A stretch of 52,534 bases of DNA, from positions 1 through 52,534 of the forward strand of contig JAURNW010000014.1 in assembly GCA_030829985.1 (NCBI GenBank), read 5' to 3'. The translations under genes were made by a program, and so were the position numbers. Positions 1 to 52,534 of this stretch are shown in pieces (the first letter of the stretch is position 1; the number at the start of each line of letters is the position of its first letter). The stretch comes from Gammaproteobacteria bacterium (GTDB lineage Bacteria; Pseudomonadota; Gammaproteobacteria; Eutrophobiales; Eutrophobiaceae). The notes below the pieces were generated by a model. The model saw only the letters and a list, made by a program, of their open reading frames with translations. It searched no databases and was not told the DNA's origin.

Positions 1-196
<196 letters not shown>

Positions 197-298
197 TATA
201 ATGCTCAAGCAGTTTGTTGTGCACTATATATGTGTAATACTTTAATCAGTTTTCCAGACGTGGGAGTGTTGTTATGTAACAGCATTCCCCAAATAAAT

Positions 299-416
299 TG
301 CCTGGCGGCAATAGCGAGCGTGAACCACCCGATCCCATTTCGAACTCGGAAGTGAAACCGCTTAGCGCCGATGATAGTGTGGGAGTTCCCATGTGAAAGT
401 AGGACACTGCCAGGCT
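299..416 (+). rRNA. rrf: 5S ribosomal RNA
   Basis: The start TGCCTGGCGGCAATAGCG and the end GGACACTGCCAGGCT pair as the terminal helix of 5S rRNA. The internal conserved block CGAACTCGGAAGTGAAACCG is present at about 341-360. The length of about 118 nt fits the family. It follows the 23S gene on the same strand, in the standard rrn order. A reading frame that crosses it on the other strand is a shadow. Confidence 0.95.
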
Positions 417-428
417 CTTATTTTTATC

Positions 429-461
429 AAATCCCCAACTACTTAGTTGGGGATTTTTTTT
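429..461 (+). terminator. Rho-independent terminator of the rRNA operon
   Basis: A 10-bp perfect stem, ATCCCCAACT (431-440) with AGTTGGGGAT (445-454), has a 4-nt loop and runs into an uninterrupted T tract. It sits 15 bases after the 5S gene, as expected for the end of an rrn transcript. Confidence 0.9.
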
Positions 462-589
462 GTGCATTTATTCATTAAAACTGACTTAAACAAGAAAAAT
501 AATTGCACTAAAGTCCAAATCTAATAGCACTCTTTGAAAGAGTTTCTTTTAGCTAACATTAAGTTTTACATGATAATTATCCTGATTAG

Positions 590-608
590 TTATACTAAAT
601 AAGTATAA
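590..608. repeat. Short inverted repeat upstream of the Nfn-like gene
   Basis: TTATAC (590-595) and GTATAA (603-608) form an inverted repeat with a 7-base spacer, about 90 bases before the oxidoreductase start. A second perfect palindrome, GATAATTATC, is at 572-581. The 235-base AT-rich region 462-696 holds no gene. These could be operator or promoter elements, but such AT palindromes also arise by chance. Confidence 0.3.
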
Positions 609-696
609 AAATATGCTTAATAATTACTTTTCAGAATAAATCAACCTAGTAAAATTAGCGTTTTAATAGCATTAATAATAGTAAGGTACAGAATTT

Positions 697-3600
697 ATGA
701 GTAATTCAAATCCATGTCGCGGGGTAAGGCCGGACGAGGATTTAAGTCTGGGTATCCCAGGTTTTTTCTATAGTGATATACATTCTCCTCAACGTTTAAA
801 AGATCTCCATGATGCGTTTATAGATACAATAAAACAGGAAGACCCTGAATTATTGGCGGATTATAGTGATTATAAAAATAGCCAGGGCGAAGGATATAAA
901 CCCCAGGTAGTTTCCGAATTATTAATTCGACTTGCTCCGCATGTCGGCAATTTTGTGGCTAAATTATTCAAGGTAGAAAATAGCCATGAACAAGATCGTA
1001 TATTTATTGAAGAAGAATTAAATACAGTATTTTTGTTCAGAACTAAGGTTGTTTCAAAAGTAAATTCAAGGTTTAAGAACCAGTCACTCGACAAATATGA
1101 TATTAAAAAAGTTTGGTATGAACTTGATGTCTTGAGGCATATAGGTTTTGGACAAGATATTGAGATAGATGATCTAGAAAAAGCTATATCTATTGTTGGT
1201 TGTGAAATAGAAGAAATTAAAGAACATTATTCATTAACGACTGACAACAAGAAATATTCTGACGATGACATGAATGCCAGAATTGGATTATTGAGAAAAA
1301 AAATTGAGGCGGATGAAGCTTCTAAAGAAGTATTTTCAGAAAGTATATCCATTACGAGTAATGAAGGGTTTATTGAGTCTTTATTTACATACGTTGAGCG
1401 ATGGGTCTTTGTTGCGCAGCATGATGAACGAAGCAAGTCCTGGTCTTGCTTTAAGATGGCTAGCAAAAAAGACTTTGATAATCTGGTCGAACATGATGAT
1501 AGTCAAAAAGAAGGTTTTAATGCATGGGTTTGTGAAGAACATGAGCTTACTCATCGAGATGGTTTTGGTTTAACAGATCATCGATTCAGTGAGCGTGAAA
1601 CTTTATATGAAGTCGAGCATTGTATTTACTGTCATGAGCGTGATACGGATTCGTGCTCAAAAGGTATGCGTAATAAGCGTAGCGAGGAATTTAAAAGAAA
1701 CCCTTTAGGAGAAACCATTATCGGTTGTCCTTTAGGTGAAAAAATTTCTGAAATGCACATCGTTAAACGTCAGGGAGACAATATAGGTGCATTGGCAATG
1801 GTTATTATCGACAATCCGATGTGCCCTGGTACGGGCCATCGTATATGTAATGACTGCATGCGAGGCTGTATTTATCAGAAAACTGAAGCCGTAAATATCC
1901 CGCAGATTGAAACAAATGTTCTAACCGATGTTTTATCGATGCCATACGGCTTTGAAATCTATAGTTTACTGACGCGTTGGAATCCATTAAATATTAAACA
2001 GCCCTATGCATTGCCATATAACGGCAAGAACACTCTGGTTGTTGGTATGGGCCCTGCAGGTTATACCTTAAGTCATTATTTATTGAATGAGGGCTTTTCT
2101 GTAACGGGCATTGATGCACTTAAAATTGAACCATTATCAGACGAGTTGGTTGGTGTTAATGGAAAAACACCAAAACCTGTAAACGATTTCGATGATTTAT
2201 ATGAAGATCTTGATAAACGGACATTGAGTGGATTTGGTGGTGTAGCAGAATATGGAATTACTGTTCGTTGGGATAAAAACTTTCTAAAAGTAATTTATCT
2301 TAACTTGATTAGAAGAAAAACATTCCGCTGTTTTGGTGGTGTTCGGTTTGGTGGAACGATCACTATTGAGGATGCATGGAACCTGGGTTTTGACCATATA
2401 GCAATCGCTAATGGTGCAGGTAAACCAACAATTATTGACTTGAAAAATAATTTAATTCGCGGCATCAGGAAGGCATCGGATTTCCTTATGGCATTACAAT
2501 TATCGGGTGCATCTAAATCGAATTCTTTGGCAAATCTTCAGGTGCGTTTGCCAGCAGGTGTAGTTGGTGGTGGTTTAACGGCAATCGATACTACGACAGA
2601 AGTGCTTGCTTACTACCCTGTACAAGTAGAAAAAATATTAAAACGTTACGAAAAATTAACTGAAGTTAATGGTGAAGAATTTGTTCGAAATGTTTATGAC
2701 AGTGAAGAAGTTGAAATACTGGATGAATTTCTTGAACATGGAAGACAGATAAAACAAGAACGTGAACGTGCAGCGGAGGCTAACGAAAAGCCGAACTTTG
2801 TCAGCTTAATTAATAAATGGGGTGGTGTACGTCTTTTTTATAGAAAGGGTATTAAGGATTCACCCGCATACCGTCAGAATTATGAAGAAATACATGAGGC
2901 GCTAAAGGAAGGTATAGAGCTTGTAGAAGGAATGAGTCCGCTAGAAGCAATAGAAGATGAATTCGGAGCATTGAAATCCGTTAAGTTTTCGAAGCTATCT
3001 GAAATTGAGGGTGCGTGGCATAAATCTGATGAAGAAATTAATGTACCTCTAAAAAGTATGTTTATTGCTGCAGGTACATCACCGAATACGATTTATCAGC
3101 AAGAATTTCCATCAACTTTTAATATGGATAAAAAATACTTCCAGCGTTATGAGCCAGAATGGTCTGATGTTGATTTGCCTAAAATGGTACCTATGACTGA
3201 TATCCCGTCACCCAAACTTGGTAAACCGGCACCATTTACGTCATATCAAAAGGGAGGTAAGTTTATTTCTTTTTATGGTGACAATCATCCTGTCTATGCG
3301 GGGAATGTTGTGAAGGCAATGGCTAGCGCAAAGGATGGTTATCCGTATATCGTGAAACTGTTTGAAAAGGATATTAAATTACTTTCTCCTCAGGCCGATG
3401 AACTACGTATGGCAGCATTAGACAAGTTTTTTGGCAAACTGGAAGATCAGTTACTAGCTACAGTTGTAGAGGTTAATCGTTTGACGCCAACAATTATTGA
3501 AATAATTGTTCATGCTCCAATGCAAGCGGCCAAGTTTCAACCTGGACAATTTTACCGAGTGCAGAACTATGAATATCTAGCACCGGAAATTGAAGGAACC

Positions 3601-4455
3601 GTTCTGGCATCCGAAGGCCTGGCACTCACAGGAGCCTGGGTAGATAAAGATAAAGGCCTGATTTCATTAATCGCATTAGAGATGGGTAGTTCATCCAGAT
3701 TATGTGCTTTATGGGAACCAGGCGATCCTGTCGTGGTTATGGGTGTTACTGGCGCAGCAACTGAAACTGTTCAGAATAAAACGGTCATGTTAGTTGGCGG
3801 TGGTCTTGGTAATGCAGTTCAGTTTTCTATAGGTAAGGCCTTTCGTGCAGCTGGCAATAAGGTTATTTATTTCGCTGGCTATAAAAACAAATCAGATGTG
3901 TTCAAAACCAGTGAGATAGAAGCCGCATCAGATGAAGTTGTCTGGTGTGTAGACCCGGGTGTAGATGTGGAACCTATAAAAATTACACGGCCACAGGATA
4001 AAACCCATGTTGGCAATATTCTTCAGTGTATAGAAGCGTATGCCAAGGGTGAACTGGGCAAGGTTGTTATTCCACTAGATGAAGTTGACCATATGATAGT
4101 CATTGGATCTGATCGTATGATGGCTGCTGTAAAGGAAGCGCGTCACGGTTGCTTGAAAGATTATTTCAAGGCTAATCATATTGCTATCGGTTCTATTAAT
4201 TCACCTATGCAGTGCATGATGAAAGGCGTCTGTGCACAGTGTTTATGTAAACACATTGATCCTGAAACAGGAGAAGATTATTTCGTTTATTCTTGTTCTA
4301 ATCAAGATCAGGAGCTTGATAAAGTCGATTTTGTAAATTTGAATGCACGTTTACGACAGAATACAGTACAGGAAAAATTATCTGGCTTATGGCTTGAATA
4401 TATCCTTTCTGCAAAATCCGGCGAGCCTATATATAAACTCAGAGAGTTCAGCTAA
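697..4455 (+). CDS. Large fused flavin/iron-sulfur oxidoreductase (NfnB/GltD-like plus NfnA/PyrK-like)
   Basis: This 1252-residue protein has an N-terminal region of about 300 residues that I do not recognise. Cysteine clusters follow (C309, C312, C320, C344 and then C376, C384, C387, C391, the latter in CPGTGHRICNDCMRGC), suited to iron-sulfur clusters. Next is a GltD-type FAD/NAD module with dinucleotide-binding glycines at 450-455 (GMGPAG) and 624-626 (GGG). From about 920 a ferredoxin-reductase-like domain follows, with a nucleotide-binding VMLVGGGLGN at about 1030-1039. The end carries a PyrK-like [2Fe-2S] set, C1173, C1179, C1182 (plus C1184) and C1200. The order GltD-like then PyrK-like equals the two subunits of NADH-dependent ferredoxin:NADP oxidoreductase (NfnB, NfnA) or sulfide dehydrogenase SudAB, here on one chain. 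Substrates are not determinable. An AAGG 22 bases upstream is too distant to be a clear RBS. Confidence 0.8.
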   Translation: MSNSNPCRGVRPDEDLSLGIPGFFYSDIHSPQRLKDLHDAFIDTIKQEDPELLADYSDYKNSQGEGYKPQVVSELLIRLAPHVGNFVAKLFKVENSHEQDRIFIEEELNTVFLFRTKVVSKVNSRFKNQSLDKYDIKKVWYELDVLRHIGFGQDIEIDDLEKAISIVGCEIEEIKEHYSLTTDNKKYSDDDMNARIGLLRKKIEADEASKEVFSESISITSNEGFIESLFTYVERWVFVAQHDERSKSWSCFKMASKKDFDNLVEHDDSQKEGFNAWVCEEHELTHRDGFGLTDHRFSERETLYEVEHCIYCHERDTDSCSKGMRNKRSEEFKRNPLGETIIGCPLGEKISEMHIVKRQGDNIGALAMVIIDNPMCPGTGHRICNDCMRGCIYQKTEAVNIPQIETNVLTDVLSMPYGFEIYSLLTRWNPLNIKQPYALPYNGKNTLVVGMGPAGYTLSHYLLNEGFSVTGIDALKIEPLSDELVGVNGKTPKPVNDFDDLYEDLDKRTLSGFGGVAEYGITVRWDKNFLKVIYLNLIRRKTFRCFGGVRFGGTITIEDAWNLGFDHIAIANGAGKPTIIDLKNNLIRGIRKASDFLMALQLSGASKSNSLANLQVRLPAGVVGGGLTAIDTTTEVLAYYPVQVEKILKRYEKLTEVNGEEFVRNVYDSEEVEILDEFLEHGRQIKQERERAAEANEKPNFVSLINKWGGVRLFYRKGIKDSPAYRQNYEEIHEALKEGIELVEGMSPLEAIEDEFGALKSVKFSKLSEIEGAWHKSDEEINVPLKSMFIAAGTSPNTIYQQEFPSTFNMDKKYFQRYEPEWSDVDLPKMVPMTDIPSPKLGKPAPFTSYQKGGKFISFYGDNHPVYAGNVVKAMASAKDGYPYIVKLFEKDIKLLSPQADELRMAALDKFFGKLEDQLLATVVEVNRLTPTIIEIIVHAPMQAAKFQPGQFYRVQNYEYLAPEIEGTVLASEGLALTGAWVDKDKGLISLIALEMGSSSRLCALWEPGDPVVVMGVTGAATETVQNKTVMLVGGGLGNAVQFSIGKAFRAAGNKVIYFAGYKNKSDVFKTSEIEAASDEVVWCVDPGVDVEPIKITRPQDKTHVGNILQCIEAYAKGELGKVVIPLDEVDHMIVIGSDRMMAAVKEARHGCLKDYFKANHIAIGSINSPMQCMMKGVCAQCLCKHIDPETGEDYFVYSCSNQDQELDKVDFVNLNARLRQNTVQEKLSGLWLEYILSAKSGEPIYKLREFS

Positions 4456-4481
4456 AATTTAGTTAATGTTTCTAATTCGTG

Positions 4482-5135
4482 ATGCTTTTTAATGTCATGT
4501 TGAAAAATATTTTTTATATAAATAAAAACAGGGTCAATAGCTTACCCGTTTTAGTGTTTATTTTTGTAATTGTATTCACCGATGCAGTTAAAGCTGAAGA
4601 GCAGCCTGCTGTCAGAGACGCAACGATTACTGAAAACACTATTGAGCAGTATTTAGAAGAGATACATAGGCTTGAAGTTACTTATGGCCCTCATCATGAG
4701 GCGATAGGAGAAAATCTGATTAGCCTCTCTAAACTATATGAGGCACAGGGGGATAAATTAAAAAAACATGAAACTTTAGAGCAAGCATTGCAAATTCATC
4801 GACTGAATTATGGCTTGCATAATAAGGAACAGTTGCCGATTATCGAACAGCTTATTGCTAATAATATCGACTTGCAGAATTGGGAAGCTTTAGATCGTAA
4901 TTATGACTATCTTTACTGGATTCATCGACGAATCTATGGCGTGGATTCGCTTGAATTATTACCAGTACTAAATCGGGTTTTGGAATGGAAGCTTAAGGTC
5001 GTTAAGGAAGGTTTGTTTGGCAACCCGGACATTATGAATCTTCAAGTTGTAAAACTTACGCGTAAGGTAAAAAAGATTAGAAATTTACATTTGGGTGAGT
5101 CTTCTCCGTTACTTAAAAGAACAGTCTTCTATTGA
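4482..5135 (+). CDS. Exported TPR-like protein of unknown function
   Basis: About 217 residues. A hydrophobic segment (VNSLPVLVFIFVIVFTDAVKA) near the N-terminus looks like a signal peptide ending at AEEQ. The rest is helical, with TPR-type spacing in phrases such as IGENLISLSKLYEAQGD and ETLEQALQIHRLNYG, similar to kinesin-light-chain type tetratricopeptide repeats. The start is uncertain: ATG at 4482 and 4497 and GTG at 4479 all lack a clear RBS; the later ATG gives a more normal signal peptide. It follows the Nfn-like gene by 26 bases and may be co-transcribed. It converges with the M48 protease gene. Confidence 0.65.
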   Translation: MLFNVMLKNIFYINKNRVNSLPVLVFIFVIVFTDAVKAEEQPAVRDATITENTIEQYLEEIHRLEVTYGPHHEAIGENLISLSKLYEAQGDKLKKHETLEQALQIHRLNYGLHNKEQLPIIEQLIANNIDLQNWEALDRNYDYLYWIHRRIYGVDSLELLPVLNRVLEWKLKVVKEGLFGNPDIMNLQVVKLTRKVKKIRNLHLGESSPLLKRTVFY

Positions 5136-5168
5136 ATTTTTTGCGGAATATCTAACTTTTAAAGGTTG

Positions 5169-5855
5169 TTATTTATTCGTTAAACGACGCACTAATGATT
5201 TGAGTACAGTAATACGTTCTATACTAGATGGGTGCGACGCGTTAAAAGTACTGGCCATTGTTGTTTTTGAAGATTTGTATAATTCTTCTTGCAATGAAAC
5301 AGCGCCATTAGGATCATACCCCGCTTCAACGGCCCATATTGTACCAAGGTAATCAGCTTCACGTTCATTGTCCCGACTATACCGTGTATTGGCAGCCGAG
5401 AAATATTGTCCGTTTTTCAATTTTCTCTGTTTTCTGGCTTGTTCTCCATGATTTAATTTCAAATGAGCCAGTTCATGCCCTAACAAGGCAGCAACCATAT
5501 CAAGATTTCTATGCAGAATATCAAGCATAGCAAAATTAATTGCGACGAATTTTTGTCCACCTTCCATTTCTCCAGCGAAGGCATTTGGAAGGTCGCCATC
5601 AATGATTATAAATTCAGCCCGTGTTTCAGATGCATCAGCGATACTGGTCATAACTGCATACAGATATACCATTTGTTGTGTATTTATTGTGTATAACAGC
5701 CGATCTTTTTCATCTCTTAGTTTGATAGATTCAAGTGGCGCACGCGCGAGATCTCGCACCAACCATGAGTAAACAGGAAGCTCGGCATAGCTCGGCATGC
5801 TGAGAATGCAAAGTAATAATGAAACGACTGGATTTCTTAATAATGATAAGTACAT
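5169..5855 (-). CDS. Exported M48-family zinc metalloprotease
   Basis: The protein carries the zinc-protease signature HELAHLKLNHGEQ and, downstream, NEREADYLG, which supplies the third ligand (Glu) typical of M48 peptidases (HtpX/BepA/LoiP group). The N-terminus from ATG 5855 (MYLSLLRNPVVSLLLC...) is a signal peptide, so it should act in the periplasm or be membrane-tethered. A longer frame reaches back to 5897, but the ATG at 5855 forms a TAATG stop-start overlap with the preceding gene, which favours it. It is the last gene of the large envelope operon and may do quality control or processing of its proteins (inference). At about 228 residues it is a minimal M48 protease without TPRs. Confidence 0.85.
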   Translation of the reverse strand: MYLSLLRNPVVSLLLCILSMPSYAELPVYSWLVRDLARAPLESIKLRDEKDRLLYTINTQQMVYLYAVMTSIADASETRAEFIIIDGDLPNAFAGEMEGGQKFVAINFAMLDILHRNLDMVAALLGHELAHLKLNHGEQARKQRKLKNGQYFSAANTRYSRDNEREADYLGTIWAVEAGYDPNGAVSLQEELYKSSKTTMASTFNASHPSSIERITVLKSLVRRLTNK

Positions 5856-6511
5856 TATTTTAAGAATTCCTTTAGCTGAGTAGCCATGCCAGCACAAGCA
5901 TCAGCTTTAACGCTAGCCAATAGTGGGATTGGCAAGATAACCGCTGGTAAGTAGGATGTTCCTTGTGTCTCTGTACTTATTTTACCAGAGAGTGCTAACT
6001 GGTTTATGTCCCAGATTTTTGCCTCATAATGCGCTTCATCATTCCACATGACAAAGCCAAAACAACCCGCAGGTCCGCCAGCACAAGATATAGCACCACT
6101 ATTGTCTATCGTTTCAGTATTGCCCTCGACCCATATTAGATAACGGATGTTATAGTCGGTAAACTTTTTAAGAATAAGCGGTTGTTGCACAAGTTCGCCG
6201 AGTCTATCAATGTTCATTGGTGCCGTACTTGCTTCAAAATAAGGATACATGGCATCGATGAATTGATGTTCAGGTATGACATTGATCATCTCGTTCCCGG
6301 TAGATAAGTTCGTGCCTACGCAACTGATATAATCACTTTCCGTTTCATGTTGATGACTATGTCTACGGCCTAATAAGACAATTGAATCTTTATCATTCAA
6401 ATCTATCGTATCTAATACTTTCTGTTTATCAATTACAGTGACTGTGTTGCAAGCAGCTAATAATGAGCTTGCCAGTGTTATTAATAGCAGATCGTATATT
6501 TGAGCACGCAT
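5855..6511 (-). CDS. Lipoprotein of unknown function
   Basis: 218 residues with a type II signal sequence ending in the lipobox LLAAC (Cys21), so an envelope lipoprotein is predicted. The mature part has several cysteines (ISCVGT, ISCAGGPAGCFG, ADACAG), a pattern compatible with disulfides in the periplasm. I do not recognise the family. It overlaps the next gene by one base (TAATG) and is 12 bases after the preceding lipoprotein gene, so translation is probably coupled within the operon. Confidence 0.7.
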   Translation of the reverse strand: MRAQIYDLLLITLASSLLAACNTVTVIDKQKVLDTIDLNDKDSIVLLGRRHSHQHETESDYISCVGTNLSTGNEMINVIPEHQFIDAMYPYFEASTAPMNIDRLGELVQQPLILKKFTDYNIRYLIWVEGNTETIDNSGAISCAGGPAGCFGFVMWNDEAHYEAKIWDINQLALSGKISTETQGTSYLPAVILPIPLLASVKADACAGMATQLKEFLK

Positions 6512-6523
6512 GTTAAATCATAA

Positions 6524-7147
6524 TTAATGAATCGACTTTGAAACTAGCCATTTCTGGATATCAGAGTTGGATTGAAATGTAACAATAATCTTTGCTGCAA
6601 GGTCGCGAAACGCCTGATTTGTTGCATAGAGGAGCCCTTCCTTTTCATTTAGCATGAATTTAATGGAAGTTTTATTGGAAGATTTTCCATAACCAATGAC
6701 ATGCATGGTTGTAATTTCTATACCATTAGTTTGTTGAATATGAATGGCATATTTTATCCATGTTTCGTGAAGAGTGGATTTTGTCTCAAACGGCAAAGCA
6801 AATTGTATGTCTTTAATTTCCGGTATAATGATAGCGTCATACCCTTGACCTTCTGTGTTACTTGATTGCTCAATATGATCAATAGAAGTAAACATTGCTG
6901 GCAGTATTAAATCAAATAGCTGAACCTGGGAAGGCCCGATCTTTATCGACCAGTTTATTCGGTCTTCATTATTTTCGGTATAAGTATATTCACGGAGTTG
7001 CGGTTCATATAAGACAGCCATTTTCAGTGGTAATGGTGATGGGACTGGTTGCGGGACATCCAGTGACGTTTCAACAATAAAAGATTGTCCACAGGCAGTG
7101 AGTAATATCGAGCATAATATAAAAATATATCTAAATTGCTTCAACAT
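6524..7147 (-). CDS. Lipoprotein of unknown function
   Basis: 207 residues. The N-terminus MLKQFRYIFILCSILLTACG is a lipoprotein signal with lipobox LTAC, followed by a proline-rich linker (PQPVPSPLPL) and a mixed alpha/beta domain. The phrase LKMAVLYEPQLREYTY after the linker and the late helix TNQAFRDLAAKI resemble outer-membrane-linked lipoproteins of the YajG type, but the match is weak. Its ATG overlaps the stop codon of the preceding vWA gene (TAATG), showing tight operon packing. Confidence 0.7.
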   Translation of the reverse strand: MLKQFRYIFILCSILLTACGQSFIVETSLDVPQPVPSPLPLKMAVLYEPQLREYTYTENNEDRINWSIKIGPSQVQLFDLILPAMFTSIDHIEQSSNTEGQGYDAIIIPEIKDIQFALPFETKSTLHETWIKYAIHIQQTNGIEITTMHVIGYGKSSNKTSIKFMLNEKEGLLYATNQAFRDLAAKIIVTFQSNSDIQKWLVSKSIH

Positions 7148-8139
7148 TAATTGAGCCCAATAAAAGTACCACCATTTTTTTGACTCACTTCACGCATTAA
7201 TGTTGCGAAGCGTTGACTGGTGATTTGGAAGTGTTCCGGCGCATTAGCAGGAATGGGGAATCCTACGCTGTGAATCCTTATTTTTCTATTGCCTTTACTG
7301 TCTTCAGGATTAAGACGATCGACTGTTTTTATTACGTCAGTAATAGAGCTGCCAGTAAATTCATCGCCGAATACGTAAATGCTTATTTTTTTATTGGGAT
7401 CACGAAAAGAACTAATAGCACGTGTTATACCTTCTACCGGACTACTATTACTAAACGTGTTCCAGATTCGAAGATTACTGATTATTGCACGTCTACGCCC
7501 AGGAGTATCCGGTATCCATTTACCTCGATACTGTGAAAAGAGGTAGCTACCCATGTCGCTCATAATCTGGATTCCTTGCACGTTTGGGTAGACATCCAAT
7601 GTTGTTGTGAGTTGTTTGATCATCTTCTCCCAGTTGGCATTAACCATACTGCCTGAGGTGTCGATTATAAAAATAATGTATTCACTATCGACTGGTATAC
7701 CGCCAACAAGACTTGTATCTGCATTTTTCAGCTTTGATAAAAGGCGTTGCATTTCTTTGGTTAATGACTGTTTTGCTGATTCAAATTGACCAGTAATCGT
7801 GGATTGAACAGAAGAGTTATCTTCCAGCGAAACCAATTTCTTTTCAGTCTTATTCTTATCCTGTTGTAAACGCGCGATTCGGTCTTTCCATATAGATATT
7901 TGTTCCTGTTTATCATTAAGCTCACGATTCAGGACAGTTGTTTCCCCTCTAATTTCGAACAAGTTTTTTTGTAGATCTCGTATTAGCTTATCGTTACTTG
8001 ATTGAGATACGGGTTCGATGATTGTCGAAGGTATGCCAGTTTTTGTAATCACCAATAAAAGTATGATGGCACCGAAGCCACAAGTGATAATATCCAGAAA
8101 AGATAAACTAAAGACATCTATTTCACGACGTTTCTTCAT
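7147..8139 (-). CDS. vWA protein with ExbD/MotB-type transmembrane helix (second copy)
   Basis: 330 residues. A short basic cytoplasmic start precedes one membrane helix, about 10-32, with the motif FSLSFLDIITCGFGA. Asp16 sits at the start of the helix where ExbD, TolR and MotB carry their proton-channel aspartate. A coiled coil follows (about 50-140), then a periplasmic von Willebrand A domain with MIDAS residues D160-T-S162-G-S164 in FIIDTSGSM and a later FGDEFTGSS. The peptidoglycan-binding OmpA domain of MotB is absent; the vWA domain takes its place. It is paralogous to the gene just upstream and ends by overlapping the next lipoprotein start. It probably pairs with the MotA/ExbB-like protein of the same operon. 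Confidence 0.85.
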   Translation of the reverse strand: MKKRREIDVFSLSFLDIITCGFGAIILLLVITKTGIPSTIIEPVSQSSNDKLIRDLQKNLFEIRGETTVLNRELNDKQEQISIWKDRIARLQQDKNKTEKKLVSLEDNSSVQSTITGQFESAKQSLTKEMQRLLSKLKNADTSLVGGIPVDSEYIIFIIDTSGSMVNANWEKMIKQLTTTLDVYPNVQGIQIMSDMGSYLFSQYRGKWIPDTPGRRRAIISNLRIWNTFSNSSPVEGITRAISSFRDPNKKISIYVFGDEFTGSSITDVIKTVDRLNPEDSKGNRKIRIHSVGFPIPANAPEHFQITSQRFATLMREVSQKNGGTFIGLN

Positions 8140-8147
8140 ATAAATTT

Positions 8148-9242
8148 TTATGGCCAGTCATTCGATGGGCTCATGAACGAGCCTGCTGTTGCACGAGATA
8201 ATCGCCAATAGGCAATCGCTGCGTATGGATCGCCTTCGATTGGTGTCAAGAGAATGTTGACAGGTGTGCGGCCTGGCAATTTATCTACAGCCTGGTTAAA
8301 AAGTTTAAAGCGATCCGCTCCGGAGATAGTCGTACTCCGTGGTGCTTTTGAGCCTAGTGTCGGTAAACCATCGGTAATGAGATAGATATTATCCGGTTTC
8401 GGATTGAGTTGATTAGCTGCTATAAATGCTTTTTCCAGATTTGTACCTTGAGTTGGCGTCAGTTGGTTGAGAGTTTTGAAGGCACTATCAAGCTTATTTT
8501 TATCTTTTACATCCAGCCATTTTCCTTTGCTATTAGGTACCAATGATTCGGTATCAATATTAAAATGGTATATTTGGAACTGGCTATCAATTGGGAGTTT
8601 AGCGCTTAACCATTCAACTATCTTGATAGTATGTTGCCATTTTGGGGCTGTGCGTTTTCGGTCTTCCGACATATTACGCCGACGCAATATATTGACGATG
8701 GTTTCATCTAACATGCTGGCTGAACTATCCAGCAAAATTAATAGTCGTTTGCCGCTCATTTTTAAGCCGGTTACATAGGCTCGATCACCATCACCCGAAA
8801 ATTTACGAGATGCTTCTCCAGTTTCATCCAGCTTTTGTTCCAGTATTTTTTTTTGCTGTTCAAGCTTTAGCAATTCTGTTTTGAGAGCGTCGAGTTCAGT
8901 ATTATCACTCATTGCTATTAAGTCATCGTGTTGGCTGCTTAGCTGCTCTATTTCTTCAGTAATTTTACGAGCCAATCCCTGCGTAATATTTATTTCTTTA
9001 TCAACTTCATCAATCGTATTTTTAATTTCAACAAGATTTTTTTTGCCTTTTAATATTTCTTCTTCCAGCAAAGATACTTCGGATTGATGTACTGGCGTGG
9101 TTGTATTAACTGGTGATGGAATGGTGTTGTCAATATTGTGTTTAATAATGAGAAATAACAATACAGCCGCACCAAAACCACAAGACATAATGTCAAGAAA
9201 TGACAGGCTAAATGGCGTTAGCTGGCGCCTGTTCCTAGCCAT
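8148..9242 (-). CDS. vWA protein with ExbD/MotB-type transmembrane helix (first copy)
   Basis: 364 residues with the same plan as its downstream paralogue. It has a basic N-terminus, one helix with FSLSFLDIMSCGFGA (Asp17 in the channel position), a long coiled coil (about 55-145) and a vWA domain with MIDAS D172-S-S174-A-S176 and a second motif in YLITDGLPTLGS. A coiled coil between channel helix and vWA domain would hold the vWA domain well into the periplasm. The start is 4 bases after the Hsp70-like gene's stop. Two non-identical channel-helix proteins beside one MotA/ExbB-like protein suggest a heterodimeric plug instead of the usual homodimer (inference). Confidence 0.85.
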   Translation of the reverse strand: MARNRRQLTPFSLSFLDIMSCGFGAAVLLFLIIKHNIDNTIPSPVNTTTPVHQSEVSLLEEEILKGKKNLVEIKNTIDEVDKEINITQGLARKITEEIEQLSSQHDDLIAMSDNTELDALKTELLKLEQQKKILEQKLDETGEASRKFSGDGDRAYVTGLKMSGKRLLILLDSSASMLDETIVNILRRRNMSEDRKRTAPKWQHTIKIVEWLSAKLPIDSQFQIYHFNIDTESLVPNSKGKWLDVKDKNKLDSAFKTLNQLTPTQGTNLEKAFIAANQLNPKPDNIYLITDGLPTLGSKAPRSTTISGADRFKLFNQAVDKLPGRTPVNILLTPIEGDPYAAIAYWRLSRATAGSFMSPSNDWP

Positions 9243-9246
9243 TCTT

Positions 9247-10539
9247 TTATTTCACCATAATCATAGTTGAACTTTTTTCTAAAGTAGTTTTTATTTTGTC
9301 GCCAAGGGCAAGAATAGTTTTTGAATTTATAATGTTATCGTTCAGAAAAACCTGAGCATTATTCTCATTCTTCACTGAATAATGTCCGTCTTGATAATGG
9401 ACTGAATACTGGCTATCGGCACTTTGTTTTGTCTCTATCTGGTGATCAACAGTAAAAAAATATTGTCGTCCATCAAGTTTAAAAGCAATATCATTAATCA
9501 GTATATGAGTGATCTGTGTTGATTGTTGCTTGCCTGTAGAGGGGGTTTTCAAATTGGCGACTGGTTCAAGTACAGGTAATTCAGATAAGTAGTTATTGTC
9601 CGGATCACTTTTATGAAAATATTCCGTATAGTTTTTTGCTGCTGTAAACAGTGCAAATTCATCCAGCATGTTTGCATTATCGAACCCGTCAATAAAACCA
9701 GGAAGATTTCCGAAACGATGGCTTAACAACAATACTTCTGGTTTTTCTATACGCTTATAAATACGTTCATATAATGGCAATAGTTCTTTTAAGATGGTTT
9801 CACGGGTAATGTTGGCACTAAAGGATTGTGACTTGTATTCGATATCCATTTTACTTATGGATGTATTCGTTAGCCTCGCCAGGCAATCAGGTATCTTTTC
9901 AAATAGTAGTTGCTCTGTTTCGGCATTGTGATGAGGGTCAAAGCGTGATTGATTTATAAACTCATGACTAATCAATCGGGCGCATTGCTCATGAATACCC
10001 ATCAGGCCGATATCCGGTAATATCTCTGTTGAAATGACTTGATGATTTTTATCAGTTTCAATACGAGTAAGAACAGATTGATGTAATTGTATGTCGAGGT
10101 GCAGTTGCTCTCCCTGATTCAGTGCTTTGATTGACGCAAGTAGGGCGCTATCAATTAATTTAATGTTCTGAAAGTTAGCTGCCTTAAGTAATCCCAGTAA
10201 TAGTCCTAGTTGGTCTTGATTAAAACTGGAGGGAACAGCAATCAAACTGTTCGCAGGTTTTCCTGCTTGTTCATAAATTTCGGCCAACTGCATATAGGCC
10301 AGATCAGCATTATGGCGTATCTGATTGGAAGTCGATTGTATAGCTTCCTGACCAAGGCGATACCAGTAGTCATCATGTGTGCTGCGAGGATAAATACGTG
10401 TTAATTTCTCCGCAGAGGTACCGAACGCAATCTTGTTATCTTTTATTACGGCATAACCTGGACTATTCAGCAGCATCTGGCCACCGCTGGCAACACGAAT
10501 ATTTGAATCATTAAGATCTATAACAGTTAATGTATTCAT
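9247..10539 (-). CDS. Degenerate Hsp70/actin-like protein with possible FHA-like C-terminus
   Basis: 430 residues. The start VIDLNDSNIRVASGG aligns with the phosphate-1 loop of Hsp70/actin ATPases (DnaK GIDLGTT), and the middle contains NSLIAVPSSFNQDQLGLL, like the DnaK segment where the first subdomain ends. A later phrase, VLLLSHRFGNLPGF, occupies the place of the adenosine motif. The key threonines and glycines are altered, so ATP hydrolysis is doubtful. The last 90 residues look like a beta sandwich ending in FLNDNIINSKTILALGDKI, which resembles the end of an FHA domain (asparagine then GD-I). No signal peptide, so it is cytoplasmic. It lies between the channel gene and the vWA genes and could be a scaffold or regulator on the inner face. 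Confidence 0.65.
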   Translation of the reverse strand: MNTLTVIDLNDSNIRVASGGQMLLNSPGYAVIKDNKIAFGTSAEKLTRIYPRSTHDDYWYRLGQEAIQSTSNQIRHNADLAYMQLAEIYEQAGKPANSLIAVPSSFNQDQLGLLLGLLKAANFQNIKLIDSALLASIKALNQGEQLHLDIQLHQSVLTRIETDKNHQVISTEILPDIGLMGIHEQCARLISHEFINQSRFDPHHNAETEQLLFEKIPDCLARLTNTSISKMDIEYKSQSFSANITRETILKELLPLYERIYKRIEKPEVLLLSHRFGNLPGFIDGFDNANMLDEFALFTAAKNYTEYFHKSDPDNNYLSELPVLEPVANLKTPSTGKQQSTQITHILINDIAFKLDGRQYFFTVDHQIETKQSADSQYSVHYQDGHYSVKNENNAQVFLNDNIINSKTILALGDKIKTTLEKSSTMIMVK

Positions 10540-10550
10540 GATTAATTCCG

Positions 10551-11351
10551 TTATAGCGCTTTCAGATGTCGAATTAGACTTACGTCACAATAGCGTTGAG
10601 TATCCAGAACCAGGCGTTCTTGCAGAAGTTGCAATTGATGCATCAGGAACATAATAAAAATACTGATAATCAACGCAACGAAGGTTGAGTTGAAAGCAAC
10701 GCCCAGGCTTAAAGTTACGCCAAGGATGTCACCTTCAACGGCTCTGTGAGCTTGACCCAATGCTTCACCGATACCACGGACAGTCCCGATAAAACCGATA
10801 GAAGGAATAGCCCAGATGATATATCTGACCATAGACAGTTCTGAATCAAGTCGTTCAGATTCATGCTCACAGATGTCTTTGATAGTTGTCGCAACATCCT
10901 GAATATTTTTGGTTGATCCAAATCGTTGCAAACCAGAGAGCAATGCTCTGGGTAATAGATACTCTCGTTCTATCTCATTAAGATCCTGTATAGGCCTCGA
11001 GTACTCTCGCGTATCTTCAGGCAGAAGGCTGGTGCCTGGACTTATATTAATTAAGGTTTGCGATAATAGGGCACGCTCTTTCAAAATAGTCTTGGCTTTT
11101 AAACCCATAATCACGAAGACCCACAAGGCCAGGATAAAACACGCTTCTTGTTCAAAGTCTTTTAGCACAATATAAAGGGAACGTTCAATTTCTACAGTTT
11201 CTCCAGCAGATTGTTGAGCCGCTTGTTGTTCCAGTATCACTTCAGCATTAGGCCTGATTACAGTCACATAAATGGTATGCACAATAATTAATGATAAAAA
11301 TAATGCTATTACTTGATAGATGAAATCGGATAAAGGGTTGTTTTTATTCAT
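10551..11351 (-). CDS. MotA/TolQ/ExbB-type proton channel protein
   Basis: 266 residues with four predicted membrane helices at about 10-31, 68-86, 175-197 and 210-238. The third helix carries WAIPSIGFIGTVRGIGEALG, the hallmark P-x-G-x-x-G-T-V motif of MotA, TolQ and ExbB. The fourth (GVTLSLGVAFNSTFVALIIS) matches the family's last helix. In known systems five such subunits surround two MotB/TolR/ExbD helices and convert ion flow into rotation or force. The partners here are presumably the two vWA proteins encoded just downstream. No tonB, tol-pal or flagellar gene is nearby. Spacing to the small gene upstream is 6 bases. Confidence 0.9.
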   Translation of the reverse strand: MNKNNPLSDFIYQVIALFLSLIIVHTIYVTVIRPNAEVILEQQAAQQSAGETVEIERSLYIVLKDFEQEACFILALWVFVIMGLKAKTILKERALLSQTLINISPGTSLLPEDTREYSRPIQDLNEIEREYLLPRALLSGLQRFGSTKNIQDVATTIKDICEHESERLDSELSMVRYIIWAIPSIGFIGTVRGIGEALGQAHRAVEGDILGVTLSLGVAFNSTFVALIISIFIMFLMHQLQLLQERLVLDTQRYCDVSLIRHLKAL

Positions 11352-11357
11352 AATATT

Positions 11358-11573
11358 TTATATGTCTACTGGAAAAGCAGTGGGGATATCCTGAGATAAG
11401 GTTTCTGTAGGATCGAAAGAATCTGGTGTTTTGATAACCGTTGAATTTGTTGGATTAGTTTCGGTTGTCTCGGTTTGTTCGTTATTAATATTTGTCGTGC
11501 TCTCTTCATTTTCCTGTTCGGCAATGACAGCAACAGATATAAACAGCAACAAACCAATCAGGATTCTAATCAT
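11358..11573 (-). CDS. Small exported acidic, Thr/Asn/Glu-rich protein
   Basis: 71 residues: a clean signal peptide (MIRILIGLLLFISVAVIAEQ) followed by about 50 low-complexity residues rich in E, N, T and P (for example NINNEQTETTETNPTNSTV) ending in FPVDI. It is expected to be disordered and periplasmic. It sits between the PEGA/FGE gene (18 bases) and the channel gene (6 bases), so it is part of the operon. A second overlapping frame at 11366-11557 has no signal or domain and is a shadow. I recognise no family. Confidence 0.6.
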   Translation of the reverse strand: MIRILIGLLLFISVAVIAEQENEESTTNINNEQTETTETNPTNSTVIKTPDSFDPTETLSQDIPTAFPVDI

Positions 11574-11591
11574 AGTTAAAATTATTTATGC

Positions 11592-13631
11592 CTAATCAAG
11601 ATATCTTGCAATTCGAAATCCCACGTCCTCACGTGGTTTGTCAGTATAGTCTCTATAAGATAACCGTAGTTCTGTGATCGTTCCATGTGCCCACGATGCA
11701 CCACGGACAACATGAAATTCTCCTTTTACAGGACCAAGCGGGTCGACAGCAATTCTATTATTACTTGCCTGAACAGAGTAGTAGTCATGTACCCATTCTG
11801 CAACATTACCACCCATATCATAGAGCCCATTATGATTCGGAGCAAAACTACCGACCGGCGCTGAAACCGCAAAACCATCATTGTAATTATTAATGGTTTT
11901 GCCGAGAAAGCCACTTGCGTTCATGTCTGCGTAATTACCGCTTTTTTTAGGAGGTGGCATTTTATCACCCCATGGGAATTTTAAAGAATCAGATTCATTG
12001 ACGCTTCTCGCAGCCCATTCCCATTCGGCTTCTGTGGGTAAGCGGTAACCGTCAGCACGGGCATTAAACCCGGAAACTTTATTGTTTTTGATTATATAGA
12101 ATGGTTGGAATGATTCCTTTTGACTTAACCAGTTGCAATACAGTGCCGCTTCTTCCCAACTAATATTTGCAACGGGCTGTGTACCATTATTCATGCTGTG
12201 TCCTTGCAAGCTACCTGAGCTATGGCTGGCTTTGAATAAACTAAACTCGTTATTAGTAATTTCATTAATACTCAGATAAAAAGGGCGTTTGAGTTCTACG
12301 GTCTGAATCATTTCGTTAGCACGTCTGCCCGGTTCTCGCCGTGATGCGCCCATAGTGAATTTATAGGGATTAAATAATTTCAACTCTTGACCGGCACTGG
12401 TTTTAATAAGCTGCTTAATATTTTCCATTTTTTGTTGCTTGAGTGATTTAAGCGTCACATTAACCTGTTGAGGCACACCTTCAATTGGCGTAATAGTCGT
12501 TTTGTAGTCAACATAACCTTCCTTGCTAACGCTGATAGTGTGTTGCGTTGTTGATAAAGCTAATGTTGTTCCTGAAAGCTGGACTATTTTATTATCGATA
12601 TATAGTTTTGCATCTGTTGGTTGCAGGTTAAACATCACCTCTACCAGTTCAGTAGACATTTTTATATTCAGGCGTTCGCTTTGTCCTGCGGCAACATTAA
12701 CGTTGTTTGTTTTGGAGACAAAGCCTTGTTTATAAAGTCGAACGGAACTTTTTTTACCGGGAGTGATTGCCACTTCTAAAGGTGTTTTTCCTGCATAGTC
12801 TCCATCAATTGTGACATTAGCACCATTCGGATCGGATTCAATGAATAAGGTCGCATCAGCTGGCTTGAGTTTAATATCAGTAAAGGCAAGAGGTTCACTG
12901 GCAATGACATCAATCGTGTTTTGCCAGTCTTTAAATCCAGATTTTTTAATTCTGATACTATACTTGCCTTGCAGCAATTCGAGTGTTGACGGAGTGCTGG
13001 ATAATTTTTCATCATTGATCAGGATGTCGGCTGTTTCAGGTGTTGAAGCAAATTTCACTTCTGCCCACGCAGGAATCAGTTCAATGTTTAAGTCCTGGGT
13101 AATGCCCTTGCCCTTGATCTCGATAGTTTGTTCATACGGGAAATAGCGCTCCGCTACAATACCAAGCTGGTGTGTCCCTGCTTCTATATCATTGACTTTC
13201 ATCGGCACCAACCCTTGCTCAATACCGTCCAGAAAAACTTTAGCTTCATTCACATTTGTAGCATTAACTTGTAAGTGACCAGGCAGCGGATCCAGCTTAT
13301 ATGAAAACTCCTGATTCTGTTTATCTTCGACTGTTAATACGTCTTTAAGTACATGATAACCTTCTGCACTGATTTCTATGTTATAGCTATTCTTCCTTAA
13401 TAAATAACGATCTGCCAATGCCAGCTTGAACGGTGTTTGAATTGTTATGATGGCATTCCCCGGCTCAACAATCAGGTGTATTGATTTAGTGGTAAACAGA
13501 AACCAGATAATAACTATAAGGAATACGCATGAAATTAATATAATTAATCTCGATATTAGTGAACGAGATTGGGGGGTAATTTTTTTATGTGGATTAGGTG
13601 GTTCAAAAATTACGGGTTCGATATGTTGCAT
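11592..13631 (-). CDS. Membrane protein with five PEGA-like repeats and an FGE/SUMF1-like domain
   Basis: 679 residues. A short cytoplasmic tail and one membrane helix (about 24-48) are followed by five beta repeats of about 70 residues (roughly 52-118, 119-188, 189-258, 259-327, 328-397) with PEGA-type phrases such as ANVTIDGDYAGKTPLEVAI and KVFLDGIEQGLVPM. From about 425 to the end is a formylglycine-generating-enzyme/EgtB-like domain with YRLPTEAEWEWAAR, GLYDMGGNVAEWV and VGFRIAR. The catalytic cysteine pair of true FGEs, expected in the segment after VVRGASW, is missing (VVRGASWAHGTITELRLSYR), so the domain is probably a binding module. It should project into the periplasm, and PEGA repeats are thought to bind surface or wall partners. 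The upstream TPR gene ends 14 bases before. Confidence 0.88.
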   Translation of the reverse strand: MQHIEPVIFEPPNPHKKITPQSRSLISRLIILISCVFLIVIIWFLFTTKSIHLIVEPGNAIITIQTPFKLALADRYLLRKNSYNIEISAEGYHVLKDVLTVEDKQNQEFSYKLDPLPGHLQVNATNVNEAKVFLDGIEQGLVPMKVNDIEAGTHQLGIVAERYFPYEQTIEIKGKGITQDLNIELIPAWAEVKFASTPETADILINDEKLSSTPSTLELLQGKYSIRIKKSGFKDWQNTIDVIASEPLAFTDIKLKPADATLFIESDPNGANVTIDGDYAGKTPLEVAITPGKKSSVRLYKQGFVSKTNNVNVAAGQSERLNIKMSTELVEVMFNLQPTDAKLYIDNKIVQLSGTTLALSTTQHTISVSKEGYVDYKTTITPIEGVPQQVNVTLKSLKQQKMENIKQLIKTSAGQELKLFNPYKFTMGASRREPGRRANEMIQTVELKRPFYLSINEITNNEFSLFKASHSSGSLQGHSMNNGTQPVANISWEEAALYCNWLSQKESFQPFYIIKNNKVSGFNARADGYRLPTEAEWEWAARSVNESDSLKFPWGDKMPPPKKSGNYADMNASGFLGKTINNYNDGFAVSAPVGSFAPNHNGLYDMGGNVAEWVHDYYSVQASNNRIAVDPLGPVKGEFHVVRGASWAHGTITELRLSYRDYTDKPREDVGFRIARYLD

Positions 13632-13645
13632 AAATTAAAATCTGC

Positions 13646-15214
13646 CTAGTTGATTTTTTCAGTGGCTGCGATTCGAACAATTTTTTGAGCAGATGTTTGT
13701 GCAACAATAAATTCTATACGAACGTCACGATAGCCATCACGCTTACCTACGGCAACATATTTCCCAGGCCGTAGGCTTAACTCCTTCGATTCAAAGGCAC
13801 CCATCTTTCCAACTTTGTACAGGATAACGTCTGTCATATTATCTGATTCAAGTGATATTTTTATGGGTGTCGCACTAACTCTCAGTAAGTTTTCAAGGTC
13901 ATTGAGTTGTTTAGTCAAAACTGGCCCTGGATTATTAACATTGCGAACTTCGTTGTAATAAGTCGTTACATCAGCATGAACATTTTTGTCGTTGAGTCGT
14001 TCCGGTTCTGACAATATTTTTTCCAGACGCTTATATGTGGTTAACTGATTTTGGGCCCGTTGTTTCCCCGTTTCTGCGTTAATGAGATTACTCTCAAGTT
14101 TTAATGCACTGCTGTATAGATCGATTGCGTCCTGCCATTGTTCATTTCTTTCCTTGTCCGCAGCTTCATTCAACGTATTTGCTATCTTCAGGGCAGTGGC
14201 CTTGTGTTCAGTTTGCTGTAAGGCAGTTTTTGCGGATGTGGACGCAGGCTTAATCTTCAGTGCTTTATTGAATTCAATAATTGCTGTATTGAAATTTTGT
14301 TGTTCGAGCGCAGCATAACCAGCAGTCATGTTTGTGCTGAATTGTTTATTTGCTAATAATTCATTCGTTTCCTGTAGTTTTTGTCGGGCGACTTTTGTAT
14401 CAGGGTCAAGGTCCAGGGCCGATTGAAAAGCTTTTTTTGCATCAACCAGGCGACTGCTTTCAAGTGCCTCATTAGCTTGTTTTATATAAACAAAGACATC
14501 GTCAAGTATTTGCGTGCGAGCAAGTCCTTTCGCTGCGAGCTGTGACTCATCAGTAAATAAAGCCGCAGTCTTGAAGGCCTTGAATGCCAGTAATGTGTTG
14601 CCTGTATCAAGGGCATTTTGACCTTGTTCTATATTTTTATTATAGATAATATCAATCTGATCGACGAGCTTATTAAAAATAGCCAGACCGGTTTGATATT
14701 CTTTAGTAGCCTGCGAAAAATTTTGTTGATTATACTGTCTGTCACCACTTTCAATCTGTTTTAGTCCCTGTGTATATTCTTCTGTTGCCCATATTTGTGC
14801 ATTATTTTTTTTGAGGATGTTTTGTTTTTCAAGACTCTGCTGTAAATATGATTGTGTTTCCTTTCTTAAGTCCATGTCCTTGATTTGTTCATTAGATGAA
14901 CTTGAATGAGTCGTAACGTCAACGCCAGTAACTGTTGTTGTGGAACTATCAATTTGGGATGAAACATCAATAGAAACATCATTCGCTTGTTTTTTTGAGT
15001 TAATGATTTCAGGTTTTTTAACCCAATCAGGCAAGAAGAAGATGACAATAACAAGGCTAACTAGAATTAATAAAAAAACTGTGCCAATGATAAGGGTTTT
15101 AGTGCTGATGTTTTTTGAATTGCCTGATCCATCTGCCGCAATTTCAGGTGTGCGTTGAAATGGAACAGGTTTTATTTCTTTAAAACCATTGTCAGAATCA
15201 TTTCCCATATGCAT
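13646..15214 (-). CDS. Membrane-anchored TPR protein with PEGA-like C-terminus
   Basis: 522 residues: a cytoplasmic N-terminus of about 40, one membrane helix (TLIIGTVFLLILVSLVIVIFFLP), a Ser/Thr-rich linker, then tetratricopeptide-like repeats through most of the protein (for example AGYAALEQQNFNTAIIEFNK and ANEALESSRLVDAKKAFQSA). The last 70 residues (LSLRPGKYVAVGKRDGYRDV) look like one more PEGA-type unit. The TPR part should lie in the periplasm and bind protein partners. ATG at 15214 and ATG at 15208 are both possible starts; neither has a strong RBS. It shares its layout (short tail, one helix, long exported part) with the PEGA/FGE protein that follows, suggesting joint assembly. Confidence 0.8.
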   Translation of the reverse strand: MHMGNDSDNGFKEIKPVPFQRTPEIAADGSGNSKNISTKTLIIGTVFLLILVSLVIVIFFLPDWVKKPEIINSKKQANDVSIDVSSQIDSSTTTVTGVDVTTHSSSSNEQIKDMDLRKETQSYLQQSLEKQNILKKNNAQIWATEEYTQGLKQIESGDRQYNQQNFSQATKEYQTGLAIFNKLVDQIDIIYNKNIEQGQNALDTGNTLLAFKAFKTAALFTDESQLAAKGLARTQILDDVFVYIKQANEALESSRLVDAKKAFQSALDLDPDTKVARQKLQETNELLANKQFSTNMTAGYAALEQQNFNTAIIEFNKALKIKPASTSAKTALQQTEHKATALKIANTLNEAADKERNEQWQDAIDLYSSALKLESNLINAETGKQRAQNQLTTYKRLEKILSEPERLNDKNVHADVTTYYNEVRNVNNPGPVLTKQLNDLENLLRVSATPIKISLESDNMTDVILYKVGKMGAFESKELSLRPGKYVAVGKRDGYRDVRIEFIVAQTSAQKIVRIAATEKIN

Positions 15215-15231
15215 TGGAGTTCATGATTCCG

Positions 15232-16407
15232 TTAAATATTTCCGGTTTCTGACTTGTATATTTCTCGCAATACCTCGCGCCATTGTGCATATTGTTCATT
15301 AACTGATCCACTCAGAGTGACCGTGCGTTCTTCCAGGTTGACGGTATGTGGTTCTATTTCTGCATCAAGAGAAGCTGAAATTTCTTGTAATGCCTCAACA
15401 TGAATTTTAGCTTCTTCACGTTTATTCATCCCACTGACGACGGATGCACCACCAGCAAGAATACCAACCTGTCCCGCAGTGCGTGATATAGATGAACTAC
15501 TACCCTGTGCAAGTATACCGGCTAATACAGCTAGCACGCCGCCAACCAGACGCGTGGTGGCCTGTGAGTTGACTTCGCGTAATGCCTCGCCTTCTTCATA
15601 ATAGGCACGGCGCCATTCGTGGTATGGTTCTTCCATCTGACGCGAGAAGTTAGCGTAGTATTCTTGTAAGGTATCCACAAATAAATTGTCCCGTTCACGA
15701 ATTGTTTCTATACGATGTAATAAAGGGTCATTTTTTGCTGGTAATCGCTTAATCGTTAAACGATCTTTATTATCTGCTTCTATATATTCATCAAATGCTT
15801 CCGGTGAAAAGCGTTTGGCAAACTGGAGTTTTGAAATAGTTCTAATATTGCTAATTTCTTCAGCACCCAGTTTTCGATAATACAACAACATATCATTAGC
15901 AATTTGGTCGTATAAATTCTGAAACGGCTCCCTTTTGTTGGCATTATTTTCATAAGCGTATTTACTGGCTTCTTGCTTATAACGTTTGCTATACCACTTT
16001 CGATTGCTTGAATCACTGACCGTAATATCAAGCTCCAGAGTTGCACCATCAGATTTAATAATTTTGCCGTCGACCCAAACATCCATTTCACTTTGCTTTT
16101 CTGGAATAAGGCGTACAACACCCCAGTTGCCACTGCCCTGAATTGTTTGCATTAATTTAAATGGTATATAACGTGCTTCAGCCTCAAGGATCTTGGTATA
16201 ACCGTTAATATCTTCAGTCTTACTTTCAGTAATATCAGGGTCAAAGACATTAATCCCGACATCAAGTAATAATGCTTCAGGAATAGCCATGCCTGTTATT
16301 AGAACAGGTTCGGTTTTTGTGCTTCTGATAGTCGTTGTATTACATGCTGCCAGAAATAAAAACACACTGACTATCATTAATACATTGTTAAGTTTTTTTG
16401 TGAACAT
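15232..16407 (-). CDS. Lipoprotein with glycine-rich hydrophobic segment and BON-like C-terminus
   Basis: 391 residues. Lipoprotein signal with lipobox FLAAC (Cys22). The mature part begins with a region beginning EPVLITGMAIPEALLLDVGI that is mostly beta, then a helical region, then a glycine/alanine-rich hydrophobic stretch (TTRLVGGVLAVLAGILAQG, continuing to VVSGM) that could enter a membrane. The end, LEERTVTLSGSVNEQYAQWR, resembles a BON-type unit (V-T-L-x-G-x-V), a fold that binds lipid or peptidoglycan-linked partners. An AGGAA sequence precedes the ATG at 16407 by 9 bases. It is the second gene of the operon. Exact function unknown. Confidence 0.75.
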   Translation of the reverse strand: MFTKKLNNVLMIVSVFLFLAACNTTTIRSTKTEPVLITGMAIPEALLLDVGINVFDPDITESKTEDINGYTKILEAEARYIPFKLMQTIQGSGNWGVVRLIPEKQSEMDVWVDGKIIKSDGATLELDITVSDSSNRKWYSKRYKQEASKYAYENNANKREPFQNLYDQIANDMLLYYRKLGAEEISNIRTISKLQFAKRFSPEAFDEYIEADNKDRLTIKRLPAKNDPLLHRIETIRERDNLFVDTLQEYYANFSRQMEEPYHEWRRAYYEEGEALREVNSQATTRLVGGVLAVLAGILAQGSSSSISRTAGQVGILAGGASVVSGMNKREEAKIHVEALQEISASLDAEIEPHTVNLEERTVTLSGSVNEQYAQWREVLREIYKSETGNI

Positions 16408-16419
16408 ATTCTGCTGTTC

Positions 16420-17061
16420 CTAGGTACCTTCTTTATATTTTCTATACTCATCCCATAATTTTTCTCTAAGAGCAGGATCTTTCTCTTTTATTGCTGCTTC
16501 TCGTAACTGTCTGGCAATGACATCATCTCCCTTACTGTTTACCAGATCTGGCGGAATATTAATATTGGTATTCTCGCTCGGAAACGCGTTTTCACCGGAG
16601 GATTTTTGAGTGGCCGTGCCATTGTTATATGGCTCAGAACCTTGTTCTGCGATATCACCATATTCATCCAGCCCCTTAAATCCATCCACCCCATCAGCAG
16701 TAGCTCCGCCGCCGCCACTTTGTGGTGAACCCTGTTCATTTTGTTTTTCATTTAAGAATTCTCTTTCACGTAAGAGTAATCTATCAAAATCAGCAAAGCG
16801 GTCATCCAGTTTTTGATCGAGCTGCTGTGTTTTTTCTTCGCTGGTCAGATTGTCATTAGTTGTCGCCGAAGTAGTGACATCAATATCGTCACTGTATTTT
16901 GTGGATGTTTTTTCAGTCGGGAGCGCAATATTTTCTGTAGCTTTATTTTCCTCTACTATTTTTTCAGTGCTATCGGGTGTTGTGGGCATTGTCTTGCAAG
17001 CCGTTAAAGTAAATAGCAGGCAGCATAAAAATATATCTTTTAAGGATAGTGATGTTGTCAT
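16420..17061 (-). CDS. Lipoprotein, first gene of the stator/vWA operon
   Basis: From ATG 17061 the protein has 213 residues and a canonical lipoprotein signal, MTTSLSLKDIFLCCLLFTLT followed by the acylated Cys. The frame also extends to ATG 17079 and to a GTG at 17124, but these give an overlong signal. The mature part is low-complexity (Thr, Glu, Asp), contains a Gly-rich SGGGGATADGVDGF linker and ends in a charged helix, REAAIKEKDPALREKLWDEY. It is therefore probably an extended tether with a C-terminal interaction helix. It is 12 bases from the next gene. No domain of known function is visible. Confidence 0.7.
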   Translation of the reverse strand: MTTSLSLKDIFLCCLLFTLTACKTMPTTPDSTEKIVEENKATENIALPTEKTSTKYSDDIDVTTSATTNDNLTSEEKTQQLDQKLDDRFADFDRLLLREREFLNEKQNEQGSPQSGGGGATADGVDGFKGLDEYGDIAEQGSEPYNNGTATQKSSGENAFPSENTNINIPPDLVNSKGDDVIARQLREAAIKEKDPALREKLWDEYRKYKEGT

Positions 17062-17389
17062 ACCGTAATGACTGGTCATCAATTGTTTCTCATGTTTTGA
17101 TTGAATTGGATTATTTGATATCACTATTTGGTTAACAAATATTTAACCCTGAGGTTTTTCAACGATATTATCAAGGCTATAGCCTATGAAATCGATATTA
17201 AATAATAGTTTGTATGTAAATTCTTAACTAAATACTAAAGAATTTTTACACAATAATTATGACATAATGAACAACTACTTGTTCCATTAGAATAAGCGGG
17301 AATAGGACAGATAATAACGCGAAAGGCGTTTATTTCACGCCAATTCAGCAAAAGCAGGTTTGAGGGGTCTGGAAACTCACTAGCTATAC
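17062..17389. other. AT-rich intergenic region upstream of the stator/vWA operon
   Basis: About 330 bases without a supported gene (less if the longer start of the first lipoprotein is used). It must contain the minus-strand promoter of the twelve-gene operon, but several AT-rich boxes could serve and I cannot choose one. A weak hairpin GGCGT/ACGCC at 17325-17341 lies downstream of the neighbouring minus-strand gene and has no proper T tract. Nothing else is seen. Confidence 0.4.
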
Positions 17390-17980
17390 CTAGTAAATGA
17401 CAAGTTGCCTTACTATTTCTGTATGCCCAAGGACTTCAGCAATTTCAGAATGAATAGATGCCCTGGTTTCCGCATTTAATGAAGGGTCATCGCGTGTTAA
17501 TACAATAACCGTTGCCGGGTGCACGAACAGGTCTTTAGTGTGATAACACTCACCCGGTGCTTTGGGGAGTCCACCATCATGGTGATAATCTTTTTCCAGA
17601 CTATCGTGTGATATTTCTTGCAGGCTATTTTTAAGTGTTAATGTTTTTGCCAGATATTCATCACATTGAGGAAGTCTGAATTGGGCACTTTTAATAACAT
17701 CTTCGGACAAACTCAATAAGTTCTTTGCCTGATTACTGACACCATCCGCCGTTGCAGTACTGCTATCCAGATTGGCGATCAATTTTTTCCCTGCTATTTC
17801 GTAATCGGCTAATAATCCCGCAGTGATAGAAATACGTTGTCGATCTTTCTCACTCACTACATCAGTACGGCTAACGCCACGAGCCTCGTCCTTATCCATT
17901 GTGCCGCTGGCAATGCTTGGAAGGGGCAATATTGTTAGTAAGAATGTACAGATTAAATAGCCAGTTTTAGTTATATGCAT
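17390..17980 (-). CDS. Exported protein of unknown function, probably Fur-regulated
   Basis: 196 residues from ATG 17980; a TTG at 17992 is less likely. MHITKTGYLICTFLLTILPLPSIAS is a signal peptide, so the product is periplasmic. The mature protein is mainly helical, with two cysteines (LPQCDEY, GECYHTK) that may form a disulfide and a histidine-rich patch (DYHHDGG...ECYHTKDLFVHPA). I do not recognise the family. A near-consensus Fur box lies about 30 bases upstream of the ATG, so iron repression is likely and a role in iron or metal handling is possible, but this rests on the site and not on a domain. Confidence 0.65.
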   Translation of the reverse strand: MHITKTGYLICTFLLTILPLPSIASGTMDKDEARGVSRTDVVSEKDRQRISITAGLLADYEIAGKKLIANLDSSTATADGVSNQAKNLLSLSEDVIKSAQFRLPQCDEYLAKTLTLKNSLQEISHDSLEKDYHHDGGLPKAPGECYHTKDLFVHPATVIVLTRDDPSLNAETRASIHSEIAEVLGHTEIVRQLVIY

Positions 17981-18009
17981 GGTGGTTTCCAATAAGGATT
18001 GAATAATTT

Positions 18010-18028
18010 GTTAATGATAAGCATTCTC
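18010..18028. promoter_or_regulatory. Putative Fur box
   Basis: GTTAATGATAAGCATTCTC agrees with the 19-base Fur consensus GATAATGATAATCATTATC at 16 of 19 positions by direct comparison. It is embedded in a perfect 10-bp inverted repeat, TTGTTAATGA (18008-18017) and TCATTAACAA (18027-18036). It sits immediately upstream of the exported protein gene starting at 17980 on the minus strand, where a repressor would block the promoter. Confidence 0.7.
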
Positions 18029-18096
18029 ATTAACAAATGAAAGAAAATTAAACATAATTATTTATTATGTCTAACTAAAGGACTCGACAAGTTTGA

Positions 18097-18651
18097 TTAG
18101 AATGGATTCCAGGTCTTCTTTCGGGTGTATTTCATGTAACCCACATTGACGCCAGCCCTCAAACCCGCACCTAGCCTCATAGGAGCCAGAATGATGTTGT
18201 CAGATTGATGATAATTGGCACTTATGCCGCCAATGAAGTAGAGACTTCCGTCAATCGCAGGAAAACGCTGAAATAATGCATCTGCATTGGGGAGATGATA
18301 GATCAGTACAAATACCTTTGAGGCATTTGCCCCGGCATCGAAGCCGATGGAGGGTCCAGTCCAATGTACGGTTGTACTGCCACCTTTTTTCATTGTTAGC
18401 GTTCCATTTCCATAGCGTGCGCCGATTCCCAAAGCACCGCTGGCTTCTTCTCCTTTAATTATTGCGTTTGGTCTTCCATGTTCCTTGAATATTTTTTCTA
18501 TAACCTCGCCCAGACCTTCAGTACCTTCGCCAAAAAAATTAGCCGCGTCATCTATTACAGTGCCTTTATCATAACTGTCGTCTTCAGCAAATACAGGAAC
18601 TGATATGAGAGAAATGATAATGCTTGTTAAGAACAATAGTTGTCTGATCAT
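18097..18651 (-). CDS. DUF1134 / EipA-like periplasmic protein
   Basis: 184 residues with a signal peptide ending at VFAEDD. The segment from IKGEEASGALGIGARYGNG through GPSIGFDAGANASKVF and LFQRFPAIDGSLYFIGG is the pattern of the DUF1134 family. The family member EipA in Brucella is a small beta-barrel periplasmic protein needed for envelope integrity. Length agrees with the family. It lies before, and on the same strand as, the putatively Fur-regulated gene, but more than 100 bases and the Fur box separate them, so they are probably separate transcripts. Confidence 0.8.
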   Translation of the reverse strand: MIRQLLFLTSIIISLISVPVFAEDDSYDKGTVIDDAANFFGEGTEGLGEVIEKIFKEHGRPNAIIKGEEASGALGIGARYGNGTLTMKKGGSTTVHWTGPSIGFDAGANASKVFVLIYHLPNADALFQRFPAIDGSLYFIGGISANYHQSDNIILAPMRLGAGLRAGVNVGYMKYTRKKTWNPF

Positions 18652-18770
18652 TTTATTTTCCTGTTGGATTGTCGAGAGTATACGGCCAAAATAATACCGG
18701 ATATATGCTTAAAAACCCTGTCTGTGATGGTTTTCGCAGCTTAAGCGTTAAAGCTGAATCAATATTGTTG

Positions 18771-19109
18771 CTAGCTGGAAATTTTCTTATGTAAATGAGG
18801 CATGGATGATTTATCACCCGCTTTCATATACCTTTTTTCTTCGCCTGAAGCGGTTACATTTTCATAAACCCCGTCATCGCGTTTAACAAGTTTAGTAAAA
18901 CCACTTTCCTTGAGTTTGGAATTACCGACCGGAACACTGATAGATATCGGTCTAATAACAAGTCTTACGGGGGCTGAAAAGTCTGTGTCTTCTAGCGGAA
19001 TTTGTGCAGTAAAACAGACTTCGCCCCAGGTTTTTAATTTGTCATTGATACTATGGTATACCTCTACGGTTTTACCATTCGCTTCACAAAAATAATCATA
19101 TGTTGGCAT
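18771..19109 (-). CDS. Degenerate FmdB/zinc-ribbon-like protein
   Basis: 112 residues. The start MPTYDYFCEANGKTVEVYHSI matches the FmdB regulatory-protein family (usual MPTYEYRCxxCG...F/E), but the second cysteine of the first CxxC is an asparagine (CEANG) and only one cysteine (GEVCFTA) remains where the second CPxCG should be, so a zinc ribbon cannot form in the usual way. The C-terminal part (KLKESGFTKLVKRDDGVYEN) keeps the family's GFY/KL-like end. A GAG-rich RBS (GAGACC) precedes the ATG. It probably has lost metal binding while being kept as an intact frame. Confidence 0.6.
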   Translation of the reverse strand: MPTYDYFCEANGKTVEVYHSINDKLKTWGEVCFTAQIPLEDTDFSAPVRLVIRPISISVPVGNSKLKESGFTKLVKRDDGVYENVTASGEEKRYMKAGDKSSMPHLHKKISS

Positions 19110-19160
19110 AGAGGTCTCTTTAAAACAGTTCCATTTAATGTACAGGATTATAGAATAAAA

Positions 19161-20090
19161 TTATTCCCATTCCAGTTCAGTATACGCTTTTGAAACATTT
19201 GTCGGATGCTGATATTCAAATAATAGCCAGTTTGAGTGGTTGTTCTTGTCAACACTTTCGATAGCTTCGTTTATAAATAGACCATTTGCTATTGCCAGTC
19301 GTGTTTCATCCAGTAAACGTTGTAAATAGCCTTGTAGTTGTTCTGTGGCGTCGATTATTGAATTTGTCTCTGTGCCATGACCAGGAATAACTGTTTTCAC
19401 AGTCAAGCCGAGCAATTCTTCGATGGTTTTTAGCCAGCCAATCAGATTACCCGTTAATGATGGGATGCGCTCTCGGAATATTAAATCACCCGCCCAAAGT
19501 GTACCGGTTTTATTATCAATAACGACCAAATCACTATGGCTGTGAGAAACAGGGTAAGCGATTAGCGTTAAACTTCGGTTTCCAAGATCAAGCGTAGTCG
19601 TTTCATCAATTAAGATATCGGGTCCTATAACTGATGTTGTAGCTGGATTTGGTCCTAGATCATCCTTAAATCGTTCTAAAAAGAACTCACGGTTTTGTTC
19701 AACCTCTACCGCAAGGTGGTGATGACCTACATATTCAGGTTTCTCAACAATGAATGCCTTGTTTCCAAGCAGGTGATCAAAATGAATATGAGTATTAATT
19801 ACGTAACAAATCGGTTTGTCAGATACGGCTCTGATCCGTTGTAATAATTTTATACCGGTATTAACCGAACCGCCCGTATCTATTACGGCTATACATCTAT
19901 CACCAATTATGAATCCAATATTTGCAATATCATCATGCTGGACATTATCAATAGAGACATGTTTTCCATGATGCAGAAAATTTCCCGGTGATACTTCTTT
20001 GAGATTAAAATCCTGTTCTGGATCTGAAGCAAACCCAAGGTTCATTATTATGAGTAAAGCAAAAGCTGTTAAATATTTTAGGATATTCAT
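19161..20090 (-). CDS. SoxH-like exported MBL-fold zinc hydrolase (quinoprotein relay type)
   Basis: 309 residues from ATG 20090 (MNILKYLTAFALLIIMNLGF signal peptide); the frame extends to 20147, but that adds 19 unlikely residues before the signal. The metallo-beta-lactamase motif NTHIHFDHLLGN supplies the HxHxDH zinc ligands, with further ligands in SHSHSDLVV and VIPGHGTE and an Asp in LWAGDL. The overall pattern, IGDRCIAVIDTGGS then ICYVINTHIHFDH, fits the SoxH-related proteins linked to sulfur oxidation and to quinoprotein dehydrogenases. No sox gene cluster is seen here, so the substrate is open. It should be periplasmic. Confidence 0.8.
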   Translation of the reverse strand: MNILKYLTAFALLIIMNLGFASDPEQDFNLKEVSPGNFLHHGKHVSIDNVQHDDIANIGFIIGDRCIAVIDTGGSVNTGIKLLQRIRAVSDKPICYVINTHIHFDHLLGNKAFIVEKPEYVGHHHLAVEVEQNREFFLERFKDDLGPNPATTSVIGPDILIDETTTLDLGNRSLTLIAYPVSHSHSDLVVIDNKTGTLWAGDLIFRERIPSLTGNLIGWLKTIEELLGLTVKTVIPGHGTETNSIIDATEQLQGYLQRLLDETRLAIANGLFINEAIESVDKNNHSNWLLFEYQHPTNVSKAYTELEWE

Positions 20091-20464
20091 GTGTTTAATA
20101 TGACCCGAATAAAAACAATAAGTTGTCGAGATAACTGTAGTCACCAAATTTTGCTGGGCCCGACATCATAATTCGTCCGCTATTATATAAATCTGGCGCA
20201 TTTTTAGTTTACTCCAAAATCCCAAAGAACGTTTATGCTCTGTAAGTCGTTGATTAGCAAGTTGTTAAATTATTACTCTTGTCGAATCTTAAAAAGTGGG
20301 CTAGGGTTATTACTGGTGGTTATGAAAAACACGTTTATCTTACATTCAGTTATTTGCCTGCCCGATTATAGGAGACAACTCCTATGAACATGGGGTACGG
20401 CTATTTATCCATGCCTACAAATATCAATTTCGATACCAATACCGTAATTTATCAAGGGGGTGTT
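20091..20464. other. 374-base intergenic region between divergent genes
   Basis: It separates the SoxH-like gene (minus) from the YdcH-like gene (plus) and should hold both promoters. The only clear structure is the inverted repeat ATAGGAG-acaa-CTCCTAT at 20368-20385. A second in-frame ATG (20384) with the same AGGAG as RBS would extend the YdcH-like protein by 27 residues. Confidence 0.5.
20368..20385 (+). promoter_or_regulatory. Inverted repeat containing a Shine-Dalgarno-like AGGAG
   Basis: ATAGGAG (20368-20374) and CTCCTAT (20379-20385) form a perfect 7-bp stem with a 4-base loop. AGGAG is a strong RBS for the ATG at 20384, whose first two bases lie in the opposite arm, so the hairpin would hide both RBS and start. 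This could be a translational switch, an operator or coincidence. Confidence 0.35.
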
Positions 20465-20689
20465 ATGTTTGAACATGATCAGGAGATAGTTAATTCATTA
20501 CTTAATGATAATAAGGATTTCAAAAGGCTGTATGAAAAACATGACGTATTAAAAAATACTGTTAAAGAGGCTAATGAAAAAAACATTAATGTTGACCAGA
20601 TTAGTCTGGAAGGGCTAAAAAAAGAAAAACTGATTCTTAAGGATCGTATGGCGACTATTATCGAAGACTACAAACATAGTCACGCATAA
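20465..20689 (+). CDS. YdcH/DUF465 family small protein
   Basis: 74 residues from ATG 20465, preceded by an AAGGGGG RBS. The start MFEHDQEIVNSLLNDNKDFKRLYEKH is diagnostic of the DUF465 (YdcH) family, as is the ending LKKEKLILKDRMATIIEDYK. These are short cytoplasmic helical hairpins of unclear role. The frame is open to an upstream ATG at 20384 that also has an AGGAG RBS, but the extra residues are not part of the family. A terminator follows 30 bases later. Confidence 0.85.
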   Translation: MFEHDQEIVNSLLNDNKDFKRLYEKHDVLKNTVKEANEKNINVDQISLEGLKKEKLILKDRMATIIEDYKHSHA

Positions 20690-20718
20690 CGCTTTTTCTT
20701 AGTAACTGATTTATTAAT

Positions 20719-20748
20719 AAAAAACCCCGCTATTTGCGGGGTTTTTTA
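20719..20748. terminator. Bidirectional Rho-independent terminator
   Basis: AAAAACCCCGC, TATTT and GCGGGGTTTTTT form a GC-rich stem flanked by an A run on one side and a T run on the other. It ends the YdcH-like transcript (plus) and can serve the TauE-like transcript converging from the minus strand. Confidence 0.9.
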
Positions 20749-20809
20749 TTTTATAGTTAAGGCATGCCGGGCGTGATTTGTCAGATGCTATATAGTTTAA
20801 TTTTATGAT

Positions 20810-21592
20810 TTAAAAGGCCAGACGAATGCCGATTATCAAAAGCATACTGGCGAGAACCGGTCGCATTATTTTATCGGGTAAAAATGTACCAAAATGGCTT
20901 CCCAGATATATTCCAGGTAAAGAACCAATCAGTAAACTGCCTAGTAAAATATAATCTACAGTGCCTATATGAGCATGTCCAAGGCCGGCTATTGCCGTGA
21001 TGGGTACCGCATGTGCGAGATCAGTACCGACTATTTGAATAGCCTTTAATCTCGGATAAAGAAAAAATAAAAACGCGGCGCCAATAACACCTGCACCGAC
21101 CGAAGATAATGTAACGAGGATACCAATTATAATACCTGCAAATACAGTAAACGGTTTCCTATACTTACGATGAATAACTTTTATAACATCAAAGTTTTCT
21201 TTCTGACTGAGTTTATGTAACTGATTTCGGCTCAATAAAAAAAGCGCAGTCAATATCAACGCGATACTCAGAGTAGACATGATCAAGCTATCGTAATTAA
21301 CGCCAGCAGTATCCAGTTTCTTAATAACTATGAGTGAGCAAAGTGAAGCTGGAACACTACCATATGAGAGCAGGATAACGATCGGCCATTGAATATTGCC
21401 ATGTTTGTGATGAACAAAAATCCCGCCCGATTTGGTAATTGCGGCATAGAGTAAATCTGTTCCGACGGCTATGGCAGGTTTGATACCAAAGCCAAGTACC
21501 AGAATTGGTGTCATCAAGGACCCGCCTCCGATACCGGTCATGCCGACGACAAAGCCGACGACAAAGCCGATAATAGTAAATGAAAAATCCAT
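20810..21592 (-). CDS. TauE/SafE (TSUP) family sulfite/sulfur-anion exporter
   Basis: 260 residues, almost wholly hydrophobic, with about eight membrane helices. The start GFVVGFVVGMTGIGGGSLMTPIL and the related second-half LSSVGAGVIGAAFLFFLYP are the two copies of the TSUP family's glycine-rich motif. Members move sulfite, sulfoacetate, thiosulfate or similar anions across the inner membrane. It lies beside, and divergent from, cysB, and next to the APS reductase locus, so export of excess sulfite or import of a sulfur anion is plausible. Substrate cannot be read from sequence. Confidence 0.85.
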   Translation of the reverse strand: MDFSFTIIGFVVGFVVGMTGIGGGSLMTPILVLGFGIKPAIAVGTDLLYAAITKSGGIFVHHKHGNIQWPIVILLSYGSVPASLCSLIVIKKLDTAGVNYDSLIMSTLSIALILTALFLLSRNQLHKLSQKENFDVIKVIHRKYRKPFTVFAGIIIGILVTLSSVGAGVIGAAFLFFLYPRLKAIQIVGTDLAHAVPITAIAGLGHAHIGTVDYILLGSLLIGSLPGIYLGSHFGTFLPDKIMRPVLASMLLIIGIRLAF

Positions 21593-21716
21593 ATATCTTT
21601 GTTAAATAAGGTTTTATCAGGTTCAGAAATAAAAAGGTAAGCTAATTTACAGGGCGATAACTATTCTGAAAAGGAATTATTAAGTATATTTTTATAATTT
21701 TATCGTATATACATAG

Positions 21717-22700
<984 letters not shown>

Positions 22701-22708
22701 TTCAGTGT

Positions 22709-23044
22709 TTAAAGAAAGTCCAGGTCCGGGTTGGCATCCAGAATATCTTTTGCTGCGTCTTGTTCATTGGTTTTGCCGCTCAGCACTTCATTTACCAGCT
22801 TAAAGTAAACGGTATAAATGATCGGGTCTAGCGCTTCATTTTCAACGATGAAAAAAGGCGCTCGATCAACATTATATTGTTTCGCCAGTTGCATACCCTC
22901 GCTATCAGCATCCCGTTCATCTGCGATAACCGTGCGCGCTATCTCATCGATGTAACCGTCCTTTTCCAGACGTGCCTGTACTTCAGCACATTTTCGACAT
23001 GGGTTGCCATCAGCTTTTATTTTTTTTACATATGTAATACGCAT
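22709..23044 (-). CDS. Thioredoxin/glutaredoxin-like protein linked to APS reductase
   Basis: 111 residues. A beta strand then GNPCRKCAEV gives a CxxC redox pair near the N-terminus, and YNVDRAPFFIV supplies the cis-proline loop of the thioredoxin fold. No signal peptide, so cytoplasmic. It starts 4 bases after cysH and is clearly co-transcribed. APS reductase needs thioredoxin or glutaredoxin as reductant, so this is a likely dedicated electron donor (inference). Confidence 0.75.
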   Translation of the reverse strand: MRITYVKKIKADGNPCRKCAEVQARLEKDGYIDEIARTVIADERDADSEGMQLAKQYNVDRAPFFIVENEALDPIIYTVYFKLVNEVLSGKTNEQDAAKDILDANPDLDFL

Positions 23045-23048
23045 ATGT

Positions 23049-23777
23049 TTATTTTTTTAAATTTCCCTCATGTAGGCCACACTCTTTCTGTGTAGCCTCT
23101 TCCCACCACCAGCGACCTTCACGTTCGTGCTGATTTGGCAGTACTGCCCGGGTGCAGGGTTCACATCCAATGCTACTAAAGCCTTGTTCATGCAAAGCAT
23201 TAAATGGCACACCATTACTTCTTATGTATTCCCAAACCTCTGCTGATGTCCAATTAGAAAGTGGATTAAATTTATATAAATTTTTATCAGCGGTTGAAAA
23301 CGCCGCGTCTTTCTCTACTACAGGTACAGCATTACGTGTATCCGGACTCTGGTCTTTGCGTTGTCCAGTAATCCATGCGTCCAATGTCATCAATTTTCTG
23401 CGCAATGGGACAACCTTACGAATACTACAACATTCCTTATGGCCATCTTTGTAAAAACTATATAAGCCTTTTGCCCGTACCAGATTTTGTACTGTTTCAG
23501 CATCTGGCGAGAGCACATCGATCTCTATGTTGTAATGCTCCCTGACTTGTTCAATGAAGCGATAAGTTTCAGCATGTAGCCGTCCGGTATCCAGTGAGAA
23601 CACTTTCACATCGGGTTTAATCTTTGTGGCGATATCAATCAAAATGACATCTTCTGCGCCACTGAATGAAATGGCGATATTTTCAAAACTTTCAAGGCCT
23701 AATTTAATGATTGCGGCGGGGGACCGCTCGCTATATTCATTAGCCAATTGATCTGGATTAAATTCTGTTGCGCTCAT
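23049..23777 (-). CDS. cysH: Assimilatory adenylyl-sulfate (APS) reductase
   Basis: 242 residues. The PP-loop-like nucleotide region is [17 protein letters not shown]. Two cysteine pairs, [10 protein letters not shown] and [10 protein letters not shown], form the [4Fe-4S] binding set that separates APS reductases from cluster-free PAPS reductases. The catalytic tail is KECGLH. It makes sulfite and AMP from APS for cysteine synthesis. Together with the downstream redox protein and divergent cysB it forms a compact assimilation locus. Confidence 0.92.
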
Positions 23778-23879
23778 GTTTGCCTATGAATGTATGTTAT
23801 TGATTTTGATTTTAAATTAAGGCGGCGAGTTTATCAGAAAGATACAGCTCGAATATAGAACAAGTCTTTATATTTATAG

Positions 23880-23916
23880 TCCAGATTCGAATAAATTGGC
23901 TAATTTATGGTCTGGA
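23880..23916. repeat. Nested inverted repeat upstream of cysH
   Basis: TCCAGA (23880-23885) and TCTGGA (23911-23916) enclose ATAAATT (23891-23897) and AATTTAT (23902-23908). The arms are almost in register around one centre. It lies in the 250-base gap between cysH and the plus-strand gene at 24028 and could be an operator for either. CysB sites are poorly defined, so I do not assign it. Confidence 0.35.
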
Positions 23917-24027
23917 TAGGCTATCCTTATTGAAATGATTATTATTATGTATTTGAATAGATTATTATTTTTCTATAATCATCTGATAATATTTAACAAT
24001 ACAGTAATTACTTGTGGGGCCGGATCA

Positions 24028-24387
24028 ATGAGCGATAAATCACCTGAAATGACCGAAATTAAAACGATGTGGTCAGAAAGCTTGCTGGAAGCTCTCTACG
24101 TGGCGTTGAGAAAGGAAAAAGAAGATAAACTGGTCAAGGAAGTTATCGATGACCTTCGAGCAAAGGAATATGACGATGAGTACATTATCAACAAGGTTAA
24201 GAAAAAAGTATGTCCAAATGCCGCAGTACGCATTGAAGCATTATTGACGGGTAAAACAATAAGTAAGTCTATCGATGAGGAAGGTAAACCTTTGAGCAAG
24301 GCTGATCAAGCCAGAGCCAGCGCAGCAAAAAAACGCGCAAAAGAAGGTTTAGTTGGAAAAATAAAAGGAATATTTGGCGGAAGTTGA
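24028..24387 (+). CDS. Small charged cytoplasmic protein of unknown function
   Basis: 119 residues from ATG 24028 (MSDKSPEMTEIKTMWSESLL); an earlier frame opening at 23935 adds hydrophobic residues that do not look coded and lacks an RBS. It is rich in Lys and Glu and mostly helical, with VIDDLRAKEYDDEYIINKVKK in the middle, and ends in a basic amphipathic tail (AKEGLVGKIKGIFGGS). A single cysteine is seen. It converges on the FHA gene with only 7 bases between. I do not recognise a family. Confidence 0.55.
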   Translation: MSDKSPEMTEIKTMWSESLLEALYVALRKEKEDKLVKEVIDDLRAKEYDDEYIINKVKKKVCPNAAVRIEALLTGKTISKSIDEEGKPLSKADQARASAAKKRAKEGLVGKIKGIFGGS

Positions 24388-24394
24388 TTGTGTC

Positions 24395-25270
24395 CTACAT
24401 AGTATGACTCTCGAGGTACTTTGCTGGCAGATAGGTACCGTGGGCAGAAAGATCAGTCAGGTATAACGTATTAGTATCATCCATTTCAATGACCAGATGC
24501 ATGCGTGAAATATCTCTTAATTTCGGGTCCATCATAATATCGCTCTTGCTATCACGGCCTATAATGTTCTTGCCAATTCTTAAGTCGTAACTGCGTCCGA
24601 CATCATCAATAAATTTGCAGCCCGATTCCCCCGCAACTAACTTGCAGCTGTTTTTTGATAATAAAATTACAATTTTTTTGCCTGGCTTCATCTTGATGGT
24701 CACATTTTCACCTTTAGGCATTTTTTCCATCTCACCGCCGCTGTATTCTCCTGAAATAGGTTCAAAAACCGTATTTTCAAGCATGATCGTATCTTTAAAT
24801 TCTCCGCCAGCGTCTGAATCGCTTGCGTCATTTAACGATCTTTTCTTTTCGGAATAGAGATATTTTATTATCTCTTGCCTAGACGAGAGGTATTGCATGT
24901 ATTTTACAAGTGCAACTCGACGAAATTCGTTTAATTCATCGTCGCCGCTGTGCAGAGCGCCAATGATTAAGCGCCAGTTATGATCTTGCGAAAAAATCTG
25001 AGCATCCATTTCCCGTAAGGCACGATTAATACTGTCAGGGTTTTCGATTGATTTCGACAAAATTCCGACAAATCGTTTTTCAATCTCTTTTATAGTTCTT
25101 GCTTCTTTTTTAAGTTCATCCAGAGAGAACTTCACCATGCCAGTAATTTTTTTAGAAGGCACAGACGTACGGCCTGAAAGGCTAAACTCGAAATCGGACA
25201 AGGAACAAAATTTAAGGTTCTGTTCACCGATGGATAATTCTATTGGCTTGGTGAAAAATTTATTTAACAT
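24395..25270 (-). CDS. FHA-domain phosphothreonine-binding protein
   Basis: 291 residues, no signal or membrane helix. A helical N-terminal region (about 50-145) has no recognised family. The C-terminal FHA domain (about 225-290) keeps the key residues: IIGRD at 237, S255 and H258 in SRMH, and LSAHGTYL near the end in place of the usual N-G-T. A threonine in FKDTIMLEN (T161), outside the domain, resembles the four Thr motifs in the vWA-FHA protein at 27524-29230 and could be a kinase target. It is likely a soluble adaptor of Ser/Thr kinase signalling. Confidence 0.82.
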   Translation of the reverse strand: MLNKFFTKPIELSIGEQNLKFCSLSDFEFSLSGRTSVPSKKITGMVKFSLDELKKEARTIKEIEKRFVGILSKSIENPDSINRALREMDAQIFSQDHNWRLIIGALHSGDDELNEFRRVALVKYMQYLSSRQEIIKYLYSEKKRSLNDASDSDAGGEFKDTIMLENTVFEPISGEYSGGEMEKMPKGENVTIKMKPGKKIVILLSKNSCKLVAGESGCKFIDDVGRSYDLRIGKNIIGRDSKSDIMMDPKLRDISRMHLVIEMDDTNTLYLTDLSAHGTYLPAKYLESHTM

Positions 25271-25476
25271 ATTAATGAGGACTTTATGTAGTGATACCGT
25301 ATAAGTAACGTGTTGGTTATTTCCATAATCATATCTCAGCCAATATAGAATTTACTCTAAACTGATTTTTTAAACGCTTTAAATGTGGATGATTTCACAT
25401 ATTTAAATTTGGGTCAGCGCTAAAAGCCGTTTTCTTATGTCTTTCCGTTTTGTCGCTAAATTGTAACAGTTTCCAT

Positions 25477-26541
25477 TTAGCATTCAATTTTAATCGTACG
25501 CTTTTCCAAATTTATTCTTCGTTGGGCCGGGCTACAATTCGACAATTGTTTAACAAAAGAATAGAACTCATCTAAATCATTAAGTTTTTCATATATTTCT
25601 AAAAATGCAGGAATATATTTTTTGTAGGTGACGACTGCGGCGAATTTTGCATTGTTAAGTTCAGTTGAAAACCAGCCTGCGTAGACATCTTTCGTCCAGC
25701 CTTGCCTCAGGACAGCATATTCATTACGCATGTTATCAAACAGTACTTTTTTGTGGGTACGCATGGATTGTTCAGTTTGCCCGGACTGGTATAATTTGCT
25801 CAATAATGACTTATATTTCATAACGAGGTATATGAACTGATCCTCCTGATCTTGTGAGTCAACATAATCCCCATATTGTTCTTCAGATTTTTGACTAAGC
25901 CATTTTCTTACACCTATGGTAGCGATTGCCTCAGCATACGCTTCATTAAATTCCGTATCGTTTTTAATATAAAGTTGTTGATGAGCCAACTCATGGAAAA
26001 TTACAGTTGCGAGTCTTATATCATTCCAGCGTAACATTGTATTTAATACAGGGTCATTGAACCAGCCCAGTGTTGAATATGCAGATACACCACCTAGGTA
26101 GACATCTAGCCCTTTTACTTCTAGATTTTGTGCATGTTTTCGTGCATCTGATTCTGCAAAATAACCGCGATAGTCCAGACAACCGACAATCAGGTAACAC
26201 CACTTTATAGGTTCAATTGAAAACTCCTCCGTTGCAAATATATTCCAGACTACATAGTCACGTTCAAGATCAACGTAAGACAAATAACTCTTATTTTCGG
26301 GCATTCCAAGCTGTTTAATTGAAAACTCTCTAATTTCCAGGACTGTATGAAGCTTGTTCCGAAGCGTGCCTGATATTTCGTTTTCCATCAGTAAGTCATT
26401 TATATTCTGTCGTTTTTGAATAACTTCAAATTGACCTTGAATCGATTGGGCATAATAATTTATTGAGGCACAACCCGATAATAGGTGCGTAATAAAAAAT
26501 ATTATGAAAGTTCTGTAGTAATGGGGTTGTAGTTTTATCAT
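25477..26541 (-). CDS. Predicted aminopeptidase lipoprotein (PF10023 type)
   Basis: 354 residues with a lipoprotein signal (lipobox LSGC, Cys24). The zinc-peptidase motif HELAHQQLYIKNDTEFNEAYA matches the gluzincin pattern of the PF10023 predicted aminopeptidases, as do the upstream GGVSAYSTLGWFNDPVLNTM and the length. It should work in the periplasm or on the outer membrane face. It is a single gene between the FHA gene and the divergent rhodanese. Confidence 0.83.
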   Translation of the reverse strand: MIKLQPHYYRTFIIFFITHLLSGCASINYYAQSIQGQFEVIQKRQNINDLLMENEISGTLRNKLHTVLEIREFSIKQLGMPENKSYLSYVDLERDYVVWNIFATEEFSIEPIKWCYLIVGCLDYRGYFAESDARKHAQNLEVKGLDVYLGGVSAYSTLGWFNDPVLNTMLRWNDIRLATVIFHELAHQQLYIKNDTEFNEAYAEAIATIGVRKWLSQKSEEQYGDYVDSQDQEDQFIYLVMKYKSLLSKLYQSGQTEQSMRTHKKVLFDNMRNEYAVLRQGWTKDVYAGWFSTELNNAKFAAVVTYKKYIPAFLEIYEKLNDLDEFYSFVKQLSNCSPAQRRINLEKRTIKIEC

Positions 26542-26603
26542 GTCGTCAGCATTATAAAATGAAACAAAATTATGTGCGTTATTACTCTATTCAGGTGGCC
26601 AGC

Positions 26604-27434
26604 ATGTTTACTACATTAATTAATGAAACGGACTTGTTTAGCAATTACAAAAGTCCTGACTGGATGATCTTTGATGCACGTTATGATTTGATGGATAAGC
26701 ATGCAGGTAAAGAGGCCTATCGGCAAGGTCATATACCTGGTGCAATTTATGTGGATCTACATGATGATTTGAGTCGGTCACCTTCGACTAATAGAAGTCG
26801 ACACCCATTGCCCACGGCTAGCACAATGAAATTGCTATTTTCCGAGCTGGGCATTCGTCCCGATATGCAGGTAATTGTCTATGATGATGTGTTTGGTTCA
26901 TTCGCGGCACGGTTATGGTGGATGCTAAGGCAGGTGCAACATAAAAAGGTTGCTGTGCTTGATGGCGGCTGGCAAGCATGGAATGCCGCTAAAAGGCCAA
27001 TCAGTCTCGATATAGAGAGCAGAGTGACAACTGAATTTAATAACAATGTGACAGAACTGGATGTAGTAGACATAGGAGATGTCGAAAAATTTACACGCAT
27101 CATTGATTCAAGAGATCCTGCAAGATACAGAGGAGAACATGAGCCTATAGACAAAGCAGCTGGACATATTCCGGGTGCGATTAATCGTTTTTGGAAGGAC
27201 AATTTGTCTGAAAAGGGCGTTTTTAAATCTAAACGGCTTCTCAAGCAGGAGTTTAATGTGATATTGGGCGATATTGAATCTGAGGATACGGTAGTTTATT
27301 GTGGTTCAGGCGTGACCGCGTGCCATAATTTGCTGGCGGCAACGCATGCAGGGCTAAATTGTCCAAAATTATATGCAGGTTCCTGGAGTGAATGGAGTAG
27401 TACACCCGGAAAACCGGTGGCTATTGGTGGCTAG
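26604..27434 (+). CDS. sseA: Two-domain rhodanese / 3-mercaptopyruvate sulfurtransferase
   Basis: 276 residues from ATG 26604, which has AGGTGG 5 bases upstream; the frame also opens at ATG 26559 without an RBS. Two rhodanese domains are visible (DARYDLMDKHAGKEAYRQGH... and IIDSRDPARYRGEHEPIDKA). The active-site loop CGSGVTACHN in the second domain is of the 3-mercaptopyruvate type (CG[ST]GVTA) rather than CRKGVT of thiosulfate sulfurtransferases. Probable role: sulfane transfer from 3-mercaptopyruvate, in keeping with other sulfur genes nearby. Confidence 0.87.
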   Translation: MFTTLINETDLFSNYKSPDWMIFDARYDLMDKHAGKEAYRQGHIPGAIYVDLHDDLSRSPSTNRSRHPLPTASTMKLLFSELGIRPDMQVIVYDDVFGSFAARLWWMLRQVQHKKVAVLDGGWQAWNAAKRPISLDIESRVTTEFNNNVTELDVVDIGDVEKFTRIIDSRDPARYRGEHEPIDKAAGHIPGAINRFWKDNLSEKGVFKSKRLLKQEFNVILGDIESEDTVVYCGSGVTACHNLLAATHAGLNCPKLYAGSWSEWSSTPGKPVAIGG

Positions 27435-27523
27435 GCAGACTTCAAACTGAAATCAGTAAAACATTTCAGTATATTCTTAATAAACATATAATGTGCGCTC
27501 TCAGTGACTTAATACGTTAAACG

Positions 27524-29230
27524 ATGGATAAAATGTTCAGACTAATTATACAAACCCTACTACTACTGGTGTCTGTAAGTATTAATGCAGAACCAGAGCC
27601 AACAGAAGCTTTAGCTGTCGATGATATGCTTGAGGACGAAGTTGCGATTAGTATAGATGAAGATCTTGTCGAAGAGGAGTTCCTGTTTGAAGCATCTGTT
27701 CCGCTTATCAAGGATGTAATTTTAGTACTGGATAACTCCGGTAGTATGAAAAAAAATGATCCGAATTTTCTGGTAACAAAAGCGGTAAAGGAGTTCATAA
27801 GTCAGCAGGATGAACATACACGGGTCGGTATCGTTATTTTCGACCAGGGGGTTCGGCTTCCGGTCGCATTGACAAATGCGTCATTAAATAACCGTGACGC
27901 GATACTCAATAGTATCGAAGAAATAAATTACAAAGGACTTTTTACCGACAGTCCTGCTGGTATCGAGCGCGCAATTTATGAATTGAAGAATAATGGACGC
28001 CCAGAAGCAGAAAAATCTATCATCTTTATGACGGATGGCATCGTTGATACGGGTGCACCAGATCGTGATCTGGAAAAATCAAAATGGTTGCGTGAAGATC
28101 TGGCTCCGGATGCAGCTGATAATGAGATCAAGATATTTGGTATTGCTTTTACAGAAGCAGCTGATTTCCAGTTAATACAATCAATCGCTCAGAAAACCAA
28201 TGGTGAGTACTATCGGGCGTTGCAAGCGAGTGATCTACAAAATGTCTTTGAGCAGATTAATACAATCATCAATACACCTCCTGAACCTGAAATAGTAGAG
28301 CCTGTTCCTGTGATAGATACCCCGGCTCCAGTAGTACAGCAACAAGCACCACCACCGGTCATTATCGAAGTGCCGGCGCAGACGATGGGACAGGAAGAGC
28401 GAATTCGATCGATTATTATGATTGCAGCGGCAATTGTATTAACCATCACATTATTAGGCATACTCATACTGCTATTACGACGCAATCGTGATTTAAAAGC
28501 AGTTGCAAATGAATCTGTGCAAGAGGCATACATTAATGACTTGCAAGGAAAGACAGATCAGCAGACACACAAACTGAGTACCAAGCCAGTCATGTTTGGT
28601 CGGGTTGCTGGAAAGGATACTGATCACCTCGACTATATTGTAGTGAATGAAACAACTATTGGTCGTCGTCACGCATTAATTGAATATAAAGATTATTCCT
28701 TCTGGATTATTGATCAAGGTAGTATTAATGGCACTTTTGTTAATGGTGAAGCAGTGAGTACTGAAGTCAGATTAAAGCATGGTGATCGAATTCGATTACA
28801 CAAATGTGAGTTTGAATTCATTATGCCGGAGATGGAAGATAGCGGCATGACTGTTATTTCCAATACAGTCTTCGCCAATCAGCCAGTTGTTGATGAGGAT
28901 GAGGAAGCAACGGTAATGCGTGACCATGGTGCTTCAGAAGTATTGAGCGAGGAAGAATTAATTAAAGCTGCAGACTCAGATATGGACTTCGATTTGACTG
29001 GCCCGGACACGGGTGATGAACTTTCGGATTTGTACGAGCCTGATCCGGATGAAGAAGATACTATAATTCGTGAATTGCCTGCTGATAATCAAAGTGCAGA
29101 TGAACCAGAATTTATATTAGATGAAGATGACATTGATTCTGAAGATGAGACTATCATGTTGGACGACGGTGATACCGATGTTCCTGATGAAGACGATGAT
29201 GATGCCACTCTACGCAAAGAAGATATCTAG
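27524..29230 (+). CDS. vWA - transmembrane - FHA protein with Thr-motif acidic tail
   Basis: 568 residues. Signal peptide (1-24), periplasmic vWA domain with MIDAS D70-N-S72-G-S74 and IFMTDGIVDTG, a Pro-rich linker, one membrane helix at about 293-318, and a cytoplasmic FHA domain at about 355-430 with TTIGRRHALIEY and GSINGTFVNG. The last 110 residues are very acidic and hold four similar Thr sites: EEATVMR (T463), EEDTIIR (T513), EDETIML (T543) and DDATLRK (T562). These look like kinase sites whose phospho-forms an FHA domain could bind, in cis or trans. The design would transmit a periplasmic vWA binding event to phospho-signalling inside. Confidence 0.87.
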   Translation: MDKMFRLIIQTLLLLVSVSINAEPEPTEALAVDDMLEDEVAISIDEDLVEEEFLFEASVPLIKDVILVLDNSGSMKKNDPNFLVTKAVKEFISQQDEHTRVGIVIFDQGVRLPVALTNASLNNRDAILNSIEEINYKGLFTDSPAGIERAIYELKNNGRPEAEKSIIFMTDGIVDTGAPDRDLEKSKWLREDLAPDAADNEIKIFGIAFTEAADFQLIQSIAQKTNGEYYRALQASDLQNVFEQINTIINTPPEPEIVEPVPVIDTPAPVVQQQAPPPVIIEVPAQTMGQEERIRSIIMIAAAIVLTITLLGILILLLRRNRDLKAVANESVQEAYINDLQGKTDQQTHKLSTKPVMFGRVAGKDTDHLDYIVVNETTIGRRHALIEYKDYSFWIIDQGSINGTFVNGEAVSTEVRLKHGDRIRLHKCEFEFIMPEMEDSGMTVISNTVFANQPVVDEDEEATVMRDHGASEVLSEEELIKAADSDMDFDLTGPDTGDELSDLYEPDPDEEDTIIRELPADNQSADEPEFILDEDDIDSEDETIMLDDGDTDVPDEDDDDATLRKEDI

Positions 29231-29330
29231 TTAATTTCTCAATTTTATTCGGCGTATAATAATTAATATCACGTTTGTTTAATGTATATCGGCATTTTCA
29301 ATTAAATATTCAATATCCAGACCCGCCAAA

Positions 29331-29359
29331 ATCAGCCTAATTGCTGTTATCAGGCTGAT
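29331..29359. promoter_or_regulatory. Inverted repeat overlapping the probable birA promoter
   Basis: ATCAGCCT (29331-29338) and AGGCTGAT (29352-29359) form a perfect 8-bp inverted repeat with a 13-base loop. A TTGCTG (29341-29346) and a TATAAT (29362-29367), 15 bases apart, could be -35 and -10 elements of birA. There is no T tract, so it is not a clear terminator. It may be an operator. Confidence 0.4.
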
Positions 29360-29397
29360 GATATAATTACCGTTACCGTCATTTCAGTATTTATCTT

Positions 29398-30378
29398 ATG
29401 CACAAAGGGCAATTCGATCTTCTATCTGCGATAGCAGATGGTCATTTTCATTCAGGCCAGGAACTTGCTGCGAAATTAAAAGTTTCGAGAGCAGCAATAT
29501 GGAAATCGATAAAACAGATTGAATCGCTCGGGCTGCCTGTTGAAGCTGTCCGTGGAAAGGGATATTGCCTCGTAGCTCCTGTCGAATTGTTGTCTGAAGA
29601 TTTAATTAAAGCCTCATTAACATCTCAGGCCAAGCAATACTGTAATAATATAGAGGTGCTGTTTAAAACAAGTTCAACAAACGCCATATTATTAAATCAG
29701 TTAGCGACAGCAGAAGTTCATGGCAAGGTGGTTTTAGCAGAATATCAATCTGAAGGTCGAGGTCGCAGAGGTAAAAAGTGGGTTTCTCCACTGGCTAGCG
29801 GGATTAGTCTTAGTGTGGCCTGGCATTTTGATATAGCGCCAGGCGCTCTGGGGTTATTGTCACTGTATATGGGCGTTGCAGTGGCTCGTACTTTACTCCA
29901 ATCAGGTTTAATAGATGTTAGTTTAAAATGGCCCAATGATGTGGTTGTGAATGATAAAAAGTTAGGTGGAATATTACTGGAGTTGCGCGGCGAGGCGAGT
30001 GGTCCGGTTGATGTCGTCGTCGGTATCGGGCTTAATTACAACTTACCATCTAAAATTATTTCTGATATTGATCAGGCTGTGTGTGATATATGTAATCTGA
30101 GCAATAAACGATTGTCCAGGAACTATATCGTTGCCACATTATTATCGAATGTATTTGAAGTGCTTCACGACGTGCAAGCGGGCGTTAGTACAAAACTTAT
30201 AGATGAGTGGCGGCAGTTTGATCACTATAGGGGGCGTGAAGCAAAATTAGTTATGTCTGATAAGAAAATTGAAGGCGTGTTAAAAGGGGTGGATGATCAG
30301 GGGCAATTATTGATGCTTGTCGATGGTGTAGTGGAACGATATACCGCAGGTGAAATTAGTTTGAGGCTAAAACAATGA
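29398..30378 (+). CDS. birA: Bifunctional biotin-protein ligase / biotin repressor
   Basis: 326 residues. An N-terminal winged helix (GQELAAKLKVSRAAIWKSIKQ) is followed by the ligase domain with the biotinyl-AMP loop GRGRRGKKWVSP and the KWPNDV motif, then the small C-terminal SH3-like domain. It attaches biotin to acetyl-CoA carboxylase BCCP; the HTH shows that it is a class II enzyme able to repress target promoters. It overlaps coaX by four bases (ATGA). Confidence 0.95.
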   Translation: MHKGQFDLLSAIADGHFHSGQELAAKLKVSRAAIWKSIKQIESLGLPVEAVRGKGYCLVAPVELLSEDLIKASLTSQAKQYCNNIEVLFKTSSTNAILLNQLATAEVHGKVVLAEYQSEGRGRRGKKWVSPLASGISLSVAWHFDIAPGALGLLSLYMGVAVARTLLQSGLIDVSLKWPNDVVVNDKKLGGILLELRGEASGPVDVVVGIGLNYNLPSKIISDIDQAVCDICNLSNKRLSRNYIVATLLSNVFEVLHDVQAGVSTKLIDEWRQFDHYRGREAKLVMSDKKIEGVLKGVDDQGQLLMLVDGVVERYTAGEISLRLKQ

Positions 30379-31121
30379 AGCTCTTGCTGGATATTGGTAA
30401 TTCGTCTGTTAACTGGGCAATGGAAGATAATCTTCGGTTTGAAAGTGAAGGTGCTTTTAGTTACCAAAAAGATAATATTGAACACAGTCTCCAGGAAAAC
30501 CTTTCATCCTTACAAGCGCCGACCGAGGTGTTGCTCTCGAATGTGGCAGGTCAGGATGTATACACGCACCTCGATAATTGGGTACAACAACACTGGCAAC
30601 GTCAGTTATGGGAACCTCGTGTCAGCGCACAATTAAATGGGCTTAAAAATAGTTATATTGATACACAACAGTTAGGACTTGATCGCTGGTTAGCGATGCT
30701 GGCTGCCTGGGATAAATATCAATCAGCTTTGTGTATTGTAGACTGTGGCAGTGCATTAACTATTGATTCTATTGATGATGGCGGGAATCATATGGGTGGG
30801 TATATTGTTCCTGGTGTAGAATTAATGCAGCAAGCACTTATTATGAATACAGCACGCATAAAAGTGTCTATTAATAAACTTGCTTCACTTGAATATGCGA
30901 ATAATACTCAAGCAGCTATAAACAACGGTGCTTTTCTTGCCGCAGTTTCAATGATCGATCGTGTTGTGAATAATATGCAAAATGAATTACACGCTTCGCC
31001 CACATGTATAATATCCGGTGGTATGGCAGAATTAATTAATCCCTTACTTAAAGAACCATTTAAATATGAGCCTAATCTGGTATTAAATGGACTTTTAATC
31101 GCTCAAAAGAATTCGACATGA
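30375..31121 (+). CDS. coaX: Type III pantothenate kinase
   Basis: 248 residues. The first residues MKLLLDIGNSSVNWA hold the D-x-GN phosphate loop of CoaX, and LGLDRWLAMLAAW and IVDCGSALTIDSI are the other diagnostic motifs of the acetate/sugar kinase fold. It catalyses the first step of coenzyme A synthesis. It overlaps birA and the SPOR-domain gene by ATGA on both sides; birA-coaX-SPOR is a common gammaproteobacterial order. Confidence 0.95.
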   Translation: MKLLLDIGNSSVNWAMEDNLRFESEGAFSYQKDNIEHSLQENLSSLQAPTEVLLSNVAGQDVYTHLDNWVQQHWQRQLWEPRVSAQLNGLKNSYIDTQQLGLDRWLAMLAAWDKYQSALCIVDCGSALTIDSIDDGGNHMGGYIVPGVELMQQALIMNTARIKVSINKLASLEYANNTQAAINNGAFLAAVSMIDRVVNNMQNELHASPTCIISGGMAELINPLLKEPFKYEPNLVLNGLLIAQKNST

Positions 31122-31957
31122 AATGGTTATTTATCTTATTACTGGTCGTTAATGTTGTTTATTTGGGCTGGGAAATGGATCGTGATGTGAAGTTGGATTA
31201 TGCCAATGTATCAGATGCGGTCAAAATCCCTGCGGGTACACAACGGCTGTCATTATTAAGCGAACTTGATGAACTTCCGGAAACAAGAATCCGTAACATG
31301 CCCGAAACTGAAAATTCGTTGGAGTATTTTAATTCTGAACCAGTGTTGCCCGTTGCTTTAAATCCAAATACAGAAAAACTGGTTGAATCACTCCTCTCAG
31401 AAACGAATACACTGCAACAGGACAATATGACTATAGTCCCGGATTTTGAAAATAATACATTGACGACTTATTCAGCGCCCGAAGTTCCCGTATGCTATCG
31501 ATATGGGCCGATCCCTAACCTGAAAGAATCTAATCTATTATCTGAGTGGCTGGATGATAGAGGTATTTTTTATAAGCAAAAGGAAACGGACGAGCAGGGC
31601 AGACAATTATTCTGGGTTTATTTGACACCACGTGATTCGCGGGCTTCAGCTGAGGCAGCAATGAAAGACTTGCAGCTTAAAGGAGTAAAAGATATAAGGT
31701 TGATAAATGAAGGGGATCTGTCAAATGCCATTTCATTGGGTTTGTTTTCCAGCCAAGCTGCCATCAACCGCCGCTTGAATGAGATTAAAGCAAAGAGATA
31801 TCAGTCTGTTGTCATACCTTATTCCGGGGGGAATAAAATACATTGGTTTGACGTCCGTGTTATCAAAGACTCTTATTATGTAAATGATTTGTTCACCGGA
31901 TTGCCAGCAAGATTTAACGCATTACCAGTTGATTGCAATGAAATTGCTATGCAATAA
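31118..31957 (+). CDS. Membrane-anchored SPOR-like domain protein
   Basis: 279 residues. One N-terminal helix (MKWLFILLLVVNVVYLGWEM) anchors it in the inner membrane. The middle is unstructured, and residues about 125-215 (FWVYLTPRDSRASAEAAMKD, DLSNAISLGLFSSQAAINRR) resemble the SPOR fold that binds denuded glycan strands of peptidoglycan at the division site. It is translationally coupled to coaX (ATGA). Confidence 0.8.
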   Translation: MKWLFILLLVVNVVYLGWEMDRDVKLDYANVSDAVKIPAGTQRLSLLSELDELPETRIRNMPETENSLEYFNSEPVLPVALNPNTEKLVESLLSETNTLQQDNMTIVPDFENNTLTTYSAPEVPVCYRYGPIPNLKESNLLSEWLDDRGIFYKQKETDEQGRQLFWVYLTPRDSRASAEAAMKDLQLKGVKDIRLINEGDLSNAISLGLFSSQAAINRRLNEIKAKRYQSVVIPYSGGNKIHWFDVRVIKDSYYVNDLFTGLPARFNALPVDCNEIAMQ

Positions 31958-32035
31958 GGAAATCCTTAGAATATGCCCACAAAATTTCCACGCAAGAATT
32001 AAGTATTGATATACTCTGAGGCAATAGTGTTTATT

Positions 32036-32109
32036 GCCCCGATAGTTAAATGGTATAACCGGTGATTTGTAATCACCTATTGGGGGTTCGATTCCCTCTC
32101 GGGGCTCCA
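32036..32109 (+). tRNA. tRNA-Thr (UGU)
   Basis: 74 nt. Acceptor stem GCCCCGA (32036-32042) pairs with TCGGGGC (32099-32105), then U and an encoded CCA. The anticodon arm GGTGA-TTTGTAA-TCACC has anticodon TGT, which reads ACA. The T arm GGGGG-TTCGATT-CCCTC is regular. It stands alone between the SPOR-domain gene and the TPR gene. A protein frame called across it is a shadow. Confidence 0.95.
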
Positions 32110-32162
32110 ATCTGGTAAAACGGATTGAATAGGTATATCAATATATTATTAATGGAACGTCC

Positions 32163-33143
32163 ATGACCTTTTATAAAATTATTATTTCCATTTGGTTGAG
32201 CTTATTGTGTATAGCCAGTAGCCATGCTGAACCTGCATATAACGACATTCAGCTTTTAATTAATCAGGAACAATTTAACAAAGCGCTTACGCACACTGAA
32301 GATCAACTTGCGTCAAATAAGTCAGATATTAAATTACAATTTATGAAAGGCCTGATTTTGACACGCCTGGATCGATTTAGTGAGGCTGAACAGGTTTTCA
32401 TTCAGCTAACGACAAATAACCCGGATTTACCAGAACCTTATAATAATCTAGCTGTTGTCTATGCTGCACAAGGGAAATATGTTGAAGCTGAAGCAGCTCT
32501 CAAAAATGCTATTAATACCCATCCAAGTTATGCCACAGCGCATGAAAATCTGGGTGATATTTATGCCAAAATGGCCAGTCGAGCCTATAATCAGGCATTG
32601 GAACTGGACACTAGTAATAGAACTGCTCGAGAAAAATTATCATTGGTCAATGAATTAATTTCCGCTCCCCCGAAAACCATCATCACCAATAAGGAAGAGC
32701 TTGCTGTCCCGGTCAAGACTGAAGTCGTAGCCACAAATACGCAGCAGGCTGAAGTCACATCGCCCGAGCCAGAAAAAGAGAATGTTGAAGAAGTTATTGC
32801 CCAAAATAGAATTGATGTAGATTCAGCGGTGAAGAATTGGGTCAATGCCTGGTCTGCACAGGATGTAAAAACATATCTTGCGAGTTATGCGCAGGAATTT
32901 GTGCCACCGAATCAATTGAGCCGTAAGGAATGGGAAAAGGATCGGTATATACGTTCAGCCAAACCCAGCTATATCAAGGTCACATTATCTGGTGTAAAAA
33001 TTAATCTGCATGGGAAAGATTATGCTGAAATTAAATTCACACAGAGCTATCAGTCTAATACTTATAGCGATAAGGTTAAAAAAGAACTATTAATGCGCAA
33101 GGTTTCAGATAAATGGTTGATTACAAAGGAGATAACGCGTTAA
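32163..33143 (+). CDS. Exported TPR protein with C-terminal NTF2-like (Cds6-type) domain
   Basis: 326 residues. Signal peptide ending SSHAEP, then about three tetratricopeptide repeats (for example PEPYNNLAVVYAAQGKYVEAE), a Pro/Val-rich linker, and a C-terminal domain of about 105 residues (AVKNWVNAWSAQDVKTYLAS... to KWLITKEITR) that matches the Cds6-type nuclear-transport-factor-2-like fold. The same domain ends the next gene's product, which is an L,D-transpeptidase, and the two genes are 11 bases apart. It is probably an accessory of periplasmic wall remodelling. Confidence 0.82.
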   Translation: MTFYKIIISIWLSLLCIASSHAEPAYNDIQLLINQEQFNKALTHTEDQLASNKSDIKLQFMKGLILTRLDRFSEAEQVFIQLTTNNPDLPEPYNNLAVVYAAQGKYVEAEAALKNAINTHPSYATAHENLGDIYAKMASRAYNQALELDTSNRTAREKLSLVNELISAPPKTIITNKEELAVPVKTEVVATNTQQAEVTSPEPEKENVEEVIAQNRIDVDSAVKNWVNAWSAQDVKTYLASYAQEFVPPNQLSRKEWEKDRYIRSAKPSYIKVTLSGVKINLHGKDYAEIKFTQSYQSNTYSDKVKKELLMRKVSDKWLITKEITR

Positions 33144-33154
33144 TTTTTAGTGTG

Positions 33155-34369
33155 ATGAAGATTAATTGTAAGCCTCTTTTCTTTATAATTTTTATTTGCA
33201 GTTTCACTTTGCATGTAAATGCTGGCGATTTACTCTCCAAAGCAACCTCTGATCAAGGGTTAGAGACTCACTCTGAGGGTTTGTTAATCAATGCTGTAGA
33301 ACATATAAAAAACAATAATATCAAAGAAGCGCTAAAAGATTTAAGTCAATTGATACAAATAAATCCGGATTTTAAAGCCGCCCAGTTAATGTATGCAGAC
33401 TTAATGTTGGCTCGTTCTCAAATCATTACTGATTTTGGTAATATCCCAAATGCTTCATTTGAACGTATCACAGCCCTTAGAGATGAGGTTCAGGCGCGTT
33501 GGCGATATTACAAGGCGCCTGTTGATCGAAACAAGGTACCTTCTTCATTAATACAAATTGCAAACAAACAGGATCATATTATCGTTGTTGATTCTTCCCG
33601 TTCACGTTTATTTTTATTTGAAAATAAAAATGGTGTGCCAACCTTGACCAAGGATTTTTATATCACGATAGGCAAGAATGGTACGGGAAAATATATGGAA
33701 GGAGATAAAAAGACTCCTGTTGGCGTGTATTTTGTCACTGGCTTTATCAAGCCGGACGAATTGCCTGATCTTTATGGTGATGGAGCATACCCTATAAATT
33801 ACCCTAATGCCTGGGATCAGCGTCATGGACGTACGGGTTACGGTATATGGCTACATGGGACACCCAGCAAAACCTATAGTCGTCCACCAAGAGACAGTAA
33901 TGGTTGTGTGATTGTTAGTAATCAGGATTTAAATATCCTTTCGCCATTTATTAAAAAAGGACACACACCCGTTATCATTTCTGATTCTATCGATTGGGTT
34001 TCAAAACAGGAATGGCAAAAACGCAGCGATGACTATGAAAAATTTGTTGAAACATGGCGTCAGGACTGGGAGAGTCGAGATGCAAATTTATATCTTCGCC
34101 ATTATTCAAAAGAATATTCAGGCCTGGGTAAAGACTATGATTCCTGGGTTGAATATAAACGCCGGGTTAATCCATCAAAAAAATTCATTAAGGTAAACCT
34201 GACAGATACCAGTATATTTCTTTATCCCGGTGAAGATCAGTTAATGGTTGTCACATTTGATCAGGATTATGCCAGTGATAATTTTCATAAAAAATTTACT
34301 AAACGTCAGTATTGGCGTAAGGAAAACGATGGCCAATGGCGAATTATTTATGAAGGGGCGGCTACCTGA
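33155..34369 (+). CDS. L,D-transpeptidase (YkuD) with C-terminal NTF2-like domain
   Basis: 404 residues from ATG 33155 (MKINCKPLFFIIFICSFTLHV signal peptide); an upstream ATG inside the previous gene is unlikely. The YkuD catalytic domain is seen from HIIVVDSSRSRLFLFENKNG to the active site IWLHGTPS...SNGCVIVS, with Cys251 as nucleophile. The last 100 residues (FVETWRQDWESRDANLYLRH...) are the same NTF2-like domain as in the preceding protein. It makes 3-3 peptidoglycan cross-links or attaches proteins to the wall. Its 3' end overlaps the converging M14 peptidase gene by 22 bases. Confidence 0.9.
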   Translation: MKINCKPLFFIIFICSFTLHVNAGDLLSKATSDQGLETHSEGLLINAVEHIKNNNIKEALKDLSQLIQINPDFKAAQLMYADLMLARSQIITDFGNIPNASFERITALRDEVQARWRYYKAPVDRNKVPSSLIQIANKQDHIIVVDSSRSRLFLFENKNGVPTLTKDFYITIGKNGTGKYMEGDKKTPVGVYFVTGFIKPDELPDLYGDGAYPINYPNAWDQRHGRTGYGIWLHGTPSKTYSRPPRDSNGCVIVSNQDLNILSPFIKKGHTPVIISDSIDWVSKQEWQKRSDDYEKFVETWRQDWESRDANLYLRHYSKEYSGLGKDYDSWVEYKRRVNPSKKFIKVNLTDTSIFLYPGEDQLMVVTFDQDYASDNFHKKFTKRQYWRKENDGQWRIIYEGAAT

Positions 34370-35235
34370 TTTTTATCCAGTGATTCTATGTAGGCTTCTT
34401 CCGTAATATTCTCACTTAACCATTTCACCATATCACGCCAGATACTGCTTATCTCACTTCTGGTCGGCATGATTCCGGCGTAGGGAAGTTCAATCGTCAC
34501 GACCGGTATCTCACGCTGAATACCAGCATAATTACCCAACGAACCTGGATAGGTCCCTAATAAGTTTAGATAAAGACGTCCTAATTTATAAGGACCATTG
34601 CGCGGACCATCGTAATCAACTATTCCATGTGGTGCATGAACTGCGACAATCACATCGGGATTAAATTCATTGATATACTCAGCTAGCCAGCTTGATTCAG
34701 GCTCGCTTAATGCTGCTTTACCGGGATAACGTCTTGGGTTTTTGTCCGTTTTATCTACCCAGTATTTAAGCGCCGTATTTTCCCAATCTTCCATAGGGAA
34801 GTTACGATTTAGATCAACGTCATTTTCATTCATACGTTGCGAGTCTTTTCTTAATAGACCATCAGGGTTTAACAAAGGGATAATATTCCAATGAAACAGC
34901 CCGGAGTGATATTCATCCAGGATTCGCATCCATTTAAAAATTATACTAACCGATGAATATTCATCACCATGGATTCCACCTATTAATAAAACTTTCCCTA
35001 GCGGTGACCGACTTGGGAGTGGCGGATATTCTTTTAATAATATCGGGGCTCCTTTAACTGAACGTCCATCTGTAGCTACGAGATTGATTGCCAGACAATC
35101 ATTAACATTGACACTGCCTAATTTGTCACCAATACGTTTACATTCCTGTTCAACAAGAATTTGATTCTCATCAGCTTGAACAGGTAAAAAAGGAAATAGG
35201 GTTAAAAAGGTTATTGTTATAATTAATTTATTCAT
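34348..35235 (-). CDS. Exported M14 zinc carboxypeptidase, MpaA-like
   Basis: 295 residues with signal peptide (ending VQADEN). Zinc ligands appear in GGIHGDEYSS and, later, VIVAVHAPHG; substrate-binding Arg/Asn in DVDLNRNFPMEDW; catalytic Glu in VVTIELPYAG. This is the M14 subgroup of murein tripeptide amidase MpaA, which cuts gamma-D-Glu-diaminopimelate bonds; MpaA of E. coli is cytoplasmic, but this one has a signal peptide, so it may work in the periplasm. The tail-to-tail overlap with the L,D-transpeptidase gene suggests a shared wall theme. Confidence 0.82.
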   Translation of the reverse strand: MNKLIITITFLTLFPFLPVQADENQILVEQECKRIGDKLGSVNVNDCLAINLVATDGRSVKGAPILLKEYPPLPSRSPLGKVLLIGGIHGDEYSSVSIIFKWMRILDEYHSGLFHWNIIPLLNPDGLLRKDSQRMNENDVDLNRNFPMEDWENTALKYWVDKTDKNPRRYPGKAALSEPESSWLAEYINEFNPDVIVAVHAPHGIVDYDGPRNGPYKLGRLYLNLLGTYPGSLGNYAGIQREIPVVTIELPYAGIMPTRSEISSIWRDMVKWLSENITEEAYIESLDKNQVAAPS

Positions 35236-35242
35236 GATGCGC

Positions 35243-36217
35243 CTAATTTAAATATTCCAGAAATAATCCTGTAAAAATAGTAAGCCCGAACCAGTTATTA
35301 TTCAAAAATGCACGCATACATTGCTCGGTTTTTCTGTGCCAGATTAATTTTAATTGATACATAAAAAAGCAGGCAGCAATACCAAGGCTGATAAAATAAA
35401 ACGGACCAAGTTGAGCTTGTCTACCGACAGCAATTAATGTTACTAATACCAGCACTTGAATAATCCCGATAATAACTCGGTCTGCATCATCAAACAAAAT
35501 TGCAGTGGATTTAATCCCAATCTTGAGGTCATCTTCACGGTCAACCATGGCATACATCGTATCATATACAACCGACCAGAGAATATTCGCAATGAGCAAA
35601 AGCCATGCAATTTGTGGTATAGCATTGGTTTGTGCAGCGAACGCCATGGGAATGGCCCAGCCGAATGCCAAGCCAAGAAAAAACTGAGGCAGGTAGGTGA
35701 ACCGTTTCATGAATGGATAAATCCCCGCCAGTATTACCGCAATTAATGCCAATTGTATGGTCAATTGATTAGTTGTTAATACAAGCAGAAAGGCGACTAG
35801 AATTAAACTGATTGCAACGTATAGCGCTTCAGCAGAGCTTACTTTTCCTGTGGCTAATGGCCGTGTTCGAGTACGTGATACTAGCGGGTCAAACTGTCTA
35901 TCTGCAATATCGTTGAGCACGCAACCAGCGGATCGCATTAAAAACACACCAAGTACAAAAACGGTAAAAACACCCGGACTGGGAAATCCTTCAGCTGCCA
36001 TCCACAAAGCCCATAATGTTGGCCATAATAAGAGCAGGATTCCAATTGGTCGGTCGAGTCTGATCAGTAATGAATACTGGCGTAAGCGTTCATGCACCAC
36101 AGGCATGTTTCGTTTAATCCTGGCCGAGAGATCCTTCAGAATCAAAACCATCGCCGTCCAAAGCGTATGACAGAGTCCTGATATCCTGTTTAAATTGTCT
36201 TTTAGTTTTTGTTGCAT
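35243..36217 (-). CDS. ubiA: 4-hydroxybenzoate polyprenyltransferase
   Basis: Up to 324 residues. Nine or so membrane helices and the two Asp-rich prenyl-diphosphate sites: NDIADRQFD (from N102) and YDTMYAMVDREDD. It joins the polyprenyl tail to 4-hydroxybenzoate in ubiquinone synthesis at the inner membrane. The start is uncertain: ATG 36217 overlaps ubiC by 16 bases, but ATG 36151 and ATG 36106 also lie in frame and the last gives 287 residues, close to usual UbiA length. It follows ubiC directly, as in E. coli. Confidence 0.93.
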   Translation of the reverse strand: MQQKLKDNLNRISGLCHTLWTAMVLILKDLSARIKRNMPVVHERLRQYSLLIRLDRPIGILLLLWPTLWALWMAAEGFPSPGVFTVFVLGVFLMRSAGCVLNDIADRQFDPLVSRTRTRPLATGKVSSAEALYVAISLILVAFLLVLTTNQLTIQLALIAVILAGIYPFMKRFTYLPQFFLGLAFGWAIPMAFAAQTNAIPQIAWLLLIANILWSVVYDTMYAMVDREDDLKIGIKSTAILFDDADRVIIGIIQVLVLVTLIAVGRQAQLGPFYFISLGIAACFFMYQLKLIWHRKTEQCMRAFLNNNWFGLTIFTGLFLEYLN

Positions 36218-36747
36218 TCCAGGATTGTTGGTAAAAATACTTCAGTGACCAGTAATGGGTTATTGTTGATATAGAAGAGAGATTGTCTGCCCCATAAAAA
36301 CCCGGCAATCTTACTACCCATAGTTGCTTGTTGATGAAGATTACAATCTATAGGGATTTTCGCATAGCGCATATTACTTCGGTAAGTCGTACTATCATTA
36401 AATAAGATATTTCCTAACGGTTTGTTACCCAGTTGCAGTAATTCTTCACTTTCTTTTTCAAACGTTGCGCGTGGAATTACTGTTCGTGCGTAAACTAGCC
36501 TTTTATCGTCACATTTTAACCATGATTCCCGAATAAATGTAATTTCATTTTCACCTAATGAAACTAATTCAATTTCATCTGACAGAGGCTGGCTCCATGT
36601 TTCATTTTTTAGTTCAATATGAAATGTACCATTACAGTTCACTTCTATAAAACGTGAGAGTGAACCCTCCTGAAATAGAAATTCATACAACCCAGGATCA
36701 TCAAGTCCTGTTTCAGCATCCAGTTTATTTTGCCACTGCAGTTTCAA
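36202..36747 (-). CDS. ubiC: Chorismate lyase
   Basis: 181 residues. RLVYARTVIPRATF, LGNKPLGNILF and the C-terminal arginine/glutamate-containing segment IAGFLWGRQSLFYINNNPLLVTEVFLP match UbiC, which converts chorismate to 4-hydroxybenzoate and pyruvate. The start codon is TTG at 36747 with an AAAGGA RBS about 10 bases upstream; no ATG lies nearby in frame. It is encoded directly before ubiA, giving the first two committed steps of ubiquinone synthesis together. Confidence 0.92.
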   Translation of the reverse strand: MKLQWQNKLDAETGLDDPGLYEFLFQEGSLSRFIEVNCNGTFHIELKNETWSQPLSDEIELVSLGENEITFIRESWLKCDDKRLVYARTVIPRATFEKESEELLQLGNKPLGNILFNDSTTYRSNMRYAKIPIDCNLHQQATMGSKIAGFLWGRQSLFYINNNPLLVTEVFLPTILECNKN

Positions 36748-36766
36748 TTATTATTTTCCTTTGATT

Positions 36767-38863
36767 TTAAACATTACTGTAATCCAGACTTTTCCCAAGC
36801 CAACGCTCGATTAACAGTTTTACCTTGTCGGGGTGTTCGACCAGTAAAGTTTTCGCTGTGTTTTGAATCTCTGGCAATAAGTGTGCATCACGCATCAGAT
36901 CTGCAACACGCATATCAGGTATTCCCGCCTGTCGAGTGCCTAACACTTCTCCAGGACCACGTAATTCAAGATCTTTTTCTGCAATTAAAAAGCCATCACT
37001 ACTGGTACGCATGATCTCCAGTCGTTGTCGTGCCAGTTCGCCGAGTGGAGGTTGATACATTAAAACACAATCACTTTTAATCTCTCCACGTCCGATGCGA
37101 CCACGTAATTGATGTAATTGTGAAAGACCGAATCGTTCGGCATTATCTATAATCATCAAGCTGGCATTAGGGACATCTACACCAACTTCTATAACTGTTG
37201 TTGCAACCAGAAGCTTTATTTTACCATTTTTAAAATCCTGCATTATGGTTTCTTTTTCATTTGACTTCATACGCCCATGTATCAGTCCGATTTTAATTGA
37301 TAGCAGTTTTTCTGTAAGTTTGTCTGCAGTTTCAATTGCTGTTTCACATTGCAATGTTTCTGATTCTTCAATCAAGGTGCACACCCAATAAACCTGACGT
37401 CCTTCGGCGCAGACATGTTTTATCCGCTCTATAATCTCTTCGCGACGTTCATTTGAAATAACGCTGGTGCCGATTGATTTACGATTGGGTGGTAATTCAT
37501 CTATCAAGGTATGATCCAGGTCGGCATAAGCAGTCATGGTCAATGTACGTGGTATCGGCGTTGCGGTCATGATGAGCTGATGTGGGAATGTTTCATGTCG
37601 TTGGCCTTTCTCCAGTAAGGCAAGCCGTTGATGCACACCAAAACGATGTTGCTCATCAATTACTATCAAGCCTAGTTTTGCAAAGCTTACGCTTTCCTGA
37701 AAAAGAGCATGTGTCCCAATTGCAACAAGTGGTGTCTTATCTTGTAAACGGTTTTCAACTTCATTTCTTATTGATTTTTTCAGTTTCCCGGTTAAAAAAA
37801 CAACATCGATATTCAATGGTTTTAACCATAATGTGAAATTATTGTAGTGCTGTTCTGCTAACAATTCTGTCGGTGCCATGATAGCGACTTGATAACCCGC
37901 CTCTATAGCTTGCAATGCAGCTAATGCTGCAACCACTGTCTTACCTGAACCGACATCGCCCTGAATCAATCGCAACATAGCCACTGTTTTATTCAAGTCT
38001 GACGCTATAGTGTCATAAGCCCTTTTTTGTGCATTTGTTAGCGTGAATGGCAGGCTATCTAAAAATTTTCTGACCAGATATTTACTCGTAGCGAACGAGG
38101 GGGAATGTTCCGTTCTTAATTCATTGCGCAATTCAAGCAAGCTTAATTGTTGGGCAAGCAATTCTTCAAAGGCGAGTCTTTTCTGTGCCGGATGTTGGCC
38201 CGCTATCAGACTTTGAACATCAGCATCAGGTGGTGGACGATGCACATATTTCAATGCATCAATCAGGGTGGGTAAATTTTGCGTAGATAAAATATTGCCC
38301 GGTAGTAATTCAATCAAACCTTGTTTGTTATTATTCAAGGTCAGCAAGGCTTGATCGGTCAATTTACGTAGACGTGCCTGCTGCAAACCTTCTGTGCTGG
38401 GATAAACTGCGGTCAACTGTTCTTCCAGTTCATCATTCTGGTGTATATCCAGCACGCGATATTCCGGATGAATAATTTCCAGTGAATTTGGTCCACGACG
38501 AACTTGACCATAACAGCGTATGGATAAGCCACGTTGCAAGCCTTTTTCCTGTGCGCGTGAAAAATAAAAAAAGCGTAAAACGATCGCACCTGTTCCGTCA
38601 CTGATTCGACATAATAATGAGCGCCGTTTTCCATAACGAATTTGTGTAAGTTCTATTTCTCCCTGAATGTAAGCGTTATGTCCATGCAGTAATGTACCGA
38701 TAGGTGTTATACGTGTGCGATCAATATAACGATGTGGTAAATGAAACAGTAAATCCTGTACATTAATAATTCCAATGCGGTTGAGTTTTTCCTCCAGGCG
38801 GATTCCAACCCCGCTCAGGACAGTGACCGGATCTGAAAGCGAATGTTGCTTATTAAATGTCAA
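36767..38863 (-). CDS. recG: ATP-dependent DNA helicase RecG
   Basis: 698 residues. N-terminal wedge/OB domain (HNAYIQGEIELTQIRYGKRR), then helicase motifs: LIQGDVGSGKTVVAA (Walker A), VIDEQHRFGVHQR (DExH), MTATPIPRTL and the C-terminal LRGRIGRGE and TRQAGIPDMRVADLMRD of the RecG family. It remodels stalled forks and Holliday junctions. The start appears to be TTG at 38863, with no convincing RBS; the length is normal (E. coli has 693). Confidence 0.95.
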   Translation of the reverse strand: MTFNKQHSLSDPVTVLSGVGIRLEEKLNRIGIINVQDLLFHLPHRYIDRTRITPIGTLLHGHNAYIQGEIELTQIRYGKRRSLLCRISDGTGAIVLRFFYFSRAQEKGLQRGLSIRCYGQVRRGPNSLEIIHPEYRVLDIHQNDELEEQLTAVYPSTEGLQQARLRKLTDQALLTLNNNKQGLIELLPGNILSTQNLPTLIDALKYVHRPPPDADVQSLIAGQHPAQKRLAFEELLAQQLSLLELRNELRTEHSPSFATSKYLVRKFLDSLPFTLTNAQKRAYDTIASDLNKTVAMLRLIQGDVGSGKTVVAALAALQAIEAGYQVAIMAPTELLAEQHYNNFTLWLKPLNIDVVFLTGKLKKSIRNEVENRLQDKTPLVAIGTHALFQESVSFAKLGLIVIDEQHRFGVHQRLALLEKGQRHETFPHQLIMTATPIPRTLTMTAYADLDHTLIDELPPNRKSIGTSVISNERREEIIERIKHVCAEGRQVYWVCTLIEESETLQCETAIETADKLTEKLLSIKIGLIHGRMKSNEKETIMQDFKNGKIKLLVATTVIEVGVDVPNASLMIIDNAERFGLSQLHQLRGRIGRGEIKSDCVLMYQPPLGELARQRLEIMRTSSDGFLIAEKDLELRGPGEVLGTRQAGIPDMRVADLMRDAHLLPEIQNTAKTLLVEHPDKVKLLIERWLGKSLDYSNV

Positions 38864-38927
38864 AGCAATTAGTTGAATGCCATGCGATGTTGTAAATGTT
38901 GTTTAAAATTATGCTAATCAGGTTAAC

Positions 38928-39308
38928 TCAAAGTGTCATAATGGCATCCATTTCAACCAAAGCACCTTTTGGTAAACTGGCAACACCGACAGCAGCACGA
39001 GCAGGATAAGGTTCAGAAAAGTATTCAGCCATAACCTCATTCACTAAAGGAAAGTGTGATAAGTCTGTGAGGAAAATATTCAATTTACTAATGTCAGCCA
39101 GGCTACCATCGGCAGCTATTGCCACAGCGGCAAGATTATCAAAAACGCGAGTGATTTGAGCACGCATATCACCTTCAACGAGTTCCATTGTTTCTGGTAC
39201 TAACGGGATTTGTCCTGATAGATATACTGTGTCGCCAACTTTTACTGCTTGTGAGTAAGTGCCTATAGCTTGTGGCGCATCAGTAGTGGATATGATTTCT
39301 CGTTGCAT
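38928..39308 (-). CDS. ridA: RidA-family enamine/imine deaminase
   Basis: 126 residues, full length. It contains [24 protein letters not shown] at the start and the family signature [23 protein letters not shown] at the end, including the Arg that binds the substrate carboxylate and the Glu before MDA. RidA removes reactive 2-aminoacrylate from PLP enzymes. It sits between spoT and recG on the same strand. Confidence 0.93.
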
Positions 39309-39384
39309 TATTGCCCCCTGTTTAATATGTCAGATAGTCTTATTTAAGTTTTTGAATTTTAGTCTGGAATTAATTCGAGATTTT

Positions 39385-41532
39385 CTAGGCGCGCGATATT
39401 TGCGAAACACTTTTAATGGTTCTGATTTTTCTGATTACATCGGCCAGATGTACTCTGTCTTTTACATCAATCGTAAATCGCTGGTCAGCGTAACGATCAT
39501 CTCGTTCCATCATTTCTACTTTTTCAATATTAGCACCGGCATCAGCGATTGTTGCAGCAACATTAGCAAGGACCCCTCTTTGGTTACTCGAATTCAGACG
39601 GATCATTACCTGGAATTCGCGATCAATATTTTCTTCCCACTCAACCTGTATCCATTTCTCTGGATGATTTCTAAATTCTGCAATGTTTTTACAGGTCTGA
39701 CGATGTATCACAATACCGCGTCCGGATGTCACGAAGCCATGGATAGGGTCGCCGGGGATTGGGTAACAACATTTCGGAAAATTGACCACCAGACCTTCAG
39801 TTCCTTTAATCGATAATGGCGTGGTATTTGTGGAAGAAGCATTCTTGACTTCTAGTGGAGTGAGTTTTTCTATAGCAACGACTTGTCTGGCAAATAGCGG
39901 CGCCATTTTATTTCCAAGTCCAATCTCTTGAAACAAGTTATCCACATGTTCAAGGTTATTTTCAGTAAGTAAAAAGGACATATCCTTTTTACTAATATCC
40001 TGATATGTAATTCCAAAAGGTTCCAGTTCACGATTCAAAAGGCGTTTGCCTAATGCAATAGCTTCATCATTTTGCAGATTTTTAAGGAAATGTCTTATTT
40101 GAGTTCGTGCTTTAACAGTCGTCACAAAGTTTAGCCAGGCTGGATTAGGCCGACCACTTTTCGCAGTTATAATACTGACCGTCGCTCCGTTAGTCAGATG
40201 CGTACCAAGTGGAGCCAACTTTCTGTTAATTCTTGCACCTACACAACGGTTGCCAATATCGGTATGTATAGCGTAAGCAAAATCTACAGCAGTTGAACCA
40301 CTGGGTAACTCCATAATTTTTCCCTTAGGGGTGAAGACATAAACTTCATCCGGGAATAGATCTATTTTTACATTTTCAAAAAATTCCTCCGGATTCCCCG
40401 CTGATTTATTCATTTCTACAATATTACGCAACCATTCTCTGGCTCGACGGTGGACATTGCTGCGATCACTATCTACTCGGTTAGATGTTTTTGCTTTGCC
40501 CTCTGCCTTATAGAGCCAGTGCGCTGCAATCCCAACTTCTGCGACATTATTCATATCTTTGGAGCGGATCTGTATCTCAATAGGAACGCCGTATGGGCCA
40601 AACAAAACTGTGTGTAGTGATTGATAACCATTTGTTTTGGGGATGGCAATGTAATCCTTGAACTTGCCGGGGACAGGTTTATATAAATTATGTACTGTGC
40701 CTAATGTGCGATAGCAGGTATCAACATTGTCAACAATCAAGCGGAAGGCATAGACATCAAAAATATCTGAAAATGACAAATGCTGTTCTCGCATCTTTTG
40801 GTATATGCCATAAAGGTGCTTTTCTCTGCCCAGGATTTGCCCGGGAATCTTTTCCTGGCGCATACGCCGTTTTAACGCAGTTCGGATTTTAATTATAATT
40901 TCCTTGCGATGACCACGGGCTTTATTTATTTGTTCATTTAAAATTCGATAACGCATTGGATATAAGGTAGCAAAACCAAGTTCTTCCAACTCTAAACGGA
41001 TAGAGTTAAGCCCGAGTCTTAATGCAATTGGGGCATAGATTTCAAGTGTCTCACGTGCAATGCGACGCCGTTTTTCGGGTTTTAACGCCTCCAGAGTCCG
41101 CATGTTATGCAAGCGATCAGCGAGTTTAACCAGAATGACACGGATATCATTACTCATTGCCATCAACATTTTACGAAAGTTGTTAGCCTGTGCTTCAGCG
41201 GAGTTTTCGAACTTGATTTTGTCCAGTTTACTGACGCCATCAACCAGCTCAGTCACTCCCTTGCCGAATTTACGTCTAAGTTGTGCTTTAGCCGTAGGGG
41301 TGTCTTCGATAACATCATGCAGAATGGCCGCCATGATGGTTTGATGATCCATATGCATTTCACCCAGAATCTGAGCGACTTCCAATGGATGATTAATATA
41401 GGGTTCGCCACTGACCCGTTTCTGACCTTCATGTGCCTTGGCACTAAAGTAATAGGCGCGCTGTACTTTAAAGACCTGATCTGATTGCAGATAGGTACCG
41501 ATAAGTTTACTGAGGTCGTTAATCGTTAGCAC
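39385..41532 (-). CDS. spoT: Bifunctional (p)ppGpp synthetase/hydrolase
   Basis: 715 residues. HD hydrolase domain with AILHDVIEDT and KLADRLHNMRTL; synthetase domain with DVYAFRLIVDN and IPKTNGYQSLHT; then TGS (VYVFTPKGKIMELP) and C-terminal ACT domains. The intact HD motif marks it as SpoT/Rel rather than RelA. The start is GTG at 41532 (no ATG nearby), with no strong RBS. rpoZ lies just upstream, the classical gmk-rpoZ-spoT order. Confidence 0.96.
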   Translation of the reverse strand: MLTINDLSKLIGTYLQSDQVFKVQRAYYFSAKAHEGQKRVSGEPYINHPLEVAQILGEMHMDHQTIMAAILHDVIEDTPTAKAQLRRKFGKGVTELVDGVSKLDKIKFENSAEAQANNFRKMLMAMSNDIRVILVKLADRLHNMRTLEALKPEKRRRIARETLEIYAPIALRLGLNSIRLELEELGFATLYPMRYRILNEQINKARGHRKEIIIKIRTALKRRMRQEKIPGQILGREKHLYGIYQKMREQHLSFSDIFDVYAFRLIVDNVDTCYRTLGTVHNLYKPVPGKFKDYIAIPKTNGYQSLHTVLFGPYGVPIEIQIRSKDMNNVAEVGIAAHWLYKAEGKAKTSNRVDSDRSNVHRRAREWLRNIVEMNKSAGNPEEFFENVKIDLFPDEVYVFTPKGKIMELPSGSTAVDFAYAIHTDIGNRCVGARINRKLAPLGTHLTNGATVSIITAKSGRPNPAWLNFVTTVKARTQIRHFLKNLQNDEAIALGKRLLNRELEPFGITYQDISKKDMSFLLTENNLEHVDNLFQEIGLGNKMAPLFARQVVAIEKLTPLEVKNASSTNTTPLSIKGTEGLVVNFPKCCYPIPGDPIHGFVTSGRGIVIHRQTCKNIAEFRNHPEKWIQVEWEENIDREFQVMIRLNSSNQRGVLANVAATIADAGANIEKVEMMERDDRYADQRFTIDVKDRVHLADVIRKIRTIKSVSQISRA

Positions 41533-41652
41533 TGGTAATAAGTCAACAGCGATTGTTTATAAAAATGTCCGGATAAGGTACGGAAATTATATGATACAAC
41601 AGCAGAAAGACGCATGCTGCGCCTTTCTGTAATATGAAGAGTGTATTGTTGT

Positions 41653-41913
41653 TTATTCTACGGTGGGTATTCCAAAATCAGATTCGGTGAATTCATCTTC
41701 TGTATCGAATCTGTTTATTTTATCGATATTGTCGTTATTAACGAGATTCTCGGCGATTTCGCGTAACGCTATAACAGTAGGTTTATCATTCTCTGCGGGT
41801 ACCAATGGATCCGCACCCATTGCAATTTGTCGTGCACGTTTGCTTGCCAATAAAACCAGATCATAGCGGTTAACAACATTTTCCAGGCAGTCTTCAACGG
41901 TTAGTCTGGCCAT
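41653..41913 (-). CDS. rpoZ: RNA polymerase omega subunit
   Basis: 86 residues. [20 protein letters not shown] and [14 protein letters not shown] are the conserved omega helices; omega wraps the beta-prime C-terminus and forms one ppGpp site. The C-terminal tail is short and acidic. It lies between gmk and spoT, as in most gammaproteobacteria. Confidence 0.96.
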
Positions 41914-41957
41914 GTAAATTCCTCATTCCTAAATGTAAAGTGATATTCAGATACTTA

Positions 41958-41976
41958 CTGGTTAGTAAATAACCAG
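41958..41976. repeat. Inverted repeat between gmk and rpoZ
   Basis: CTGGTTA (41958-41964) and TAACCAG (41970-41976) make a perfect 7-bp stem with loop GTAAA. On the plus strand it is followed by AATTTTT, but both flanking genes are minus strand, where no T tract follows. It may be an operator or attenuating hairpin in the 134-base gap before rpoZ. Confidence 0.4.
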
Positions 41977-42047
41977 AATTTTTGTGGAGCGCTATTCTAC
42001 TGGATAGTGAGGCCGTTGGGCAATATATGAATCGGTTCTAACGGTGA

Positions 42048-42680
42048 TTAATCCTCTTGATTCATGATTTTACTGACAAAATCATCATAAAAAGCAGATT
42101 GTCGGCACCTACCCAGATTAGTAGCAGTAATAATTGTCTTAATCTCGGTCAGGGCCATGTCAAAATCTTCATTGATAATGATATAGTCAAATTCCTTGTA
42201 ATGTGATATTTCTTCGCGTGCTGCATCCATCCTGCGTTCAATCGTCTCTGTATCATCATGTTGGCGCGAGTCCAGCCTCTCTCGAAGAGTCCGGTAACTT
42301 GGGGGTAGAATAAAAATAGTCACACTATTCCGCAATTGCGATTTTACCTGTTGCGCACCTTGCCAATCTATTTCCAGAATAATATTTTTACCTGCCGCAA
42401 GCTGTGTATTAACCCAGTCGCGTGATGTGCCGTAATAATTGCCGAAGACTTTCGCATATTCAAGAAACTGATTTTGTTTAATCAGTTGTTTGAAGTCATT
42501 TTCATTAACGAAGTGGTATGCAGTTCCTTCCATTTCACTTGCACGTGGTTGACGTGTTGTGTGCGAAACAGATACCTCGACATTATCCATGTCATTAATT
42601 AATGCTTTAACTAAAGATGTTTTGCCTGCACCTGAGGGCGCAGCGATAATAAATAATGATCCGCTTTTATTTTTAGCCAT
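42048..42680 (-). CDS. gmk: Guanylate kinase
   Basis: 210 residues. The P-loop APSGAGKTSLVKAL, the GMP-binding region VSVSHTTRQPRASEMEG, and VFGNYYGTSRDWVN and ILEIDWQGAQQVK are diagnostic. It phosphorylates GMP to GDP, feeding GTP and ppGpp synthesis. It lies 31 bases after yicC and upstream of rpoZ-spoT. Confidence 0.96.
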   Translation of the reverse strand: MAKNKSGSLFIIAAPSGAGKTSLVKALINDMDNVEVSVSHTTRQPRASEMEGTAYHFVNENDFKQLIKQNQFLEYAKVFGNYYGTSRDWVNTQLAAGKNIILEIDWQGAQQVKSQLRNSVTIFILPPSYRTLRERLDSRQHDDTETIERRMDAAREEISHYKEFDYIIINEDFDMALTEIKTIITATNLGRCRQSAFYDDFVSKIMNQED

Positions 42681-42711
42681 TTGTGTAATGTATTTTTAAG
42701 TGACAGTTGTA

Positions 42712-43578
42712 CTATTCAAGATTCTGAATCTGTTCACGCATCTGTTCGATCAATACCTTTAAATCGACGGATGAGTTGGTAGTATCCAAATGCGCTGACT
42801 TTGAGCCTAATGTATTTGATTCACGATTCATTTCCTGCATTAAAAAATCCAGTCGTCGACCAACAGCATCAGACTGTTCAAGGACTCTTTGTACCTCATC
42901 TATATGGGCGTCTAATCGATCCATCTCTTCTGCAACGTCCATCTTTTGGGTTAATAAAAGAAGCTCTTGTTCGAGACGTTCATTATTCAGCTCGGTATTA
43001 AGTTCTTGTACACGTAAAGTTAATTTTTCACGAATGCCTTCAAGTATCGTTGGCATTTGTTCACGAACCCGGGTAACGATCTCCTTGGCTGCTATACAGC
43101 GGTCAAGAATCATTTTCTTAGTTTTTTCACCTTCACGTTCGCGGGTTTCAACGACGGCGATAAGAGTTTGATCAACTAATTTCAGTAAAGGAGCACTCAT
43201 CGCCTCAGGATCCGGCGCATCCTTATCGAGAACTCCGGGCCACCTTAGCAACTCAAGTGGATTTATCGCAGCAGCATTTTTTAATTGCCCATGTGTTATT
43301 TCAGCGGTCTCTATGATTTTATTTAGTAGATCCTGATTGACAGCTAATGCATCTTTAGAGGTTTCACGTTGCTCAAAACGTATATTACAGTCGACTTTAC
43401 CCCGCTTTAATTGACTGGATATGCGATCGCGAATTGCCTGTTCCAGTGGACGCAATTCTTCTGGTAGCCGAACAGACATTTCCAGGTAACGATGGTTAAC
43501 GCTTCTGATCTCACAACTGGCATCCCCCCAATTTCCTGAATCTTCAGCTCTGCCATATGCGGTCATGCTTTTAATCAT
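42712..43578 (-). CDS. yicC: YicC-family endoribonuclease
   Basis: 288 residues. MIKSMTAYGRAEDSGNWGD at the start, SVNHRYLEMSVRLPEELRPL, and the end with FLMQEMNRESNTLGSKSAH are the YicC/YloC family hallmarks. Family members are metal-dependent RNases. It is divergent from rph, the usual arrangement, and followed by gmk. Confidence 0.93.
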   Translation of the reverse strand: MIKSMTAYGRAEDSGNWGDASCEIRSVNHRYLEMSVRLPEELRPLEQAIRDRISSQLKRGKVDCNIRFEQRETSKDALAVNQDLLNKIIETAEITHGQLKNAAAINPLELLRWPGVLDKDAPDPEAMSAPLLKLVDQTLIAVVETREREGEKTKKMILDRCIAAKEIVTRVREQMPTILEGIREKLTLRVQELNTELNNERLEQELLLLTQKMDVAEEMDRLDAHIDEVQRVLEQSDAVGRRLDFLMQEMNRESNTLGSKSAHLDTTNSSVDLKVLIEQMREQIQNLE

Positions 43579-43692
43579 TAATCTATCCTTCCATTATCAT
43601 TATTTGCTAATACTAACGTTTCAGTCGTATATGGGAAATACGCGGACACAATTTATCGTTATAATGCAGCCCTTTTTATATTGGAGTTACCT

Positions 43693-44409
43693 ATGCGCCC
43701 AAGCGGACGTTCGCCGGATCAACTAAGACCGGTCACAATAACACGAAATTTTACCTGTCATGCGGAAGGTTCTGTCTTGATCGAATTTGGCAATACGAAA
43801 GTTATCTGTAATGCCAGTTTTGACTCCGGTGTCCCGGGCTTCTTGCGTGGTAAAGGACAAGGCTGGGTGACGGGCGAATACGGTATGTTGCCGCGTTCGA
43901 CCGGATCGCGTATGCGTCGTGAAGCATCACAAAACAAGCAAGGCGGCCGAACTATGGAAATCCAGCGATTGATTGGTCGTTCTCTGCGTGCGGTTATTGA
44001 TATGACTGCATTGGGTGAAAATACGATAGTCATCGATTGCGATGTCATTCAGGCCGATGGTGGCACCCGGACGGCTTCAATCACTGGCGGTTACATAGCA
44101 TTGGTTGATGCTATTAATAAAGCTAAAGCAGATGGTTTGATTCAGGCCAATCCGATCAAGGCCATGATAGCGTCAATATCTGTTGGTATTCACAATGGCG
44201 AGCCGGTACTTGATTTGGATTATGCTGAAGATTCGACAGCTGAGACAGACATGAATGTCGTTATGAATGATGAAAATCATTTTATTGAAGTCCAGGGCAC
44301 AGCAGAAGGACATGCTTTCACGCCGGATGAACTGAATAGTATGTTAAGTCTGGCACAAAAAGGCATTACTGAATTATTTGAACTTCAACGCAACGCTCTA
44401 AAACAGTAA
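43693..44409 (+). CDS. rph: Ribonuclease PH
   Basis: 238 residues from ATG 43693 ([20 protein letters not shown]); the TTG at 43681 is part of the TTGGAG Shine-Dalgarno and not the start. The segment [20 protein letters not shown] and [19 protein letters not shown] hold the phosphate-binding Arg/Thr residues. It trims tRNA 3' ends phosphorolytically. It is intact, unlike the frameshifted E. coli K-12 copy. It is divergent from yicC and followed by rdgB after 20 bases. A possible -10 TATAAT lies at 43660-43665. Confidence 0.95.
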
Positions 44410-44429
44410 TTCAATGCAGGAATATCATT

Positions 44430-45026
44430 TTGGAAAAGCGACAAATAGTTCTCGCCAGCAATAATCAGGGGAAGGTCAGAGAGATAAACGAATGTCTCGA
44501 TGGGACTGCTTTTCGTATCGTTCCGCAATCGGAATTCAATGTCCCGGAAATCGAAGAGACTGGTTTAACATTTGTGGAGAATGCTTTACTCAAAGCACGT
44601 AACGCAGCCCGGTATACCGGTCACCCGGTAATAGCAGATGATTCGGGTATAGAAGTACTTGCCTTGAAAGGGAGGCCGGGTATCTATTCAGCACGTTATG
44701 CCGGCGTAAATGCGACGGATAAGGATAATCTAAATAAGCTTATTGAAGAGATCAAACCGTTAACTGAAGTGGATCGAAAAGCCCGCTTTGTATGTTTAAT
44801 GGTTTACTTGAGACATGCGGATGATCCAACTCCAGTAATCAGTCAGGGTATTTGGGATGGTATTGTGATCGCTGAGCCACATGGACCAAATGGATTTGGC
44901 TACGATCCTATGTTTTATGTGCCGACACATGATTGTACTTCTGCTGAGTTGTCACCAGCTATTAAAAACCAGCTCAGTCATCGGGGACAAGCGTTAAAAG
45001 CCTTGATTAAAGAAATCAGTGCTTGA
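44430..45026 (+). CDS. rdgB: dITP/XTP pyrophosphatase
   Basis: 198 residues. IVLASNNQGKVREINECL, ETGLTFVENALLKARNAA, ADDSGIEVLALKGRPGIYSARYAG and GPNGFGYDPMFYVP are the RdgB/HAM1 motifs. It removes non-canonical purine nucleotides. The start is TTG at 44430, with AGGA about 9 bases upstream and no ATG nearby. The gene follows rph. Confidence 0.95.
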   Translation: MEKRQIVLASNNQGKVREINECLDGTAFRIVPQSEFNVPEIEETGLTFVENALLKARNAARYTGHPVIADDSGIEVLALKGRPGIYSARYAGVNATDKDNLNKLIEEIKPLTEVDRKARFVCLMVYLRHADDPTPVISQGIWDGIVIAEPHGPNGFGYDPMFYVPTHDCTSAELSPAIKNQLSHRGQALKALIKEISA

Positions 45027-45137
45027 TTAATTTAAATCAGGAACAGTTGATTGACGTCGCTATCCTTAATAACAATAAATTATATCTCCTGCCCCAATTC
45101 AACTTGAACCAGAGCAGCCTAAATAAAGTCAATCATA

Positions 45138-46313
45138 ATGAGTCTGTCTCCCATGCTTAATTTTAAAGAAGCTATTCCACTATCGCTTTACATTCACTTG
45201 CCCTGGTGTATTAAGAAATGTCCGTATTGTGATTTTAATTCACATGAATTGTCAGAAGTTCATATAGAAGAAGAACGTTATGTCGATGCATTAATACGAG
45301 ATCTTGAATCGGAGCTGCCACGAATATGGGGCAGAACAATCCATAGTGTATTTATAGGTGGTGGTACTCCAAGCCTGTTCTCACCAGAAGCGCTGGATAA
45401 ATTGCTTAGTGCGATTCGTGCCAGATTAAATATAAAGCCAGGAATAGAAATAACTATTGAAGCGAACCCCGGTACTGCTGAAGCGGAAAAATTTCATGGC
45501 TATAAGGAAATCGGCATCAACCGTTTGTCCCTGGGTGTACAAAGTTTCAATGACAAACACTTAAAGTCACTAGGAAGGATTCATGGTGCTGATGAAGCAA
45601 TACAGGCGATAGCGTTAACCAGACAGGCCGGCTTTGATAATTTTAATATTGATCTGATGTTCGGTTTGCCCGGGCAAACAGTAGATGATTCATTACATGA
45701 TCTTGAAACAGCAGTGAGGCAATTGCCAACACATATTTCCTGGTATCAGTTAACGATCGAACCGAATACGGTCTTTAATTCAAAACCACCTAAATTACCC
45801 CATGAAGATGCTATCTGGAACATGCAGGAACAAGGACAGGTTTTTCTGGACGAAAATAACTATAAGCAATATGAAATTTCAGCCTATGCAAAACCAAAGC
45901 ATGCCGCTGTCCATAATCTCAATTACTGGGAGTTTGGAGATTATCTTGGTATTGGTGCGGGCGCACATGGAAAACTTACCAATGTGGCAGAAAAGAAAAT
46001 AGAACGTTTTGCCCGGCATAAAATTCCAAAACGTTATATAGAACTGGCTGGTACTGACGCAGCAATCACCGAAAAAAGAACCTTGATCCGTGATGAGTTA
46101 CCGTTGGAGTTTATGATGAATGCACTTCGTTTGACCGATGGTATTGAAACACAACTGTTTTCAGAACGAACCGGAATGCTCTTGAAGAGTGCGGAAAAAG
46201 AATTGCAACAAGCTGAAGAACGGGGGCTGATTGATTGGCAACTTAATCACCTGAAGCCTACCTTGAAAGGGAAACGTTACCTGAATGAGTTGCTCGAGAT
46301 ATTTGTAAAATAA
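45138..46313 (+). CDS. hemW: Radical SAM heme chaperone HemW
   Basis: 391 residues. LPWCIKKCPYCDFNSH gives the CxxxCxxC radical-SAM cluster (C24, C28, C31), with GGGTPSLFSPEALDKLL, ANPGTAEAEKFHGYKEIGIN and the HemW C-terminal domain. HemW delivers heme to membrane proteins and was formerly mistaken for HemN; true HemN has an extra N-terminal part that is missing here. It is part of the rph-rdgB-hemW series. Confidence 0.94.
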   Translation: MSLSPMLNFKEAIPLSLYIHLPWCIKKCPYCDFNSHELSEVHIEEERYVDALIRDLESELPRIWGRTIHSVFIGGGTPSLFSPEALDKLLSAIRARLNIKPGIEITIEANPGTAEAEKFHGYKEIGINRLSLGVQSFNDKHLKSLGRIHGADEAIQAIALTRQAGFDNFNIDLMFGLPGQTVDDSLHDLETAVRQLPTHISWYQLTIEPNTVFNSKPPKLPHEDAIWNMQEQGQVFLDENNYKQYEISAYAKPKHAAVHNLNYWEFGDYLGIGAGAHGKLTNVAEKKIERFARHKIPKRYIELAGTDAAITEKRTLIRDELPLEFMMNALRLTDGIETQLFSERTGMLLKSAEKELQQAEERGLIDWQLNHLKPTLKGKRYLNELLEIFVK

Positions 46314-46419
46314 TCAACACTTTAAAATTAATGAGTAATCGATCGCTAGCTTTATCAGTCCAGAAAAGATACCATTTTTGCTCAATTAATCAGACATAAT
46401 AATTCGTAGTATTTCACGT

Positions 46420-48762
46420 ATGTTAACCGATGCCATTAAACAGAATATTATCTCCATAAGTTTGTCGGAGCTGGAATCCTTATGTCAGGAATTTATGGCT
46501 GAAAATGGAGAACATACGGAAGATGAATTTGTGCACCACCTCTACAATACGAAACGAATCACCGCAAACGAATTCAAGAATATCCAAACACATGGAAAAA
46601 TCGAACTGACCTCGATCGGAAATATCAGTGATATTAGCGATCTGGGTAAAAAACAGCCTGGTTCAGATGTCTTAACCAGGGACATAAGTGGCACTTACGT
46701 TGATGACGAAAATTACACTATTCTCGAATCAATCGATGAAGGCGCTATGGGTGAAATCCTGATAGCGAGGGACAATAAGCTCAATCGTACGGTTGCATAT
46801 AAAAAGATTCATGCACATGTGGCTAAAATCCCGAGCTATCTCGGTCGATTTTATATGGAAGCCCAGGTTACTGCACAGTTACAACACCCAAACATCGTAC
46901 CCGTATATGATTTAATGACGACCAATGACTCTGTAGGTTATGCCATGAAGTTGATTGATGGCATAACCTTAAAAGGCCTTATTCGTGAAACACAGGATCA
47001 ATACGTCGAATTTGGTGCGCCAGATGAACATCATACCCTCCACGCCAGACTTGAACATTTCCTGAAGGTTTGTGATGCGATGCATTATGCGCATCGCAAA
47101 GGCGTAATCCATCGTGACTTAAAACCTTTGAATATCATGATTGGACCTTATAACGAAGTCTATGTAATGGACTGGGGTATTGCGAAAACGGTTGAAGTCG
47201 ATAAAGAAACATTTGGTGATAAAACAGTATTGGTCGGACACGAAGAAGTGGATGAAGATGATAAGACCAAGATGGGACAGGTAATGGGCACTCCGGCGTA
47301 TATGTCACCAGAGCAGGCGGAAGGTGAGCATGACATTCTTGATCATCGCAGCGATCTGTATGCTCTCGGTTTAATCCTGTTTGAGCTGGTAACATTTCAT
47401 CGTGCTATCAACGGTAAAAACACCGATGAAGTGATGATGAAAGCGCGTCGAGGACATATCGATCCTCCACCAGTATACGGTAAACAGGCTGATGACCAGG
47501 AACAATTATTAGCCATCGTTAAAAAAGCGACACAATATATGCCTGAAGATCGTTATCCTACGGTTGCAGATTTTGCTGATGATATTCGTCGCTTCATGCA
47601 CGGTGAAGCTATCAAGGCACGTCCAGAATCAAGAAAACAGAAGTTCATGCGCTGGATTACACATCACAGAAAAGCAGCCGTTAATATCATGCTTTATTCT
47701 GTACTTGCCAGCTTCTTATCAGTCGTTGCTATTCTGGTAACACAAATGCAAACGATGAAAGAAACGCAGGATGAAGGTCAAAAGACAAATATCTTTACTA
47801 ACAAGGTCGCAAATAAGGCTCAGAACATAGATGCGCAGTTTCTAAAATATGCGGGAATACTGGAAGGACTGACGATTGGTGCAACCAATCTGTTAACACA
47901 GGGTAGTATTGATAAATCACCATATTATACCAATGAAACTATAGCTATTCCCGGTAAGGGCCCATCAGATTATAAATTTTCTGAAATCTATGGTTTTCCT
48001 GTCAGCGTTGATTATCACGTTTATAAATTAGCACCGGGCGTAAGTGAATATGATGTTAAACCCATACTTCAACGCTTGAATCCTATTAGGCATTCGTTTA
48101 AATCATTGATGCTAAAAAGTTACAAAGAAACTATAGCGCCAGACGATGATGAAGCAGCACGCAGGATTCTTATGAAAGATGGGCTGCCACTGGTTTGGTC
48201 ATATGTTGGGCTGGAAGAAGGCATCATCGCCGATTATCCGGGTAAAACAGGTTATCCTGAATCTTATGATCCACGGCAACGTCCCTGGTATAGAACAACG
48301 ATGGATAAAACCGGAATAACCTGGCAGCAACCTTATGTAGATGTAGGTGGCCGCGGTCTCTTGTTACCTGCTACCAGCCCATTATTTGATAACGAAGGTA
48401 ACTTTATCGGTGTTGCAGGTGTTGAGTTAACTGTGGAATATATTCGTAAACGACTTATGTCCATGTATGGTATGGAAGGGCTCGAAGAAACTTATTTACT
48501 TAATGATAAAGGTAAAATCATCGTCTCCTCATCAGATAAGGCTCAATCTTATGGTCTAGGGACTTTAATAAACTCAATTGATGAACTCGAAGTTTTCTCA
48601 AATGAATATGTGGTCAATAAAATAAGCAGAGGACAATCGGGTCATTATTTTTATATTGACCGGGGACGTGAAAAAGTCATTGCATATTATAAATTGAATT
48701 CAACAGGTTGGTATTATGTCGCAAAGGCAGATGCTGAAGAACTCCTTAATGCGTCTCAGTAG
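46420..48762 (+). CDS. Transmembrane Ser/Thr kinase with C-terminal Cache-like sensor
   Basis: 780 residues. A helical N-terminal segment (1-65), then a Hanks-type kinase at about 98-390 with the ATP-site lysine K128 (VAYKK), catalytic HRDLKPLN (D233), DWG (D251, in place of DFG) and GTPAYMSPEQ. One membrane helix at about 418-440 leads to a periplasmic region of about 320 residues with PRQRPWYRTTMDKTGITW and ATSPLFDNEGNFIGVAGVEL, typical of dCache (PDC) small-molecule sensors such as those of chemoreceptors. A ligand outside could thus control kinase activity inside. Likely substrates are FHA and vWA-FHA proteins of this window, but this is inference. Confidence 0.9.
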   Translation: MLTDAIKQNIISISLSELESLCQEFMAENGEHTEDEFVHHLYNTKRITANEFKNIQTHGKIELTSIGNISDISDLGKKQPGSDVLTRDISGTYVDDENYTILESIDEGAMGEILIARDNKLNRTVAYKKIHAHVAKIPSYLGRFYMEAQVTAQLQHPNIVPVYDLMTTNDSVGYAMKLIDGITLKGLIRETQDQYVEFGAPDEHHTLHARLEHFLKVCDAMHYAHRKGVIHRDLKPLNIMIGPYNEVYVMDWGIAKTVEVDKETFGDKTVLVGHEEVDEDDKTKMGQVMGTPAYMSPEQAEGEHDILDHRSDLYALGLILFELVTFHRAINGKNTDEVMMKARRGHIDPPPVYGKQADDQEQLLAIVKKATQYMPEDRYPTVADFADDIRRFMHGEAIKARPESRKQKFMRWITHHRKAAVNIMLYSVLASFLSVVAILVTQMQTMKETQDEGQKTNIFTNKVANKAQNIDAQFLKYAGILEGLTIGATNLLTQGSIDKSPYYTNETIAIPGKGPSDYKFSEIYGFPVSVDYHVYKLAPGVSEYDVKPILQRLNPIRHSFKSLMLKSYKETIAPDDDEAARRILMKDGLPLVWSYVGLEEGIIADYPGKTGYPESYDPRQRPWYRTTMDKTGITWQQPYVDVGGRGLLLPATSPLFDNEGNFIGVAGVELTVEYIRKRLMSMYGMEGLEETYLLNDKGKIIVSSSDKAQSYGLGTLINSIDELEVFSNEYVVNKISRGQSGHYFYIDRGREKVIAYYKLNSTGWYYVAKADAEELLNASQ

Positions 48763-48821
48763 TATGTTTTTCTGTGTACGTGAACCTTAATTAATTCGTT
48801 CTTAATTAGTAATATCAAAAA

Positions 48822-49067
48822 ATGGATTGGACAGTCTATATCCTGCGCTGTTCTGATAACTCTCTCTACACGGGTATTACTCGTGATATAAATCGAAGAT
48901 TAAGTGAGCACAATCATAATGATCGTCTGGCTGCAGCATATACAAGAGCACGCCGACCATTAACCCTCGTGTACCATGAAATGCATGTTGATCGTTCTTC
49001 TGCCAGTAAGCGAGAGGCAATGATCAAAAAAATGACTAAAGCAGAAAAGGAAATATTAATTAAATAA
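48822..49067 (+). CDS. GIY-YIG domain protein (UPF0213 type)
   Basis: 81 residues. The pattern VYILRCSDNSLYTGIT (GIY-YIG variant), NRRLSEHN and KREAMIKKMTKAEKEIL matches the short YhbQ/UPF0213 group, the minimal single-domain GIY-YIG nucleases. Role in DNA handling is unproven. It lies 4 bases before the ABC transporter and may be co-transcribed with it. Confidence 0.9.
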   Translation: MDWTVYILRCSDNSLYTGITRDINRRLSEHNHNDRLAAAYTRARRPLTLVYHEMHVDRSSASKREAMIKKMTKAEKEILIK

Positions 49068-49071
49068 CAGC

Positions 49072-50889
49072 ATGGCAAAATCAAACACTAAAAATATCGA
49101 TCGCCCCAAGGCCAGCAGTCTGAAACCATTGCGCATGGCAATACCCTTTATGCGTCCGTACTTGACCAGATTGCTACTTGCTTTTTTGTTTTTAACACTC
49201 GCATCAATTTCCATGTTGGCAATGCCGATTGCAATACGTTATGTGATTGATTACGGCTTTTCCAGTGATAACCTGGCATCGATTAACACCTATTTTATTT
49301 CCTTGCTTTGTCTTGCTGTTCTCTTTGCCTTGTTTGCCTCAATTCGATATTACCTGGTGATGTGGATTGGTGAGCGTGTTGTCGCAGATATACGATCCAG
49401 TGTTTATAAGCATGTAATAAAAATGAGTCCAACCTTTTTTGAAATAACGCGGACAGGAGAAGTGTTGTCACGACTAACAACGGATACGACGCTGGTTCAA
49501 ACTGTATTCGGCGCTGGAATGTCGATTGCATTACGAAGTCTATTCAGTGTGATTGGTTGTTTGATCATGTTATTTGTCACCAGCCCAAAACTGACCTTGA
49601 TGATTATTCTACTTGTACCATTAGTGGTCATACCGGTATTACTCTATAGCCGTAAGGTCAGAAAACTTTCCAGAGCGAACCAGGATCGCATAGCAGACTC
49701 GAGTAGTATTGCCGACGAATCACTCAATGCGGTGCATATTATTCAGGCGTTTACTCTGGAAGATTTTCTTGGCAGACGATTCAGTGCTTCTGTGGAAGAA
49801 ACCTTTAAAGCAGCACGTCGTCGTTTGCAGGTCAGTTCGATTTTATCAGGTACTATTATATTAACGGCTTTTGGAGCAATGGTGATTGTCCTGTGGGTTG
49901 GCGCGCACGCCGTTGTTGAAGGTTCGATGACTCCTGGCACATTAGGACAATTTTTATTATATGCAACATTTCTTGCGGGCAGTACAACATCATTAGGTGA
50001 AGTCTGGAATGACATCCAACGTGCTGCAGGTGCGATGGAGCGCCTGATGGAATTGTTGCATATACAATCGGATATAACATTGCCGGAGAATCCCGTTACT
50101 ATTCCTGCAGAAGGCCGAGGTCATATTCATATTCAGGATGTTTGTTTTAATTATCCGTCGCGTCCGGGTATAAAGGCATTGGAACATTTCAACCTTGAAA
50201 TTCAGCCTGGTGAGACAGTTGCTTTAGTCGGTCCTTCCGGTGCGGGCAAGAGCACAGTCTTTCAATTACTATTACGTTTTTATGATCCGCAATCAGGAAA
50301 AATACTGCTGGATGGTGTTGATATTAAAGATGCTGATCCAGAAGCAGTCCGTCGACGAATTGCCATCGTCCCGCAAAATACAATCTTATTTGCAACCACC
50401 GCAATGGAAAATATACGTTATGGTAATCCTGATGCAACTGATGAGGATGTTAAGCAGGCGGCACGTGCTGCAATAGCCGATGAGTTTATTGAAAAGCAAC
50501 CGGAGTCCTATGAGAGCTTTTTGGGTGAAAAAGGTATCCGTTTGTCCGGTGGACAACAACAACGCATAGCCATCGCACGCGCAATTCTGAAAAACCCGCC
50601 AATTATGTTATTGGATGAAGCGACTAGCGCACTCGATTCAGAAAGTGAAAAACTGGTACAAGCTGCGTTAGATAATCTGATGCAGGACCATACTACTCTG
50701 GTCATAGCACATCGCTTATCAACTGTAGTTAAGGCAGATCGTATTGTTGTTATGGATGATGGTCATATTGTCGATATCGGCCAGCATCATGAATTGATGA
50801 AAAAGAGCGGCTTGTATAAACGTCTTGCAGAAATTCAGTTTGGTCACGCAAAGGAACAAGAAAAAGAGTTACATTATGAAACACTATAA
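49072..50889 (+). CDS. ABC-type exporter half-transporter (MsbA/LmrA-like)
   Basis: 605 residues. Six membrane helices in the first 330 residues (for example LLLAFLFLTLASISMLAM) and a nucleotide-binding domain with GPSGAGKST (Walker A), LSGGQQQRIAIARA (signature), IMLLDEATSALDSES (Walker B) and an H-loop (VIAHRLST). It works as a homodimer in the inner membrane. The family includes lipid A and drug exporters; the substrate cannot be called. Confidence 0.92.
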   Translation: MAKSNTKNIDRPKASSLKPLRMAIPFMRPYLTRLLLAFLFLTLASISMLAMPIAIRYVIDYGFSSDNLASINTYFISLLCLAVLFALFASIRYYLVMWIGERVVADIRSSVYKHVIKMSPTFFEITRTGEVLSRLTTDTTLVQTVFGAGMSIALRSLFSVIGCLIMLFVTSPKLTLMIILLVPLVVIPVLLYSRKVRKLSRANQDRIADSSSIADESLNAVHIIQAFTLEDFLGRRFSASVEETFKAARRRLQVSSILSGTIILTAFGAMVIVLWVGAHAVVEGSMTPGTLGQFLLYATFLAGSTTSLGEVWNDIQRAAGAMERLMELLHIQSDITLPENPVTIPAEGRGHIHIQDVCFNYPSRPGIKALEHFNLEIQPGETVALVGPSGAGKSTVFQLLLRFYDPQSGKILLDGVDIKDADPEAVRRRIAIVPQNTILFATTAMENIRYGNPDATDEDVKQAARAAIADEFIEKQPESYESFLGEKGIRLSGGQQQRIAIARAILKNPPIMLLDEATSALDSESEKLVQAALDNLMQDHTTLVIAHRLSTVVKADRIVVMDDGHIVDIGQHHELMKKSGLYKRLAEIQFGHAKEQEKELHYETL

Positions 50890-50985
50890 ACAATTATTTA
50901 ATATATGCAGTCAAGGTTGATCTAAAACAATAAATTAAAGTTTAATATAGTTATTGTAGTAAGCATATCTATCGGAGATTAAATC

Positions 50986-51195
50986 ATGACTGACAAAGAA
51001 ACGTTGCTGCTGAAAAAAAGAGAACTTGAAGACAGACTGGAAAAAATTAAACAGGATATAGCACATAAACTTAGTGCGGATTCTGAAGAACAAGCCACCG
51101 AACTTGAAAATAGAGATGTGATTATAGAAATAGCTCGGGTGACTGAAGAAGAACTTGCTGCGGTGAATGCTGAATTAAATGGAGCAAACGACTAA
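50986..51195 (+). CDS. DksA/TraR-like coiled coil without zinc finger
   Basis: 69 residues. A GGAG RBS (CGGAGATTAAATC) precedes the ATG. The protein is one charged coiled coil; LSADSEEQATELENRDVI is like the coiled-coil tip of short DksA/TraR proteins (D-x-x-E-Q-A-x-E-x-E-N), which reaches the RNA polymerase secondary channel. The family's C-terminal zinc finger (CxxC...CxxC) is completely absent and the frame stops before it. It could be a natural zinc-free variant or a truncated one. Its end overlaps the monooxygenase remnant. Confidence 0.6.
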   Translation: MTDKETLLLKKRELEDRLEKIKQDIAHKLSADSEEQATELENRDVIIEIARVTEEELAAVNAELNGAND

Positions 51196-51407
51196 ATCTG
51201 AAAGTATTGATTGTGACACGCCGGTCACGATCATTGTAAAGCGCCGGCCAAAGCCTGGCTGCGTTGATGCCCTATCTTGGTGCAGTTCCAACCATTTTTA
51301 GGTTGGCTATCACTTCCCTGGTTCTGGTCAGTCTGATGACTTATGTTGTTATGCCATTAATGTCTAAAATTTTTCACCGTTGGTTACATTGTAACAAACA
51401 CAACTAA
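51179..51407 (+). pseudogene. Remnant of an antibiotic-biosynthesis-monooxygenase-like membrane protein
   Basis: From ATG 51179 one frame reads MEQTTKSESIDCDTPVTIIV then KRRPKPGC, the start of the ABM-domain family (usual P-V-T-V-x-V-x-R-x-V-K-P-G). It stops after about 45 codons. From about 51280 a second frame reads PTIFRLAITSLVLVSLMTYV, then VMPLMSKIFHRWLHC, the family's usual C-terminal helix, and ends at 51407. The roughly 100 residues between are missing. This is best read as one gene broken by an internal deletion. Confidence 0.65.
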
Positions 51408-51585
51408 AATCCATTTCTCCATGATCTTATGAGTCCTTTATAAGAAACTACTTTATCTACCGTCAGAAAAACTTCATAAAAATCAAACTTTAATCGGTAT
51501 TAAAAGTCATAAATAGCAGACTATACTTAAATGGTATAGAGATTGCAGATTGATTTTGTAGGCAACTCACCTAAGGAGGTGTGCC

Positions 51586-51876
51586 ATGATTCCTACTAAC
51601 GTTATTCCAATATCGGACGTTCAGTACAGTATGCAATTTGGTGTATGTCCAATTTGTAACAAGACCGATGGTTTTGTAAATCTAGGTAAAGAACATTGGT
51701 TCATATGCCGTGATCATGAAACAAAATGGTTTGTTGGTATTAATCTCTTTGAGGGTTGGCAGAATCAAACAGTGTCACAAGCGCAAGGTATCGAAGCCAT
51801 GCTTGATAAATATAAAGAAATAGACCCTCTAAGAAAATATGAAGAGGACGAAGCGCTAAGAAGTATCGCTATATAA
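51586..51876 (+). CDS. Small CxxC protein of unknown function
   Basis: 96 residues with an excellent RBS (AAGGAGGTGTGCC before the ATG). GVCPICNKTDGF and HWFICRDHETKW give three cysteines and a histidine, suited to one zinc site, and the protein ends with a charged helix. I recall hypothetical proteobacterial proteins with this same pattern but no function. The strong RBS implies good expression. A hairpin lies about 50 bases downstream. Confidence 0.75.
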   Translation: MIPTNVIPISDVQYSMQFGVCPICNKTDGFVNLGKEHWFICRDHETKWFVGINLFEGWQNQTVSQAQGIEAMLDKYKEIDPLRKYEEDEALRSIAI

Positions 51877-51922
51877 TAAAATCGAATTCTTTGTCTCCGG
51901 AAGTGGCTGGAGAGACCCCCGT

Positions 51923-51950
51923 ATGCAGGCCAGGGAAGGCCTGCATTTTC
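51923..51950. terminator. Putative terminator hairpin
   Basis: ATGCAGGCC (51923-51931) and GGCCTGCAT (51938-51946) form a 9-bp GC-rich stem with a 6-base loop and then TTTTC. It lies between two converging genes and could end both; the T tract is short. Confidence 0.6.
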
Positions 51951-51960
51951 GAGTGATTTA

Positions 51961-52395
51961 TTATCTGGCTAATGCCTGTTTTATGCGCAAATCAACATTT
52001 TGTTTTACAAGCACATCAGTTATACCACCAGGTCGTTTATAAATGACCTTCTTATTTTTATCAATAACATAAACACCCGGTGTGCCTTTAGCACCGTATT
52101 GGCTCGCCACATCATCACCATCAAGTAACAGGGTGTAACCAAACTCCTTGCTATTAAAATAGGTAACCGGATCAACTTTCCCATCTTCATAAACATCGAT
52201 CGCATAAAACTTAACGCCTTTATTGCGATATTTTCGATAAACAGCATCCAGATGTGGCATTAAGGTTGCGCAGTATGGGCACCAGGTTGCCCAGAAAATA
52301 ATTACCGAGACTTTATCTTCACTATCTGCATAATACTGCAGTGATTCACCTTCCCTGGTTTCCAGTTCCCAATCACCAGCCGTTCCACCGATATT
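51961..52395 (-). pseudogene. Thioredoxin/TlpA-like gene lacking its 5' end
   Basis: The frame reads upstream beyond the first ATG (52260) into ...VIIFWATWCPYCATL..., containing the WCPYC active site of TlpA/ResA-type thiol oxidoreductases. It stays open to a stop at 52405-52407 with no ATG, GTG or TTG, so the region encoding the signal peptide and true start is gone. The start of a probable IS3-type element is immediately beyond, at about 52396. The domain itself (CxxC, KGTPGVYVID cis-Pro loop) is intact. Alternatives: a rare start codon, or sequence error. Confidence 0.65.
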
Positions 52396-52534
52396 TGTAC
52401 CCCGTCAGCCCCATGTGGACCAATTAGCCTAATTGCCTAAGAGATAGTTTTCGTTCATCGTTAACCGAAGAGGAAACGATGATGACAAATAAAAGAAGTG
52501 CAGAACAAACCGTACGTGATATTCGTCGACGTAC
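52396..52534 (+). mobile_element. Left end of a probable IS3-family insertion sequence (partial)
   Basis: The region begins with TGTACCCCGTCAGCCCC, a plausible terminal repeat starting with TG as in IS3-family elements, at the point where the thioredoxin-like frame loses its start. It carries the beginning of an IS3-type OrfA. The other end lies outside the window, so the repeat and any target duplication cannot be verified. Confidence 0.55.
52479..52534 (+). CDS. Transposase OrfA, IS3 family (5' end only)
   Basis: A GAGG RBS precedes ATGATG. The 18 complete codons read MMTNKRSAEQTVRDIRRR, which matches the N-terminus of IS3-type OrfA proteins (R-S/T-A-E-Q-x-V-R-D-I-R-R-x-T, followed by a helix-turn-helix). 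The gene continues past the window. The call rests on a short segment. Confidence 0.6.
   Translation, partial: MMTNKRSAEQTVRDIRRR

Follow-up and report, generated by a model that had tools for sequence, protein, structure and literature searches.

Few ion-driven motors of the 5:2 type are known, and every one of them powers a major envelope process. TolQR, ExbBD and MotAB each combine a PF01618 channel subunit carrying conserved threonines with partners whose N-terminal helix bears an aspartate, and in MotB, ExbD and TolR the axle is homodimeric as a rule. ZorA/ZorB likewise form a MotA/MotB-like motor, and in the type 9 secretion system (T9SS) an FGE-fold periplasmic protein (PorK/GldK) stands beside an ion-driven motor (GldLM).

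The closest described relative of the operon analysed here was published in June 2025, when Williams-Jones et al. (2025, PMC12204202) predicted, with AF3 models, that tolQ-like genes are accompanied by genes for a heterologous pair of vWA proteins whose transpore helix resembles that of TolR. The class is reported there from Proteobacteria and Verrucomicrobia, and gliding is suggested for the paper's other vWA class. Matched by description, our operon fits the definition of the first class, with a tolQ-like gene, a heterologous vWA pair, a TolR-like transpore helix with a conserved Asp, and tolR/exbD absent from the window operon. The motor core is thus not new, having been predicted in PMC12204202. 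An earlier note on this DNA knew of no described system with this set of genes, which is half right: the motor core is in print, and for the wider machine a literature search found no description. The part of the PMC12204202 text that deals with this class gives no further conserved partners, naming no PEGA-FGE, Hsp70-FHA, ring-like lipoprotein or TPR-TonB_C protein, whereas here a seven-gene core is accompanied by accessory genes.

Operon Layout and Conservation

The window, a stretch of 52,534 nucleotides of contig JAURNW010000014.1 (assembly GCA_030829985.1), contains twelve open reading frames that lie head to tail on the minus strand from 17124 (or from the ATG at 17061) to 5169 (Table 1). 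The ORF list, the Pfam matches and a structural model of G bear out the twelve same-strand genes and named domains of the earlier note, over an extent of 5169-17124, and its ceiling of 18 bases on the intergenic gaps agrees with the coordinates, by which the spacings from A to L are 12, 17, 14, 18, 6, 11, 4 and 8 bases, an overlap, 12 bases and a second overlap. The TAATG overlaps it described as several do exist, but at two junctions only (7147 and 5855). TPR, PEGA, FGE-like, MotA/ExbB, vWA and M48 domains were all matched in Pfam scans, the second vWA below the family cut-off, and the four lipoproteins that had been counted are A, B, J and K, each with a lipobox in the window as judged by eye. 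Wherever a pattern search recognised a lipobox, the +2 residue was never Asp. Pfam, NCBIfam and PADLOC scans covered ten of the twelve operon products, Pfam being later extended to eleven of them and to X, while searches covered the window's phylum and a plasmid collection. Scans for promoters and terminators gave results no better than shuffled sequence.

Table 1. Genes, proposed channel residues and a neighbouring gene of the operon, with positions in the window.
Feature	Position	Strand	Description
A	16420..17124	-	Lipoprotein in the window, lipobox LTAC-K; core gene
B	15232..16407	-	Lipoprotein: N-terminal alpha/beta domain, long helix, C-terminal part; core gene
C	13646..15214	-	Periplasmic TPR protein with TM anchor; core gene
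D	11592..13631	-	TM anchor, PEGA repeats, FGE-fold domain (about 11604-12362); core gene
E	11358..11573	-	71 aa, N-terminus signal-like; accessory
F	10551..11351	-	MotA/TolQ/ExbB channel subunit; core gene
F Thr190	10782..10784	-	Invariant; proposed channel threonine
F Thr223	10683..10685	-	Invariant; proposed channel threonine
G	9247..10539	-	Hsp70 nucleotide-binding-domain fold (residues 1-313) and C-terminal FHA-type domain; accessory
H (vWA1)	8148..9242	-	N-terminal transpore helix (about 9141-9209), coiled coil, DxSxS metal-site motif; core gene
H Asp17	9192..9194	-	Invariant; proposed channel aspartate
I (vWA2)	7147..8139	-	N-terminal transpore helix (about 8041-8109), coiled coil, DTSGSM motif; core gene
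I Asp16	8092..8094	-	Invariant; proposed channel aspartate
J	6524..7147	-	Lipoprotein; accessory
K	5855..6511	-	Lipoprotein; accessory
L	5169..5897	-	M48 metalloprotease, likely start ATG 5855; accessory
X	4479..5135	+	Short TPR-TonB_C family member, outside the coordinates of the earlier note

Seven of these genes (A, B, C, D, F, H and I) form a core. Loci were picked by their vWA genes alone, and of the 47 that have 9.5 kb or more of sequence upstream of I, 42 carry the whole core on a single strand, in 12 families of two classes; the channel gene and both vWA genes therefore share a conserved neighbourhood, as the earlier note had supposed. Because the genes remain together across many families, the operon is far from a chance arrangement. 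Among the five exceptions, three (L052, L062 and L103) contain all seven genes by profile, H having been dropped at the gene-picking step; L112 lacks B and F, and L115 lacks B. From locus to locus, the pairwise identities of one core gene correlate with those of another (r 0.80-0.96, with operon genes only compared), most strongly for H and I (r 0.962), and in a genome of the same genus (L065) all seven core genes together are of the other subtype. Tentatively, and jointly with the complete-machine reading given below, we regard the system as occurring in block-inherited subtypes, the smallest with seven genes and the largest with twelve or thirteen. Its distribution is patchy: among the 53 genomes of the family to which the window belongs, 22 gave no vWA1 match, near-complete ones included. 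A search with vWA2 alone found no match among 72,556 plasmid records, and the idea of a plasmid-borne system was dropped.

The Predicted Motor Core

F matches MotA_ExbB (PF01618) at 1.4e-13, its 51.1 bits exceeding the cut-off of 22.9, and its Thr190 and Thr223, each present in all 64 rows at its position, are what we take, from the familiar motifs, to be the channel threonines of ExbB/TolQ. A profile of F found no solved MotA/ExbB/TolQ chain in the PDB at E values up to 1, which marks F as divergent, and in a tree with seven further PF01618 proteins from its genome it is set apart weakly (68/80).

In contrast to TolQR, ExbBD and MotAB, two different vWA partners here replace the TolR/ExbD or OmpA-like ones: neither PF02472 (ExbD/TolR) nor an OmpA-like domain was matched in the ten operon products scanned, which have vWA domains instead (H matching VWA_2 at 2.3e-6, I at 0.0016, below the family cut-off). 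The proposed channel aspartate is invariant in both, Asp17 being found in all 61 rows of H that reach that position and Asp16 in 67 of 67 rows of I; in the remaining seven rows of H, from one family of the other class, the ORF start was called late, and reading further upstream in the same frame shows the Asp codon, preceded by a CTG. The profile of H retrieved no meaningful chain from the PDB. An in-frame TGA in vWA2 of two genomes turned out to be a normal stop codon.

A single branch separates H from I (SH-aLRT 98; 68 and 67 rows), and the two co-occur in 68 loci with the exception of L148, L151 and L152. The last two are short contigs with the vWA gene at the contig end, while the vWA protein of L148 (genome G142) is distant, on a branch of 3.5, and this locus was retained in the tree and among the 68 loci and excluded from the family count. 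Judged by their sequences, vWA1 and vWA2 are ancient paralogues that have been retained as a pair. The reading of the operon as a stator, which the earlier note had proposed, is well supported by the synteny, by channel Asp and Thr residues that do not vary, and by the vWA pair that takes the place of TolR/ExbD.

Putative Envelope Partners and Accessory Proteins

The TPR match of C (1.2e-11) and the two matches of D, to PEGA in four stretches (1.9e-51) and to FGE-sulfatase (4.8e-43), come from Pfam; D has a TM segment and no lipobox. Catalysis by FGE depends on a cysteine pair, and the segment of D that aligns with it contains no Cys, as is also the case in 25 aligned rows of relatives, so D is ruled out as an active formylglycine-generating enzyme.

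The relatives of A include several, mostly of the seven-gene form, that have an ordinary signal peptide and not a lipobox (e.g., L064, L065, L137 and L145), so the presence of two outer-membrane anchors in the core is not universal. B matched no Pfam family. Structural comparison of its predicted fold returned the LPHT ring (Z 8.7), FlgT (8.5), XCC0632 (DUF330; 8.4), PelC (7.9 at 2.3 Å), curli CsgG (7.6) and TolB (6.5), middling scores that all lie below 9, in a range the tool itself notes as common. The N-terminal domain of B would thus moderately resemble the outer-membrane ring-type domains of FlgT, PelC, CsgG and TolB-N, beyond which B has a long helix and further sequence at its C-terminus. 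PI3K coiled-coil entries matching the long helix were set aside as a common arrangement. Together with the lipoproteins, this fold leads us to favour action at the outer membrane; action on the wall, which the earlier note had also considered, found no support, with no peptidoglycan-binding domain in Pfam scans of eleven of the twelve products and X.

Among the accessory proteins, G had no Pfam match and no visible signal peptide. Its AlphaFold model superimposes on Hsp70 nucleotide-binding domains with Z 28.8 at 2.8 Å over 310 residues, which bears out the earlier description of an Hsp70/actin-like protein. At the positions of what we take to be the Hsp70 phosphate motifs it carries DLND and LDIxLHQ, and FHA was detected in 3 of 22 members of the family (best 1.8e-12). 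G thus combines an Hsp70 fold, whose phosphate loops are degenerate, with a C-terminal domain of FHA type; those loops, and the presence of that domain where a substrate-binding domain would be expected, led us to reject it as a true Hsp70 chaperone. L matches M48 in Pfam at 1.3e-18, and the profile of K retrieved nothing from the PDB at E values up to 1. A TPR-TonB_C neighbour related to X is present in 25 of 68 loci, to whose system it belongs, and in 16 loci longer members of the X family lie directly upstream of A. Both G and X are absent from the seven-gene form.

Proposed Mechanism and Alternatives

We put at roughly 0.6 the probability that the operon encodes an ion-gradient-driven trans-envelope machine, built from a 5:2-type motor, a heterodimeric vWA axle and outer-membrane partners. 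The inner membrane would hold a wheel-like channel of five F subunits, its lumen enclosing an axle of two N-terminal helices, one from a single H and one from a single I, and each helix would present its ion-binding Asp to a conserved Thr of F. Driven by ion flow, the wheel would rotate relative to this axle, and through their coiled coils and vWA domains H and I would pass the motion to the periplasm, where their vWA ligand sites may bind TM-anchored C, with its TPR, and D, whose PEGA beads are capped by a catalytically dead FGE fold. C and D would extend toward A and the putative outer-membrane lipoprotein B, which might assemble into a ring or collar at that membrane. From the cytoplasm, G may respond to phosphorylation by gating or assembling the motor; since it is absent from the seven-gene form, gating by G would not be general. 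Accessory roles are envisaged for X, J, K and L.

The more complete reading, of an undescribed trans-envelope rotary machine with a channel pentamer, a heterodimeric vWA axle, PEGA/pseudo-FGE and TPR arms and an outer-membrane lipoprotein ring, the larger form being gated by G, is more tentative, and we would give it slightly less than even odds.

The strongest of the competing explanations, though still an unlikely one, is that the vWA axle powers a system of Tol-Pal or Ton type, which would maintain the outer membrane or serve uptake and in which B would play the part of TolB and X that of TonB. The alignment of the N-terminal domain of B with that of TolB would fit such a system, as would TonB_C in the relatives of X, which among seven of them lies above the Pfam cut-off in one, is sub-threshold in five and missing in one. 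Against this, the TonB_C end is missing from the X of the window, no X was seen in 43 of 68 loci, neither a propeller nor a Pal/OmpA domain was found in the Pfam scans of eleven products and X, and the distribution within the window's own family is patchy.

Somewhat less probable are two homodimeric motors, F5H2 and F5I2, that share a common channel subunit and act on a separate target for each vWA dimer. The homodimeric axles of MotB, ExbD and TolR offer the precedent, whereas the near-constant co-occurrence of H and I, their ancient paralogy, and the fact that their identities correlate best of all pairs would sit better with one axle made of both, though they are compatible with two homodimers as well.

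We consider it more doubtful still that the motor drives the secretion or movement of surface adhesins in a T9SS-like or gliding-like machine, in which D would replace the GldK/PorK ring protein. The best NCBIfam match of the FGE domain of D is indeed GldK (TIGR03525, 7.7e-33), the domain matches PorK structures, and gliding is suggested in PMC12204202 for the other vWA class described there. The TIGR03525 score, however, is 114.4 bits against a cut-off of 350, and human FGE fits D at least as well as PorK does, so the likeness to PorK is one of general fold. D is TM-anchored with PEGA beads, and GldL and GldM were unmatched in the ten products scanned; with its score below the cut-off and no lipobox, D was rejected as a member of the GldK/PorK family. 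A Zorya-type anti-phage defence system, suggested by the MotA/MotB-like motor of ZorA/ZorB, is very improbable given that PADLOC matched no Zor model in ten of the twelve products and otherwise gave weak matches, the best at 1.3e-5 and the majority to models of coiled coils or proteases, that nuclease and helicase families were unmatched in the products scanned, and that the gene set is syntenic and block-inherited, with vWA2 unmatched on plasmids.

Implications

For the trans-envelope machine that we prefer, ion flow through the inner membrane seems to turn or pull paired arms directed at the outer membrane, and its task in the cell may be outer-membrane upkeep, transport, or the moving of surface structures. 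What is new here is the moderate likeness of B to ring-type domains, the FGE domain without catalytic cysteines, the Hsp70-FHA protein and the TPR-TonB_C partner, so that partners are now named for a motor that was previously just a predicted core, and the heterodimeric axle becomes directly testable. A further conserved 5:2 motor, with a two-vWA axle and envelope partners, would give a testable route from ion flow to work at the outer membrane.

Gene Cluster and Genomic Setting

Twelve open reading frames, A to L in order of transcription, run in the same direction along one strand with gaps of 18 bases or less. Domains were assigned with Pfam and NCBIfam, and the gene and domain list of the earlier note is correct, except that its "several" TAATG overlaps was generous, two being counted within the cluster. 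No convincing family was returned by these databases for A, B, G, J and K, where scanned. Because the end of a 23S rRNA gene and a 5S rRNA open the window, the operon follows an rRNA operon at a distance of a few kilobases. Upstream of A lie two genes for secreted-looking products; across the 68 loci surveyed, it is only within the window's genus that their relatives flank the operon. Elsewhere in the same genome four more MotA/ExbB-family matches (L155, L156, L158 and L159) fall within 33 kb of contig C6 (82534-115904).

Features of the twelve-gene cluster and its surroundings
Feature	Coordinates	Strand	Product
rRNA	1-415		3′ end of 23S rRNA gene, then 5S rRNA
Plus-strand neighbour	4479-5135	plus	short member of a TPR-TonB_C family
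A	from 17124	minus	lipoprotein
B		minus	lipoprotein
C		minus	TM-TPR
D		minus	TM-PEGA-FGE
E		minus	71 aa
F	10551-11351	minus	MotA/ExbB (channel subunit)
G		minus	"Hsp70"
H	8148-9242	minus	vWA (vWA1)
I	7147-8139	minus	vWA (vWA2)
J		minus	lipoprotein
K		minus	lipoprotein
L	to 5169	minus	M48 protease
Upstream pair	17390-18651		two secreted-looking genes

Conservation and Distribution of the Locus

The stretches around 68 matches to H or I were scanned by profile for all twelve families, and since these loci had been picked solely for encoding H or I, finding A-D and F beside them is a result independent of the selection. Seven core genes (A, B, C, D, F, H and I) stand on one strand in 42 of the 47 loci where 9.5 kb or more of sequence precedes I, the other 21 loci having too short an upstream stretch or no I. 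The channel gene and both vWA genes, whose shared neighbourhood the earlier note had proposed as a check, are thus kept together, and the 42 loci span 12 families, of which 11 belong to the window's class and the twelfth to a different one. By profile, L052, L062 and L103 hold all seven, H having been dropped at the gene-picking step; among the 47, L112 is without B and F, and L115 without B. Gene order is nearly fixed, the commonest forms being the complete set and the seven core genes alone (11/47 each), followed by the complete set minus L (10/47). F has been relocated behind I in L108 and L115, still inside the cluster. In L044, L047 and L052 the M48 protease gene is not at the operon's end but upstream of it and oppositely oriented, and lipoprotein K lies ahead of A in L063 and L104.

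The plus-strand neighbour, beyond the span covered by the earlier note, belongs, as a short form, to a family present at 25 of the 68 loci, either directly upstream of A on A's strand (16) or past the operon's end on the opposite strand (9). Its relatives are secreted-looking TPR proteins ending in a TonB_C-like domain, an end that the window's product does not have. Among seven relatives scanned, PF03544 scored above the cut-off in L104 and more weakly in five others, and was absent from the output for L110.

The seven core genes of L065, a locus from the window's own genus, are only 17-46% identical to the window's, and 45-83% identical to those of L064, from another genus. Pairwise identities are correlated across loci for all pairs of core genes (r 0.80-0.96, highest for H-I); with no outside gene as control, this is read as the block travelling together and not as protein contact. 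Overall, the gene set is more than a loose operon: it is conserved, inherited as a block, and built with a motor core.

Relatives of vWA1 occur in 33 of 96 related genomes, namely 31/53 in the window's family (its own genome counted) and 2/43 others of the class; five metagenome genomes of gammaproteobacteria, one of which bears the label Thiotrichaceae, are the closest named relatives. The vWA2 profile matched 31/369 genomes drawn from the class and 16/398 drawn from the phylum, 13 of these 16 in one other-class family. By family, a tally that omits a weak match in G142, vWA2 occurs in 16 in the class sample, two more in the phylum sample and the one other-class family. Partial matches within the class were found in G139, G150 and G340.

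The Predicted Motor Core

Aligned with one row per locus, F keeps both threonines in 64/64 rows, I its helix Asp in 67/67, and H its helix Asp in all 61 rows that reach the position. In the remaining seven H rows, all from the other-class family, the called frame starts too late; the Asp codon is found in frame further upstream in 7/7, following a CTG at the same place in each. The DxSxS metal-site motif is nearly always kept (H Asp172 67/68, I Asp160 67/67). One branch of the tree separates H from I (SH-aLRT 98), so the two are ancient paralogues retained as a pair. No ExbD/TolR match was found in the 10 operon products scanned. The simplest arrangement would be a pentamer of F enclosing one helix each from H and I.

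In the other-class family (L137-L145 and L149), the conserved CTG seems to be the vWA1 start codon; from the upstream stop to the channel Asp, the only ATG, GTG or TTG start is a TTG within the motif, present in L138, L140 and L143.

Partner Proteins

The AlphaFold model of B (mean pLDDT 79) has an N-terminal domain resembling an LPHT ring (Z 8.7), FlgT (8.5), XCC0632/DUF330 (8.4), PelC (7.9), CsgG (7.6) and TolB (6.5), scores that the search tool's own note rates as middling. Most of these are envelope proteins, and several form rings. The FGE domain of D, a relative of human FGE and of PorK/GldK, has no cysteine at the aligned catalytic segment (0/25 rows) and is therefore most likely a structural element. 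G (model pLDDT 90) has the Hsp70 nucleotide-binding fold (Z 28.8) with altered residues at the phosphate-loop positions; a recognisable FHA domain occurs in 3/22 members, and G is absent from the minimal, seven-gene form.

The residue at +2 bears on lipoprotein sorting under the Lol rule, and anything other than Asp fits the outer membrane. In relatives of A, B, J and K, +2 is never Asp where the lipobox pattern is recognised, which points to an outer-membrane location for these predicted lipoproteins where the lipobox is present. However, several relatives, chiefly those with the minimal form, have an A with an ordinary predicted signal peptide and no lipobox, which speaks against a simple outer-membrane lipoprotein picture.

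Relation to a Predicted Class and Possible Function

Williams-Jones et al. 2025 (PMC12204202), in its section on the class, predicts vWA proteins that have a transpore helix and a conserved Asp, that mostly occur as heterologous pairs and that are encoded next to tolQ-like genes without tolR/exbD; AF3 models place the Asp facing a Thr ring, and the class, of unknown function, is found in Proteobacteria and Verrucomicrobia. The operon's motor agrees in every feature that could be tested. The statement of the earlier note that it knew no described system with this set therefore holds only in part, the motor core having been predicted in print. For this class, the text of that section mentions neither PEGA-FGE nor Hsp70-FHA proteins, and no lipoprotein or TonB_C partner; a TPR gene comes up solely with the other vWA class of the paper. 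Literature searches, which did not cover preprints, gave no other description of such a gene set among the papers listed; in the text available, the MotAB survey PMC12505986 does not mention vWA, and PMC7159879 does not mention MotA, TolQ or ExbB.

The present gene set thus describes more fully a class that had been predicted before. As to its role in the cell, defence is unlikely and gliding or secretion is a second guess; our first guess is outer-membrane work of a Tol/Ton-like kind.
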